A stretch of DNA of 64,000 bases from Hexactinellida sp. DTS-2022. Lineage: Eukaryota > Porifera > Hexactinellida. A program made the translations under genes and the position numbers. Under the pieces are notes generated by a model. The model saw nothing but the letters and a program-made list of their open reading frames with translations. It searched no databases and was not told the origin of the DNA. Of this stretch, positions 1 through 64,000 are shown in pieces. Every line of letters begins with the position of its first letter. Position 1 is the first letter of the stretch. The stretch spans positions 2,480,001 to 2,544,000 of the forward strand of contig JAPNXP010000003.1 in assembly GCA_028753945.1 (NCBI GenBank), given 5' to 3'.

Positions 1-3000
1 ATAACCGATACGTGTCCCTTTATTCGCTTAATGTCCCTTTAACCGCTTCGTGTCTCTTTAACCGCTTCGTGTCCCTTTAACCGCTGCATGTCCCTTTAAC
101 CGCTTCATGTCCGTTTTACCACTTCATGTCCCTTTAACCGCTTCATGTCCCTTTAATCGTTTCATGTCCGTTTAACTGCTTCGTGTCCCTTTAACTGCTT
201 CATGTCCCTTTAACCGCTTCATGTCCCTTTAATCGTTTCATGTCCGTTTAACTGCTTCGTGTCCCTTTAACCGCTTCGTGTCCCTTTAACCGCTTCGTGT
301 CCCTTTAACCGCTTCGTGTCCGTTTAACCGCTTCGTGTCCCTTTAACCGCTTCGTGTCCCTTTAACCGCTTCGTGTCCCTTTAACTGCTTCATGTCCCTT
401 TAACCGCTTCGTGTCCCTTTAACCGCTTCGTGTCCCTTTAACCGCTTCGTGTCCCTTTAACCGCTTCGTGTCCCTTTAACCGCTTCATGTCCCTTTAATC
501 GTTTCATGTCCGTTTAACTGCTTCGTGTCCCTTTAACCGCTTCGTGTCCCTTTAACTGCTTCATGTCCCTTTAATCGTTTCATGTCCGTTTAACTGCTTC
601 GTGTCCCTTTAACCGCTTCATGTCCCTTTAATCGTTTCATGTCCGTTTAACTGCTTCGTGTCCCTTTAACCGCTTCGTGTCCCTTTAACCGCTTCGTGTC
701 CCTTTAACCGCTTCGTGTCCGTTTAACCGCTTCGTGTCCCTTTAACCGCTTCGTGTCCCTTTAACCGCTTCGTGTCCCTTTAACTGCTTCATGTCCCTTT
801 AACCGCTTCGTGTCCCTTTAACCGCTTCGTGTCCCTTTAACCGCTTCGTGTCCCTTTAACCGCTTCGTGTCCCTTTAACCGCTTCATGTCCCTTTAATCG
901 TTTCATGTCCGTTTAACTGCTTCGTGTCCCTTTAACCGCTTCGTGTCCCTTTAACCGCTTCGTGTCCCTTTAACCGCTTCATGTCTCTTTAACCGCTTCG
1001 TGTCCCTTTAACCGCTTCGTGTCCCTTTAACCGCTTCATGTCCCTTTAACCGCTTCGTGTCCGTTTAACTGCTTCATGTCCCTTTAACCGCTTCGTGTCC
1101 CTTTAACCGCTTCGTGTCCCTTTAACCGCTTCGTGTCCCTTTAACCGCTTCGTGTCCCTTTAACCGCTTCGTGTCCGTTTAACCGCTTCGTGTCCCTTTA
1201 ACCGCTTCGTGTCCCTTTAACCGCTTCGTGTCCCTTTAACTGCTTCATGTCCCTTTAACCGCTTCGTGTCCCTTTAACCGCTTCGTGTCCCTTTAACCGC
1301 TTCGTGTCCCTTTAACCGCTTCATGTCCCTTTAACCGCTTCGTGTCCCTTTAACCGCTTCATGTCCCTTTAATCGTTTCATGTCCGTTTAACTGCTTCGT
1401 GTCCCTTTAACCGCTTCGTGTCCCTTTAACCGCTTCGTGTCCGTTTAACCGCTTCGTGTCCCTTTAACCGCTTCGTGTCCCTTTAACCGCTTCGTGTCCC
1501 TTTAACCGCTTCGTGTCCCTTTAACTGCTTCATGTCCCTTTAACCGCTTCGTGTCCCTTTAACCGCTTCGTGTCCCTTTAACCGCTTCGTGTCCGTTTAA
1601 CCGCTTCGTGTCCCTTTAACCGCTTCATGTCCCTTTAACCGCTTCGTGTCCGTTTAACTGCTTCATGTCCCTTTAACCGCTTCGTGTCCCTTTAACCGCT
1701 TCGTGTCCCTTTAACCGCTTCATGTCCCTTTGCCATTACATATCCCTATAGGCTATAACCGATACGTGTCCCTTTATTCGCTTAATGTCCCTTTAACCGC
1801 TTCGTGTCCCTTTAACCGCTTCGTGTCCCTTTAATTGCTTAATGTCCCTTTAACCGCTTCGTGTCCCTTTAACCGCTTCGTGTCCCTTTAACCGCTTCAT
1901 GTCCCTTTAATCGTTTCATGTCCGTTTAACTGCTTCGTGTCCCTTTAACCGCTTCGTGTCCCTTTAACCGCTTCGTGTCCCTTTAACCGCTTCATGTCTC
2001 TTTAACCGCTTCGTGTCCCTTTAACCGCTTCGTGTCCCTTTAACCGCTTCATGTCCCTTTAATCGTTTCATGTCCGTTTAACTGCTTCGTGTCCCTTTAA
2101 CCGCTTCGTGTCCCTTTAACCGCTTCGTGTCCCTTTAACCGCTTCGTGTCCGTTTAACCGCTTCGTGTCCCTTTAACCGCTTCGTGTCCCTTTAACCGCT
2201 TCGTGTCCCTTTAACCGCTTCGTGTCCCTTTAACCGCTTCGTGTCCCTTTAACCGCTTCGTGTCCGTTTAACCGCTTCATGTCCCTTTGCCATTACATAT
2301 CCCTATAGGCTATAACCGATACGTGTCCCTTTATTCGCTTAATGTCCCTTTAACCGCTTCGTGTCCCTTTAACCGCTTCGTGTCCCTTTAATTGCTTCAT
2401 GTCCCTTTAACCGCTTCGTGTCCCTTTAACCGCTTCGTGTCCCTTTAACCGCTTCATGTCCCTTTAATCGTTTCATGTCCGTTTAACTGCTTCGTGTCCC
2501 TTTAACCGCTTCGTGTCCCTTTAACCGCTTCGTGTCCCTTTAACCGCTTCATGTCTCTTTAACCGCTTCGTGTCCCTTTAACCGCTTCGTGTCCCTTTAA
2601 CCGCTTCATGTCCCTTTAATCGTTTCATGTCCGTTTAACTGCTTCGTGTCCCTTTAACCGCTTCGTGTCCCTTTAACCGCTTCGTGTCCCTTTAACCGCT
2701 TCGTGTCCGTTTAACCGCTTCGTGTCCCTTTAACCGCTTCGTGTCCCTTTAACCGCTTCGTGTCCCTTTAACCGCTTCGTGTCCCTTTAACCGCTTCGTG
2801 TCCCTTTAACCGCTTCATGTCCCTTTAATCGTTTCATGTCCGTTTAACTGCTTCGTGTCCCTTTAACCGCTTCGTGTCCCTTTAACCGCTTCGTGTCCCT
2901 TTAACCGCTTCGTGTCCGTTTAACCGCTTCGTGTCCCTTTAACCGCTTCGTGTCCCTTTAACCGCTTCGTGTCCCTTTAACTGCTTCATGTCCCTTTAAC

Positions 3001-6000
3001 CGCTTCGTGTCCCTTTAACCGCTTCGTGTCCCTTTAACCGCTTCGTGTCCCTTTAACCGCTTCATGTCCCTTTAACCGCTTCGTGTCCGTTTAACTGCTT
3101 CATGTCCCTTTAACCGCTTCGTGTCCCTTTAACCGCTTCGTGTCCCTTTAACCGCTTCGTGTCCCTTTAACCGCTTCGTGTCCGTTTAACCGCTTCGTGT
3201 CCCTTTAACCGCTTCGTGTCCCTTTAACCGCTTCGTGTCCCTTTAACTGCTTCATGTCCCTTTAACCGCTTCGTGTCCCTTTAACCGCTTCGTGTCCCTT
3301 TAACCGCTTCATGTCCCTTTGCCATTACATATCCCTATAGGCTATAACCGATACGTGTCCCTTTATTCGCTTAATGTCCCTTTAACCGCTTTGTGTCCCT
3401 TTAACCGCTTCGTGTCCCTTTAACCGCTTCGTGTCCCTTTAACCGCTTCATGTCCCTTTGCCATTACATATCCCTATAGGCTATAACCGATACGTGTCCC
3501 TTTATTCGCTTAATGTCCCTTTAACCGCTTCGTGTCCCTTTAACCGCTTCGTGTCCCTTTAATTGCTTCATGTCCCTTTAACCGCTTCGTGTCCCTTTAA
3601 CCGCTTCGTGTCCCTTTAAACGCTTCGTGTCCCTTTAACCGCTTCGTGTCCCTTTAACCTCTTCATGTCCCTTTGCCATTACATATCCCTATAGGCTATA
3701 ACCGATACGTGTCCCTTTATTCGCTTAATGTCCCTTTAACCGCTTCGTGTCCCTTTAACCGCTTCGTGTCCCTTTAACTGCTTCATGTCCCTTTAACCGC
3801 TTCGTGTCCCTTTAACCGCTTCGTGTCCCTTTAACCGCTTCGTGTCCCTTTAACTGCTTCATGTCCCTTTAACCGCTTCGTGTCCCTTTAACCGCTTCGT
3901 GTCCCTTTAAACGCTTCGTGTCCCTTTAACCGCTTCGTGTCCCTTTAACCTCTTCATGTCCCTTTGCCATTACATATCCCTATAGGCTATAACCGATACG
4001 TGTCCCTTTATTCGCTTAATGTCCCTTTAACCGCTTCGTGTCCCTTTAACCGCTTCGTGTCCCTTTAACCGCTTCGTGTCCCTTTAACTGCTTCGTGTCC
4101 CTTTAACCGCTTCATGTCCCTTTAACCGCTTCGTGTCCCTTTAACCGCTTCGTGTCCCTTTAACCGCTTCGTGTCCCTTTAACCGCTTCATGTCCCTTTG
4201 CCATTACATATCCCTATAAGCTATAACCGATACGTGTCCCTTTATTCGCTTAATGTCCCTTTAATCGTTTCATGTCCGTTTAACCGCTACATGTCCCTTT
4301 AACTGCTTCGTGTCCCTTTAACCGCTTCGTGTCCCTTTAAACGCTTCGTGTCCCTTTAACCGCTTCGTGTCCCTTTAACCTCTTCATGTCCCTTTGCCAT
4401 TACATATCCCTATAGGCTATAACCGATACGTGTCCCTTTATTCGCTTAATGTCCCTTTAACCGCTTCGTGTCCCTTTAACCGCTTCGTGTCCCTTTAACT
4501 GCTTCGTGTCCCTTTAACCGCTTCGTGTCCCTTTAATCGTTTCATGTCCGTTTAACTGCTTCGTGTCCCTTTAACCGCTTCGTGTCCCTTTAACCGCTTC
4601 GTGTCCCTTTAACCGCTTCGTGTCCGTTTAACCGCTTCGTGTCCCTTTAACCGCTTCGTGTCCCTTTAACCGCTTCGTGTCCCTTTAACTGCTTCATGTC
4701 CCTTTAACCGCTTCGTGTCCCTTTAACCGCTTCGTGTCCCTTTAACCGCTTCGTGTCCCTTTAACCGCTTCATGTCCCTTTGCCATTACATATCCCTATA
4801 GGCTATAACCGATACGTGTCCCTTTATTCGCTTAATGTCCCTTTAACCGCTTCGTGTCCCTTTAACCGCTTCGTGTCCCTTTAACCGCTTCGTGTCCCTT
4901 TAACCGCTTCGTGTCCCTTTAACCGCTTCGTGTCCCTTTAACCGCTTCATGTCCCTTTGCCATTACATATCCCTATAGGCTATAACCGATACGTGTCCCT
5001 TTATTCGCTTAATGTCCCTTTAACCGCTTCGTGTCCCTTTAACCGCTTCGTGTCCCTTTAACCGCTTCGTGTCCCTTTAACCGCTTCGTGTCCCTTTAAC
5101 CGCTTCGTGTCCCTTTAAACGCTTCGTGTCCCTTTAACCGCTTCGTGTCCCTTTAACCGCTTCGTGTCCCTTTAAACGCTTCGTGTCCCTTTAACCGCTT
5201 CGTGTCCCTTTAACCTCTTCATGTCCCTTTGCCATTACATATCCCTATAGGCTATAACCGATACGTGTCCCTTTATTCGCTTAATGTCCCTTTAACCGCT
5301 TCGTGTCCCTTTAACCGCTTCGTGTCCCTTTAACTGCTTCATGTCCCTTTAACCGCTTCGTGTCCCTTTAACCGCTTCATGTCCCTTTGCCATTACATAT
5401 CCCTATAAGCTATAACCGATACGTGTCCCTTTATTCGCTTAATGTCCCTTTAACCGCTTCGTGTCCCTTTAACCGCTTCGTGTCCCTTTAACTGCTTCGT
5501 GTCCGTTTAACCGCTTCGTGTCCCTTTAACCGCTTCGTGTCCCTTTAACCGCTTCGTGTCCCTTTAACTGCTTCATGTCCCTTTAACCGCTTCGTGTCCC
5601 TTTAACCGCTTCGTGTCCCTTTAAACGCTTCGTGTCCCTTTAACCGCTTCGTGTCCCTTTAACCTCTTCATGTCCCTTTGCCATTACATATCCCTATAGG
5701 CTATAACCGATACGTGTCCCTTTATTCGCTTAATGTCCCTTTAACCGCTTCGTGTCCCTTTAACCGCTTCGTGTCCCTTTAACCGCTTCGTGTCCCTTTA
5801 ACTGCTTCGTGTCCCTTTAACCGCTTCATGTCCCTTTAACCGCTTCGTGTCCCTTTAACCGCTTCGTGTCCCTTTAACCGCTTCGTGTCCCTTTAACCGC
5901 TTCATGTCCCTTTGCCATTACATATCCCTATAAGCTATAACCGATACGTGTCCCTTTATTCGCTTAATGTCCCTTTAATCGTTTCATGTCCGTTTAACCG

Positions 6001-8276
6001 CTACATGTCCCTTTAACTGCTTCGTGTCCCTTTAACCGCTTCGTGTCCCTTTAAACGCTTCGTGTCCCTTTAACCGCTTCGTGTCCCTTTAACCTCTTCA
6101 TGTCCCTTTGCCATTACATATCCCTATAGGCTATAACCGATACGTGTCCCTTTATTCGCTTAATGTCCCTTTAACCGCTTCGTGTCCCTTTAACCGCTTC
6201 GTGTCCCTTTAACTGCTTCGTGTCCCTTTAACCGCTTCGTGTCCCTTTAATCGTTTCATGTCCGTTTAACTGCTTCGTGTCCCTTTAACCGCTTCGTGTC
6301 CCTTTAACCGCTTCGTGTCCCTTTAACCGCTTCGTGTCCGTTTAACCGCTTCGTGTCCCTTTAACCGCTTCGTGTCCCTTTAACCGCTTCGTGTCCCTTT
6401 AACTGCTTCATGTCCCTTTAACCGCTTCGTGTCCCTTTAACCGCTTCGTGTCCCTTTAACCGCTTCGTGTCCCTTTAACCGCTTCATGTCCCTTTGCCAT
6501 TACATATCCCTATAGGCTATAACCGATACGTGTCCCTTTATTCGCTTAATGTCCCTTTAACCGCTTCGTGTCCCTTTAACCGCTTCGTGTCCCTTTAACC
6601 GCTTCGTGTCCCTTTAACCGCTTCGTGTCCCTTTAACCGCTTCGTGTCCCTTTAACCGCTTCATGTCCCTTTGCCATTACATATCCCTATAGGCTATAAC
6701 CGATACGTGTCCCTTTATTCGCTTAATGTCCCTTTAACCGCTTCGTGTCCCTTTAACCGCTTCGTGTCCCTTTAACCGCTTCGTGTCCCTTTAACCGCTT
6801 CGTGTCCCTTTAACCGCTTCGTGTCCCTTTAAACGCTTCGTGTCCCTTTAACCGCTTCGTGTCCCTTTAACCTCTTCATGTCCCTTTGCCATTACATATC
6901 CCTATAGGCTATAACCGATACGTGTCCCTTTATTCGCTTAATGTCCCTTTAACCGCTTCGTGTCCCTTTAACCGCTTCGTGTCCCTTTAACTGCTTCATG
7001 TCCCTTTAACCGCTTCGTGTCCCTTTAACCGCTTCGTGTCCCTTTAACTGCTTCATGTCCCTTTAACCGCTTCGTGTCCCTTTAACCGCTTCGTGTCCCT
7101 TTAAACGCTTCGTGTCCCTTTAACCGCTTCGTGTCCCTTTAACCTCTTCATGTCCCTTTGCCATTACATATCCCTATAGGCTATAACCGATACGTGTCCC
7201 TTTATTCGCTTAATGTCCCTTTAACCGCTTCGTGTCCCTTTAACCGCTTCGTGTCCCTTTAACCGCTTCGTGTCCCTTTAACCGCTTCGTGTCCCTTTAA
7301 CCGCTTCATGTCCCTTTGCCATTACATATCCCTATAAGCTATAACCGATACGTGTCCCTTTATTCGCTTAATGTCCCTTTAACCGCTTCGTGTCCCTTTA
7401 ACCGCTTCGTGTCCCTTTGCCATTACATATCCCTATAGGCTATAACCGATACGTGTCCCTTTATTCGCTTAATGTCCCTTTAACCGCTTCGTGTCCCTTT
7501 AACCGCTTCGTGTCCCTTTAACCGCTTCGTGTCCCTTTAACCGCTTCGTGTCCCTTTAACCTCTTCATGTCCCTTTGCCATTACATATCCCTATAGGCTA
7601 TAACCGATACGTGTCCCTTTATTCGCTTAATGTCCCTTTAACCGCTTCGTGTCCCTTTAACCGCTTCGTGTCCCTTTAACCGCTACATGTCCGTTTAACC
7701 GCTTCATGTCCGTTTAACTGCTTCGTGTCCCTTTAACCGCTTCGTGTCCCTTTAACCGCTTCGTGTCCCTTTAACCTCTTCATGTCCCTTTAACCGCTTC
7801 GTGTCCCTTTAACCGCTTCGTGTCCCTTTAACCGCTTCGTGTCCCTTTAACCGCTTCGTGTCCCTTTAACCGCTTCATGTCCCTTTAACCGCTTCGTGTC
7901 CCTTTAACTGCTTCATGTCCCTTTAACCGCTTCGTGTCCCTTTAACCGCTTCGTGTCCCTTTAACCGCTTCATGTCCCTTTAACCGCTTCGTGTCCCTTT
8001 AACCGCTTCGTGTCCCTTTAACCGCTTCGTGTCCCTTTAACCGCTTCGTGTCCCTTTAACCGCTTCGTGTCCCTTTAACCGCTTCGTGTCCCTTTAACCG
8101 CTTCATGTCCCTTTGCCATTACATATCCCTATAAGCTATAACCGATACGTGTCCCTTTATTCGCTTAATGTCCCTTTAATCGTTTCATGTCCGTTTAACC
8201 GCTACATGTCTCTTTAACTGCTGCATGTCCCTTTAACTGCTTCATGTCCCTTTAACCGCTTCGTGACCTTTTAACC
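1..8276. repeat. 19-bp satellite array with higher-order structure
   Basis: The block is an almost uninterrupted tandem array of a 19-bp monomer, TTAACCGCTTCGTGTCCCT in one phase. Variants are CATG for CGTG, CTGCTT for CCGCTT, GTTTAA for CTTTAA and an ATCGTTT form. A divergent header starting GCCATTACATATCCCTATA, then GGCTATAACCGATACGTG and a TTATTCGCTTAATG monomer, recurs 23 times (for example at 1732, 2289, 3321, 3460, 3675, 4396, 5231, 6110, 7160, 8115). Header spacing is about 1 kb near the start and often 100-400 bp later. The window opens inside a header, so the array extends further left. The last monomers decay near 8260-8276. There is no coding potential because TAA falls in all frames. 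Confidence 0.97.
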
Positions 8277-8601
8277 TCTTTTTCTTCATTCATTCATTCT
8301 TACAAGTATTTTTTAATTCTTTAATTTTTTTTCATTTATTTTATTTGAACTATTTTTTTCTTTGTTTCCCTACTTATTTTTCATTTAGTTTTGCTTGTAC
8401 TATTTTAATTTGATTAAATTTACTATTTCTAAATCTCGTGTCCATTTAACCGTAGTTGTCGTGGTTTCCTACACAAATTCTGAAAATATATATAGCACAT
8501 GAAGCCCACCAATGGAATTTAAAATGTCATATTACATGCAACATATACATTAATTAGAAATAAAAGCAAATTTCCCAGTAAAATAAAGTAAGCCAGGTTA
8601 A
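8277..8601. other. AT-rich spacer, nothing recognised
   Basis: This is T-rich unique-looking sequence between the satellite edge and the first MITE. I see no open frame, RNA gene or repeat. Confidence 0.5.
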
Positions 8602-8959
8602 GGCCATATAAAATAAATAACTTGTTTATCATCCCCGTCCGTCCCTATATTTACCCCCCGTCCGGATCTATTTTATTATTATTTTATGAACATAATCGTA
8701 CAGATATTAACTATAAACTTGTGTAAAGTACTCCTAATTTAGCAATATTTAATTAGTCTTGTATTTAGAACATTACTTTCATTATTGGGCATTGTCTTGT
8801 GATTTTATAATTTAATTTAAATATTAATATTTATTGTTTGGCATAGGGTAATGTTTTTTGCATATTAACGGAAATAAAAAATAAAAATAAAATCCCGTCC
8901 GCCGTCCGTATTTTCTGAAAAAATACGGATGATAAACAAGTTATTTATTTTATATGGCC
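8602..8959. mobile_element. PIF/Harbinger-like MITE with TAA target duplication
   Basis: The ends are inverted repeats of about 32 bp beginning GGCCATATAAAATAAATAAC. They are flanked on both sides by TAA (8599-8601 and 8960-8962). A 3-bp TWA target duplication with GG-starting termini is typical of PIF/Harbinger. The 358-bp body has no coding capacity and carries CCGTCCG-rich stretches near both ends. Confidence 0.75.
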
Positions 8960-9255
8960 TAATGGTGAAATTGTTGTATGTCACAATCCAGGTAAGAATA
9001 ATCAGATTAGCTTTGCATTGATTAAATTAAAAAGAAACCGAAGTCAAAAGCAGTTTCTATGTAATATTACATATACGGTATTATGTAATTTCTTATTCAA
9101 GTGTACGTATATCAATCTAATGATCTATAAAAAAATGGTGGGAGAAATAATATTTGAAATTAGTCCTAGTTTCTTATCCATATGATGAAAAATTGTTGTG
9201 TGGGTAAGGGGCCAGGTAGAAGTACAAATCAATATAAATACCTTATTACAGACAG

Positions 9256-9503
9256 CATAGGCGCCGAAAGGGGGGGGGGGGTCAGGGAGGGTGTCACCCC
9301 CCCTGGCCGAGGAGAATTTAGGGGGGAAAAATGGAAAATTATTGATTCCATAACGAGTTTGTATAAATATCAGTGGATGATGTATATATCTTTACAATTA
9401 TGCCCATCAAACATTGATTTTATACCTATAAGCATTGTTTTTTGAACTTTCACATTTGAATATTACGTCACACCCCCCTAGCGTTTGAGTTTCGGCGCCC
9501 ATG
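9256..9503. mobile_element. CATAGGCGCC-family MITE, copy 1
   Basis: The termini are CATAGGCGCCGAAA and its inverse TTTCGGCGCCCATG. They are flanked by a perfect 8-bp duplication ACAGACAG (9248-9255 and 9504-9511). The 8-bp duplication fits the hAT superfamily. A G-tract and C-tract sit just inside the left end. There is no coding capacity. Further copies lie at 18104, 53742 and 60869. Confidence 0.85.
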
Positions 9504-10148
9504 ACAGACAGGGCTTGCCAGGTCGCTTCGCAACATAACACACTCACATTGTTGTGTGGTTTAAAGTTAATTATATCAAGAGCAGGACAGGTCGCTATAC
9601 ACAGGTTCAATAATATGGGAAACCGGACTGGTTGCTTTGTACATGGAAGCAAAAGGTTTCATCTAGCTAGGGGACGTGTTAGAAGGAAATAGTTTTAGGC
9701 GGGCGAAAATCTAATTATATTCCCAAATACTAAATACAAACAGTGTCAAGTTCCGCGTCGAATTATTTTATCTAAATTGTCTCAATATGCTGTGAGACTT
9801 ATTAATTTATTAATTGTCAATTTCTCATTTAACAGTATTGTATAGGAAACTTGGTATAGAATAAATTTCTCTATCAGTCTTTATTTTATGAACAATTAAT
9901 CCGGGCAATCATTTGAATCCGAAACAAACATGTCAAACCGAATACTAACAACATATAATAACAAGCAAAATATTAATAATAGAATGAAGATTTGAGACAC
10001 AAACATTTGATATATACTAAGAATTAATTTAAGATTTAAGATAGGAGCAATCAACAGATTATAGTATAGTTTGATTTAAGTTGAATAAGAAAATAATTAA
10101 TTGTAGGAAGAATCCATGGTTCTAAGTATATAGGACAGATAACGAATA
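9504..10148. other. Gene-less flank downstream of the Acinus stop codon
   Basis: AT-rich sequence that would hold the 3' untranslated region of the minus-strand Acinus gene in its right part. I found no other gene, and the short open frames here have no recognisable features. Confidence 0.4.
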
Positions 10149-10705
10149 TTATTTCCGCTTGCGTTTCGGAGATGGAGTATATTTTCGCTTTTTACGGCTA
10201 TGTGATTCACTATATTTCGCCGTTTCCATATATTTTCTTCTGAGTTTAGCTTTAATTTGTTCATCAGTTAAAGGCAGCCAATATATACACGGTTCAGCGA
10301 CTGTCTTACGGAATAATGTGTCCAGCAGAGCGGCTTGTCCGGAGCACTGATAATTGTCAGATTCCATATCCGAATCGGAATGTACAGCGGGGGTCTCTTT
10401 TGATTCTCGCGGTTTTTTGGGTTGAGGGGGTGCTGGAGAGGGGGGAGTAGGGGCAGGCCGCTTAATTGAGGTTTTATTTTCCGAACTTTTCGGTTTTTCT
10501 TGTTTTATTTTTGGCTTTTCTTCCGTCAATTTAGTTTGTTCTTCTTTAACTTTGACTGAAGGTTCAATTGGTTTGGAGGGCTTTGGTGCACTCTCTACTG
10601 CTAAAGTCGGTTCTGTTTGTTTAATTTTAGTCTGTGTGGTCTCTTTAGATTTATGAGTACTCTCTTTCTTAACTGTTACATGTTGTTTCTTCTCAGTTGA
10701 AGGAC
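10149..10705 (-). CDS. ACIN1: Acinus exon 7: RSB motif and stop
   Basis: The acceptor is CACAG|GTCCTTC and the stop codon is at 10149-10151. A Lys/Pro-rich stretch (PAPTPPSPAPPQPKKP) leads to the RSB motif LLDTLFRKTVAEPCIYWLPL. It ends in a basic SRKKRKYTPSPKRKRK tail that could serve as a nuclear localisation signal. Confidence 0.93.
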
Positions 10706-13700
10706 CTGTGATAGAATGTAATATAAATTAATAAAATCTACAAGGATAAAAATGAACTTTGTACAGAGAAACCGAGGACCGGATTGGGACCGGGCAAGCA
10801 ATTTATGGGGCCAAAAAAATAGCTAACAACAATCTATAAATAAAATAAAATGTGTGAAAACATATAGGGGAATGTCTGTAAGTACTGTTATACAGGACTG
10901 AAATGAATAATCGAAATGTACCGAACGAACATTCATTCGATTTGATGATCAAGCATTAAATCAAATTTAAGACTCAAATACATTGAAAAATTATTGTGTA
11001 TGTTACAATAATTTAATCATACTTACAAAGTGTACAAGACACAAAAATAGATACAAAAAGATAGGAATTTATATTTAAAATCTCTCCAACTACGTGAACA
11101 TATCATATTGTTGTTTAAAAGTAGTAAACGTACGTATATTTGTTCAATCATTTCGAACGAATATTCGGTATAATCGTTTTTTAGCACTACTGTTATGGTA
11201 TAGTTGGTCAAGCCGGACGAAATTTGTCATAATTTCCGTTCACAAACATTAGGTAACCTTCCAAGGAGGGGTGGGGGTTAACCAATGTGTGACAGACCAT
11301 CCTTTTTATATTACTAAATGGGGAAAAAAGCGTGACATGTGGGATGTCTAATTTTCGGGAATTTTGCCTTATGTAACATATGAACGGCCGCTTATAAATA
11401 TACTAAGTTATTAGCACAGATTGATTACACTCCTCACCTGTGCTTCGTTCCTCAATAGGTTCATTAGTTGTTTTTTCTTTCTTAACTTTCTTCGAAACTT
11501 CTTTAGTCTCTTTATGTTGTTCAGTATCCTTAGATTTATCTTTCTCACGAATAACTTTATCTTTAATCTTCTCCTTCTCCTTTGGCTTATCCTTTTCTTT
11601 CTCCTTTGTTTTTTCCTTTGCTTTCTCCTTTGTTTTTTCCTTTTCTCTTGGTTTCTCTTTTTTCTCCTTCTCTCTAACTTTATCCTTTTCCTTCACATTT
11701 TCCCTTTCCTTACCTTTATCTATTCTCTGTGGCGGTGTACTCTGTTTCTCAACAATAATTTCCTGTTTAGTTTTATCTAAAATACCATGAGTGATGCCTA
11801 AACCCGTTAATTCATTAAAATTTTCTATACTAAGAAATGAAAAATTCAAATTTTTTGGATTAATAGAAGGCCACCTTGCTCCGTGTAATGCATTTCGCGC
11901 TTTTTCGCACGATTCGATGTTCTGATACACACAGCAGCACTGCGTCTTGTTCTTGTCGGTCCAGAAATAATGATGCGGCGTATCTATAAAGAAATAAAGT
12001 AACTTATTTAGAGGGATTAATATTTAGCGCCTAAATTTATACCTCTAAATCAAATATTCTAGATCAGAAGGATTATTCAAAATTCAGTAGACTCTCATTA
12101 ATATGAACATCAGGGAGGGAACAATAGAAAATTGTATTAACCAGAGTCACTCATATTTTACTAATAAACAATTTCTTGGAAATATTGATTAAATTCATAT
12201 GTATCGTATTTTTGCTGATAAATTTTAGAGGGTTTGCTTGAAACCATTAAACGAAGATACTAGATATTCAGTCAAAAATAATTATTTTCGTCCAAATGTA
12301 ATTGAACATTCTTTCGGATTCAAAATGAACCATACCGGACATTATCATACATTATGGAATGGACAAAATGCTATCCTGGTACTACGACAAAACGAGCGCG
12401 TTCCTTATTAAATTTCGGACAGAAATGGGAGCGCAAACCAAAATTAGGAACGCCTAATGTTCTAACAGTACATACATACCTGTCCCTAGAATAAGAGGAC
12501 CATACAGATATAGCATGCTCTTCAACTGTTGCTGTGTAAACGGCCGCACAAGATTCTGTATACGGGCAATACGCGTGGCTGCTACATCAGAAGCTAATGG
12601 CGGTACTACTGGCGGAATAGGATATTCACTATGACCTCCATCTATTGTTAATGGCCGCGAGTCCTGTGTGTAGCTAGATAGGGAGCGTTTCAATCCGTTA
12701 GTGCTGTGGAGAGAGGACTGGCTCTCCTGTCTCCTTCTGGTTTCAAGCTCTCTGCGAGCACGCTCCACCTGAATGGGAGAGAATAAGTATAAAGCGTATA
12801 AGTATTATACTCATTATATAATACGTATTAAGCGAGATTGCTTCATGTATTATTAAACATATTCTTATGTGGCAAATAATGTACAATAATCAGTTTAATA
12901 TGAAAGCTAACTTAATTTACAGTTTTAATAATCTTTTCCCTTCATCATGCAATGAAATATCACCTTCTAAATAATTAATAATTTAATTATTTAGTTCTAT
13001 GTTCAATACATAAGTACTAGGAATGGGACCAGATGCGTAGGCACTGGTAGATTTTGGGTGCGGAATTTTCGCACTATAGTATTATTACTTGTGGGCATTT
13101 TTGTGGGCACAAACTTTTAGGGTATGGCGTGTGCCCCTGGCTACGCCTCTGGATGGGACGCAGCTGCATGATTTCTCAACTCCGCATTCATATTCGAACC
13201 GGCGGAGTTTAAAAATCTCACATCTGCCTAACATCCGTCCACAGTGGCTGGAAATGGCAATTTAGGTCGATTAGATATTTAGATGCAATATAGACTATCA
13301 AAATGTATTATCAACTTATAGGATATCGATAGCTAGGATTCGAATGGTCTGATTTATTTTACTGTATGGCTTCAACTGTATTAATTATGACGTCAATGTA
13401 ATTATTGTGTGAAAAATTTTATGAGACAAAATATTTTTAAAAATACAATACAAATAAATAGTCATAAACATGTAGAACACACTGAGGGAAAATTCTGAGA
13501 TCAAATTGTATTTTATATTTATTTATTAATACAATCCATGCAACCTTGGTGGTCGTCATTTGTGCATCGTAGTAACGAGTTTACTAATTGGTCTTGAAGG
13601 GAAAGATCTTTAAATTGTTCGTTTGAGGTGGAACTTAATTTTGGGGCTGTGCTAATTCGATATCTAAGCAATACAGGATCACTCTGAGTTGTTAGCCTGA

Positions 13701-16700
13701 CAAGAACGTCCTTGATGTTGCTTTCAAAAGATAGCTTTCTAGCCAAACTCTCCCTGTATTTTCGCACATACTTGTTTAACGCCTCGAGGCCTTCCTCAGA
13801 GAATTTTTTAAGTCCATATCCATTATTGTATGTAGCGATAAGTTCTGGTGAATGAGCCAACAATTTGTGAAGTGAAGGGGTAATATTGACCCAATTGAAT
13901 TTTAAAACTATTAATTCGTATGTGGTTGTACAAATATCTGCTAACCGGGTTGTATCCACCTTATGAGTACTGTTGAACACTCTTAGAATAGCTGAGAGAT
14001 TATTGCACAGGATTTTGACGATTTCTTTATCTGCTTCACTTATCGTAGACGTAGCCCAGTTAATGAAGTCTCTTTTGTTGGAGAAACAGTTCCTTGCAAC
14101 ATTTCCGGTTGTAGTGGTTCCACCATCACAAGAAGGGAGATCAATTTGCAGCCCTGTTTTCTCGTACAACAAGGATCTGATTCTCTTCATAGAATTTTGA
14201 ATATGTTGAGATGTTGGAGACCATTTTTTTAATCCGGCATCAAGGTGATAAATAAGCAGCATCAGCCACCTGAAAACACATAAATAGCTATGCAGAGGTG
14301 ATGCTGAGAGTATATCCTTGTTCGATGTCGGAGGATGTGTTAAACCAAACCTGGAGTTTGAATCAAGTTTCAAAAATTCGGTAATTTCAACGTCGTTAAA
14401 AATAGATATTGCATCTTGAATTTGTCGATTAATAGGATAGCAAGATCTAATCAATTCAAGGTCTTTAAGTTGCAAGTGAGTTGCTGTACACAACTGACAT
14501 GAAGCACCGCCTGCGCCGCTCAGTATTTTGGACATTTTTCCATCGAACATAGTTCGGCTTATTTTAACATGACAATGTCCATCTGCTAACTCGATCTCAT
14601 CTGTTTCCAAAAGATTCGTAGGAGTATTTATGAATTCTTTCATGAGAAATTCGACGTTTTCATGATTTTCACTCTTCGCTAGTAAAAGTACAGGGCGTGT
14701 GGTGAATGGGGAATTGGGAATTAAGTTAGACCAGATAATATTCTTTGCACAATCCTTAATTGTAAGAGGCTTAAAGGCATACAGAATAAAGCTTTTCGTT
14801 GTGAAATTAGGATCATTATTTAATTGATTATATATTCGATGACTGCCCGAACCATCTAAGCCATCAGCAATCTCAAATTCAATTGGATATTGTTGGGAAT
14901 TTAGTTCCATTGTTTGCAAAATCCTGTCCGCGGTATGTTTGACTATTTCAAAATAAGAATGAGTGACACCAATATTCTGCCCTTCCCTGTGTATAAATTT
15001 AATTTTTGGAGTTAGGGCTATTTGTGATCTAAAAAGAGCAATGTGATCGTAAGATGGAAAGATTATACCTTCTGGTTTGCACAGCTTTCTGATATTCGAA
15101 TATTTTCGTTTCCCAATTTCTAGAATGTCGAGCAAAAATGCAGACTTATCAATAGGCAATTGCTTGTATGAATTGGAGAAGGTGCCTGTTTGTAATATCT
15201 CGGTGCAAACTTTGGATACTTTCCTGTCGTGTACAATGGTAGAAATTAATTTGAGGGCGAGGCTTGCAATGTCTTTCTCCTCTACCCTTTCACGATCAGC
15301 AATATAGCGTATATGTTGCAACAAGACTGTTAATCTGGACCTTTGGGATTCATATTGTAATTCAGTTATATGTTTTCTGGGGACAAATGAACTTTCTTCA
15401 GTAAAAATACCGGCACATTTCAAGCAAACTGTCTTTTTTTCGCAAATGCAAGTTTCGCATAAAGTGGTCGTGATAGAGTCGATAGTTGATTGGCTCACTA
15501 TTGAAAATGACTTGCTTCTTGTAAGGAATTTCTGGTCTCGTTTTGCTACTTCCTCAAATGGTTGGCAATTCCAATCTTCAAGCGTTTGATTTTTGACATT
15601 TGTAGTCCTTGTCAATTTAATTCGCCCAAATTTCCTTTTCAGAGATTGAAAGGTGTCTTCATCAAGATCGAACGTTTCGATATAGTTTCGAGCAGCATTA
15701 GAAGGGTTTTCACTCTTTGTAAGAAGTGTATAAGCCTCATTATTATTCATCTTTTATAATATAATGTAACAAATTGGTATAAAAAGTAACAATATTAATA
15801 TAATAAGAAATCTTGAAATGGGACTTTTTGTCCGATTTTTGTTTTTCGGAACTTTTAGGTGTCTAGAAAGTATGTTCGCGCAATTTCGGGGGCCTAGAAA
15901 GGCTTTATAATTCAAATTAACCCTATAAATATTGTTTAAAACATATAGGCAAGTTCGCACTCCTGTGCCCTTTTAAGATTCTACGGGGGTATATATATCT
16001 ACATTATATTTCAATATAGAATTGTATGGTAATTTTGAAGCAAATGGAATGGAACAGTAATTTCAAATAAAAGGAGCACAACCCGCAAAATATATTTATG
16101 ATGGTTATATCATTAGTTTATTAACACTGTTCGTTCATTCTGTACATATTCTCTAAGCATGAAGAATTGTAATGAGTGAACGAATAGTATGAATTTTGAA
16201 ATCAAATTACAAATCAAAAACCAGCATGACGTCAATTCACCTATAACTCTTGCAAATGTTGATGGATCCAGTTCATTTTTTGAACAGCGAAGTTTGAGAA
16301 TATGGTGAACCTATATACTTAAAAGCATTCAAATCTAAGTAGATAGATTTTTTACCTAATCGACCTATTCCTGCCACTGTGCCGTCCCATCCCTATTAAA
16401 TTAATTTTATCCAATATACGATTAAATATATTTCCAGCATTGTTTCTCCAAGTATTTTGATGTTTGATTACTGATTATTAGTTTATAGATTATTGTTTAG
16501 TATAGATTATATAAAGTTGATTAGTAATTAATACAGTAGTATAGTAGTTTCTTATATGGTACTAAATATAACTACAGAGTACTATTATATAGTATATGCA
16601 AGCCATTTTGTTTGAGCTCCGCATCCGCATACGCTTTCGCGGATGCAAAGAAAAAAATTCCGCATCAGTATCTGAATCCCAGGTTATACCTTACTTACAG

Positions 16701-19700
16701 TAAAATCATACCAAAGTGGGTCAGGTTGTACAATACTTATATAAGTATTGTACAACTTCACCCACTTTGGTATGATTAATGCTGCGTTATGGCATGACAT
16801 TACCACTAACCTCGATTCTCTGTATCTCCCTTTCCCTCTTCTTATCCTCCCATTCCCGCTCTGGATCAATATCTCTCGAGGTGAACACAACAGAGCTCGA
16901 GCTAGAGAGCGTGTTCTTAATCTCTTGGTACATACGCCGATGTCTCTGTGTAGATTCTCTGTCGCGTGATATTGACATATTGAGACCTATACAATACATA
17001 CAATCATGAAATACCATATATTTTACTATTCCAAAGATCGTGATCATGCAGTGTAAGTCAGAAAAAAAACGTAATAAAAGACAATGGATAAACCCTGAAC
17101 TTTTGAATCCAGCCTTACATAAGAATATGAACTAAATAATATTTCTCTAAATCCATTTATAATATGATAAGCGATAATTTCATTATATAATTATTTATCC
17201 CTAGGTGGTCCCAGGAAAGTGAAAGTGAAACTGAAAGTTAATTCAGTTTCAATTGAAAGTGAAAATGGGGTATTTTCTATTTATACCTTGGACCCCAAGT
17301 CATCCCCAGGATAACGATATAACTTATTAAAATTAACCATGATTACCAAATGGAAATACTTGTATGAATAGAGCTCAAGCTGAGTAGAGCAGTCTTTAGT
17401 ATGTAAGGCACTGAAAAGGTTTTTTATCAGTTCCTAAATTGAGTATAATGAAAGCAGCCAGGCTTTTTTAGCTATTAGAAATAACTGAGCTCTATATACG
17501 GTAAGTACAGTAGACTCCGGTTAATAAGAGTCAATGGTTAAATGGGTCTCCCGCTTAATTGGCTCAAACTACCTTCGCCAAAATTTACCCAATTAAGCGG
17601 AGTCGACTGCATTCTCTTCCCATTTTTAATTATAATCTGTAACTCAATCCTATTCAAAATTCCTCACCCCCTATATAACAGAACATATAAATAACCCACC
17701 TTAAAAATTACCTGATCTAGAAGTCTTTTTAATTTTACGGTCTTCAAATTCGCGAGATTTATTGGCTGCAAATGAGTTTTTAGTTAGAATCTCTCTCAAG
17801 TCTTTATGCGTGTGATGCTCTAAATGTTTCGAAATTCCGCGTTTTTTATCACGAGATGACTCATCGAGTTTTCTCGAGCTTCTATGTGAAGTGGAGTGTG
17901 ACTTGTCTTTATTAATTTCTCGTTGTTTGTTTTCTTTGTCAGAGAGTTCAGCGATTTGTTCGTTATTTCCATTTTCTTTTGTATCAAAAGATGGACCTTG
18001 TTCTCCGACTAAAAATAAATAACTAACTAACAAACTTTTAAAAATTTTGCTAGATAATTAATAATTTAGACTTATAAACTAAACTTGTACGCAGAGGGTC
18101 CGACATAGGCGTCAAGTTTTGGAATATACAATCAAAGATGGGGGGGCCCACTGGTAGGTTTGCTAAATGTTTCCAGATTTGTTTCTTCAGAAACAAAATC
18201 ATCAAAAGGATCACTTTCATATAAAAATTAAATCCACCGAAAGGTCCGGGAGGTCGCTTCCAGTGACCCCCCGCCCCCCCAAAACCCCCAAACTTGGCGC
18301 CTATGGGGTCCGAATAGATCGGAATCCTTATCCATATTCAGTTCATAATCCATCTCATCTAGATTTAAAATTTAAAATCCGTTCCAAAATCCGTAAATTA
18401 CGGATTTGATGGATTTGGAAACCGTCAGATCCATCCGGACCCTATCCTCTGTCCATAGCTGATTTTCAAATCCGTTCGGATTTCACAATCCATTCGAAAT
18501 TCCAAAATCCATACGATTTCAAAAACCATACGGAATTGCATATACATACCAGGGCCGACGGAAGTGGTCAGGCCATGGCCTGACCACTCTTACGTCACTA
18601 CTTAGGCCAGCAAGCCATGGCCTGACCACTTCATAACTGCTTCCGCCGGCCTGCATACAGATTTCTAGATCCAATTCATCCAAATGGTTGGTTAGAAGTA
18701 TTTCTAGTAAGTATTATATGTACATAGTCTACTCCGCTTAATTGGGAGTCGGGACACGTTTGTTTCAGAGATCTTGTCCCAATTAACCAAAAATTTTGCA
18801 TAATGTAGTGATCTAGAGCAATTTACAATAATTTCAGGTTTCAACCTGTTATAACAATTCCTCCATTACCTGCGAACCCTTGAGGCTTCTCACACCCATA
18901 GTATGAGCCCTAAAATCTTGTGGACCGTTGGAACTATCAGTAAACCGCAAGGTCATAATCTCTGGTAAATTACGATTTTACGGAAATCAATAAGACAATA
19001 AACCCTATTTAAATATATTGTTATACCTTTATCAGAATTGATCAAGATTATTAGAGTTCGTTCTATCAATATGAATTTTCTATTGAGCGAGTACCAATTT
19101 TAACCCAAATTGTTTAGGATTGTCCCGATTAACCGAAATTTTTTAGTATTTGCTCTTATGGAAAAGATTTGGTTATTGGGGAGTTGTCCCAACAGGGTTC
19201 TCGCAAGGATTTTTCGTTGTAAGGGTACATGAGTGTGAGATAATACTTAATGTCAATGATTTAATGAAACCTTCAAATAATAATATTGACTCAAAGGGTA
19301 CATGCCCACACACAACATGTGAATAAAGGGTACAATAGCTTTCAAGAAGGGCATGTACCTTTTGATAGAGGCCTAGCGAGAACACTGTGTCCCAATTAGG
19401 CGGAGTCTACTGTATAATAAATTTAGAAGGTACTGCTGTATGACGGTTTACTTAATTTTATTACCAAAACAATAATTAACCATGGATACTTTCTATCCAT
19501 GACGGTTTACTTACCGTCTTTGCAATGGCTTCACACTTTATACTTCCTATTACACATCCAGCACTTATAAGGATTCACATCTCAAATTCTAATTGGAAAA
19601 TGTCATTATGGCCCAAAATATCTATTGCTAATATGGAAATTATTACTGTGCATGGCCTACTTAATATACGGCTAGATATGTCACCGAGAAGGCCATAAAA

Positions 19701-22700
19701 CGAGAAGGCCAGTTTCAAATTTTCATTTTAGGATAAACTATGCCTCCTATTGTTGTTATTTGGGTTGTATATGGGGTAATCAACCATTGCGAGTTCATTA
19801 GAACCACTTTTGAGAATCTCAGATTTGTGGTTAAGCTGTTTAGGCGCCATTTAATGATGACACCACAAGTATACAAAAATGTAAAATTCGAGTCTAAAGA
19901 ACTGCGAGAAAATGAAAATAATTTGCTAATATACTTAGAATACATTTTCCGAATATATAATGAGAATGAATATATATAAACCAGCAATTATAAACGTTTT
20001 ATGTACAAAAATAGTAAGTTTTAATTCGGATACTTACTTGTATTTTAGCATGTGGTTGCTTAATAATTTTTAAATTTTTTTAAAATGTCGCCATTTTGTG
20101 ATTTAGTAGTCTTTGGGGTATGAAATATATCCCTATATTAGTATTCCTATTATAAAATTATTAGAAAATAGGAAGAAACTGAAATTTATGATATTTGAAA
20201 TTTTTTTCATTTTACCATAAATTGTTACCGTCATCATTAAATTGCGCCTAAACAGCTTAACCACAAATCTGAGATTCTCAAAAGTGGTTCTAATGAACTC
20301 GCAATGGTTGATTACCCCACATACAACCCAAATAACAACAATAGGAGGCATAGTTTATCCTAGAATGAAAATTTGAAACTGGCCTTCTCGTTTTATGGCC
20401 TTCTCGGTGACATATCTAGCCGTATATTAAGTAGGCCATGTACTGTGCCGACTATACTATAGTATAGTGGCCCAGTATTGGTCTTAGTGCTTTGGTAAAT
20501 TATTATTATTATTAGTCCGTAGATCCTCCACAGAACAGAGTTTTATTAACTAAGAACTGAAAATTTCCAGAGCTTTTTACGAGTCACTTGATTGACTCGA
20601 TGACTCGCGAGTCACCACGAGTCATCGAGTCAGACTCGGTGACTCGAGTCACTGAATTTTATCACGAGTCAAATGACTCGGTGACTCATGAAAAGTCCTG
20701 AAATTTTCAGGACAGGTGTCTCATGGGTTACAGATGTGCACCTGGGGTCACGATTTTTTATCACATTTTTTTGGACACATTTTTGCACCTATTTAATGCT
20801 AGAAAAGGAACAATAAATAGTACCCGAATAATAAATATATATGCATTCGATAGAGGATTTAATTCCTTTCAGTGCACGAATTTTCAAAATAAAACTCAAG
20901 ACATCTATATGAAAATGTGGGAAGCAATTCAACAACTATATCCACCACTGGACCACCAGCACAACCAACTCATCTGTTGATGGATTTTGAAAAGGCAGCA
21001 ATAAATAGTTTTCTTCATTACTGGCCACATACCATTGTGAAAGGTTGTTTCTTTCACTTAACCCAAAATATTTTTAGAAAGGTATAAAGCGAAGGACTTC
21101 AAAATGAGTACCAACAAATCCAGACTTTGTGTTGCAAGTGAAACTTTTACCAGCTCTTGCATTCGCACCACCATTTGATGTTCAAACACTCTTCCCGGTT
21201 GTAGTTCAAATCTTCCCATGCCAGTTACTGAAGGTTTGGTTCTGTATTTCGAACGTACATACATTGGAAGAACCCTCCCGGGTGGTGCATTTCAACAACC
21301 CATATTTCCTATTGCAATGTGGAATTACCATTAGAAGCACTTGCAGGATACCCCAGAACAACCAATGCAGTGGCGGCCTGGCGCCGCTCTTTCAATTCTA
21401 CTGTTGGTTGTCATCATCCGACTATTTGAAAATGTATACAAGCATTAAAATTGGAACAGGGCATTGTAGAAGTAAACAAATGAAATTCCTAGCAGGGGAG
21501 AACAAAGCGGATCAAATGGCAACATAAGGAAGAAACACTCAAGAACATAATCCAGGAATACTTAAATCGCACAATGTTGGAATTTTTGAAGGGTATTGCT
21601 TATCATATAGGAATGGATTGGATACGTATACCGACAGTTCGAGATACGACATTTCGATACGTGTTATGGAATAATATAAATTGCTTAATGAACTTGAATA
21701 AATTTAAATAATATGATTGAATGCAATTAAGATAATAAAGATTAAATATTTTATATACGTATATAGTTAAATCCGGTATCCCCTTGCAAAGACGGTAAGT
21801 AAACCGTCATGGATAGAAAGTATCCATGGTTAATAATGGTTATAGTAATAGAGGTAAGAAAGCTGTCATGGTAAGTAAACCGTCATACAACAGTACAAAG
21901 AACATTCTCAATCCATATTACTATTATGGGTTTTTAGATAAATCCGTTCCAAAATCCGTAAATTACGGATTTAATGGATTTGGAATCCGTCAATTCCGTA
22001 AATCTGTAATCTATCCGGACCCTGTGCTTGTACGCCAATAATTAGAACCAAATATTTTAAATAGATACTTTATGAAACTGAGCTCTATTATAAACATCGA
22101 AATTATTTTTCTAAGCTTTTGGCACAGATAAATTAAAAGTTTTCCTTATGGAAAAAAGTTACCAGTAACTGAGTTCATAAAAGATTCCCTTAATTAATCG
22201 GATTTGTATTAATTCTATTGCAAATTAGATTTGGTACGAATATCGGTATATATTGTCCCCGTTAACCGAAAATTTGAGTGTAAACTGTATCGGGATACAT
22301 TGGTTCATGGACATTATCCACTTATGAAAAGTCTACTCTATACCTTTCTGTTTTGTATTAATTCCATCTGTGTTAGGGAATTCCTGTTCGTCCTCCATTC
22401 CACTGGTGAATATCTCAATTCTATCTTCCTGCCCTACAGCTGTTGAGTTGTCAATAGTTTGATTCTGTTCTCCTTCATTGTGAGATTCTACTGCAGTACT
22501 TTGAATAGCAACTGCTGTATCATGTGCTACACTTATCTCTGTTATAGAGTGAATAACATCTGCTACACCCATTACTGTCGTAGAGTGAATAACAACAGCT
22601 GCTGTATCAGTTGCTACACATGGTTCTTTTGCAGAATTAATAGCCGCAGGGACAGGGGTAGTTGATGTGGGTTCCTAAATTAGCACCTCGTTAGTACAAC

Positions 22701-23624
22701 ACCAGGGGACCTGTCAAATATGTTCACCCGTGAACTACGGTTCACCTTATCCGGAATTTGTATTAATCAAATTATCAATTTTGTATTAACTGTGTTGTGT
22801 AGTGTTCGTACTAACGAGGTTCTACTGTACGTATTTATATAAGTATATAGTACTTATAGAGATACATTCGACTCTGCTTAATTCAGATACCAACATAATA
22901 ATGGATACAAACTACCGGAGTTAGCCTGTCTAAATTAAGCATAGTTTTCGAATGTATAACAGAAATTCTCATGTACTGTCGACTCCGCTTAATTAGGTCA
23001 CTTTGGTCCGAGGGCAGTTTCACCCAAGTTAAGCGGATAACCCAAATAACCAGTGGCTTAATTAAGTGGATATAATTATTCAGTGATGATCGCTATCAAT
23101 AGTAATGGACTTACTGTTATTTTCCTACCAACTTATGACAATGATTTGCTATAGAGAATATATGAAAATCAGAAAATCTATTTTAATCCAACTTCTTATA
23201 CAAAACTACGAGTACTCTAACCAATACCCAAATTTCCTATCAAACTCTTATTATGACACATGTCTGACCTAAAAGGAAGTTTTCTGTCTCGGTGGCTTCA
23301 TTATTAATGTAAATCGCAAAAATTCAATAAACATACTAAATACCTAGAGGCTAGAGATTGTGAAAACTCCAAGCTTTAGAGGTAGGTATACACTCAATAA
23401 ACTAACTTACCTGAATACTAATATTATACTCTACAGATTCAAATGAGATTGGTTGAGAGGTTTCGTGCTCACACAGGGAAACAGACGAGTATTCAAGTAG
23501 ACTAGTGTTATCCAGTGAGGTTTGCGTTAGAGGTTGTGTAGGGTCTGTAGTATATGTGTCTATGAGTGTAGGAACAGAAGGAGTGTTGTTATTGTCTTGT
23601 GATTCAGCATTGCTAGTCATAACT
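10149..23624 (-). CDS. ACIN1: Acinus orthologue (ASAP/EJC-associated RNA-binding protein), seven exons
   Basis: Seven exons on the minus strand join with consistent phases and GT-AG borders: 23411-23624, 22344-22674, 17712-18008, 16811-16986, 12480-12768, 11438-11983 and 10149-10705. From the ATG at 23620 the model encodes about 801 residues. The order is a Ser/Thr/Asp-rich N-terminus, an Arg/Glu-rich helical stretch, the divergent RRM (LVRPFTQQQLKSML, then FWTDKNKTQCCCVY and ALHGARWP), a long Lys/Glu-rich linker, and the RSB motif LLDTLFRKTVAEPCIYWLPL near the C-terminus. In animals Acinus binds RNPS1 and SAP18 through the RSB motif (ASAP complex) and acts in the nucleus in splicing and exon-junction-complex functions. 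No SAP domain was found, so either upstream exons are missing or this is a SAP-less form. The 4.0-kb and 4.3-kb introns are filled with transposons. Confidence 0.9.
11438..11983 (-). CDS. ACIN1: Acinus exon 6: end of the RRM and Lys/Glu-rich linker
   Basis: The acceptor is TATAG|ATACGCC and the donor is CACAG|GTGAGG. It encodes TPHHYFWTDKNKTQCCCVY and NALHGARWPSINPKNL, the second half of the RRM. About 90 residues of low-complexity KEK/KEREK repeats follow. Mirror-image Phe/Leu-rich frames on the opposite strand are shadows of these repeats. Confidence 0.93.
12480..12768 (-). CDS. ACIN1: Acinus exon 5: start of the RRM
   Basis: The acceptor is TTCAG|GTGGAG and the donor is ACAG|GTATGT. It encodes an Arg-rich segment, a Ser-rich linker and the first half of the Acinus RRM (IQNLVRPFTQQQLKSMLYLY), which resembles the vertebrate RPFTLGQLKELL block. 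Confidence 0.92.
13240..16381 (-). mobile_element. RAG1-like (Transib superfamily) transposon, copy 1, complete
   Basis: A 3142-bp element lies in the Acinus intron, in the same orientation as the gene. Both ends carry CACAGTG (13240-13246; inverse CACTGTG at 16375-16381), identical to the consensus V(D)J heptamer and the Transib terminus. It is flanked by a perfect 5-bp duplication CCGTC (13235-13239 and 16382-16386), the Transib duplication length. A shared block TAGGTCGATTAG lies 16 bp from the heptamer at the left end (13263-13274) but 7 bp at the right end (16356-16367). It holds one intact transposase gene and no second gene, so no RAG2-like partner is present. Confidence 0.93.
13519..15750 (-). 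CDS. RAG1-like transposase, intact
   Basis: The gene is a single open frame of 743 residues starting at the ATG at 15750. Similarity to the RAG1/Transib core is visible in order: IADGLDGSGSH (Asp296), MFDGKM (Asp403), GGASCQLC (Cys418 and Cys421, like the RAG1 CTLC zinc pair), TTGNVARNCF (like RAG1 NGNFARKL), PSLHKLLAH (His628 and His633, like the RAG1 HKTLAH zinc pair), and SEEGLEALNKYVRKYR (Glu656, like RAG1 NESGNKLFRRFR). Spacing between the presumed catalytic acids is 107 and 253 residues, against 108 and 254 in RAG1 (D600, D708, E962). The N-terminus has a CETC-CLKC cluster (98-112) and the C-terminus a short Cys/His cluster (729-740). It should cut and join at the CACAGTG ends in the nucleus. 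It looks capable of activity. Confidence 0.92.
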   Translation of the reverse strand: MNNNEAYTLLTKSENPSNAARNYIETFDLDEDTFQSLKRKFGRIKLTRTTNVKNQTLEDWNCQPFEEVAKRDQKFLTRSKSFSIVSQSTIDSITTTLCETCICEKKTVCLKCAGIFTEESSFVPRKHITELQYESQRSRLTVLLQHIRYIADRERVEEKDIASLALKLISTIVHDRKVSKVCTEILQTGTFSNSYKQLPIDKSAFLLDILEIGKRKYSNIRKLCKPEGIIFPSYDHIALFRSQIALTPKIKFIHREGQNIGVTHSYFEIVKHTADRILQTMELNSQQYPIEFEIADGLDGSGSHRIYNQLNNDPNFTTKSFILYAFKPLTIKDCAKNIIWSNLIPNSPFTTRPVLLLAKSENHENVEFLMKEFINTPTNLLETDEIELADGHCHVKISRTMFDGKMSKILSGAGGASCQLCTATHLQLKDLELIRSCYPINRQIQDAISIFNDVEITEFLKLDSNSRFGLTHPPTSNKDILSASPLHSYLCVFRWLMLLIYHLDAGLKKWSPTSQHIQNSMKRIRSLLYEKTGLQIDLPSCDGGTTTTGNVARNCFSNKRDFINWATSTISEADKEIVKILCNNLSAILRVFNSTHKVDTTRLADICTTTYELIVLKFNWVNITPSLHKLLAHSPELIATYNNGYGLKKFSEEGLEALNKYVRKYRESLARKLSFESNIKDVLVRLTTQSDPVLLRYRISTAPKLSSTSNEQFKDLSLQDQLVNSLLRCTNDDHQGCMDCINK
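16811..16986 (-). CDS. ACIN1: Acinus exon 4
   Basis: It runs from acceptor TATAG|GTCTCAAT to donor GAG|GTTAGT and encodes an RDRESTQRHRR and EREWEDKKREREIQR helical stretch. It joins exon 5 in phase 0 (RIE-VERARRELE). The intron after it contains the RAG1-like transposon at 13240-16381. Confidence 0.85.
17508..17609. mobile_element. Small CAGTAGACTCC MITE (pogo/Tc1-like)
   Basis: Inverted ends CAGTAGACTCCGG and AGCGGAGTCGACTG border about 100 bp. TA precedes the left end and CA follows the right. Related ends occur at 18723, 22863, 22978 and 46010. It lies in the Acinus intron between exons 3 and 4. Confidence 0.5.
17712..18008 (-). CDS. ACIN1: Acinus exon 3
   Basis: It runs from acceptor TTTTTAG|TCGG to donor TCAG|GTAATT. 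It encodes a Lys/Asp/Ser-rich segment with SHRSSRKLDESSRDKKR, typical of nuclear RS-like proteins. Its last base joins GT of exon 4 to give Gly. Confidence 0.75.
18104..18305. mobile_element. CATAGGCGCC-family MITE, copy 2
   Basis: The termini are CATAGGCGTCAAGTTTTGG and the inverse CCAAACTTGGCGCCTATG, flanked by a perfect 8-bp duplication GGGTCCGA (18096-18103 and 18306-18313). It is 202 bp with no coding capacity, inserted in the Acinus intron just upstream of exon 3. Its interior closely matches both end regions of the 60869-62131 element, so it looks like an internal deletion of that longer form. Confidence 0.9.
18723..19412. mobile_element. CAGTAGACTCC-type non-autonomous element (pogo/Tc1-like)
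   Basis: The left end ACTCCGCTTAATTGGGA and the right end TCCCAATTAGGCGGAGTCTA are inverted, with TA at both borders. It is 690 bp with no transposase. A CCCAATTAA motif recurs inside. It lies in the Acinus intron between exons 2 and 3. Confidence 0.55.
19651..20440. mobile_element. Foldback MITE with about 210-bp inverted arms
   Basis: The arms (about 19651-19865 and 20228-20440) are near-perfect inverted copies starting CATGGCCTACTTAATATACG. TACTGTG flanks both sides (19644-19650 and 20441-20447). If the ends are read as ATGGCC, the duplication is 9 bp with one mismatch. A half-copy of one arm lies at 45480-45730, directly upstream of a MULE N-terminus, which suggests this is a MULE-derived MITE. 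The frames in the arms are mirror images and not genes. Confidence 0.8.
20568..20700. mobile_element. CGAGTCA-rich hAT-like MITE
   Basis: The ends are CAGAGCTTTTTACGAGTCA and the inverse TGACTCATGAAAAGTCCTG. They are flanked by AAAATTTC and AAATTTTC, an 8-bp duplication with one mismatch. The body is packed with GACTCG/CGAGTC units in both orientations. A sister copy is at 31271. Confidence 0.65.
20885..21540 (+). pseudogene. Mutator-like (MULE) transposase remnant, copy 1
   Basis: Read across frame breaks, the plus strand gives MKMWEAIQQLYPP, a degenerate DFEKAA-type block, VKGCFFHLTQNIF, YFERTYIGR, then TTNAVAAWRRSFNSTVGCH and KQMKFLAGENKAD. This order matches FLYWCH-type MULE transposases and the better copy at 32040-45420. 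It contains several stops and frameshifts, and the 5' half, including the first catalytic Asp, is missing. It is inactive. Confidence 0.75.
22344..22674 (-). CDS. ACIN1: Acinus exon 2
   Basis: It runs from acceptor TTTAG|GAACCC to donor AAAG|GTATAG. It starts in phase 0 and leaves one base, which completes a Val codon with exon 3. It encodes an acidic, Thr/Val-rich segment with no folded domain that I recognise. Confidence 0.7.
22863..23070. repeat. Two small CGACTCYGCTTAATT repeats
   Basis: Starting near 22863 and 22978, short copies with ends resembling CATTCGACTCTGCTTAATT and ACTGTCGACTCCGCTTAATT sit next to each other. They look like decayed relatives of the elements at 17508 and 18723. 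Boundaries are uncertain. Confidence 0.35.
23411..23624 (-). CDS. ACIN1: Acinus exon 1 of the model
   Basis: The acceptor TTATAG precedes 23624 and the donor CAG|GTAAGT follows 23411. The exon holds a Met (MTSNAESQD) four bases in, which I took as the start. Because a good acceptor precedes it, an untranslated or coding exon must lie upstream, so the true start may be elsewhere. It ends in phase 0. The protein is Ser/Thr-rich and disordered-looking. Confidence 0.65.
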
Positions 23625-23700
23625 CTATAAGAAATACAGAAATTAATAAACAAGTTATTTGTTAATATGGAAATGTTCAATGTCCATGGTTAATGAAATA

Positions 23701-23973
23701 CAGTAGAACCTGTATATAACGGCCACTTAGAATAGGCCCACATGACTTCCCATATTATTATCGTATTTCATGAGTCACGAAATTACAACTAGAATCAGTC
23801 ACAGTGTCTGACTCAATGAGTCGTGGTGACGAGTAATTAGATGACTATTTAAAAGCCCTGTTAATAGGCTGTTATAATTAGCCAGTGTTAATTTATAGCG
23901 ATCAAGTGTATGTACATATAACGGCCAATTTTTGGGCAGTCCCTTGGGTGGCCGTCATTAACAGGTTGTACTG
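23701..23973. mobile_element. TA-flanked MITE 5' of Acinus exon 1
   Basis: The ends are CAGTAGAACCTGTATATAACG and the inverse GTTAACA..CAGGTTGTACTG, with TA at both borders (23699-23700 and 23974-23975). A fragment of the CGAGTCA-type MITE seems nested near 23757-23865. It sits about 80 bp upstream of the first modelled Acinus exon. Confidence 0.6.
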
Positions 23974-23975
23974 TA

Positions 23976-25107
23976 TTAAGCAAATTATACTCCACGGATC
24001 GGGACTACGTCAGCCCTAATCGCTGGAATGGAACATTTAATTATTTGTTTCATAAACCCTGAACCAATTAAGTAAATCACATTAAAATAAAATCCTAACT
24101 TGATCCATCCTTAGTGCCATAGCTTCGTGTCGTAATTATTTTTCGAAGACTAAATTTTGTGACAGGCTTATGTTAAAAATCGCCCTTTTTAGATAATTTT
24201 ACTCTCTTCTATGAAGTTCAGATAGCCATAGAAAAGGCAGAATCAAATCAATAGAAAAATATTTTTTAACATTAGTTTGTCAGAATTTTTAGTTTAAAAT
24301 TTTTTATCACAATGGGAGTTGACAGGGACAAGGCTGTTTGTTGGCACAAAGGTGAAGCAAGTTATGCGAGCATTGGGTTTGCATGTGATTAAGAATAAAA
24401 ATCGAAAATGAGCCGTTTCGTTATAGAGAATAGGGAGGCCAAATGGGTGCTCGCCGTTAAGTAACGCAAAATTCCCCAAATTAGACACCATGCACCACTT
24501 TTCCGGGCTTCCCCATGTCTCACTTTTTTTAATAAATTTTGAAATACAAAAAGGATGGTCTGTTACACATTTGCCCCTTGGAAGCGTTTCGCAACGTTTG
24601 CAATCCTCCTAAGTTATTAGTAGTGTTAATAATTAATAGGGAAATATAATGTAACAAATTTGCCTCAGCATAATATTACTAGTTAACACTAATAATTTTG
24701 ATTCAGACTCTTGTCGCATCTAAAAATTTCAATGAATTAATGAAATTGTCTTTATGAAAAGTATTATGATGCTAATTAATTTCTCAAGGGTCAATTAGAT
24801 GCCCTACAATTCGCTAAAGTCAAAGGGCTCTCCGTCCCTCAATTCGAAACAAATTTGTCTCAATTAAGCCGAGCCTGAATTTCGTATTACGAACACAGTA
24901 ATGTAAAAATTTATTGTGGTTTCCCCCAATTACGACGTTATGAGAAATATATAAAATAATAAAAATCAATTAAATATTAACAAAATCTATAAAAATAATA
25001 AAAATATACATCATCAAAATAAATTGCAAATAAAGAGCCAAGACAAATAATCAAAGGGGATATCATAGTACAAAATAGAAGGGCTAATTCAACTTATGTA
25101 TAGAGCA
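23976..25107. other. Gene-less stretch between Acinus and the membrane protein gene
   Basis: AT-rich sequence. A short minus-strand frame at 24294-24491 has no family features. No Acinus SAP-domain exon could be found here. Confidence 0.4.
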
Positions 25108-25566
25108 TTAATGTTCGAGTAATTTAGCGTAAATGACTTCAGATCGTTTCTTCACCAAAAAATGCAAAGAAATACCAATAGCTCCTGCTACAATTAACGT
25201 AATAATACAGGTGACTACACCCGTTATCACACACCATTTCACTATTTCTCCACGGTCTCCATCTGTATTAGGTACAGGTGTTTTAGGTGGAGTATTGGGT
25301 GAGTAAGATGAGGACGGAGACGGCTGCCGGGAAGAGGTAGCTGTAGGAACAGCTGTTGAGTTTATGGAATTCTTTGAAGTAGAAATGCTGACAGAAGATT
25401 TAGTTGAGGTAGAGTTGGTTATGATGGAAGAAGAAGAAATAGAATTCATAGAAAATGGCATCAAGGTGAAACTGGTGAGTGTAGTACTATTTGTACTTTT
25501 CCCCTGTATTTGTGGTAGGAGAATTAAAACTGTAATCTGAAATAGAATTAGGATATACAGAGACAT
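25108..25566 (-). CDS. Mucin-like type I membrane protein with ITIM-like tail, paralogue A
   Basis: The gene is a single-exon frame of 152 residues. Residues 1-22 form a hydrophobic signal peptide. Residues 23-105 are Ser/Thr-rich with NST and NSI sequons, so likely heavily glycosylated, and end in a Pro-rich stalk. Residues about 111-137 (WCVITGVVTCIITLIVAGAI) span the membrane. The cytosolic tail of about 15 residues is KKRSEVIYAKLLEH, which contains VIYAKL, matching the ITIM consensus (I/V/L/S)xYxx(L/V/I) and also a YxxL endocytic signal. The same architecture and an alignable membrane-tail region occur at 55654-56319. A TATATAG-like element lies about 30 bp upstream on the minus strand. 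I do not recognise a named family. A function at the cell surface, possibly inhibitory signalling, is inference. Confidence 0.75.
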   Translation of the reverse strand: MSLYILILFQITVLILLPQIQGKSTNSTTLTSFTLMPFSMNSISSSSIITNSTSTKSSVSISTSKNSINSTAVPTATSSRQPSPSSSYSPNTPPKTPVPNTDGDRGEIVKWCVITGVVTCIITLIVAGAIGISLHFLVKKRSEVIYAKLLEH

Positions 25567-25569
25567 TTG

Positions 25570-26470
25570 GTAGTGAGTTGAGGCAATAAGATATTTCTAT
25601 ATAATTGCAAAAAAGTTATTTAGACATGTGTTATCAATACTTTAAATTTCAAGAATGGGCGTCAAAAGAAAAAAAATTGGGTCGAAAGTGTAAAAAAATG
25701 CAATATTATTTAACTGCTAAAAATAGGGCCTTTTCTTGCCTCAAAAATAATTCTAGGCAAATTGCTGAAGAAATTAAATCTTGTTTTTATAATAATTCCA
25801 AAGATACAAATTTCAATATTAAATATTAAATAATTTATATGTAGACCGTCTATTTCTAGACCAGGTTTTCTTACATATAAATTAGTTATAGACGGTCTAC
25901 AAATTTTTAACTTCGTTTGATGGGCTTTTATAAACCGTAAGAGATAGACGGTCTATATATAAGGAAGCTCATTAAATATCCCCCAATTACTTGGTACTCA
26001 TAAAGAATCTGTGTGGACATGTGGCTATTGTGCAGGAAGCCATAAAGATACGGGATAAACGCTATAAAGTGAACCCCGCGTATTTGGCGGGTTATATAAT
26101 TATATAAATATATTATAATAAATCAATTAAAATTAACAAGAATTTGAAAAGGAATAATTATACTTTAGAAACTGTTAGAATATAGTATTTTGAATGGTCT
26201 AGCGATATAACCAGATCTTATACATAAATTGAACTGTAACATGACTCCTAAAACATTGTCTTGTGATTATAGGAGGAGTCCAAACTACCATGAGTATATA
26301 TCTATTATTAGTCATGACTCATTAGTTAGAAAATATAGTTTGTGTCAAACCAGCGATAATGTATTATAATCCGGCCCAGCACAGGTTGTTAGTATAATCG
26401 CACGGGGCATCCCCCGGATTTATACTAAAATCTCCTCCCCTGCCCCAGGCTGGCCAGATCCTGCGACCGC
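25570..26470. other. Spacer with a short TAGACCGTCTA repeat
   Basis: Three inverted or direct copies of TAGACCGTCTA/TAGACGGTCTA occur between 25842 and 25962. A Lys-rich 74-codon plus-strand frame (25605-25829) overlaps the upstream region of the membrane gene and has no recognisable domain. No other gene was seen. Confidence 0.4.
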
Positions 26471-26474
26471 CCCT

Positions 26475-26880
26475 GGTTTGGTAGTGTGCTTTGGGTCGTT
26501 ATCATGTACCAAAACCACTCACAGCCTGAAAACTGTAGCTTGCTTTATCAAATGCCCCTCTAGTATATTCATAAAGAGAGCTGTTGTGAGTATTTATTGG
26601 AAATCCAGAGCGGAAACGTTCCTACTGACGATAAGCTGCCCAAATCTTGATTTTCTGGGTATGTTTCACTGTTGTTCTCAGCCTCTCAGTACCCTACTTG
26701 GTCCACATGCGAATTCCAACGTGAGATCGAAATCTCGGCCTCGTCGAAAAATATAGCATGTTGCCAGTCTTTACGAAGATATTTCCCTGTCCATTCTAGT
26801 CCTGCAATACGAATTTTCTCAAATAGTAAAGGAATGGGGCTAGGTATGGCTTTTTGGCTTAGTATATTTTAACTTCTTCA
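26475..26880 (-). pseudogene. Tc1-like transposase remnant
   Basis: Minus-strand translation across frames gives FFDEAEISISRWNSHVDQVGY, KIKIWAA, GTFPLWISNKYSQQL and VVLVHDNDPKHTTK. The last is the HDNDPKHT block around the second catalytic Asp of Tc1 transposases. Several frameshifts and stops are present, and the N-terminus and the final Glu region are missing. No terminal repeats were seen. Confidence 0.8.
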
Positions 26881-27044
26881 AAGCACGCGCAACCGTATTC
26901 TTTGAGGTGTAACCACTCTAGCGGATCCAGAAATATCCCAAGAAATTAAGTGAGCGTAGCGAGCGACTTGTAAAGTTGTTTGGGGGGTTGCCTCCAGAAA
27001 TTATTTGACTTGTATATTATAATTCTAGATTCAACTATATACTA

Positions 27045-28697
27045 CTACTGTATTTCTCGGTCAATTATCCGATTCGGGCAACCAATTATCCGATTCGGGC
27101 AACCAATTATCCGATTGGGTCAACCAATTATCCGATTCGGGCAACCAATTATCCGATTGGGTCAACCAATTATCCGATTCGGGCAACCAATTATCCGATT
27201 GGGTCAACCAATTATCCGATCGGAATTACTTTTGATTTTCATTGGTTTATCTATTTAGGATACTGGGTTGATATGTATAAAACAAAGTAATACGAAATAA
27301 ATATATTCCTAAATATTCAATATTCATCATAAATTATGGCTTCGAGTTCATACGATGCAGGACAACACTCTGCCACATCATCTACAGTTGCTATTTCACG
27401 AGGTAGGAGAGCAATTTCAAATGAATTACGGCAAAGACTTATCGGTGCCCACGAGTCGGGAGTAACCTATAAACAGATGACCAGATTGTTTGGCGTTAAG
27501 AAGGATACCGCTTACAGAATTTGTAGCACCAGACAATATTCTACCAAACTTCGCGGTGGTCCAAGAGGAAAAAAGTTGGACGAGGATTCGAAAAGTCTTC
27601 TCTTAATTTCCATTGAAGCCCGTCCCGATATCACTCTTGGCGAGATGAGAAATAAACTAATTCTCGAACGAGGGATAACTGTTTCGATATCTACAATCGC
27701 TCGGTGTCTTGAAGGATGCTTAATTACAGTAAAAAAACTTGAATTACTTCCGAGTGTACGTAATTCACCGGCAAACAAAGATTGTAGAAGAACTCATGCT
27801 CTATGGTTGCAAGAACAGCATGAAATAGGAGCAAGATTCTGTTACGTTGACGAGTGTGGATTTGGCTTATATACCGCTCGGAATCGTGGTCGATCAATTC
27901 AAGGATTGCCAGCTCGAAGGGTTGCTGACAATCAACGAACTCCCCATGTCACTCTGATATGTGCTATCTGTCCAGGTGTTGGACTCGTCCATTCAAAGAT
28001 CCTATTCGGAGGTGCTAAACAAACACATTTTGATCAATTTATAAGTGAATTATTCCATCTCTCGTTTGGTTTGGCATTGGAACCAAGTAGCTCAGTTGAC
28101 ACGGCATTTATCGTACTTGACAACGCTCCTTGTCACCGTGGGATTGAAAATAGACTTGAAGCTTCTATCCCTTCACACATCGAATTGAAACGCCTCCCTC
28201 CATACAGTTGCGAGTTGAATCCGATTGAGTTGTGCTTCCAAAGTCTAAAATCCTATATAAAACGAACTCTCAGCGCTCAAGGACCAATTATACCAATTGA
28301 GGGCCAAACTATGGTAAGTGCAAGGAGAGATAAACTATTGCAATTATGCCCAAATGCTTTGGCTCAAATTACTCCAGCAACTTGCCTGAATTCGTTCTAC
28401 CATGTATTGACAGCAACAGTTCCGAGAGCAATACGCCTTGAAAATCTCTAGTAGCTACATTATCCAATATATATATCCAATAAATCACTTTATCCTATAT
28501 TAATTAACTGCATTCATTATCACTATTATATCAAATATATCACTATAATTGTTGATTGCTTGAATCGGATAATTGGTTGCTCGAATCGGATAATTGGTTG
28601 CCCGAATCGGATAATTGGTTGACCCAATCGGATAATTGGTTGCCCGAATCGGATAATTGGTTGCCCGAATCGGATAATTGACCGAGAAATACAGTAG
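27045..28697 (+). mobile_element. Tc1/mariner-superfamily element (DD35E), complete
   Basis: A 1653-bp element is flanked by TA on both sides (27043-27044 and 28698-28699). The terminal inverted repeats start CTACTGTATTTCTCGGTCAA. Inside each end is a tandem array of a 21-bp unit CCAATTATCCGATTCGGGCAA, eight units at the left (27061-27225) and six at the right (28558-28680) in inverted orientation. Units alternate between GATTCGGGC and GATTGGGTC forms. The spacing of 21 bp equals two DNA turns. The central gene is intact, so the element may be recently active. Confidence 0.93.
27336..28451 (+). CDS. Tc1/mariner-type transposase, intact
   Basis: This is an uninterrupted 371-residue frame. The N-terminus has a helix-turn-helix (ELRQRLIGAHESGVTYKQM, then FGVKKDTAYRICSTRQ) and a GGPRGKKL AT-hook-like hinge. 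The catalytic domain shows FCYVDECGFG (first Asp), FIVLDNAPCHRG (second Asp) and PPYSCELNPIE (Glu). I count 35 residues between the second Asp and the Glu, hence DD35E, against 34 in Tc1 and mariner. The ATG at 27336 follows the left iteron array by about 110 bp. It cuts and pastes the flanking element at TA sites in the nucleus. The HTH probably reads the 21-bp iterons, which is inference. Confidence 0.92.
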   Translation: MASSSYDAGQHSATSSTVAISRGRRAISNELRQRLIGAHESGVTYKQMTRLFGVKKDTAYRICSTRQYSTKLRGGPRGKKLDEDSKSLLLISIEARPDITLGEMRNKLILERGITVSISTIARCLEGCLITVKKLELLPSVRNSPANKDCRRTHALWLQEQHEIGARFCYVDECGFGLYTARNRGRSIQGLPARRVADNQRTPHVTLICAICPGVGLVHSKILFGGAKQTHFDQFISELFHLSFGLALEPSSSVDTAFIVLDNAPCHRGIENRLEASIPSHIELKRLPPYSCELNPIELCFQSLKSYIKRTLSAQGPIIPIEGQTMVSARRDKLLQLCPNALAQITPATCLNSFYHVLTATVPRAIRLENL

Positions 28698-28699
28698 TA

Positions 28700-29190
28700 T
28701 CATTATTATTATCTCGGGTTGATGCCAACGAAAGAAAGTGACAGTAACTGGTTACAGTTACTGTAGTGTCACGAGTGCATTGACTTTACTAGATCTCGAA
28801 GGGGGAGCCAAGCAGGGACGTTGCCAGGATTTTTCACCTATGGGGGGCATAGAAATTGCCTGGGGGGGGGGGGCAAAAAGCATTTTATTGGTGTTAAATC
28901 TAGCAGTTGACGTTACCAAAAACTAGGCGATAAAGATGAAGCTTTCTAGTTTAATGTCCTGCAAAGTATGAAAAGTAGCTACAAAAATCAATACATTAAC
29001 AAGAATTTTGCAACCCCAGCAGATACTACAGCTTAACTACTAGCTATAATGACAGTAAAAGTCAATTTTGACAGATAACAGGTCTAAAGTAAAGTTGTAT
29101 TGAGTTTGTAAACAGTTGATTAGAAGTTAGACCAAAAGTTGCCAAAATAGCTAGGAATATCCTACAAGGCGATCTAGATTGCTAACAGTC
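28700..29190. other. Gene-less stretch with G-tracts
   Basis: Contains a CCTGGGGGGGGG tract near 28860. This looks like MITE debris. No bounded element or gene could be defined. Confidence 0.35.
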
Positions 29191-29191
29191 C

Positions 29192-29662
29192 ATTCCTGTC
29201 AACCATACAGGGATTTCAACCATTTTGAATGTTCTGTCCAAGAGTACAGGGATGTAATAAATTTGTATATGGATTACTAGTTTGGATAAATTATTGATTG
29301 TTTGTCGAATAATACATAAAAAATGCCTAACCCTAAAATGTAGCATTTTGTTTTGTGTAAATTAATACCCTATTCAAGCGTACAGGGATTTCTGTGCGAA
29401 CTATATATTTCAATATTATCTGCGTTCCTAAGTGATTATTTTGATTTATGTCAAACTTAATAAGAATAACTAACATGTTCGTATGCATATCTTGAGACAC
29501 ATAACAAAATGCTTTGGTTAGTGTAATTCGTTTCAAGTATTATTGTAGTTTCCATTTTAGACGAGCGAGCGAGAAAAAAATTGAGGTGTCTAGGGATCTT
29601 GACCAATCTACAGGGGAAAATCGGAGCCTCGTACAGGGATATGACTCAAATGGATTGGAAAG
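29192..29662. repeat. TACAGGGATTT-repeat element, decayed copy
   Basis: It resembles the element at 29952-30272: CCTGTCAACCATACAGGGAT at the left and a degenerate GACTCAAATGGATTGG at the right, with many internal TACAGGGAT units. No clean target duplication. Confidence 0.5.
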
Positions 29663-29782
29663 TGTGAACTCATTAAATTGAATTCAATAGCATCAATTAA
29701 TCAGAGGAATAAAATAGTTCAATATATTTTACCAGGGGGGGGGGGGCATTGCCCCGGGAACTCCTGGGCTGCCCCTGGTAAA

Positions 29783-30757
29783 CAGGGTTGTCGTGGGAGT
29801 GGAATTTCCATTCCCATCCCATTCCCACAGGATTTATGTGGGAATTCCCATGGGGATCCACATATTATGGATTCCCATATGAATCAACAAATAAATCCTG
29901 TGGGAATAAGATAGATGGGATTAATGGGAAATTGGGAATAGAATGGAATTCATACCTGCCAACCGTACAGGGATTTTAACCATTTTGCTGTTCTGTACAG
30001 GGAATTATTACATTTGTACAGGGATTTTAAGTCGGGACAAAATTAATGATTGTAAGTCAAATACACCTAAAAAATGTCTTTACTCTCAAAATGTAGCATT
30101 TTGTTAAAGTAACAATTCCTAATCAAGCGTATAGTGTTTGTCTCGCTCATGTAGGGAAATTTCCCTACATGAGCGAGACAAAATTCTTTCGGGTGTACAG
30201 GGATTTTTGCCAATGTACAGGGGAAAATTGGAGCTCCGTACAGGGATACGACTCAAATAGGTTGGCAGGTATGGGAATTCTACACCAAATTATTACTTAA
30301 TTGTCACATTTTGGCTATAACTTACTCCCCATTAAAGATAGAAGGTTGACTGTGCGGTTCGAATGAATAGCAGATACTTAGATTCTGAGCAAATTGTATG
30401 AAGAACTGAATGGAAATTTTAGATATCAATTTTATATTGTGAGAATTCAAATTTTATAATCTCAAAATTAAACTGGTAAATCAATAATTCTAACGAGGGT
30501 GATGCAAGATTTGATAGCCATTTCAGTCGCAACATTGGTACGCCATTTGCAACTTTCCACACATACAAATAAGCTGCTTTAACAATTCAGAAAAAAGTAA
30601 TAGTGAAGATGTTGTAACTGGTGTAACGTCCTTGTATCACTTGTATCGATATCCATACGGGAATTCCCATATGGGATCCCATGCCACAGGGGAAATTTGA
30701 TTCCATCCCTATCCCATTCCCATGAGTATGGGAATTCCCATACCCACGGCAACCCTG
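29783..30757. mobile_element. GGGAATTCCCAT-rich hAT-like element
   Basis: The ends are CAGGGTTGTCGTGGG and the inverse CCCACGGCAACCCTG. Flanking CTGGTAAA and CTGATAAC match at 6 of 8 bases. Both end regions are rich in TGGGAATGGG and GGAATTCC units. The element at 29952-30272 is inserted in it. It has no coding capacity. Confidence 0.55.
29952..30272. mobile_element. ATACCTGCCAACC hAT-like MITE
   Basis: The ends are ATACCTGCCAACC and the inverse GGTTGGCAGGTAT, flanked by TGGAATTC and GGGAATTC (8 bp, one mismatch). Many GTACAGGGA units occur inside, and a perfect inverted repeat GTCTCGCTCATGTAGGGAAA lies at about 30140-30180. No gene. Confidence 0.7.
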
Positions 30758-31270
30758 CTGATAACTGGGCACTTTTATGCCATGAATTTAAGAGAAATGT
30801 ATGAGGTCTCCGAATTTGTTGTGCGACACTGTTTGGAATCAATGGGATTATTTTCGAGGGTCTCCACTCCCTTTTCATTGTTCAATTGGGCAACGGTCAC
30901 TTAATCTGGAAATTAGACTATACACCGTTAATAGTGAGACCCCTACAACTTGAGATATTTCCTTAAGGTAATACAAGGGTCGACCTCAATAGAAATACAA
31001 AAACGCTGAAAAACTTGTCCAAGCATACCCAAATATACTTTGAAAAATTCGTTCCGGTCAATTTTGTGACTTTTAACCGCTTTTTTGCTCAAAAGAAAAT
31101 TTGAAAATTCCCAAGAGTGACCTTGTTTATGTAGAGGTAATCTCAAAAAGTATAAGTTAGAAAGACCAAAACTAATAGTGTAAAACGTTCCTTATCAGGA
31201 GAGCTACCAATTATGCGTGTCGATATTCAACATTAATACAAAGTTAATAGTTACCTTATAGGAAATTAAC
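30758..31270. other. Gene-less stretch
   Basis: AT-rich with short frames lacking any family feature. Nothing else recognised. Confidence 0.35.
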
Positions 31271-31452
31271 CAGGGCTTTTCACGAGTCACCGAGTCACCT
31301 GAATCGTGACAAAATTCAGTGACTCGAGTTACCGAGTCAATTGATTCGTGATAAATTTATGTGACTCGAGTCACCTAAGCTGACTCAATGACTCGTGGTG
31401 ACTCGCGAGTCATCGAGTCAAACTAATAAATGACTGACTTGTAAAAGCCCTG
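31271..31452. mobile_element. CGAGTCA-rich hAT-like MITE, second copy
   Basis: The ends are CAGGGCTTTTCACGAGTCA and the inverse TGACTTGTAAAAGCCCTG, flanked by AAATTAAC and AAATTAAT (one mismatch in 8). The interior is a dense set of GTGACTCGAGTCAC-type palindromes. Confidence 0.75.
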
Positions 31453-32039
31453 AAATTAATGCGAATTGATCCAAATCGCGTTAATTTCCTTGAGAGTATA
31501 TTTCCATGACCTAATTTCCAGCAGTTTATTTAGTACTGTTATATTTCCATCACAAGTTACAATGGAAATGCAAAATTGCAAGCTACATATTTTCCGATGT
31601 GCAATGGGTATGATAGGATATCATTAGATTGGAAGCCTATTTTTGGGAGAAGAATTAATAAGGAAAAAACTAATCTTTAAAAATTTTCTAATATTGATTC
31701 GCGTTAATTTCGTGTATCTAAAAATGTTCTTCCCCTCAATCGTGTGAATTGTATTTTAAATGTTTTGTTCCAAATCGCTTTAATTTCCTTGAGCGTTAAT
31801 TTCATGGAGCGTTAATTTCCTATAATAAGATATTAATATTCAAAAGATAGCAGAATTCAGGTTAATAGTATATTATTAGGAAAGGAATTGTTGGCACAAT
31901 AAGTAAATAAATTAATCCAAACCAGCCCAATGTTATGCGCTATACCACGTAAAAATCCATCATTGAACGATTGAAGTAGTCCCTCACTAAGTTCCTGATT
32001 GTCTCTTCATGGTGTTGCCAATTTTACGCTTTGTTGGTC
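31453..32039. other. Gene-less stretch, possibly the 3' part of the MULE
   Basis: Repeated GCGTTAATTTC motifs occur between 31480 and 31820. No gene was seen, and the left end of the neighbouring MULE could not be fixed. Confidence 0.35.
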
Positions 32040-32646
32040 TCTCCCGCCAAATATTTTATTTGTTTAAATTCTACAATTCCCTGTTCTAACTTAAGCGCAT
32101 GTATAAATTTCCAAATAGTTGGATAAAATAGCAGCCAACAGTGGCGTTAAAAGATCGATGCCAGGCCTGGACTGAATTTGTTGTTCTGGGAAATCTAGCA
32201 AGCACTTCAAAATGGCAATTATACATCTCGATGGAAAAGATAGGTGCTGAAAGGTCCCGCCCGGTAGGACACGCCCAATGTACGTGCGTTCGAAGTAAAT
32301 AACTAAACCCTCTGCCATTGACATGGGTAGGTTCTGGACTATAGTACCAAAAAATGTAGAACATCACAAGGTGGTGCAAAAGCTAGGGCAGATATGAGTT
32401 TCATCTGTAACGTAAAATCTTCGTTGTGCTGGTATTCGTGTTGAAGTCATTCCGCTTGAATTTTCCGGAAATATTCTGTGTCAAATGGAAAAAAACAGCC
32501 TTTTACAAAGGTATTTGGCCATAAATGTGAAAGTGTATTTGCTGCTGCCTTTTCGAAGTCCATTAGTAAGTGAATTGGGTGAGCATGTGGACAGAGTTGC
32601 TTTGTTGCTTCCCACATTTTCATCTATGTTTCTTGGAAGTTATTTG

Positions 32647-33107
32647 CAGGGTTGCCAACCCTCCCGCTTTTTTGCCTTTTTTTCTCTCATCCTCCCGACC
32701 TCCCGCCAAACTTTTAAAACTCCCGCTTTTTGGAAATTGTTTATATATTTAGATTTTATGATAATTAAGTAAAATAACGGGATTTGTTCCAATTATTCAA
32801 GTAAATTAGTCAACCTACGAGCAACAAGTTTTTTTCTTTTTAGTTTTTTTTCAAGTTTTTTTAGTTGTAGTTTTTAATTTTCAGTTGTTTTTCGAGTACC
32901 AAGTTTTTTCCTAATTGTAGATATCAAAACATACTAAATAATCATAATATATCGTTCTATTCATGATAGATTTTAAAAAATAGCATATATATTGAGTCTC
33001 CCGCTTTTCTCCCGCTTTTTCATCTTCGACCTCCCGCTTTTTGGTAAAACTCCCGCCAAAATTGGCAAAATCTCCCGCTTTTTTGTTTTCAGAGGTTGGC
33101 AACCCTG
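32647..33107. mobile_element. CAGGGTTGCCAACC MITE inside the MULE
   Basis: The ends are CAGGGTTGCCAACC and the inverse GGTTGGCAACCCTG, flanked by TATTTG on both sides (32641-32646 and 33108-33113). CTCCCGCTTTTT-type units recur near both ends. It interrupts the MULE between the FALLPN and MKMWEA blocks. Confidence 0.8.
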
Positions 33108-33205
33108 TATTTGGTAAAAGTGCGAAGAAACTAGGTAAGAGATTACCATCTTCTAATGGTGTAGGCCCACCTCTCAATCCATGAATACAATAGACTTGCT
33201 CAAAA

Positions 33206-33639
33206 CAAGGCCGTAGGAGCAGGTGTGGCAGATGCGGCAGGTGCGGCCATGGCCGCACCAATAATTTTGGTGACCACACAAATTTTCGGGGAGACATTTA
33301 AGTCAACGACAACTATAGGAGCGGCATAATGGTATTGGTAAACAAAACTGCTACAGGTGTGACATAGGTGCTGCTGCCACCGCCAAACTGTTCGGTACCA
33401 TTATAATATATCGTATTTGTAACCATTAGATTATTTAGCAAGTAGCAACTCTTTTTAAACTTCAAAAAAGAATGTATAAAATTTTAATAGTATGTATGTA
33501 TTTTTTGTATTTCCCTTAGTTGAGTAACTTAAAACATAGAGTGAAAGCGCGTATAAAGTACAAAGGATTAATGTCTGTTTAATTAAATATAGTGACGTCA
33601 CTATGCCGCACCAATAAATGTTGGCGTGCTACGGGCCTG
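33206..33639. mobile_element. CARGSCCGTAG hAT-like MITE inside the MULE
   Basis: The ends are CAAGGCCGTAGGAGC and the inverse GCGTGCTACGGGCCTG. The flanking CAAAA runs suggest a decayed target duplication. It separates the DGTFKTVSLLF and CIHGLRGG blocks of the MULE reading frame. GCCGCACC units lie near both ends. Confidence 0.6.
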
Positions 33640-33699
33640 CAAAAAGTAATGATACGGTCTTAAAAGTACCATCTGGCACCTACCTGTAGGGTTTAATTT

Positions 33700-34917
33700 G
33701 GGGGGGCCCCCCCAAATTTAGGGAGGTCCTCCCCAAATGAAAAATCCCGTTATTTTATTTGGGGAGGTCCTCCCCAAATGAAAAATTCTGTTATTTTATT
33801 TGGGGGGGCCCCCCCAAATTTAGGGAGGTAATTCCCAAATAAAAAATCCTGTTATTTTATTTGGGGGGGGGCCCCCCAAACTTGGAGAGGTCCTCCCCAA
33901 ATCAAAAATCCTGTTATTTTATCTGGGGGCCCCCGAAATTAGGGAGGTCCTTCCCAAATCAAAAATCCTGTTATTTTATTTGGGGGCCCCCAAAATTTGG
34001 GGAGGTCCTCCCCAAATCAAAAATTCTGTTATTTTATTTGGGGGGGCCCCCCCAAATTTAGGGAGGTCCTTCCCAAATCAAAAATCCTGTTATTTTATTT
34101 GGGGGGCCTCCCCCCAAATTTAGGGAGGTTCTTCCCAAATCAAAAATCCTGTTATTTTATTTGGGGGGGGGGCCCCCCAAATTTGGAGAGGTCCTCCCCA
34201 AATCAAAAATCCTGTTATTTTATCTGGGGGCCCCCAAAATTTGGGGAGGTCCTCCCCAAATCAAAAATTCTGTTATTTTATTTGGGGGGGGCCCCCCCCC
34301 AAATTTGGAGAGGTCCTCCCAAATCAAAAATCCTGTTATTCTATTAGGAGGGGCCCTTCCATTTTGGGGGGTCATCTCCAAATCCTCTTTTATCTTTATG
34401 TGGGGTTAAAAGCTATCAAATATAAAACAATCAAATTATACGTATTGCTATTTTTTCATATTTCATTGGAAATAAATGATTGCTAAATCCGATCATCCGA
34501 AGTTGAAATGTAGCAAGTCTGACTAGTTACGTGTAGGGTTTAATTTGGGGGGGGGGGGGTCCCCCAAATTTAGGGAGGTCCTCCCCAAATGAAAAATCCT
34601 GTTATTTTATCTGGGGGCCCCCAAAATTTGGGGAGGTCCTCCCCAAATCAAAAATTCTGTTATTTTATTTGGGGGGGGCCCCCCCCAAATTTGGAGAGGT
34701 CCTCCCAAATCAAAAATCCTGTTATTCTATTAGGAGGGGCCCTTCCATTTTGGGGGGTCATCTCCAAATCCTCTTTTATCTTTATGTGGGGTTAAAAGCT
34801 ATCAAATATAAAACAATCAAATTATACGTATTGCTATTTTTTCATATTTCATTGGAAATAAATGATTGCTAAATCCGATCATCCGAAGTTGAAATGTAGC
34901 AAGTCTGACTAGTTACG
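33700..34917. repeat. Palindromic iterons of the Ginger left end, with a 386-bp tandem duplication
   Basis: The basic unit is a palindrome TTTGGGGGGCCCCCCAAA, then GGGAGGTCCTCCC, then CAAAAATCCTGTTATTTTA. The segment from about 34210 to 34531 recurs at about 34597-34917, including a unique AT-rich part ending in GACTAGTTACG. Both copies end in GTTACG followed by TGTAGGG. Frames reading through the iterons give meaningless Gly/Pro/Ser repeats. Confidence 0.85.
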
Positions 34918-36383
34918 TGTAGGGTTTAATTTGGGGGGGGGGGGGGTCCCCCAAATTTAGGGAGGTCCTCCCCAAATGAAAAATCCCGTTATTTGGGGAG
35001 GGCCCCCCCAAATTTGGAGAGGTCCTCCCCAAATCAAAAATCCTGTTATTTTATCTGGGGGCTCCCAAAATTTGGGGAGGTCCTCCCCAAATGAAAAATC
35101 CCGTTATTTTATTTGGTGGGGCCCCCAAATTTAGGGAGGTCCTTCCCAAACCAAAAATCCCGTTATTATATTTGGGGGGGGGTCCCCCCAAATTTGGGGA
35201 GGTCCTCCTAAAAATTACAAGGGCGGCAAAATCAAAAGAGATTTTATGTTGAAAATAATTGGTATCTTAGTGATAGTAAAATGTTGTTACAAACAACATT
35301 TTCATACATTATTTTTATCTTTGCGTTTTAATTAATTAATAGATAAATAAGAGATGCCATAATTGTATCCTAAATTCAGTACAAGTAATAACTAATCTGT
35401 ACTTCTACACATTCTAAATAGCTAACCTATGATCAATTGATTCCTATTTTCAATATTAAATGACAACTAATAGACAGTCTTTGGTGCAACAGAAATGACT
35501 GGTTCATAATGGCATAGACTGTTCTCTAAGTAGAGGCTCATTGTACTTGAATTGTTCCTCCGTCTTTTTGAATTGAAACCTTTATGTGAAATTTTTTGTC
35601 CATTGATCGATCACTTATGCGGATAAAGTGATCGATTTAAGCGGTTTAAGCTTCGAATTACAGGAAAGTGTTTTGAGAGTATATATTTTAAAATAGACTT
35701 GTAGCCTCAAGAGTGGTCAAAGTAAGGTATTTAGCCCTAAATATCCCACCCAGGCTTTCATCCAGGAAAAATTTACCGCGCTCCTAGATTTAGTTAGAGC
35801 TCGTTCAATTTTCATATTGTACGCCTAGATTACTCATCTTGTATTAAGTCTATGGGAGCAACTCTCGATATTGTAAGCCTAGAATCGATTTTTGTACGCC
35901 TAGATAAAAATCCTGTCAAATCACGCGCCTTTAGGCGCGCCTAGCACGCCTGGATAACACCCTGATCCCACCGACGTAACTAGTCAGACTTCCCATTAAT
36001 GTTCTCTTTTTACACTAGTGGTAGCGTACTTATTTGTAGTGACAGAACATTATTATACAATGTTGAATGAATTTTAATGGAAAATTTGTAAAATTTGCTA
36101 CATTTCAACTTCGGATGATCGGATTTAGCAATCATATATTTCCAATGAAATATGAAACTATAGCAATACGTATAATTTGATTGTTTTATATTTGATAGCT
36201 TTTAACCCCACATAAAGATAAAAGAGGATTTGGAGATAACCCCCCAAAATGGAAGGGCCCCTCCAAATAGAATAACAGGATTTTTGATTTTGGGAGGACC
36301 TCCCTAAATTTGGGGGGGGCCCCCCCCAAATAAAATAACGGGATTTTTCATTTGGGGAGGAGCTCCCCAAATTAAACCCTACA
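34918..36383 (-). mobile_element. Internally deleted Ginger copy nested in the Ginger element
   Basis: The ends TGTAGGGTTTAATTTGGG and inverse are flanked by a perfect 6-bp duplication GTTACG (34912-34917 and 36384-36389). The left part (34918-35610) is the inverted equivalent of the right end of the big element, including the last codons of the OTU frame. The right part (about 36000-36383) is the inverted equivalent of its left end. It is therefore a deletion derivative, in reverse orientation, inserted in the left end of another copy. The empty target site is still visible, inverted, at 35966-35994 inside the derivative itself. Confidence 0.85.
35751..35964. mobile_element. CAGGCTTTCATCCAGG hAT-like MITE inside the deleted Ginger
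   Basis: The ends are CAGGCTTTCATCCAGG and CCTGGATAACACCCTG, flanked by a perfect 8-bp duplication ATCCCACC (35743-35750 and 35965-35972). The uninterrupted site can be read, inverted, at about 36395-36412. Partial copies lie at 62205-62281 and 62385-62516. Several TACGCCTAGAT units recur inside. Confidence 0.85.
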
Positions 36384-36641
36384 GTTACGTCGGTGGGATA
36401 TTTAGGGCTAAATACCTTACCCTTTGACCACTCTTGAGGCTACAAGTCTATTTTAAAATATATACTTTCAAAACACTTTCCTGTAATTCGATGCTTAAAC
36501 CCGGCCTATACTAATCATAACATAGATAATTCACGCAAGCCACACAAGTGCAGGGTTATTTCGATTTAATACTTAGTAGTTTTGACTCGATCTGTCAAAC
36601 TAATATGTCATATGTGGATGTCGTTATAAATTAATTACTAT

Positions 36642-36818
36642 TGTCATGTAGTAAACTAGGTACACCGTTATAACAACTGCTTGGGTGGGCACTTACTACA
36701 ATAGTAGAGATTCGCATTTAGTATATAGTAATAGTATCCTAGCATTTACTTAGTTTTTGTATCTTGCTACTTAGTCAATTATATTATAACGTTTGTTAGT
36801 ATTACCTACTACTTTACA
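36642..36818 (+). repeat. Left LTR, 177 bp
   Basis: It starts TGTCATGTAGTAAACTAGG and ends ACTACTTTACA. I found no difference from the right LTR. Confidence 0.93.
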
Positions 36819-36842
36819 TAAGATACAAAAACTCTTCTTTGG

Positions 36843-38330
36843 ATGGCAGCCGGCTTCGGTAACTTGAATATACCTGTTGCAGTGTATACCCGCACATGGT
36901 GTGTGCGGGCACACACTGGTGTATATCCGCACACAATCAATGAATTAGTCTGGCTAAAATATGTTGTTAGATGATGAAAATAAAACTCCTACACTTGTGA
37001 AAGGGACTATAATGGATTAAAATGTGCAGAAAAGAAAAGCAACAATAAAACACCAAACCTTCCAACGTAATAATTTGCAATAATAATAAATAACTAATCT
37101 CGCTAATAAACTTATATTAATAAAACCAACGTCATATAGTGTGTGCGGATATACACCAGTGTGTGCCCGCACACACCATGTGCGGGTATACACTGCAACA
37201 TACCTCCCCTTCTCAAGGACCAAACAATTACCGAGTGGGAACATTTCTTCAGAGCTTCCGTAGCCTCTCTATTGACTCAGGAAGGAGGGGAGAAGTTTGC
37301 GATTAGTATTTTACCTGCATACGTTTGTAGAAGACCCGCAGAACGTGAAGTTGTACGTGAAGTAGTTAAAGAAGCGAAGGTACTTGACGAAGCTTTTGAA
37401 ACACTCCGAACATTGGACCCTCCAATTGATCGGACGCACGCTATGGTATCACTCTGCCGCCAAGACTGGGAACCAGGCGTATTGGTTGACGATTACTTCT
37501 ATCAACTAAAAGTGGATGGCGATCACGCATATGCTCCTTTGAGCATGGTGTGTACTCTCCTAGTTGCTCAGTTGCCTACTCCAGTTCAAGGATCCTTGAA
37601 GGATTGGCTGGCAACAAGGGAAGAAGTTGATTCAAAACAAGCCCGCGCGTTTATTGAATATGTGCGACATACTCTTACCGAAAAAGGAATTGCTTTGGAC
37701 AAGGGAAATCGAGACTTTTCACGAGTATGTCAAGTACATGACGAAGGGCCAGTGCATGGAGTGAATGAAAAAGGGCTCGCAAGTTTGCCAAGTGAGGTAC
37801 ATGAAGATCACAGAGACATCGGGAAAACTATCGGGCAAGGTACAAACCCTCCCAATGAACGTGTAAATACAGTCCGATATCAAGGTGGAAGAAAATGGAA
37901 TAGACGATATCCACGAGGAACTACGAACTCCGGGGCCTGGACAAACCGTAACCCTGGCTGTTTCATATGTGGGACTGAAGGACATTTTGTTCGAGGTTGC
38001 CCCGACCAATTTTGTCAGCATTGTGGCAAAAGAGGTCACGACCGCCGTGACTGCAAGTCTAGAAATAAAGTTAATTTGGTTAACTTGAAAGAACAGTCCC
38101 AGGAAGTTAGTGAGTCAGCAGTAGTGGTTCGAATTAAATTGAATAATTCTCCTTTCGTTGCGATGCTTGATTCAGGTGCACAGCCTAGTATCGTGGATAA
38201 AGGAACACTGTCATCTCTTGGGGTGAACTTTGCTGCTTGTCCGAGTCGCATTCATGGTGTGGGGGCAACTCCTGTTGGGACTTTGGGAAAAGCTCGATTA
38301 GTGGTTGATATTGGCCGGAAATCTCTATAA
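36843..38330 (+). pseudogene. Retrotransposon gag with start of protease, interrupted by a MITE
   Basis: The natural start appears to be the ATG at 36843, 24 bp after the left LTR. The frame is cut at 36876 by the MITE and resumes in frame after 37205. The rest encodes a capsid-like region, two CCHC zinc knuckles (CFICGTEGHFVRGC and CQHCGKRGHDRRDC, about 37960-38055) and the protease motif MLDSGAQPSIVD (about 38163-38200). It ends artificially at the inversion breakpoint. A later in-frame start within the MITE would yield a chimeric protein, which is probably meaningless. Confidence 0.85.
36876..37199. mobile_element. 324-bp MITE with 60-bp perfect inverted ends inside gag
   Basis: The ends start GTTGCAGTGTATACCCGCAC and are perfectly inverted for 60 bp. 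They are flanked by a 6-bp duplication ATACCT (36870-36875 and 37200-37205). Each arm contains the hairpin CCCGCACA-TGTGCGGG and GTGTGTGC runs. It has no coding capacity. It splits the gag gene after its eleventh codon. Confidence 0.92.
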
Positions 38331-39440
38331 TAGTTGACTAACCCTAAGAAAGATCGCAGGCGTTTAACATCAGTAGGGCGGGCTTGTTGTTCAATTTTTC
38401 CTACAATTGAAGGTAATGGCCGGATTCCGTCTCCGCTCAAAAGATGACCAAGGAATTCGATTCTTCTATAACCAAAGTGACATTTATCACTTCTCAGTTG
38501 CAGGTTCGCTTTTCTGTAACAGTCAAGGGTTAACTGCAGATCTCGATGATGATCACTGAAAGTACGAGAGTGAGTCAGTGTGTCGTCTATATACGGTAAT
38601 GAGCAGGGAACTTGCTTTAAAGCTTGGTCTATCAAGCGCAGATAAGTCGATGGTGCATTACATAAGCCAAAAGGCATTACCAGAAACTCGTATTGACCTC
38701 TGGGAGTGACAAATGCAGTTTTTTCTATGTCATTTCTGTTGATCGGTATACTCCAATATGCACTGGCACCATCCAATGTAGAGTAAAATTGACTACTTCC
38801 TAGTCTGTCTAGGATGTCACGTATATCTGGCAAAGGGTAGGAATCTTTCTTTGTGCAATCATTGAGCGCCCGAAAATCAACAACGAAACGTTTTGCACCG
38901 TCCTTTTTCTGCACTAAGATAACTCTACTCGCCCAGGGAGAATTTGATTTCTGAATTATACCATTCGTTAGCATCTGATCCAATTGCCTTTCAATCTCCT
39001 GCTCAGTCCATGGACCTACTCTATTATACTTAGCTTTGACAGGTCTTGACCTTCCTGTTTCGATAATATGCTCAGTCATATGTGTAGTCTTAGGGCTTTT
39101 GGGGTTCACTGCAAATACATCCGAGTACTCCATCAATAATCTGAGAATAGATTGGTGTTGTGTGGGATCCAATTCTGTGTTAATGTCCCAAGCCTGACCA
39201 GGCGACTCACAAGGCTCTTCGATACCAACACTGTTAACAACTTTCGCGCGTGATAAAAGTTCCCCTCCATGCAATGAAGCCTCCGTGGGAAGCCAAATGT
39301 GACCGAGACGAACCCTGTAATTTGCCCAATCAAATTCTGTTGAATTGAATTGCGATAAAAAATCTCTCCCCAAAATTATGGTCGATTCGTATGAATCCAG
39401 AATCAGGAATTCGTGGGTAATTGTATTCTTCCTTCCCAAT
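38312..39440 (-). pseudogene. Inverted pol segment: end of protease and reverse transcriptase
   Basis: This block of about 1.1 kb reads on the minus strand although the flanking gag and integrase read on the plus strand. It begins with the end of the protease (STIILGRDFLSQF), then shows RT motifs FVVDFRALND, VMPFGLCNAPSTY and the catalytic LPYIDDTLTH, and ends at SFLGLVNYYRDF. The breakpoints fall at a short inverted match, ATATTGG near 38308 and CCAATAT near 39440. The block itself is open throughout. It cannot be translated with the rest. Confidence 0.9.
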
Positions 39441-41347
39441 ATGGCGGAAACAGCAGTGCCACTGTATAGGCTTACACAAAAGGGGGTTCAGTGGAAATGG
39501 AACCAAGAATGCGAAAACAGTTACCAAGTATTGTCAAAGGCACTTACGAACAATCCGATTACTCTGGGGTATCCAGATTGGAAAGGCCATTATTATCTCG
39601 AAGTGGATGCATCAGGTTCTGCGGTGGGAGGGGTGTTGGCACAGAAAGACAATGAAGGCAGATTGCGTCCCATTTCCTTCTTTTCTTGTCAACTAAATGA
39701 GTCCCAGAAACGTTATAGTGCCGGTGAACGAGAAGCGTGGGCCATAGTGGCTGCCACACGTAAATGGCGAAAATATTTAGATGCTGCTCCAGGTATAACC
39801 ATTCTCTCTGATCACAACCCATCGGTTTGGATGAGACACCAAGGGACCCGAGGGGTAAATTCGCGCGGTGGCTAATAGAGTTAGAGGGGTTGTGTTACGA
39901 GATTCAATTCAGGAAGGGATCAGAAAACCTCGTAGCAGACTATTTAAGCCGAAGTGCAACTACTTATGATTATGATTTAAACAATGAGGATGAACATTTC
40001 GAACGGAAGGTGTACCAAATTAGTGAGAGTGATAAAGTATCTGATTTTACCAGAAATTTGTGTGAGGAGCAGAAAAATGACCTGGTGATATCAAAAGCGA
40101 TAAGTGACATTGATGAGAGTGGCTGCATCCAATCCGGGAAATTTAAACGCTATTCCCAGATGAAGAATCGTTCTGGGTTGCTGTATAGGGGTAGAAGAAT
40201 CGTGGTTCCTAAATCTTGTCGGGAGGTGGTTCTTTGCAACGTTCATAGTGTGGCACATTCAGGAGTTCAAAGAACGTACCAAGATTTTCGGGATAGGTTC
40301 TTCTGGAGGGGAATGTTTTTGGACACTCAGAATTTTTGCAAATGTTGCGAAGTCTGTTTAAGGAATAAGCGATCTTATGATAGGAAAGAGCCCCTCAAAC
40401 CTTTTAAGTTACCCTACAATTTTCCACGCGCTCTTATCGCCATGGATATAGCATATTTACCCTGGACTTCTCAAGGCTACCGATATGTGTTGATTATTGT
40501 TGATCTATTTTCTAAATATATGGAGGCTATCCCTATGAAAAATCAGGAGGCCTCGACTATAGCGGAAGCGTTGAAATATGGTTGGTTTCACAGGTACGGC
40601 TATCCCTTGGCTCTTCTCTCCGATCAATGCCAGAACGTAGATGGCGTGGTCATAAGGGGTGTTTGCTCAAAGTATGGAATTCAAAAGTTGCTCAAGTGCT
40701 TACCATCCTGAAGGTGATGGGGAAGCTGAGAGGACTATTCAAACCTTCAAGCAGTGTATGCGTTGCTTACTTGAGGAAAGGAATATTTCAAGCACTGACT
40801 GGCCTAGATTAACTCAAGAATTAGCGTTCATCTGCAATTCGCAGGTTAATGCTAGCACTAGATGCACTCCACAGGAGATAATGTTTGGAGAAAAATTGAC
40901 ACAATCATCCCTCAAACAGATTACACTACCTTTGATGATCCTGCTTCTTATAGTGAAGCTGTTAGTCCTAAGAACCTTGAACTTCATGAGAGAGTAGCAG
41001 ATAATATCGAACTTGCACAAGAGAAAATGAAAACCGCATACGATCAGAAAACAAGATCTAGTAATATCTCACCGGGGGACTGGGTTCTGGTAAGAGACGA
41101 AACAAGAAGTAGCTCGCTTTCCCCACTATACTTGGGGCCTTGGTTAGTTGTGGAAAGATTAGGAGTTAACCTTAATCTGGTAGACCCTAGTTCAGAGAGG
41201 AAGAAGATAGCGCATCTAAACCGGTGTAAATTATCACCGCGGAACAGAGAATTGATAGGGGAATTTAGTTTAACGACTAGCTATAACGGGGGATCCGAGA
41301 CAGAGAAATTGATACAGAAAATATGGGAACAGAAGATTCACTATTGA
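39441..41347 (+). pseudogene. RNase H and integrase of the LTR retrotransposon, frameshifted
   Basis: It starts at the right breakpoint with MAETAVPLYRLTQKG, then RNase H (YYLEVDASGSAVGGVL, LNESQKRYSAGEREAWAI, ILSDHNPSVW), the HHCC finger (HSVAHSGVQRTY, CKCCEVC), and integrase acids at MDIAYL, LLSDQ and GEAERTIQTFK. A GPWLVVERL-type C-terminal motif follows near 41130. Reading-frame breaks lie near 39835, 40695 and 40890, so the polyprotein is not made intact. Confidence 0.88.
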
Positions 41348-41484
41348 GTACGGACGCAGCAAGTGGAGGACCAAGAAGATCAACCCGAAAGCGAAAGGAA
41401 CCGGATCGATTTGGGGATTTTGAAGGTTACTTTCAGAACCGAGGCAATCACAGCAGTGTAGAAATTCTTGAAGGGGAAGGTGAT

Positions 41485-41661
41485 TGTCATGTAGTAAACT
41501 AGGTACACCGTTATAACAACTGCTTGGGTGGGCACTTACTACAATAGTAGAGATTCGCATTTAGTATATAGTAATAGTATCCTAGCATTTACTTAGTTTT
41601 TGTATCTTGCTACTTAGTCAATTATATTATAACGTTTGTTAGTATTACCTACTACTTTACA
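41485..41661 (+). repeat. Right LTR, 177 bp
   Basis: Same sequence as 36642-36818. It is preceded by a purine tract and followed by the CTAT duplication. Confidence 0.93.
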
Positions 41662-41825
41662 CTATACTATGTATCTATTTTACACTTACAATCATTTAAA
41701 AACACTTGTAATCAATGAAAATATTACAGATTCAGTGATATTTATATGCTCTGTTCATCTCAAATGCGGTACATAAATACTACATTATTCACTAGTTAGT
41801 AATATAAAGAAGATTTATGCAGAAT

Positions 41826-44349
41826 TAAGCTGTGATATTTGTCTATCTGATGTGTCCCTCCCGAACCGAGGGCATCACAAACACATTAAAACATATGGAG
41901 TTTTTGAGCGCATACAAATAGACCTTACACAAATAACTTTTGAGAAGGAAGACATCCTCGCTAGGAAAGGTTTTCTTTGGGTTTTGAATGTAATTGATTG
42001 TTTTTCTAAATTCGCTTGGGCTTATCCCCACAAAACCAAAGAAACCAAACCAATTTGTGAGATTCTTTGTAAATTGTTCTATAAAGAAGGCATACCCCTA
42101 ATAATGCAAAGTGATAATGGGGGGGAGTTTGTTTCTAATATCATCAAGGACGTTATGCCTAAAATTGGCATTAAATTAATAAATGGTTCACCTTATACAC
42201 CAACTACTCAAGGACAAGTTGAGAGATTCAATCAAACTTTCAAAAGTATATTTAAAAAGAAAATTCAAATTGAATTGTCAATAGGTAACAACTCCAGAGT
42301 AGAAAATTGGTCCGAAGAGTTGCTTCCAGAAATTATGAGTACCTACATTCATAGAAAACATAGATCCTTATCTAGAACTCCTTGGGAAGTATATTATTCC
42401 CGATCTGCACCTCATTTAAGATATTCTACCCCTAAATTAGTATCGTTTAGACCTGTTGATGTGGAATTATCCTCACATCCAGATGATGAAGTTTTTGCAT
42501 CTGGGAATGATAATCACTTAATGGATGACATAAGAGCACATGCTGAATTACATTAAAAAATTGTAATACAAACTTTGAACCAAACTCGTAAGATTCAAGT
42601 TGAGAATCATCGAAAAATTTCTAAAGGAAATAAGTCAAGTCAAAATATTGTCGTAGGAATGACAGGATATATAAAGAATCCAAATGCCAAAATAAAACAT
42701 AAAAAGAGAAACCTTCACGAGCCCTTGAATGTTAAAGTACAAATTACCAAAATTCATTCTACTTCCAATCAGTGTTATATTGAATACCAAAACCTTCAGG
42801 GAGAATTAATACATGCATGGGTGCACAGTGAAGAGATATTACCCAATTACAATAGAAAATTTGAATCACAGGACAGTATTGAGAAAAATATTATACCAAC
42901 ATTCACACAATTCAATCGAATTGAATATAAAAAGTTACTTAGCAAGTTTGAACAATTAACTGCAGAAAAGTGGTGCAATACAAGAAAGATGGTTGCAGGA
43001 TTAATTAAAGATTCATACCTCAGTGAAAAAAATGATTTCAAAAATTTAGATGAAAGATACAGCAATAATAACAGACAAGGAGAGCATGATATGAAATTCT
43101 ATAGAGAGATTTTGTACGAGGTCTATGATGAACAATTTATCAACTTTTGTGCAGAAACTTTAAATCTTTGGAAGGAACAAATTTCTGAACCAAGTCTTAC
43201 TAAACTTGAATATCTAGCCAACAAAGGATTTAGAGAATTCCTGGGAGTATTGCAAATTTGGTATCGTGACAGACAGTATGACCAATCTGGCGAATTTTTT
43301 GAGATAATTTTACAAAGTTGGATCTTTCAAAAGATCACCGCTGTGATGAATGCATATTTTCAAAGGATTGCCAGCATGAATGTTGTTTCCAGTTATTGAA
43401 GTTTCATTATGAAAATCGTATGTTTCTGGTCAAAGAATTGTGTAATCAAGGTGGTGAAGACAAGTTTGCATTGGAATTGGATCCTTGTAATAGTTTGGGA
43501 AAACGTACAAGAAAACAATTTGAATTTGAAAACATCGAAGATTTATCCGCTACCACTTTGGAAAGTTATAGTATTCTGAAGAAAGGATGTGACAAGCAAA
43601 TACATTTGAATTGCGATGAATTGGTTGTATCAATTCCTTTACAATCAATTAAAAGTAAGAAAATGCATTTGAATTCAAGTGATTCGATTGAGTTTCCATA
43701 TCTACCTGAAAACCGCAATGAAGATTTGATAATGCCTTTATCTGATATTGAATATTCTAAGGTAAAGAAAAATGCTCTAATATCTAAAAGTAAGAAAGTC
43801 AGACCAAGCACTCGAATTACTCCCCCTTCAGGTGTAACCGAAAAGCTGAGGCCTAGCCCTGATGATTTCGTTTATCAACCTGTAAATAGTAAATGGCGAG
43901 CTATGAAATGTAAAGAAGTATTAGACAACCTTAACTTTCCATTGAACATAGATATTAATGATATAGATTCACGTTTTGATTTGAGGAAATCCATTGTAAA
44001 AGGCAAGATAAATATCATTCCGGATGGTAATTGCCTCTTCAGAGCACTGAGTTGGTGGTTATCAGGGAAGGAAGACATACACCAATTAGTTAGACAGAAA
44101 TTAATAAATTTTATGAGAAGATCTCCCTTGAGTGAAAGGTATATTGTGGTCAAAACTGATCAAAAGGTAGAAGAATATATAACCCAAAAGAAAATGGAAA
44201 TGCCAACCATTTGGGGAGGTGATGTGGAATTATTTTGCTCTGCAATTTGGCTAGAAACTGACATTTATGTTTTAATAGATAATCAATGGCAAAAATTTTC
44301 ACATAAAGGTTTCAATTCAAAAAGACGAGGAACAATTCAAGTACAATGA
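41826..44349 (+). pseudogene. Ginger transposase: integrase catalytic domain plus OTU cysteine protease
   Basis: The open reading begins around 41826 with SCDIC, the tail of an HHCC finger. The integrase core shows IQIDLTQI, MQSDNGGEFVSN and TQGQVERFNQTFKS (D, D, E). An in-frame TAA at 42554-42556 and a frameshift near 43320 split the frame into three pieces. Downstream are a Lys-rich region, a Cys cluster CDECIFSKDCQHECC (about 43346), and an OTU domain with IIPDGNCLFRALSWW (about 44015-44060; Cys nucleophile) and a late His in KFSHKGF (about 44303). Integrase plus OTU is the domain set reported for Ginger1. The N-terminal finger is lost or lies in another exon. The gene ends inside the inverted-repeat end of the element. 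Confidence 0.82.
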
Positions 44350-45479
44350 GCCTCTACTTAGAGAACAGTCTATGCCATTATGAACCAGTCATTTCTGTTG
44401 CACCAAAGACTGTCTATTAGTTGTCATTTAATATTGAAAATAGGAATCAATTGATCATAGGTTAGCTATTTAGAATGTGTAGAAGTACAGATTAGTTATT
44501 ACTTGTACTGAATTTAGGATACAATTATGGCATCTCTTATTTATCTATTAATTAATTAAAACGCAAAGATAAAAATAATGTATGAAAATGTTGTTTGTAA
44601 CAACATTTTACTATCACTAAGATACCAATTCTTTTCAACATAAAATCTCTTTTGATTTTGCCGCCCTTGTAATTTTTAGCAGGACCTCCCCAAATTTGGG
44701 GGGACCCCCCCCCCCAAATTAAATAACTGGATTTTTCATTAAGGGAGGACCTCCCCAAATTTTGGGAGCCCCCAAATAAAATAACGGGATTTTTCATTTG
44801 GGGAGGACCTCCCTAAATTTGGGGGGGTCCCCCAAAATTAAACCCTACACCTACCAACCAAATCTGTGATAATTCCAGCATTTCAATGTTTTTTTTAGTT
44901 CCAAAAATTATAATTCTTCTCTCTTCTGGACCAGAATCATATAAAAGGAATGTTTCATTCTTGGCAGTTTTAATGTAATCCATCGGAATTTCAAGTTCGA
45001 CTAAACTTTCAGGTTTGACTGGAACGAAATTTGCTTTTCTTCTTTCGCGTTGAATTGTCCTCTCAAGCTATTTAGTTTGGGTAACTTAGCAGCGGTCACA
45101 TCGGTAATATTTGAAACACTTTCGCCAACAATATGATGACTACTGTCCTGAGTATGTGCAGCTTTTCTTTTGATTCCTGCTTTAGTTTCCAGACAGAGAA
45201 TCTTCCGCATGTCAGGCCCATGAAGATGCTCATTAATTAGTTTTATTATTGCCATACCTTGGGTATAAAGTCTTGCTTTGCACTCTTTTCTTTCACATTG
45301 CCAATAAGTAATTTCGCCTAAAATTTATGTTTGTCAAATAGATATCCGTTCTCCTCGAGTATATTTCTTCCTCTACTTGACTTGATTAACCGAAACGTAG
45401 TACCATTGTTTTCCGCCATCAATTTAAAAGAAAAAAACAAAAAAACAGTTTCAACAAAACCAAAACCGTCGAGGATTTT

Positions 45480-45730
45480 GCGAGCCAATACTCGAATTGT
45501 ATATTTTTGTATATTTGTGGTGTCATCATTAAATGGCGCCTAAACAGCTTAACCACAAATCTGAGATTCTGAAAAGTGGTTCCATTGGACTCGCAATGGT
45601 TGATTATGTTAACCCATATACAATCCTAATAACAATAATAGGAGGTATAGACGTATAGTTTATCCTAGAATGAAAACTAGAAACTGGCCTTCTCGGCGAC
45701 ATATACGTATAGCCATATAGGCCATGGTGT
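45480..45730. repeat. Single arm of the CATGGCCTAC foldback family
   Basis: It matches the arm and part of the interior of 19651-20440, ending GGCCATGG near 45722. It lies directly 5' of the MULE start codon at 45418, so it is probably the terminal repeat of that MULE. Confidence 0.65.
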
Positions 45731-46749
45731 ACCCCATACAGGGGCGTAGACTCGTTTTGGAGATTGGTAGGGCCCTTATAGGCTGGATGTTAGGGCCATC
45801 TTGGCATATTTGTGCTATAGCTTCTATGGAGAAAAGACAATTATTGTAGGGCCATAGCCCTACCAGCCCATAGGCGGCGTAACCACTGCGAGCATGCGAG
45901 CACCTATATTTTATCAGAAAATCTGGGCCTAACTATTTTAAGGGCATCAACTGCACTTATAACATCAGTGATTAGAATATTCAGATATTCTATCTGGATT
46001 TAATAGATACAGTAGAATCCGCTTAATAGCGCAACTGTTAATCGTATCAACCTCACAAATCGGATCACTTGGCTTGAAATAGAAACATATAAAAGCTTTA
46101 AAAATATTCCAGGTAATTCGACAACACCTTATTTCCGTTAATCGGCTCAAAATTGCGAAGTCCCGACTCCCAATGTGACCCTATTAAGCGAAGTGTACGT
46201 ATACTGTTAATTCTCTAATTACTATAACGAGTCCTTCGGTCTCGGTCGCTTCGCGACTTTTTGTTCATTCGTGTTAGGCACTACGCATACAATTAACGGC
46301 CGCTTCGCGGCCTTTCCCTTCCTAAAAGCTATAATATTACTAATGATGTTCACCTGTTGCTAGTGAATTACACACTATCACTTAAGTAAATAACGCGTGC
46401 CGTGACCTTCGTTATATAAGGCCTTACTACCGAGTAGATTTTTGCTGGACCATGGATTACTTAAAGGCCATTGACTATTAGCTAACATATCTTTATCCCA
46501 ATAGCTAGTATTGACTGACCTGAGAAATGCATTATAATTGTATAGGAAGTTAGGAACATGATATCAAGGCGTACATAACACCCTTTAGAATTGTGATATA
46601 TCACCATTTGATTACGTAATCGCTATTTTTCGTGGGAATTAATGTGTTTTTATAGCCTGCTTTTAACATAGTTAAACGCGTTATAAATGTTCAAAATTGG
46701 AACATGAGGATGTCCATAACTAGTTGAATGAAATATATCGAAATTATAA
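45731..46749. other. Gene-less stretch with a decayed CAGTAGAATCCGC element
   Basis: Near 46010-46206 lie inverted ends resembling CAGTAGAATCCGCTTAATA and its inverse, a likely old relative of 17508. Two copies of GGCCGCTTCGCGGCC-like and GTCGCTTCGCGAC palindromes occur at 46245-46312. No gene was seen. Confidence 0.4.
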
Positions 46750-47123
46750 ATGGAATGTTGACACATTCCTCGGTTGCCAGGGAAATGCATATTTCTTAAA
46801 ATGAGACATAACTCAAAAACTATCGATCTTATGTAATTTATGCTAGTACTGATAGCTGATCTATCCGCAATTGGTAACTTTCTATTCATTGAAAATACAT
46901 TTTCTAGGCCTAACTTCAATAATCTTTGAGATAATGAGTGTATCACCATATAAAGAATGCTAATAATCTCCGCAATTGGTAACTTACTATTTCCACGAAT
47001 AGTAAGTTACCAATTGCGGATAGATCAGTACTAGCATAGTTTACATAAAATCGATAGTTTTTGCGTTATGTCTCATTTTAAGAAATATGCATTTCCCTGG
47101 CAATCGAGGAATGTGTCCTTTGG
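46750..47123. mobile_element. Foldback MITE
   Basis: Inverted arms of about 130 bp (GGAATGTTGACACATTCCTC and onward to ATCTATCCGCAATTGG; inverse at about 46980-47118) surround a short centre that has a second internal inverted repeat CCGCAATTGGTAACTTACTA. No target duplication was fixed. Confidence 0.6.
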
Positions 47124-47604
47124 TGTCAGTGTCACTATATTTTAGTGATCGTTTATTGATAGTGCCTCCAAAGGAACATGCTGTCGGCACAGGCTGCAAT
47201 TTTGGATTATAAAAAAAATTCGCCATGTCATCATCACTATTAAGGTGTTAAATTATTTCAGAAAGGTGTTTCACACGGCAACGACCCTTAGAGTGGTGGA
47301 AGTTTCCATTTTGCTCACTTCATTTTAGAGATATTCAAGTTTTAGCATGAATATAATAGGTGATGAATCAGCATTTTTTAAGTGCGTGTTGGGTAATTAC
47401 CCAACGCCAACTAACCCATTTGAATTATATAATTCACAAAATTGTAAAAACACAATTTCTTGATGATGTCATCCTCACCTCAAGGTGTCAAGACCCACTT
47501 GTATAGGTGATACGTGGAATAAGGACCAATTGATAAATTGAAAGTTTGTTTCTATCTTTATATGTCATATCTGAGATTAATGAAATTTTGCAAATTAGTA
47601 TAAA

Positions 47605-47983
47605 CATAGCCTACTATAACATAAGGCCTCACAGAAACAATTGAAATTTGGACCAGGGATGAGGTCGCCGATCGATTATGAAAATGACGATTTATTCTTC
47701 CGATTGTCAAATTTGGTCAATCATGGTCTACCAACATAAGACTTCACTTTTTTAAGAGAAATGTGGACCAAGTATGCAATAGTTGATGAAATACGAAATA
47801 GATTTATTCTATCTAATTGCCAAATTAAGTGAATCAGAAAGGGAAGTCTTATGTTTGGTAGACCATGATTGACCAAATTTGACAATCGGAAGAATAAATC
47901 GTCATTTTCATAATCGATCGACGACCTCATCCCTGGTCCAAATTTCAATTGTTACTGTGAGGCCTTATGTATAGTAGGCTATG
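47605..47983. mobile_element. P-like foldback MITE
   Basis: The termini CATAGCCTACTATA, then CATAAGGCCTCACAG and GGACCAGGGATG, are shared with the P-like element at 56990-60165. The inverted arms extend about 145 bp. A perfect 7-bp duplication GTATAAA flanks it (47598-47604 and 47984-47990). It is a non-autonomous member of that family. Confidence 0.88.
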
Positions 47984-47990
47984 GTATAAA

Positions 47991-48636
47991 TAATTATAAA
48001 TATTATTTCTAATATAACACCAATTTCAATGTCAACTTATATTTATTAAGTTTAATTATTTTGTCATAAATAATTAATTAATTAATTTGGTTATCAAATT
48101 TCAATTCCGACACTCGATAACCCCTAATAAACAAATAGAATGCTTATATAGAGCTGAGCTTTGTATAGTTCATATTTTTTCCCATACTAAAAGCCCAGGC
48201 TTACTTTCTAAAGGTCAATTTCAAAGCTTGTGAAAAACTGACCTTTCTCAGTGCCTGAATACACATACTGAAAAACTGAACTCTACTAGAGCTGAGCTCT
48301 ATATAAGTAATTTCATAAACAATATGGAAGCATCTATATAAGTCATATACTGACTGAATTAATTATAATAAATTACGTCAGTATATTAACAGTGCAATAA
48401 TATTCTCGCAGAAGTAAATATAATCACATAATCTGTCGTTGTTATGAAAATATATATACTTAGTTTTCAATTGGAAAATAGAAGCCTACTCGATCTCACA
48501 AGTTGAATCAATATAATAATAACGAGTTGAAACAATAGAATTAGATTTAACACTTTAAATTGAACTGAAGTGTTAGTAAACAAAGGGATTTTGCAAGTCA
48601 ATTGTGGCACAAACGAAGCCCAATTCAGTGGCGTAT
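47991..48636. other. Gene-less stretch
   Basis: AT-rich with GAGCTGAGCT repeats near 48156 and 48288 that border a degenerate element also seen near 17370-17495. No gene. Confidence 0.4.
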
Positions 48637-51600
48637 CACAGTGGTTTATTTGGGACATTCATAGGGAGTGGGGGTTTCCCGAGCAGATAGGTCATTGAAT
48701 TGTATTATTTACATATGGGTTATCCCTACCTAGAAATCGATTAATGAACTCACAATACTTGTATGGCTCCAGACTTTTGAGTTGTGACGTCATTTAATTT
48801 TTACACCAATTATTTAATTCTCTCTTTTCATAAATATTTTTTATATTACACTAAGTAAGAAAATAAATACATAAAAAAATTCCAAATAACTAAATTGCAA
48901 CTAATATGAGCTACACTAGGGCATCATACTAATTTAAATATTAAGATTTTGGAGCATGAGAGAGTTAACTAGTTTATCCTGTTCTAAAGTTACCACTTGG
49001 TTACCTTTACATTTCATATTCCGAATATGCCCTATTCTACCACAATGCTTACACACTAGGGCTCTTCGGTAACTTGAGAGGACGGGGTCACTCTGACTAA
49101 GACGGGTAAATACATCTTTGATATTGGACGTAAAAGAATTTTTTCGAGAGAGATGTTCTCTAAACCGTCGAATTAGCTTATTACAAGCCTCTACCGCTTC
49201 TTCTGAATATTCTTTTAACCCGTAGCCATCATTACAGTCCCGTATCAATTCAGTACAGTGGGCTAGTAGCTTGTGTAGAGAAGGTGTTATGTTGGCCCAA
49301 GGAAAAGCGGTGATAATGAGTTCGTAAGTTTCCTTGGCTAGAGTTTCCAATTTCTCAGTATCAATTTCGTCGCTGCTGTTAAATATCCTTAAAATTACAG
49401 AGAGATTATTTTGAATGAGAATTAATTCATCTCTAGTTTCGACTGGAACAAGTGTAGTTGCATGGAATATAAAATTGTTCTTGTTTAAAAAACATTGTCT
49501 AGCGACATTTCCGGTTGAAGTTGTTCCACCATCACTTGAGGGCTGATCAATCCTAAAACCCGTTTTTTCTTAAAGAAATTCACTACAAAATTTTCTTGCA
49601 GTGACAATCTGTTTTGATGTAGGTGACCATATCAATCTTCCAGCTTGTAAATGATATATTAATAGCATATACCATCGAAAGACACATGTATAACTATGAA
49701 GCGGTGAAGCTGCCATAATGTTTATCTCCGAGATTGGTTCATGGGTTATTCCTAACCTTTGTTTGGATGGAAGGCTAAGATACTCATCCTTGTCAACGTA
49801 TTCGAAAAGTTCTTTCGCGTCAGAAATATGTCTGTTAATCGGAAAACCAGCTCTAATCATTTCAATGTCTTTAATGTCTTTGATGCTTGCCGTACATAAT
49901 TGACAGTGCGCACCTCCAGCCCCACTTAAAATCCCACACATTTTTCCATCAAGCATACTACGAATGATCTTTACATGAACGTAACCTTGTGGGAACTGTA
50001 AACCCAATTGTTCAATTGTGTTCACTTCTGGGTTGATAATCTTTTCCATGATAAACTTGACGTTAAGGATGGACTCCTTCTGGGCCGTTAATCGAACAGG
50101 CCTAACTCCAAATTGCGAATTCGGGATGTTATTATCCACACTTGATTGTTTTCTGAATCCATAATGGAGAGTAGTTTAAACGCGAACAAGATGTAGTTTT
50201 TTGTACTTGGTGTTGGGTTTAATTCATATTGGTTGTAAATTTGATGACACCCTGAGCCATCAAGGCCGTCGGCAATTTGATAAGTTAAAAGAAATTGGGA
50301 ATCAGATAGAGGAGGAATTGTTTCGAACAAGCGTGTCAAACTATGGTGTAGGATGCGTTTATAAGATACTGCAATACCAATCGCTACATTCATCTCATTA
50401 TGAACGAATACTAACTCATTAGTTAGGTTAACGTTATGTCGATATTGTGCGAGTTTAGAATAGGATGGGAATACGATGTTTTCGGATTTACAAAGGCGCT
50501 TAAAGTTGGTGTATTTTCGCCTTCCTATTTCAAGGAGGTCAAGCAAGAATGCTGACTTATCAATAGGCATGGAATTAATTTCACTTACAAATGACCCCTT
50601 TGCTATAATTTGTTTGCAAACACTAGAAGTATTTACATCTCTAGAAAGATTAGATATGAGCATTAGAGCGTAGGTGGCAATTATTTTCGGGTCAACTTCT
50701 TCTTTGGTCGCGAAAGAGTCGATTAAATTTAAAAGCGGATTAAGCCTTGCTCGTAAGGCTTTTAAGGTTAATTGAGATAAAGGCTTTATTGTTTCCATGG
50801 ATAGATCAGACTCAACGATTACTTTATCCGCCATAATTCGCTTCTTTGTGGGTTCCGCTGATGGAATATTAAAAAAAGTTTTGTTTTCCCACTCTTCCAA
50901 TTTTTTTAGCTTTCTCGAAGAATCTCTGGTAGTTTTAAGGATATTAAATTTATGTCGAATTGGTTCATATTCATTCTCTTCGATTTGGAATTCTTGCATA
51001 AATGCCAGAACAGCAACACGTATTGACTCCTTAGTTGAGAGATGATCCCAAGCGTCTCGATTATTCATTTCGAAACAGAGGAAAGCTATTTACGTAATAC
51101 AAGTATACAATTGATTTGTATGTAATATTTATAGCGGGCATTTGTATACAGTAATATTTCCATTTGCGCGGGGTTGCGCGGGGCTGGAAAGTGGTTAAAA
51201 TTCAAGCTATATAGTTAAACTTTATATAAAAACAGGGCTACTAATACGACACGACACGACACGACAGTTTTCGCAATACCAATAAAGGAATTTGACAGTT
51301 CGGACACTTCCAGCTAATCATATTTTGCAATGATAATTATACTAAAGGACAATCAATTATATAAAGAGTATTCAATAGTTTTAGGATTATTTAAACTATA
51401 ATTAAACACTGTGAAAGTATTAGCACTATATGATAGAAACCTACTGAGATACACGAGCATGAACTGATGAATAATTATTAACCTCAAAAATTTTTCAATT
51501 ATAATTAGCCATTCATCCATAGACACTGCATCATATTTCTAATTTTACTTGGAATTTTTAACTGTAAAAATAGTTACCCAGGTTCTCGATTATGCTGAAC

Positions 51601-51672
51601 CCGATAAAAACGTTTTTGAGGAGATCAGAATAGGTAAAAAATTGTCCCACTCCCTGTCAATAAACCACTGTG
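48637..51672 (-). mobile_element. RAG1-like (Transib superfamily) transposon, copy 2
   Basis: A 3036-bp element with CACAGTG at both ends (48637-48643; inverse 51666-51672). It is flanked by a perfect 5-bp duplication CGTAT (48632-48636 and 51673-51677). The heptamer is followed by GTTTATT at both ends. The block AGGGAGTGGG begins 19 bp after the heptamer at the left end (48663) but 10 bp after it at the right end. It is a different subfamily from the copy at 13240, with divergent protein and terminal sequences. The transposase frame is broken. Confidence 0.93.
48934..51068 (-). pseudogene. RAG1-like transposase, frameshifted
   Basis: The start ATG is at 51068 (MNNRDAW). Three overlapping pieces (51068-50088, 50139-49570 and about 49565-48934) cover the length seen in copy 1, with frame breaks near 50135 and 49567. 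Motifs are kept: PIDKSAFLLDLLEIGRRKY, IADGLDGSGCH (first Asp), SMLDGKM (second Asp), GGAHCQLC (zinc Cys), TSTGNVARQCF, PSLHKLLAH (zinc His) and SEEAVEACNKLIRRFRE (Glu). The C-terminus ends with a CKHCGRIGHIRNMKC zinc-knuckle-like cluster that copy 1 lacks in this form. Presumed inactive. Confidence 0.88.
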
Positions 51673-51939
51673 CGTATCCAGGACTATCGTGAGGGGGGTG
51701 CTTTGGAGCGAGCCTTGTGAGCGATGGTAAAGGGGGTTTGGGGGGTAAGCCCCAGAATTTTTTTAAATCTTAGACGCTTAAACATCGATGTACAGCTATT
51801 CTTGTCACATAGTAGGAGTGTAATATTGTGCAGTTGTACCAAATTATAAATAACAACATATCCCCTAAGGCTTTTGGAAACCAGTTATGAGGGGGTGTTT
51901 GAACACCCAAATCCCCCCCACCCCCCCCTGGGTACGCCA

Positions 51940-52320
51940 CTGCAATTTGAAGATTCGTGCACGGTGAAAAGGTGTAGAATTCAATTCTCTATCGAATGCA
52001 TATAAAATGAATATTCGCGCACTATTTATTGTTCCTTTTCTAACATTAAAAAGGTGCAAAAATGTGGCCAAAAATTTGTAATGTAAAATCGTGACCCCAG
52101 GTGCACATCTGTAACCCATGAGACACATATCCTGAAAATTTGGGCTCTTAGTTAATAAAACTCTGTTCTGTGGACGATCTACGGAAGGAAAATATACCAA
52201 AGTAGTAAGATTAGAACTGGGCCACTATAGTATAGTCGGCACAGTAATAATATACCAAAGCACTAAGATTAGAACTGGGCCACTATACTATAGTATAGTC
52301 GGCACAGTAAAAAACAAATT
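51940..52320. repeat. Interspersed repeat shared with 20441-20885
   Basis: In inverted orientation it matches the sequence flanking the MULE remnant: GGGCCACTATACTATAGTAT, CTCTGTTCTGTGGA, GTCTCATGGGTTACAGATGTG and onward. Its end TACTATAGTATAGTCGGCAC occurs twice in tandem (about 52220 and 52285). The short frames here are repeat-derived. Confidence 0.6.
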
Positions 52321-52451
52321 TAAATAAGAAATTAGAAAGCTAATTCAATTAGAAATTAGAAGGTTATTTCAATTTTTGTATTTATACATTCAAGCTTTTT
52401 GTATTTAACATTCAAGCTTCTAGAAGCAGAATAGGATTGGTAGATGCATAA

Positions 52452-52881
52452 CAGAGTGGACCATGGGTCGATGGGTCATGGGTCATGGGTCAGATGGGTC
52501 ACCTAAATAGATGGGTCAGATGGGTCATGGGTCACGGCTCCATGACCCATGACCCATGGGTCCATTTGGAATTTCAATGTATTCTTCAGTTAAAATACGA
52601 ATCACTCATCATCATCATTATTATTATAACATTGATGTGCATTGAAAGACTAAACATATTCGACATTGCAACAAGTAGGTTTGTTGAGGTAATTATACTG
52701 TTATTTTGTTATTCTGTTAATGTTACAGTATAGTGTATAGAAATTTAAAATTGTGTGATGGGTCAATGGGTCACTCGATGGGTCATGGGTCAATGGGTCA
52801 ATGGGTCAATGGGTCATGGGTCAGAAATGGGATGGGTCAGATGGGTCATGGGTCACCAATGTTGACCCATGGTCCACTCTG
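52452..52881. mobile_element. ATGGGTCA-repeat hAT-like MITE
   Basis: The ends are CAGAGTGGACCATGGGTC and the inverse GACCCATGGTCCACTCTG, flanked by a perfect 8-bp duplication ATGCATAA (52444-52451 and 52882-52889). Each subterminal region is a cluster of ATGGGTCA units. The centre is AT-rich without a gene. Confidence 0.9.
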
Positions 52882-52889
52882 ATGCATAA

Positions 52890-53741
52890 ACACTGCTATT
52901 TACATAGAACGATATGTGAAGTATTATAAAATATATATGGAGGTGTTAAACTCATTAACTATATAATTAGCGAATTAAATATATAATGTTTGATCATCAA
53001 AATGGAATGAGAATATAGAAGCTCTGATTGCAGATTTGAATTCCACATCGTCGATTTAATCTAGGAGCATAATTTCAAATCTTTACGTTTATTTTTACTG
53101 AAATACAGCGACATTCCCATTTGTGCCAGAAGTGTCACGTGGCAGATACACTTATGCCACTTCATGGATATTAACTAAATGACGTGAATTCAAAATATTT
53201 TTTATTTATATCTATAGCAAGATATTTAGAGTCATTTCAGAGTAGTTTAAACAGCCGCTAATAGTTACCAGACGACTATCGCTGTTTGCATTAAAACTCC
53301 AATTGTTCAAATACTTTTGGCTGGTTAGTGTATACTATGCATTCAACACTGTTTGTATATTTATCGATTAACATATCAGTCACTTCATTTTAATTGGATC
53401 AGTAAATAGAGGTGTTCAATAATTCAAAATAATCGAATAATATATGCCCGATATGCATATGCAGATAAATGTTTTGATTTATAGTAAATTCATAGGGGGG
53501 GCAGGCCCCCCGTGTTGGATGTTGGGGGGGCCACGGCCCCCCCCCCCCCATTCCTACGCCCCTGTCCAATCTTATCGTTATGTTAAAGACTTAATACCCT
53601 ACATCATATTCATATCATGCATTCGGATATGACGTACCTCGGTATAGTACGTACATTTTCTTGCTTCCCATGGTAGTACGTCTTAACAGAGTTCTACTGT
53701 ATGGTTGGTTAAGCGCGCAAATTGTTTCACACCAACAATAT
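52890..53741. other. Gene-less stretch with a G/C-tract repeat
   Basis: A GGGGGGGCAGGCCCCCC and GGGGGGGCCACGGCCCCCCC tract at 53486-53555 looks like a small MITE whose ends may be ATAGGGGGGG and CTACGCCCCTG. No gene was seen. Confidence 0.35.
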
Positions 53742-54758
53742 CATAGGCGCCGATCTTTGTAGGAGTGAGTTACTTCCTGGGGGGGGGGGGGGACAACTTT
53801 TGGGACCAATTTTTTCGACCTTGGCCGCCCAAGGTCGAAGGTTAATTAGAAAGGTCAATTCGTTCCAAGATCGAGCGACTTGAGCTTTCGGAGGACAATG
53901 ATGATGCTACTAATGGTTTAAATAAATACAGTCAGGTTCTTTTATTATGAACATTCAAGGGACCAAAAATTCTGTTCATAATAGAGAGACTTCATAATAA
54001 GCGAACTCAACTTAATACAAACCCCATGCAAGTTGTTAAATTGGGACCATAGGGCTTGTTCATAATAAAAAATCTTCATATTAAGCAGACAAAATCTTGT
54101 TCATAATAAGCAGACCTGACTGTATAGTACATTAAATTTACAACCTTATGGCATGGGTAATCCTTCACTCAACTGGATGCTAGGATTCTAGCACATCAAC
54201 GACCTGTGGGATCCTGACTCCCCAGAGCCCACCATGATAGGCACATTTAAGCGTATGGTAGTATATATATAATCTTATATACAATCTTAGTTTTCAAATT
54301 GAAAATAGAAGCTATTCGATGTCACTTTGTGAGATCGAGTAGCTTCTATTATAACTTCCATAACAATTATAGATGATGTTAATATTATTTTTTTGCACGA
54401 ATATAATTGCACAATTTATATACTGTGCGTATTCAATTTTAATAAATTTAGTTTATATTCCTCACAGTAATTACCCCCCAGACCCCCCCCACCCTTCCGA
54501 CCTGGGGGGCAGGGTATTATACAGGAGTAGAATTGAACACTCCTAACTGTCCTAAGGTCGCTAGAGATAGAGTATGAATTTGTACGCATAAAAGGTTAGT
54601 TTTGTATTACTCATTTACTCTATGGGGACTTTCGGCAGTTTTCACGCTCCTAAACGCAAACATTTCCCAATTTATACGCCTCTGCGTATGGCGCGCTCCT
54701 GGATAAAACCCTGCTGGGGGGGTCCGGGCCCCCCAGAACCCCAACATCGGCGCCTATG
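53742..54758. mobile_element. CATAGGCGCC-family element, copy 3
   Basis: The ends are CATAGGCGCCGAT and the inverse ATCGGCGCCTATG, flanked by a perfect 8-bp duplication AACAATAT (53734-53741 and 54759-54766). It is 1017 bp and hosts the TA-flanked MITE at 53929-54122. G-tracts lie just inside both ends. No transposase gene. Confidence 0.88.
53929..54122. mobile_element. CAGTCAGGT TA-flanked MITE
   Basis: The ends are CAGTCAGGTTCTTTTATTAT and an inverse ending CAGACCTGACTG, with TA at both borders (53927-53928 and 54123-54124). CATAATAA and TTATTATG units recur inside. Tc1/pogo-like and non-autonomous, nested in the element at 53742. Confidence 0.75.
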
Positions 54759-54766
54759 AACAATAT

Positions 54767-55610
54767 TATAATAAAATTATCTCGAATCTCGAATAAAATT
54801 ATTCGAGGTTCACCGTGATTTACCATAAATATCGAATAATTTATCTCGAAATCTCGAATAAAATTATACGAGATTCACCGTGATTTACGATAAATATCGA
54901 TAATTTATTTCAAATCACGTTTTACAGGGTCGGTATGTATATAATTATACTCAAGTAGTTGAGTGGAGTCGAAAGAGCGGTCACTCGATTGGGTAAGGAC
55001 ACAATTGGAGAATGGAATTTTTGACACATTCCAGCGTTGCTATGGAAAATTCTTCCAAATATGGTCATGTGATATATCAAATTATCGGAAATTTTACTTC
55101 GAAACCGAATTCAACAATAAAAAGATGATATTACTTAATTTGAACACGTTTTTATGGGAGACAAGTCTGGCGAACACTATCGGACGTGGTTACTTTGGCG
55201 AGCTGTTATAGCCAATATAGACACTCTTTCAATTGTCTCAATATCCAAAAATGTTCGCACTACATCAAAGTACACGTGTACAAATTTTGGTGCTTTTATC
55301 AAAAAAATGAACAATTGTATGGTTGTGCCGCTGTAAGATTTCTAGATTTATAGAAATACATGCCAACAGCTAAAGTTTGAAATTGACAACGTATGTACAA
55401 TCTTGTAATACGACAGCAGTTCTTGAATAGATCGAATCAGGATTCATCGGATAATGCGAATATCAACTTAAAGTGTACTTGAATGTATGGAATAAAAGTG
55501 ACATTCAAAAGAAATAGAATTGATAGGACTTCAAAGACAAGTAGTGTCGCAATATTAAGCTGTTATTGAATTGAATTGAATTCGAATATGCATATACGTT
55601 ATTGTGGCAT
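54767..55610. other. Region upstream of the second membrane gene
   Basis: Repeated ATCTCGAATAAAATTAT units at 54775-54900. An 82-codon frame at 54963-55211 has no recognisable domain. I do not call it a gene. Confidence 0.4.
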
Positions 55611-55619
55611 ATATATATA
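55611..55619 (+). promoter_or_regulatory. TATA-like element upstream of the membrane gene
   Basis: TATATATAA lies about 35 bp before the ATG at 55654. If it is a TATA box, the 5' untranslated region would be very short. Confidence 0.35.
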
Positions 55620-55653
55620 ATCCATAAATCATTGATCCAATTAGTTTGGGAAT

Positions 55654-56319
55654 ATGTTGAAACACGTGTATCTATTGTTGATTCTGATCATCTGCTGGCA
55701 TTCTTGTGTTTGTAACGGAAGCAATAAACTTCGTTACCGTATTGTAGGTTCTTCAGATGATCAAGACTATGAATCTTCTGTTTTATCAAATGTTAGTAAT
55801 ACTTCACAAATACAGGTTACGTCATCACAAATCACTAGCGTCATTCAATCAAGCATGATCGAATTTACAATCACAGATTCAAGTTCTCAAGTCATGTCTT
55901 CAACGGCATCATCATCAATTAGTAGCTCATTAATGTCATCAATAACATCATATAGCATGACAACGTCATTTTCAATTCCATCATCATCTATTATCTCGTC
56001 AACTATTACTTCAACAACGACACCATCAACAACGACAGCATCAACAACGACACCATCAACAACGACAGCATCAACAACGACACCAACAACAACGACTACA
56101 CCAATAACAACGACAACTACCACTACTACATCTAAAACACAATCAAAACCAACAGAAAAGATCCTTGTACTTAGCAATGAGTTAGCACTATGGTGCTCTG
56201 TTACAGCAGTTATCACATTCATTGTGGCTGTCCTACTGACTGTTGGTATCGGAATCCTCGGAGTTTTTATATGGAAAAAGAAGAATACAATTAAATATAC
56301 GGTGTTAAGCCAGTTTTGA
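55654..56319 (+). CDS. Mucin-like type I membrane protein with ITIM-like tail, paralogue B
   Basis: The gene is a single-exon frame of 221 residues. Residues 1-21 form a hydrophobic signal peptide (LLLILIICWHSCVC). Residues 22-165 are Ser/Thr-rich and include PSTTTAS repeats of 18 bases, a mucin-type domain for O-glycosylation. Residues about 178-205 (WCSVTAVITFIVAVLLTVGI) span the membrane. The tail KKKNTIKYTVLSQF contains IKYTVL, fitting the ITIM consensus and YxxL. The WC-membrane-KK-Y-L region aligns with the paralogue at 25108-25566 (WC..T.V.T...IGI...KK...Y..L). AATAAA signals follow at 56377 and 56382. Function is unknown. A surface receptor or sensor that recruits SH2 phosphatases when phosphorylated is inference from the motif only. 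Confidence 0.8.
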   Translation: MLKHVYLLLILIICWHSCVCNGSNKLRYRIVGSSDDQDYESSVLSNVSNTSQIQVTSSQITSVIQSSMIEFTITDSSSQVMSSTASSSISSSLMSSITSYSMTTSFSIPSSSIISSTITSTTTPSTTTASTTTPSTTTASTTTPTTTTTPITTTTTTTTSKTQSKPTEKILVLSNELALWCSVTAVITFIVAVLLTVGIGILGVFIWKKKNTIKYTVLSQF

Positions 56320-56376
56320 TGTGTTAAACTTCAAATTATGTGATGACATTGTAAAATATAGAGTAAATTGTGCAGG

Positions 56377-56387
56377 AATAAAATAAA
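56377..56387 (+). terminator. Polyadenylation signals of the membrane gene
   Basis: Two overlapping AATAAA hexamers lie about 60 bp after the stop codon at 56317-56319. Confidence 0.6.
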
Positions 56388-56982
56388 TATTGTGTTATAT
56401 TATTTTTTCCTCAAACGCAAACTTTGTACTCCAATATTACTATGTAATATATCGGAACAAGTAATCTCTGCGTTTGAGGAATTATTTACTCTAAAATACT
56501 AGGCTGTGTACATATATTTTGTTCAGAGAGGGGCTGTCTCCTCAAATTCCTAAAAGTTTTTTCAACATACTAAAATCTTAAATATCTCAAATAGTAAAAT
56601 CCTTAAAATATAAATACTATAATATAGTGAATGACATAAACGAAACTGAACTTTCGGTTTGGGAGTGCACGGATTCCTAAAGTAAAGGTCAAATATGTCA
56701 CTTAATCTCTCCTCTTTCGTACCCTCTAAGAGATAAAAATCTCAAAATTAAAGACATGTACTACATTAATGATGCAGATATGTTGGTCACACCAAATTAT
56801 AATTATGCTTACTCATTATGGAGTGATGACGTAATCACTACAATTTCACTATGATAACTTGATAAGCCTATTTAAGTATAACGATCAAAAATTGAACAAT
56901 TTTATTGCTATGCTGCCTCACTATTTTTGATTTTTGATTAATTTGTTTACATATTTTTGGTAAACAACAACAATAAATATTC
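56388..56982. other. Gene-less stretch
   Basis: A hairpin-like pair CCTCAAACGCA and TGCGTTTGAGG lies at about 56408-56481. Nothing else recognised. Confidence 0.4.
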
Positions 56983-56989
56983 ATATTAG

Positions 56990-59900
56990 CATAGCCTACT
57001 ATACATAAGGCCTCACAGTAAAATATGAAATCAGGACCAGGGATGCGGTCGCCGCCGGGAAAGAAAATTATGGTATTGCAATTTTAGATCAAATATAGTG
57101 ACTTACTGCTTAAAAACAGCTAACTCAATAACTAGCAACTGTAATAAAGTAATACGTATACTCTCATTATACCATTAATCTTGTTACTTTGTGAGTTTGA
57201 ATACAGTCACATAACATACACAATACAGAAACTACTAGAAAACCTCTATTTACTCTGGTAGATATAGTTACTTCACATAAGACAACTAACTCGTATCTAA
57301 ATATCAGGAATCGAACTTTTTCAATTTCCGCTTTTCTAATCCCTTTAAAGTAAGGCTCGAATTGTAATTCTTGACAAGATTTGCAATTTGACAATTTGCT
57401 TCACTCCGAACGAGACTTGATAGAATGGTTGAACCTTTCACATTACAAGAAGGACAAGTAGTTCTCCAACCTTCAAATACCACTATCAAGACCAGTTAGG
57501 GAGCCAAAAGCAAGTGTTACTAAAATCTTTCTAGTTTGACCTTCTATCAACAGGGACATAAGTTCACTATTACATTGGATTATAGTGAGAATCTTCCAAA
57601 CAATAATTAAAGATTCCAATGCAAGCTCTGAAGGATACTTTAGACCACCACGATCAGAAAGCTGCAGTAGTTGGTACCGGAATTCGAAGGATTCATCTAC
57701 TAGAATATCTTTGTCGATAATTAAAAGATCTCGGCATATTAAGCACGGTGAAGAATGCTTAAGGTATTGGTAGGCAGCATACCCAGCAATAAAAGCTAGT
57801 GACTGGAGTGTTGGGGTATCGCACTCAATGGCTGATACATCTGATAGAGCATCAAGAAAAGGATCAATGTCAATTTCTGTATCTGTATGTACGCTATAAA
57901 TGGGAGAGAAAGACTGAATAAATTCCTCCATAGAAATCTGGCTGGATGGTTGAGTGTTGGTATTAGAAAATAGAGTTAATAGATTGGAGATCTTCAAACG
58001 ACGTTCAGCTTCTAAAATTTGAAGGTACGAAACATGGTAATTTGATCCAGACATCATCCGATAAAGTCCGAAATGGTGCTCTAGTGGTTCTGTCTGTAAG
58101 AAACGTGTTAAAATGTAAGCATATCCACACTGTCCAGTTAGATAATTAACTATTTGAGGGAGTACAATGCACGCGTGTCTTAAGCTTGTAAAAGTTTGCT
58201 TGCTCAATTTGCCATCTTTCAAAGAGTGTGATTCCCAAGTCTCTAGCCAATTTACTATCCTGGTTAAAAAGATAAAGCGTTCGTCATTAACTGTGAAAGG
58301 GCGACATGAAGAATCATTTAAACGAATATGCTTATATGGAACATTTACATTAAACATGTTCCATAACGTGAGTAGAATTTTGACGAAACTAGAGGTGTTT
58401 GTTTTCAACTCACTGCAACGTTGATCATTTTGGAGAGCTAGAGCAGCAATCGTGGACTCATGGATTACTTTCAGGACTAATTTGACATTTTGGCGTTCCA
58501 ATACAGAAGGATAACATAATTTAAATGTCAACCGCGGGGCTAATTTTGCAAGACTCTCCTTCTCTGAGCTATAAAGGGCGCGTACATCTTGGAAAGAAGC
58601 GCAGCACACCTTTAAAGGAAATGAACAATAATCAAATCCAATATCGTCAAGATCGGGGTAGAAAAAACAATTATAACTGGACTTCAGATTTAGCCAATTG
58701 TTTCGTACAGATTTCAAAATATGGACGAAATCGAAAGTGAGATACAGAGGCCTGTTAGGAACACAAGGATGAGGTACACATGTTTCAAGCTTACCAACAG
58801 GAGAGAATAGTTTGAATAACTTTACGTTAAGAGGATAGTTATCTGTTGAGATTACATCCACACCTAAACCACAAGTTTCGATATCTTTAATACAAGCGAG
58901 TTTGATGGGGAATATCTTCTCAGCGGAAAGAGAGGCACATGGTAATAGACGAACTATAGTAGACCATTTTTTTCTGGAGACTTGATACCATAATAGCGAA
59001 TACAGTCTTTATTGGATCTTCTGGGCTTAGACTAGAACCATATATATTGCCTCCTTTATATGTGACATCAGATTTACGTGAATTTCGTCCATTTGCATAA
59101 CGATAGTTTCTCAGCTTCAGTGAAAGAATTTGTCGCTTGCTTGAGGAAAGGAAAGAATTCACACTCAAGTCCGAATGAAGAATACAACTTCTCCAAAGTG
59201 TTGACATGAGGCAGAGATAGACAAGCCATTTGTTGAAGATACTTATAACATGCTAGTGAAATTAAATGTGCTTTAAGTGCCATAACCTGTGTGAGGATGT
59301 TGTACCTCCGCCTGTTTTTGGGTACAATACTGTTTTCAAGCTGACATTGGATGAATTGAAGCCTGGATATTTCGGGGGAATCAGTTACTCTAATTCACCA
59401 TTAGAAGAAAGTACTTTGTTAATGAGTAGTTGGATATATATTATATATTGTCCTTCGCTAAAGATAAAGTCTCATTAACGGCCTTTGAAACAGATTCAGT
59501 GGACAGAACAGGACGAGGGGATATAGAAATCTCACAGAGAATTGATTCAAGAGAATTGATTGGAATTGGTAAAATTTCTCCATTACGATAAGCTCTAACT
59601 GACAAATCGAAGGACACTAATATATGGGTGTTGACAATGATATTGTGTTCTGTCAGTAGAGGTAGCATATAAATTAGACTATGATCATCTGGGTACCATA
59701 AAGACCATGTTTTAGGTAGGGAAAGCAAAGGTAACTTAGCTTGGATATCCTGGAAACAATTGATCTGATATTTCTCTTTCTCTTCGCTCTCAGATGCCAG
59801 GCTAAGTGTTAATAGGGAAATGGGCTCTGTAGGGGTATTGTACTAATGGGAATGACATAAATAAATAACAAGATGGATTATTTAGCTGTAGAGCGTAATA

Positions 59901-60165
59901 AAAGTATAAATTTGCTATGTATGTTATATACCATAAACCACTTATTTATATTATGGGTGAATAACAACACAAAATTCTAAAATTAGCTTTGTGGTTAATA
60001 TGCATATTTTTCGATATATATCGACTGCTAGTCACCGGAATATCTGTTTTTAAGCGGAATGTCACAAAATTTGATAAAAAATTGCAATTTCGTTTCCCGG
60101 CTGCGACCGCATCCCTGGTCCAGATTTCATATTTTACTGTGAGGCCTTATGTATAGTAGGCTATG
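56990..60165 (-). mobile_element. P/THAP9-like DNA transposon, decayed
   Basis: It is 3176 bp with inverted ends of about 75 bp starting CATAGCCTACTATACATAAG. A perfect 7-bp duplication ATATTAG flanks it (56983-56989 and 60166-60172). It holds a frame-broken P-type transposase on the minus strand. The MITE at 47605-47983 shares its ends and also has a 7-bp duplication, against the 8 bp known for the Drosophila P element. Confidence 0.9.
57473..59730 (-). pseudogene. P-element/THAP9-type transposase, frameshifted
   Basis: From 59728 downward: a region with no recognised motif (59441-59728); LKAHLISLACYKYLQQM and LPHVNTLEKLYSSFG (about 59120-59283); the catalytic MDEIH-VTYKGGNIYG block broken by a frameshift near 59090; then a long open piece of 462 codons (57473-58861). 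That piece contains DVISTDNYPLNVKLFKLF, YLTFDFVHILKSVRNNWLNL (GTP-binding/catalytic region), TEPLEHHFGLYRMMSGSNYH (the conserved late Glu) and ILEAERRLKI. This order matches P and THAP9 transposases. No N-terminal THAP finger (C2CH) is readable. Inactive as it stands. Confidence 0.85.
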
Positions 60166-60172
60166 ATATTAG

Positions 60173-60868
60173 AAATTTGTAAATGCGAAATCGTAATCAG
60201 CATACTTGTCTACCTATAATACCAGTCGGAAGTTAGTTTATATCTCAATTTTGGAACACAGACAATTAGTTACAAATATGAATGTCTAGAAAGTAAATTA
60301 TGTGAAATTTATATTGTTCTTATATTAATTTGCTTACTAATATCGTATCAAAGTGTTGCCATTGTGTCTATTCAAAATTGGAGGTGACAACTAGAACAAT
60401 TCTAAAGTTTCGGTACCCAGCAGAATGTATTAGTGAAGGAGATCAACACTACTAATTTTAAATATATAAAAATGTTTTACATGGATGTTCCTTGGCCTAT
60501 TTTTTCGAAACTACATTTTGCAAAGTGCATACCAACATATCTGTAGGAAATATTGTCAGAGAGATAAGAATTTTAAAATTATTGGAAAAAATTAGTGGTT
60601 TGGATGCAACCACATCCGAGCATTAGTCAAACCGAAGAGATTTGCAGACTTTTATTTGGGAAATTTATCTTCATTTTCCGGAGAAATTCAGATTATAATT
60701 TATGTAATAATGTCTCTATTACTGATGCCTTTAGCCTGAATATTACAGGCTATAAAGAAATTCCTTTTATTCTTCGAGTCAGGAAAAGGAAATTTTGACG
60801 GAAATTCATTTAGCGAACTTTTTATTATCTCGATAGTACAGGATGAAACAATTGTTTGGAACAACAGC
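60173..60868. other. Gene-less stretch
   Basis: AT-rich. A 67-codon frame at 60595-60798 has no recognisable domain. Confidence 0.4.
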
Positions 60869-62131
60869 CATAGGTGTCAAGTTTTGGAATATATAATCAA
60901 AGATGGGGGGCCCACTTGGGGGGGGGCCACTGGGAGGTTTGCTAAATGTTTCCAGATTTGTTTCTTCAGAAACAAAATCTGGATATCTTATATATTAAAT
61001 CACAATGATTTGTTTTTTGTTTTGTTTGTTTGTTTGTTCAGAATTGATTGAGGAACTGGTAAGAGCTACAGACTTGAAATTTGGCAGGGGGATAGGGAAT
61101 ACTGTATCTAGAAACAAGTTCTAATATCTAAGAAAAATATTCACATCTTCCCTCCCTATAGGTGACAAAACTTTTAGCCTATTAAATTCGAGGGTTTTCA
61201 AGTATGGATTAGCAGCTAGCATTCAATTCGTATAAAAGGATTTTAGAGTCTCTATCAATAGTTAAGTGTGCATTATAGAATGCCTATCTGAGGCTGTGAT
61301 TTAATTGGTCTAGAGGAAGTTCATTCATCCAATCAGTTATTGTGTTCCGTCTGTCTACCCATACATTTCGAAAATTCCATTGTGTCTATTTGATTATTAC
61401 CAATCAATACAATAACTTCTCCACAGCCCAAAGTTAGGGGTCCACAGAGTTGTACAGTTTGTTAGTGATATTTAATTAATTTTCTATTTGGAGTTGGTAT
61501 TTTTCGTCATTTTTCGTTCCATAATATTTTTTATAGGAGCCTAGATTCAGTTTAAGTCTATTGGAGTATGTAATTAAATTCAACTGACATTTAAATTGAA
61601 AAGGCATGTGTTTTGAAAAAACACATGCCTAATTCCTAAAAGATTCCCATAATATAATTAACCTGCTTATGAGGCCTTCGAACGTACGTAACGCTTTAGA
61701 GGGAGGAGAAGGATTACGAATGTCACAGATCGTAGTTTTTATTCCAAAATGGCAAAAAATTGACGTAAGGAAAGGGATGTATAATTTTCGTTAAATTTCC
61801 GTTACACTCCACAGTATCTAAATACAACAGGCATACATTTGAAAAGGTATTTGCCATGAATACAAGCGAGGGCCACAGGCCCGAGTGCAAGTTGTAAGAA
61901 CGCGCGTAGCGCGGACGCGTAGCTTGTATTGATAAACACACGTGATTCTCACCCTCTATCATGCCTTGGTCGATCAAAAGGACCACTTTCGTACAAAAAT
62001 TAAACCACCGAAAGGTCCGGGAGGTCGCTCCCAGTGACCTCCCAGCCCCCCAATCAGCAATATGGGGGGGGGCCGATCAACAATATGGGGGGGGGCCGGC
62101 CCCCCCCCAAACCCCAAACTTGGCGCCTATG
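60869..62131. mobile_element. CATAGGCGCC-family element, copy 4 (long)
   Basis: The ends are CATAGGTGTCAAGTTTTGG and the inverse CCAAACTTGGCGCCTATG, flanked by a perfect 8-bp duplication ACAACAGC (60861-60868 and 62132-62139). It is 1263 bp. The first 130 bp and last 180 bp match the short copy at 18104-18305, while the middle is unique and non-coding. A TTTGTTTGTTTG microsatellite lies at 61012-61038. Confidence 0.88.
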
Positions 62132-62204
62132 ACAACAGCGGTATATTTACAAAATTGGAATCCTTCATACTTTCCACTTTAGAAATTCGTGAACAGATAG
62201 CTCT

Positions 62205-62516
62205 AAACATTACGCCTAGATGAAAATCCTGCCAAATTTCCTCCTTTAGGCGCTCCCAGCACGCCTGGATAACACCCTGGAAGCAAGGCTCACATCTCAA
62301 TCTTTAAGAGATTAAATATTGCTGTTGACCTGAGTATTGTTTTACTAGACGGTAAAGCTTGTAATAATTCAACAATTTGGTACAAAAATCGATTCTAGGC
62401 CTACGATATCGAGAGATGCTCCTATAACGAATACAAGATGACTAATCTAGGCGTACAAAATGAAAACTGAACGAGCTCTAACAAAATCTAGGAGCGGGGT
62501 AATTTTTCCTGGATGA
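62205..62516. repeat. Partial copies of the CAGGCTTTCATCCAGG MITE
   Basis: 62205-62281 matches the right end of the 35751-35964 element (CCTGGATAACACCCTG) and 62385-62516 matches its left end in inverted orientation. They are arranged as two fragments with unrelated sequence between. Confidence 0.6.
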
Positions 62517-62524
62517 AAGCCTGC

Positions 62525-62830
62525 TTGCATCCGAAACTAGTCCTGAAAGAAAAAATGTTAATATATCCGCTTCAGCACAGAAATCACAATGCTTACCAGC
62601 ACTAGCATTTGCTACTCCAAATGATATACCGGAAATATTTACCGAATTATTCATTAAACTCCCACCTGAGGTATATAAGTTAGCACACATTTTGAATCGA
62701 AGTATATTGGTCGTCAATATCATATAGGCAGTTCTATTGCAATTCCAAGTAAGTTTCCCATAGAAATGTGGAATAATCACAATCTAGTTCATCATGGAAT
62801 CCCACGAACCACTGACGCAGTAGAGGATTT
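62525..62830 (+). pseudogene. MULE transposase remnant, copy 3
   Basis: On the plus strand, frames give a YIGRQYHIGSSIAIPSKFPI block, then EMWNNHNLVHHGIPRTTDAV. This corresponds to the FERTYIGR...W...RTTNAV region of the other MULE copies. It is a short decayed fragment. The 100-codon minus-strand frame over it is a shadow. Confidence 0.6.
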
Positions 62831-63088
62831 AACAACTTAATGTCTTGTCAACATACTTTTATATGGAAATTAATTTTTTGTTTTGAAATAGGAGCAAGGT
62901 TTGACTTAAATTAATATCTTCATATATTTATCGTCATTTAAATTATTATTTTAATTTTAGCATCATCACTTATTTAGTTTTCTTCACGTTTTTACACTTA
63001 CGTACATAGTACGTATTAGATAAATATTTAACATTATTCAAAATCATAATTCTGAATTATTATTATTTAAATAATAGACACTTAACAT

Positions 63089-63671
63089 CAGTGGTTCGCA
63101 ACCTTTTTTAACTCGTGAACCCCCTGATACCCCAAAATTTGGTGGTGCACCCCCAGGACATACCTAAGTCTGAAGGATTCTGTTGACAAAGGCATCGATT
63201 ATAAAAACAGGATGGGGGGTGAACATCATATGGTCTCATTAGGATGAGAAAAGCGTCAGTCTGTAATAATATCACAAGGTTAATCTAAGTATACATGGAT
63301 TTAAGACGAGCGAGCGCTGCGAGCGAGAAAAATTTTCTGGGGTGAAGAGGATTTTCAAATATCATTGAGTATTACTAACAATTTCTGACAGCAATATTTT
63401 TATGAGGTGCACCAATATTGGGGGGGGGGGGCCCAAATATAGTTTGTGGTAAATGGACCAGTACGGACCAAGCCCTCTTTGAAAAAGCGTCGGGTAACTT
63501 ACAGAACACAATAGTAATATATCAATATAGTCGAGTAATCAGAATTTAACTTGTAGATTATAACTATATTTTTAAAACTTTATTTTAAAATGCTCAATAT
63601 TCACTCCACTCCTTGTCCCGTGCACCTCCAATGGGTTCATGGCTTCATGCACCCCAGGTTTGGAACCACTG
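63089..63671. mobile_element. CAGTGGTTC hAT-like element, old
   Basis: The ends are CAGTGGTTCGCAACC and the inverse GGTTTGGAACCACTG, close to the common hAT terminus CAGNGGTTCNCAACC. Flanking CTTAACAT and CTTTACGT match at 6 of 8 bases. No transposase. A G-tract lies at 63420. Confidence 0.7.
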
Positions 63672-64000
63672 CTTTACGTGGATGAAAATTTAGGATTATT
63701 AGTTAGACACTATTGTATTTGTCACAAATTGTCCTTTCACGAATTGTCTGTATTCCCTCAATTTTAACTGGGATTACTATTCCCCATCAATAAATACAAT
63801 CTAGACAAACAAACAAACAAACAAACAAACACACCACAAACGAGTTTTAATATAAATATAAATTTATATTAGGTATATCAAATCTCATACGCAAGTATGG
63901 GTAGAGACTCTCATATGGAACCTGTCGTACTCTAATTAAACCATGTATTAAAATTCATTACTTAATACAATCAACGATTTGAGGTACGAGATCCCGGAAA
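63672..64000. other. Gene-less end of the window with an AAAC microsatellite
   Basis: A run of about seven AAAC units lies at 63805-63832. Nothing else recognised. Confidence 0.6.

Follow-up and report, generated by a model that had tools for sequence, protein, structure and literature searches.

The 12-RSS and 23-RSS of V(D)J recombination share the nonamer ACAAAAACC, which is placed with an offset of 11 between the two signals, and the recombinase that acts on them is composed of RAG1 and RAG2. The Transib superfamily, represented by the HzTransib structures (6pqn to 6pr5), combines a RAG1-core transposase with CAC heptamers and 5-bp duplications and has no RAG2, and the ends of HzTransib are cited as symmetric in the available part of PMC8289069. 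Asymmetric Transib ends were published by Kapitonov and Jurka in 2005, as cited in the available part of PMC8355894, where Transib5 of Drosophila melanogaster and Transib2/N1/N2/N3 of Anopheles gambiae are given a spacing of 12/23 plus or minus 1 to a nonamer-like second element, and Tao 2022 (PMC9435367) ascribes such ends to every 'Subgroup I' Transib. AanRAGL of the alga Aureococcus anophagefferens has a 13-bp and a 10-bp element separated by a gap of 4 or 13 bp (Tao 2022, PMC9435367), and amphioxus ProtoRAG, which includes RAG2L, has a spacing of 27/31 and a preference for asymmetric ends in assays (PMC8289069, available part). The published views on the origin of the 12/23 rule, on which the locus described here bears, diverge: asymmetry is recognized only with RAG2 (PMC8355894, available part), invertebrate RAG-like elements are relatively insensitive to asymmetry (PMC7204232, available part), or asymmetry is ancestral (PMC8289069, available part; PMC9435367).

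The window, which is the whole stretch of 64,000 nucleotides of glass sponge DNA that we analysed, contains a Transib element of an end-family that we call A, with the following features.

13240..16381, minus strand: Transib element of family A, 3142 bp, read in the sequence and supported by a 98% identical copy on contig C1, which has a different 5-bp duplication
13235..13239, no strand: target-site duplication CCGTC beside the downstream (long) end, read in the sequence
16382..16386, no strand: target-site duplication CCGTC beside the upstream (short) end, read in the sequence
13240..13246, plus strand: heptamer CACAGTG at the downstream (long) end, read in the sequence
16375..16381, minus strand: heptamer CACAGTG at the upstream (short) end (CACTGTG on the plus strand), read in the sequence
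13263..13274, plus strand: shared box TAGGTCGATTAG of the long end, heptamer-box gap 16 bp
16356..16367, minus strand: shared box TAGGTCGATTAG of the short end, heptamer-box gap 7 bp
13302..13327, plus strand: distal motif of the long end (family consensus AAATGTATTATT-AC-TATAGGTTATCG, +62 to +87)
13519..15750, minus strand: transposase, 743 aa in a single open frame, with NBD-like residues 120-187, RAG1-core-like residues 195-703, and D299, D403 and E656

The transposase frame lies on the minus strand, which places the 13240 end downstream and the 16381 end upstream of the gene. The preliminary description had recognized a RAG1-like element, and its identity as a Transib is borne out by a transposase homologous to the RAG1 core with a DDE triad, CAC heptamers at both ends and the 5-bp target duplication. 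The CACAGTG heptamers, the perfect CCGTC duplication and a block lying 16 bp from the downstream heptamer but 7 bp from the upstream one had likewise been claimed, and all of them were located at the positions above; counted from heptamer base 1, TAGGTCGATTAG starts at +23 at the 13240 end and at +14 at the 16381 end. The sister copy (C1:14219346-14222481) repeats the 16/7 spacing within a perfect duplication of its own, ATACT, and since this duplication differs while the ends are the same, the limits of family A are real transposition limits. Chance as the source of a shared box at two distances was ruled out by shuffles: a shared string of at least 12 bases between the family A ends appeared in 0 of 300 trials in which the long end was shuffled, and when 18 bases were compared at 21 shifts, P was 0.012 for the window copy and 0.002 for the sister.

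In the transposase, D299, D403 and E656 align with the RAG1 and HzTransib positions that we take to be catalytic. Residues 120-187 match the RAG1 nonamer-binding domain (NBD), as judged by sequence homology and predicted fold, and HzTransib has no room for such a domain, because residue 21 of its chain aligns with residue 195 of the sponge model. Profile scores were 159.9 bits for HzTransib and 68.4 bits for amphioxus RAG1L, in a comparison that held no Subgroup I sequence. The RAG1L and RAG2L pair that marks a RAG-like (RAGL) transposon is absent, as the family A element has no second long ORF and no RAG2-like gene, its remaining ORFs of at least 60 aa (unspliced) reaching only 65-76 aa. The CTT1 zinc knuckle (Cx2Cx3GHx4C; PMC7204232, available part) is also absent from the C-terminus of the window's transposase; a knuckle-like C..C...GH.{4,6}C occurs in 12 of 34 aligned relatives, 23 of which reach the C-terminus, and the strict x4 form occurs in two. 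We found 65 transposase homologues, and the 13 that bear organism names are all from the glass sponge Oopsacas minuta. Related-locus searches of viral contigs, and of genome contigs with an alignment query, yielded no relatives outside the sponge, nor did they contain a bacterial Transib, a bacterial origin having been proposed (Tao 2022, PMC9435367). A pattern scan of viral contigs gave 65 matches, which we regard as chance and did not use. Elsewhere in the window, a P-element-like protein (57473-58861) also has its relatives mainly in Oopsacas (10 of the 11 with organism names, among the best 120 of 157).

The genome analysed comprises 112 Mb in 18 contigs, in which we sampled 14 Transib end-families, grouped by end sequence according to our own scheme, and compared the ends of 21 copies, 16 of them with a perfect 5-bp duplication. 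Ends at loci L009-L043 were defined by a heptamer with an AATAGG-like core 13-44 bases on, or by a heptamer with a 5-bp duplication, one end check among them being confined to the vicinity of two expected positions; L024, L025 and L026, which have identical ends and the duplication CATTT, were counted once as duplicates of a larger stretch. Eleven further loci were picked by transposase match alone, of which six gave both ends (families M, N, P, H and Q and a second copy of D) and five gave one, the other end being absent or beyond the short stretch examined.

Unequal box spacing is the rule for the Transib ends sampled in this genome. Ten families have an offset of 9 between the two ends, three have an offset of 10 (one of them by eye) and one has an offset of 14; the sponge Transibs thus have the asymmetric ends attributed to Subgroup I. 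When the short and long ends were compared blindly over 18 bases and 21 shifts, the best shift was 9 in A, B, C, Cb, E, F, K, M, N and P, 10 in D and Q, 3 in G and 14 in H, with P <0.05 against shuffles in ten families and higher values in M, N, G and Q. In family G, an AATAGG-like core was placed by eye at 30 and 20, giving the offset of 10, and in family H, whose transposase frame has one stop, the short end has lost ~4 bp relative to related ends in L029 and L040, where the position is +21. The preliminary description had proposed that other copies with equal spacing would speak against its reading; none of the 14 families compared has an offset of 0, and facing ends are mostly long with short (see below). 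The long end lies downstream of the gene in 12 of the 13 families with a transposase, and upstream of it in F (L035). Uninterrupted transposase frames occur in families A, B, M, N, P and Q, and the transposases of B, K, M, N, P and Q are 36-55% identical to that of the window. Family K is represented in the window itself, where it differs from family A in the sequence of its box and retains the offset of 9.

48637..51672, minus strand: second Transib, family K, with duplication CGTAT and box AGGGAGTGGG at +26/+17 (offset 9)
48955..51068, minus strand: family K transposase gene, matched in two frames with a break near 50134; identity to the first transposase 36% and 53%

The boxes of the two ends vary together. 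Over the nine bases before the core, 6.14 of 9 agree within an element versus 3.32 of 9 between elements (0 of 20000 permutations), and over the core itself 5.0 of 6 versus 4.5 of 6 (158 of 20000), while the nine bases after the core agree at 2.5 of 9 versus 2.4 of 9 (7840 of 20000); for this test the core was placed family by family, by hand in D, G, H and Q. As the agreement holds before and in the core and fades after it, the shared part is a box of ~15 bp ending with the core. In an earlier test with six families, the true pairing of ends was the single best of 720. A box that differs between families and yet changes together at both ends of an element is what would be expected if one protein domain reads both.

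By their sequences, the two ends differ in more than spacing. The distal motif AAATGTATTATT-AC-TATAGGTTATCG at +62 to +87 of the long end is strongly conserved in representatives of the 14 families and lacking in copy D2 of family D, and the 14-family profiles of the short end contain no motif as conserved (in the 'registered' profiles, rows D and H of the long end and G, Q and H of the short end were shifted by hand, and the raw profiles were kept alongside). Because the motif is present in copies of D and G that have no transposase and in the flipped family F, it is more likely a cis signal than part of a transcript, and on the same grounds a 3' untranslated signal was ruled out.

Across the whole genome, 1107 sites match CACAGTG-N(1-23)-AATAG, compared with 180 for the reversed-pattern control. 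Two spacings stand out, N14 with 330 matches (control 18) and N23 with 316 (control 6); N13 has 85 (control 6), N18 21 (control 6) and N22 34 (control 8). All spacings except N14 and N23 together amount to 461 matches against 156 in the control, of which only N13, N18 and N22 were counted individually, and the two peaks therefore stand on a raised floor. Among the first 100 matches listed, all on C1, N14 accounts for 35 and N23 for 26. For pairing we took the listed N14 (100) and N23 (83) sites that fall on contigs C1-C4 or at the beginning of C5, with facing neighbours at most 4.5 kb apart: 21 of the 22 facing pairs are mixed 14/23 and one is 14/14, whereas shuffled labels gave 11.0 mixed pairs on average and never reached 21 in 10000 trials. 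The 14/14 pair (C1:6027513-6031158) was set aside, its far end having a nearer partner of the 24-bp type at C1:6029998 (1161 bp, 24/14). When classes 13, 14, 22, 23 and 24 on C1 were taken together under the same limits (facing, at most 4.5 kb), 20 of 22 pairs are long/short and two are 24/24; 18 of the 20 span 982-2147 bp, which is below the room needed for a whole transposase gene. The 24-bp pattern, written without the first C, has 690 matches against 60 in the control and was used solely for pairing on C1, where most of its matches are unpaired, so that another repeat probably adds to them.

From these data, we favour, at a probability of roughly 60%, a cut-and-paste Transib with matched long and short ends, whose transposase dimer favours one of each without RAG2 and at an offset of 9. 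The element, its duplication, the transposase homology, the offset, the neighbour pairing, the co-variation and the NBD homology with its predicted fold form the basis that can be read from the sequence. Each end combines CACAGTG, the heptamer for cleavage, with a box of ~15 bp that is specific to the family; the core of this box, often AATAGG, lies 14 bp past the heptamer at the end upstream of the transposase and 23 bp past it at the downstream end. The dimer would cut at the heptamers through its RAG1-like DDE core, and its RAG1-type NBD would bind the box. The dimer may accept a near box together with a far one, as RAG does on 12- and 23-RSS but at an offset of 9 instead of 11, and long-short pairing may be needed for cleavage.

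The main rival to such a distance rule is reading of the distal motif: the ends would be unequal through different sets of binding sites, with the transposase or a host factor reading the long end via this motif, and like-end pairs would work, less well. The conservation of long-end motifs to ~+87 in all 14 family representatives, D, G and the flipped F included, with nothing comparable at the short end, is what this explanation would predict. However, taken alone, it leaves unexplained why the same family-specific box occurs at both ends at two nearly fixed distances and why these distances are kept where the box has changed (family K), and copy D2 does without the motif, so we consider it rather doubtful. 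The A-rich nonamer of Transibs and RSSs offers a different candidate for the true second signal, AAAAAATC, 21 bp after the short-end heptamer, in which case the AATAGG box would be spacer and the long end degenerate. In several short ends the box is indeed followed by an A-rich run, such as AAAAAATC in family A and AAAAAATT in family B, near the symmetric spacing of 20-22 bp of some Transibs (PMC8355894, available part), but position by position this stretch shows little conservation, families D and E have a T-rich sequence there, and it lies past the core, where the bases do not co-vary between the ends (2.5 vs 2.4 of 9); we regard this explanation as very improbable.

The offset might also be functionless, set in one ancestor with too little time since to change. 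The families are paralogues of one genome and their copies are not independent events, as such inertia would have it, yet the transposases of B, K, M, N, P and Q have diverged to 36-55% identity and their spacers and boxes have been replaced, while the distances moved by at most 1 bp (except at the H short end). N13 and N22 variants do occur, yet are rarer than N14 and N23, and together these observations make inertia improbable.

Compared with the systems described above, the sponge Transibs share with HzTransib the RAG1-core transposase, the CAC heptamers, the 5-bp duplications and the lack of RAG2, and differ from it in their asymmetric ends. With the asymmetric Transibs of fly and mosquito (PMC8355894, available part) they have unequal spacing in common, but the sponge spacing is measured to an AATAGG-type box and is 14/23, an offset of 9. 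Subgroup I Transibs, which were compared by description, also have asymmetric ends, and their CTT1 knuckle pattern is found in some of the aligned relatives and missing in the window's transposase. By our arithmetic, the second element of AanRAGL starts at +17/+26, so that it matches, in offset and coordinates, the final ten bases of the box in the sponge families with offset 9; in contrast to the sponge elements, AanRAGL carries RAG2L, and its sequences are CACACCCAAACCT and CCTCAA[C/T]A[C/T]G. ProtoRAG has an offset of 4. V(D)J signals and the sponge ends have in common the CACAGTG heptamer, a second element at two distances and a RAG1 NBD, but instead of the nonamer ACAAAAACC at 12 and 23 bp, the sponge ends have an AATAGG-type box at 14 and 23 bp. 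Of the paired-signal reading put forward in the preliminary description, the offset as a property of the element type is upheld by 14 families, whereas the offset is 9 and not 11, the box is of AATAGG type and not the RSS nonamer, and the idea was already in print.

Asymmetric Transib ends as such were already known (PMC8355894, available part; PMC9435367). New here are the near-constant offset of 9 to 10 bases across many families, the genome-wide counts, the co-variation within elements, the link to an NBD, and the equality of the sponge box coordinates with those of the AanRAGL second element. None of the papers listed in our literature searches, judged by titles and the openings of abstracts, deals with the ends of Transibs in glass sponges or describes a constant offset of 9 bp; the main text of Tao 2022 (PMC9435367) makes no mention of sponges, and the words Transib and RAG1 are absent from the main texts of the Oopsacas minuta and Aphrocallistes vastus genome papers.

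It is possible, with the odds somewhat against it, that the sponge Transibs keep an ancestral paired-signal rule, with a 9-bp offset and the second element at +17/+26 from the cut, as in the algal RAG-like transposon; an NBD dimer would read this rule, and no RAG2 would be needed to enforce it. If this is true, the vertebrate 12/23 rule (+19/+30) would be a stretched form of a transposase-borne rule older than RAG2. With at least 14 Transib end-families in one genome, all with a long and a short end, differing boxes and one-base spacing variants, the sponge provides a natural experiment. If unlike ends are required, the paired-signal rule would be independent of RAG2, and that of the antibody system may have an older, RAG2-free counterpart.

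The second Transib of the window, family K, carries a box (the motif common to both ends) that differs in sequence from the box of the family A element, yet the offset between its long-end and short-end heptamer-to-box distances is identical, 9 bp. Matches to its transposase gene are split over two frames. It is listed below with two other Transib copies of the same genome.

Window 48637-51672: family K Transib, with its own duplication, CGTAT
L035 1800-5577: family F Transib, whose transposase gene is flipped with respect to its long and short ends
L036 2055-3200: 1.15-kb Transib element without transposase, nested in the transposase gene of another Transib

In the family F copy, the distal motif, conserved at +62 to +87 of the long end, remains with that end. 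Three further loci (L024, L025 and L026) lie on different contigs, and because their element ends are identical and all three have the same duplication, CATTT, they look like duplicates of one larger stretch. When the genome was scanned for ACAGTG-N24-AATAG, 690 matches were found versus 60 in the control; those on one contig (C1) mostly lack a partner, and a different abundant repeat may be involved.

About 320 bp outside the family A element, we observed a long, near-perfect inverted repeat (window 16705-16773; TACCAAAGTGGG ... CCCACTTTGGTA), which is possibly a small palindromic mobile element. The window also contains the following genes and gene pieces.

27336-28451: Tc1/mariner-like transposase with a DDE_3 domain and a weak match to the Sleeping Beauty HTH
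37143-40711: retroelement pieces (zinc knuckle, weak aspartyl protease and, on the opposite strand to these two, reverse transcriptase; integrase)
43318-44349: ORF encoding a cysteine protease domain of OTU-like type
57473-58861: ORF related to proteins named P-element transposase; among the 120 relatives listed, those with a named organism come from Oopsacas minuta (10 of 11) and a beetle (1 of 11)

In the alignment of the family A transposase with its relatives, a C-terminal zinc knuckle, CxxCxxxGHx4-6C, which resembles the CTT of RAG1-like proteins, is kept in 12 of the 34 sequences and is absent from the window's own protein.
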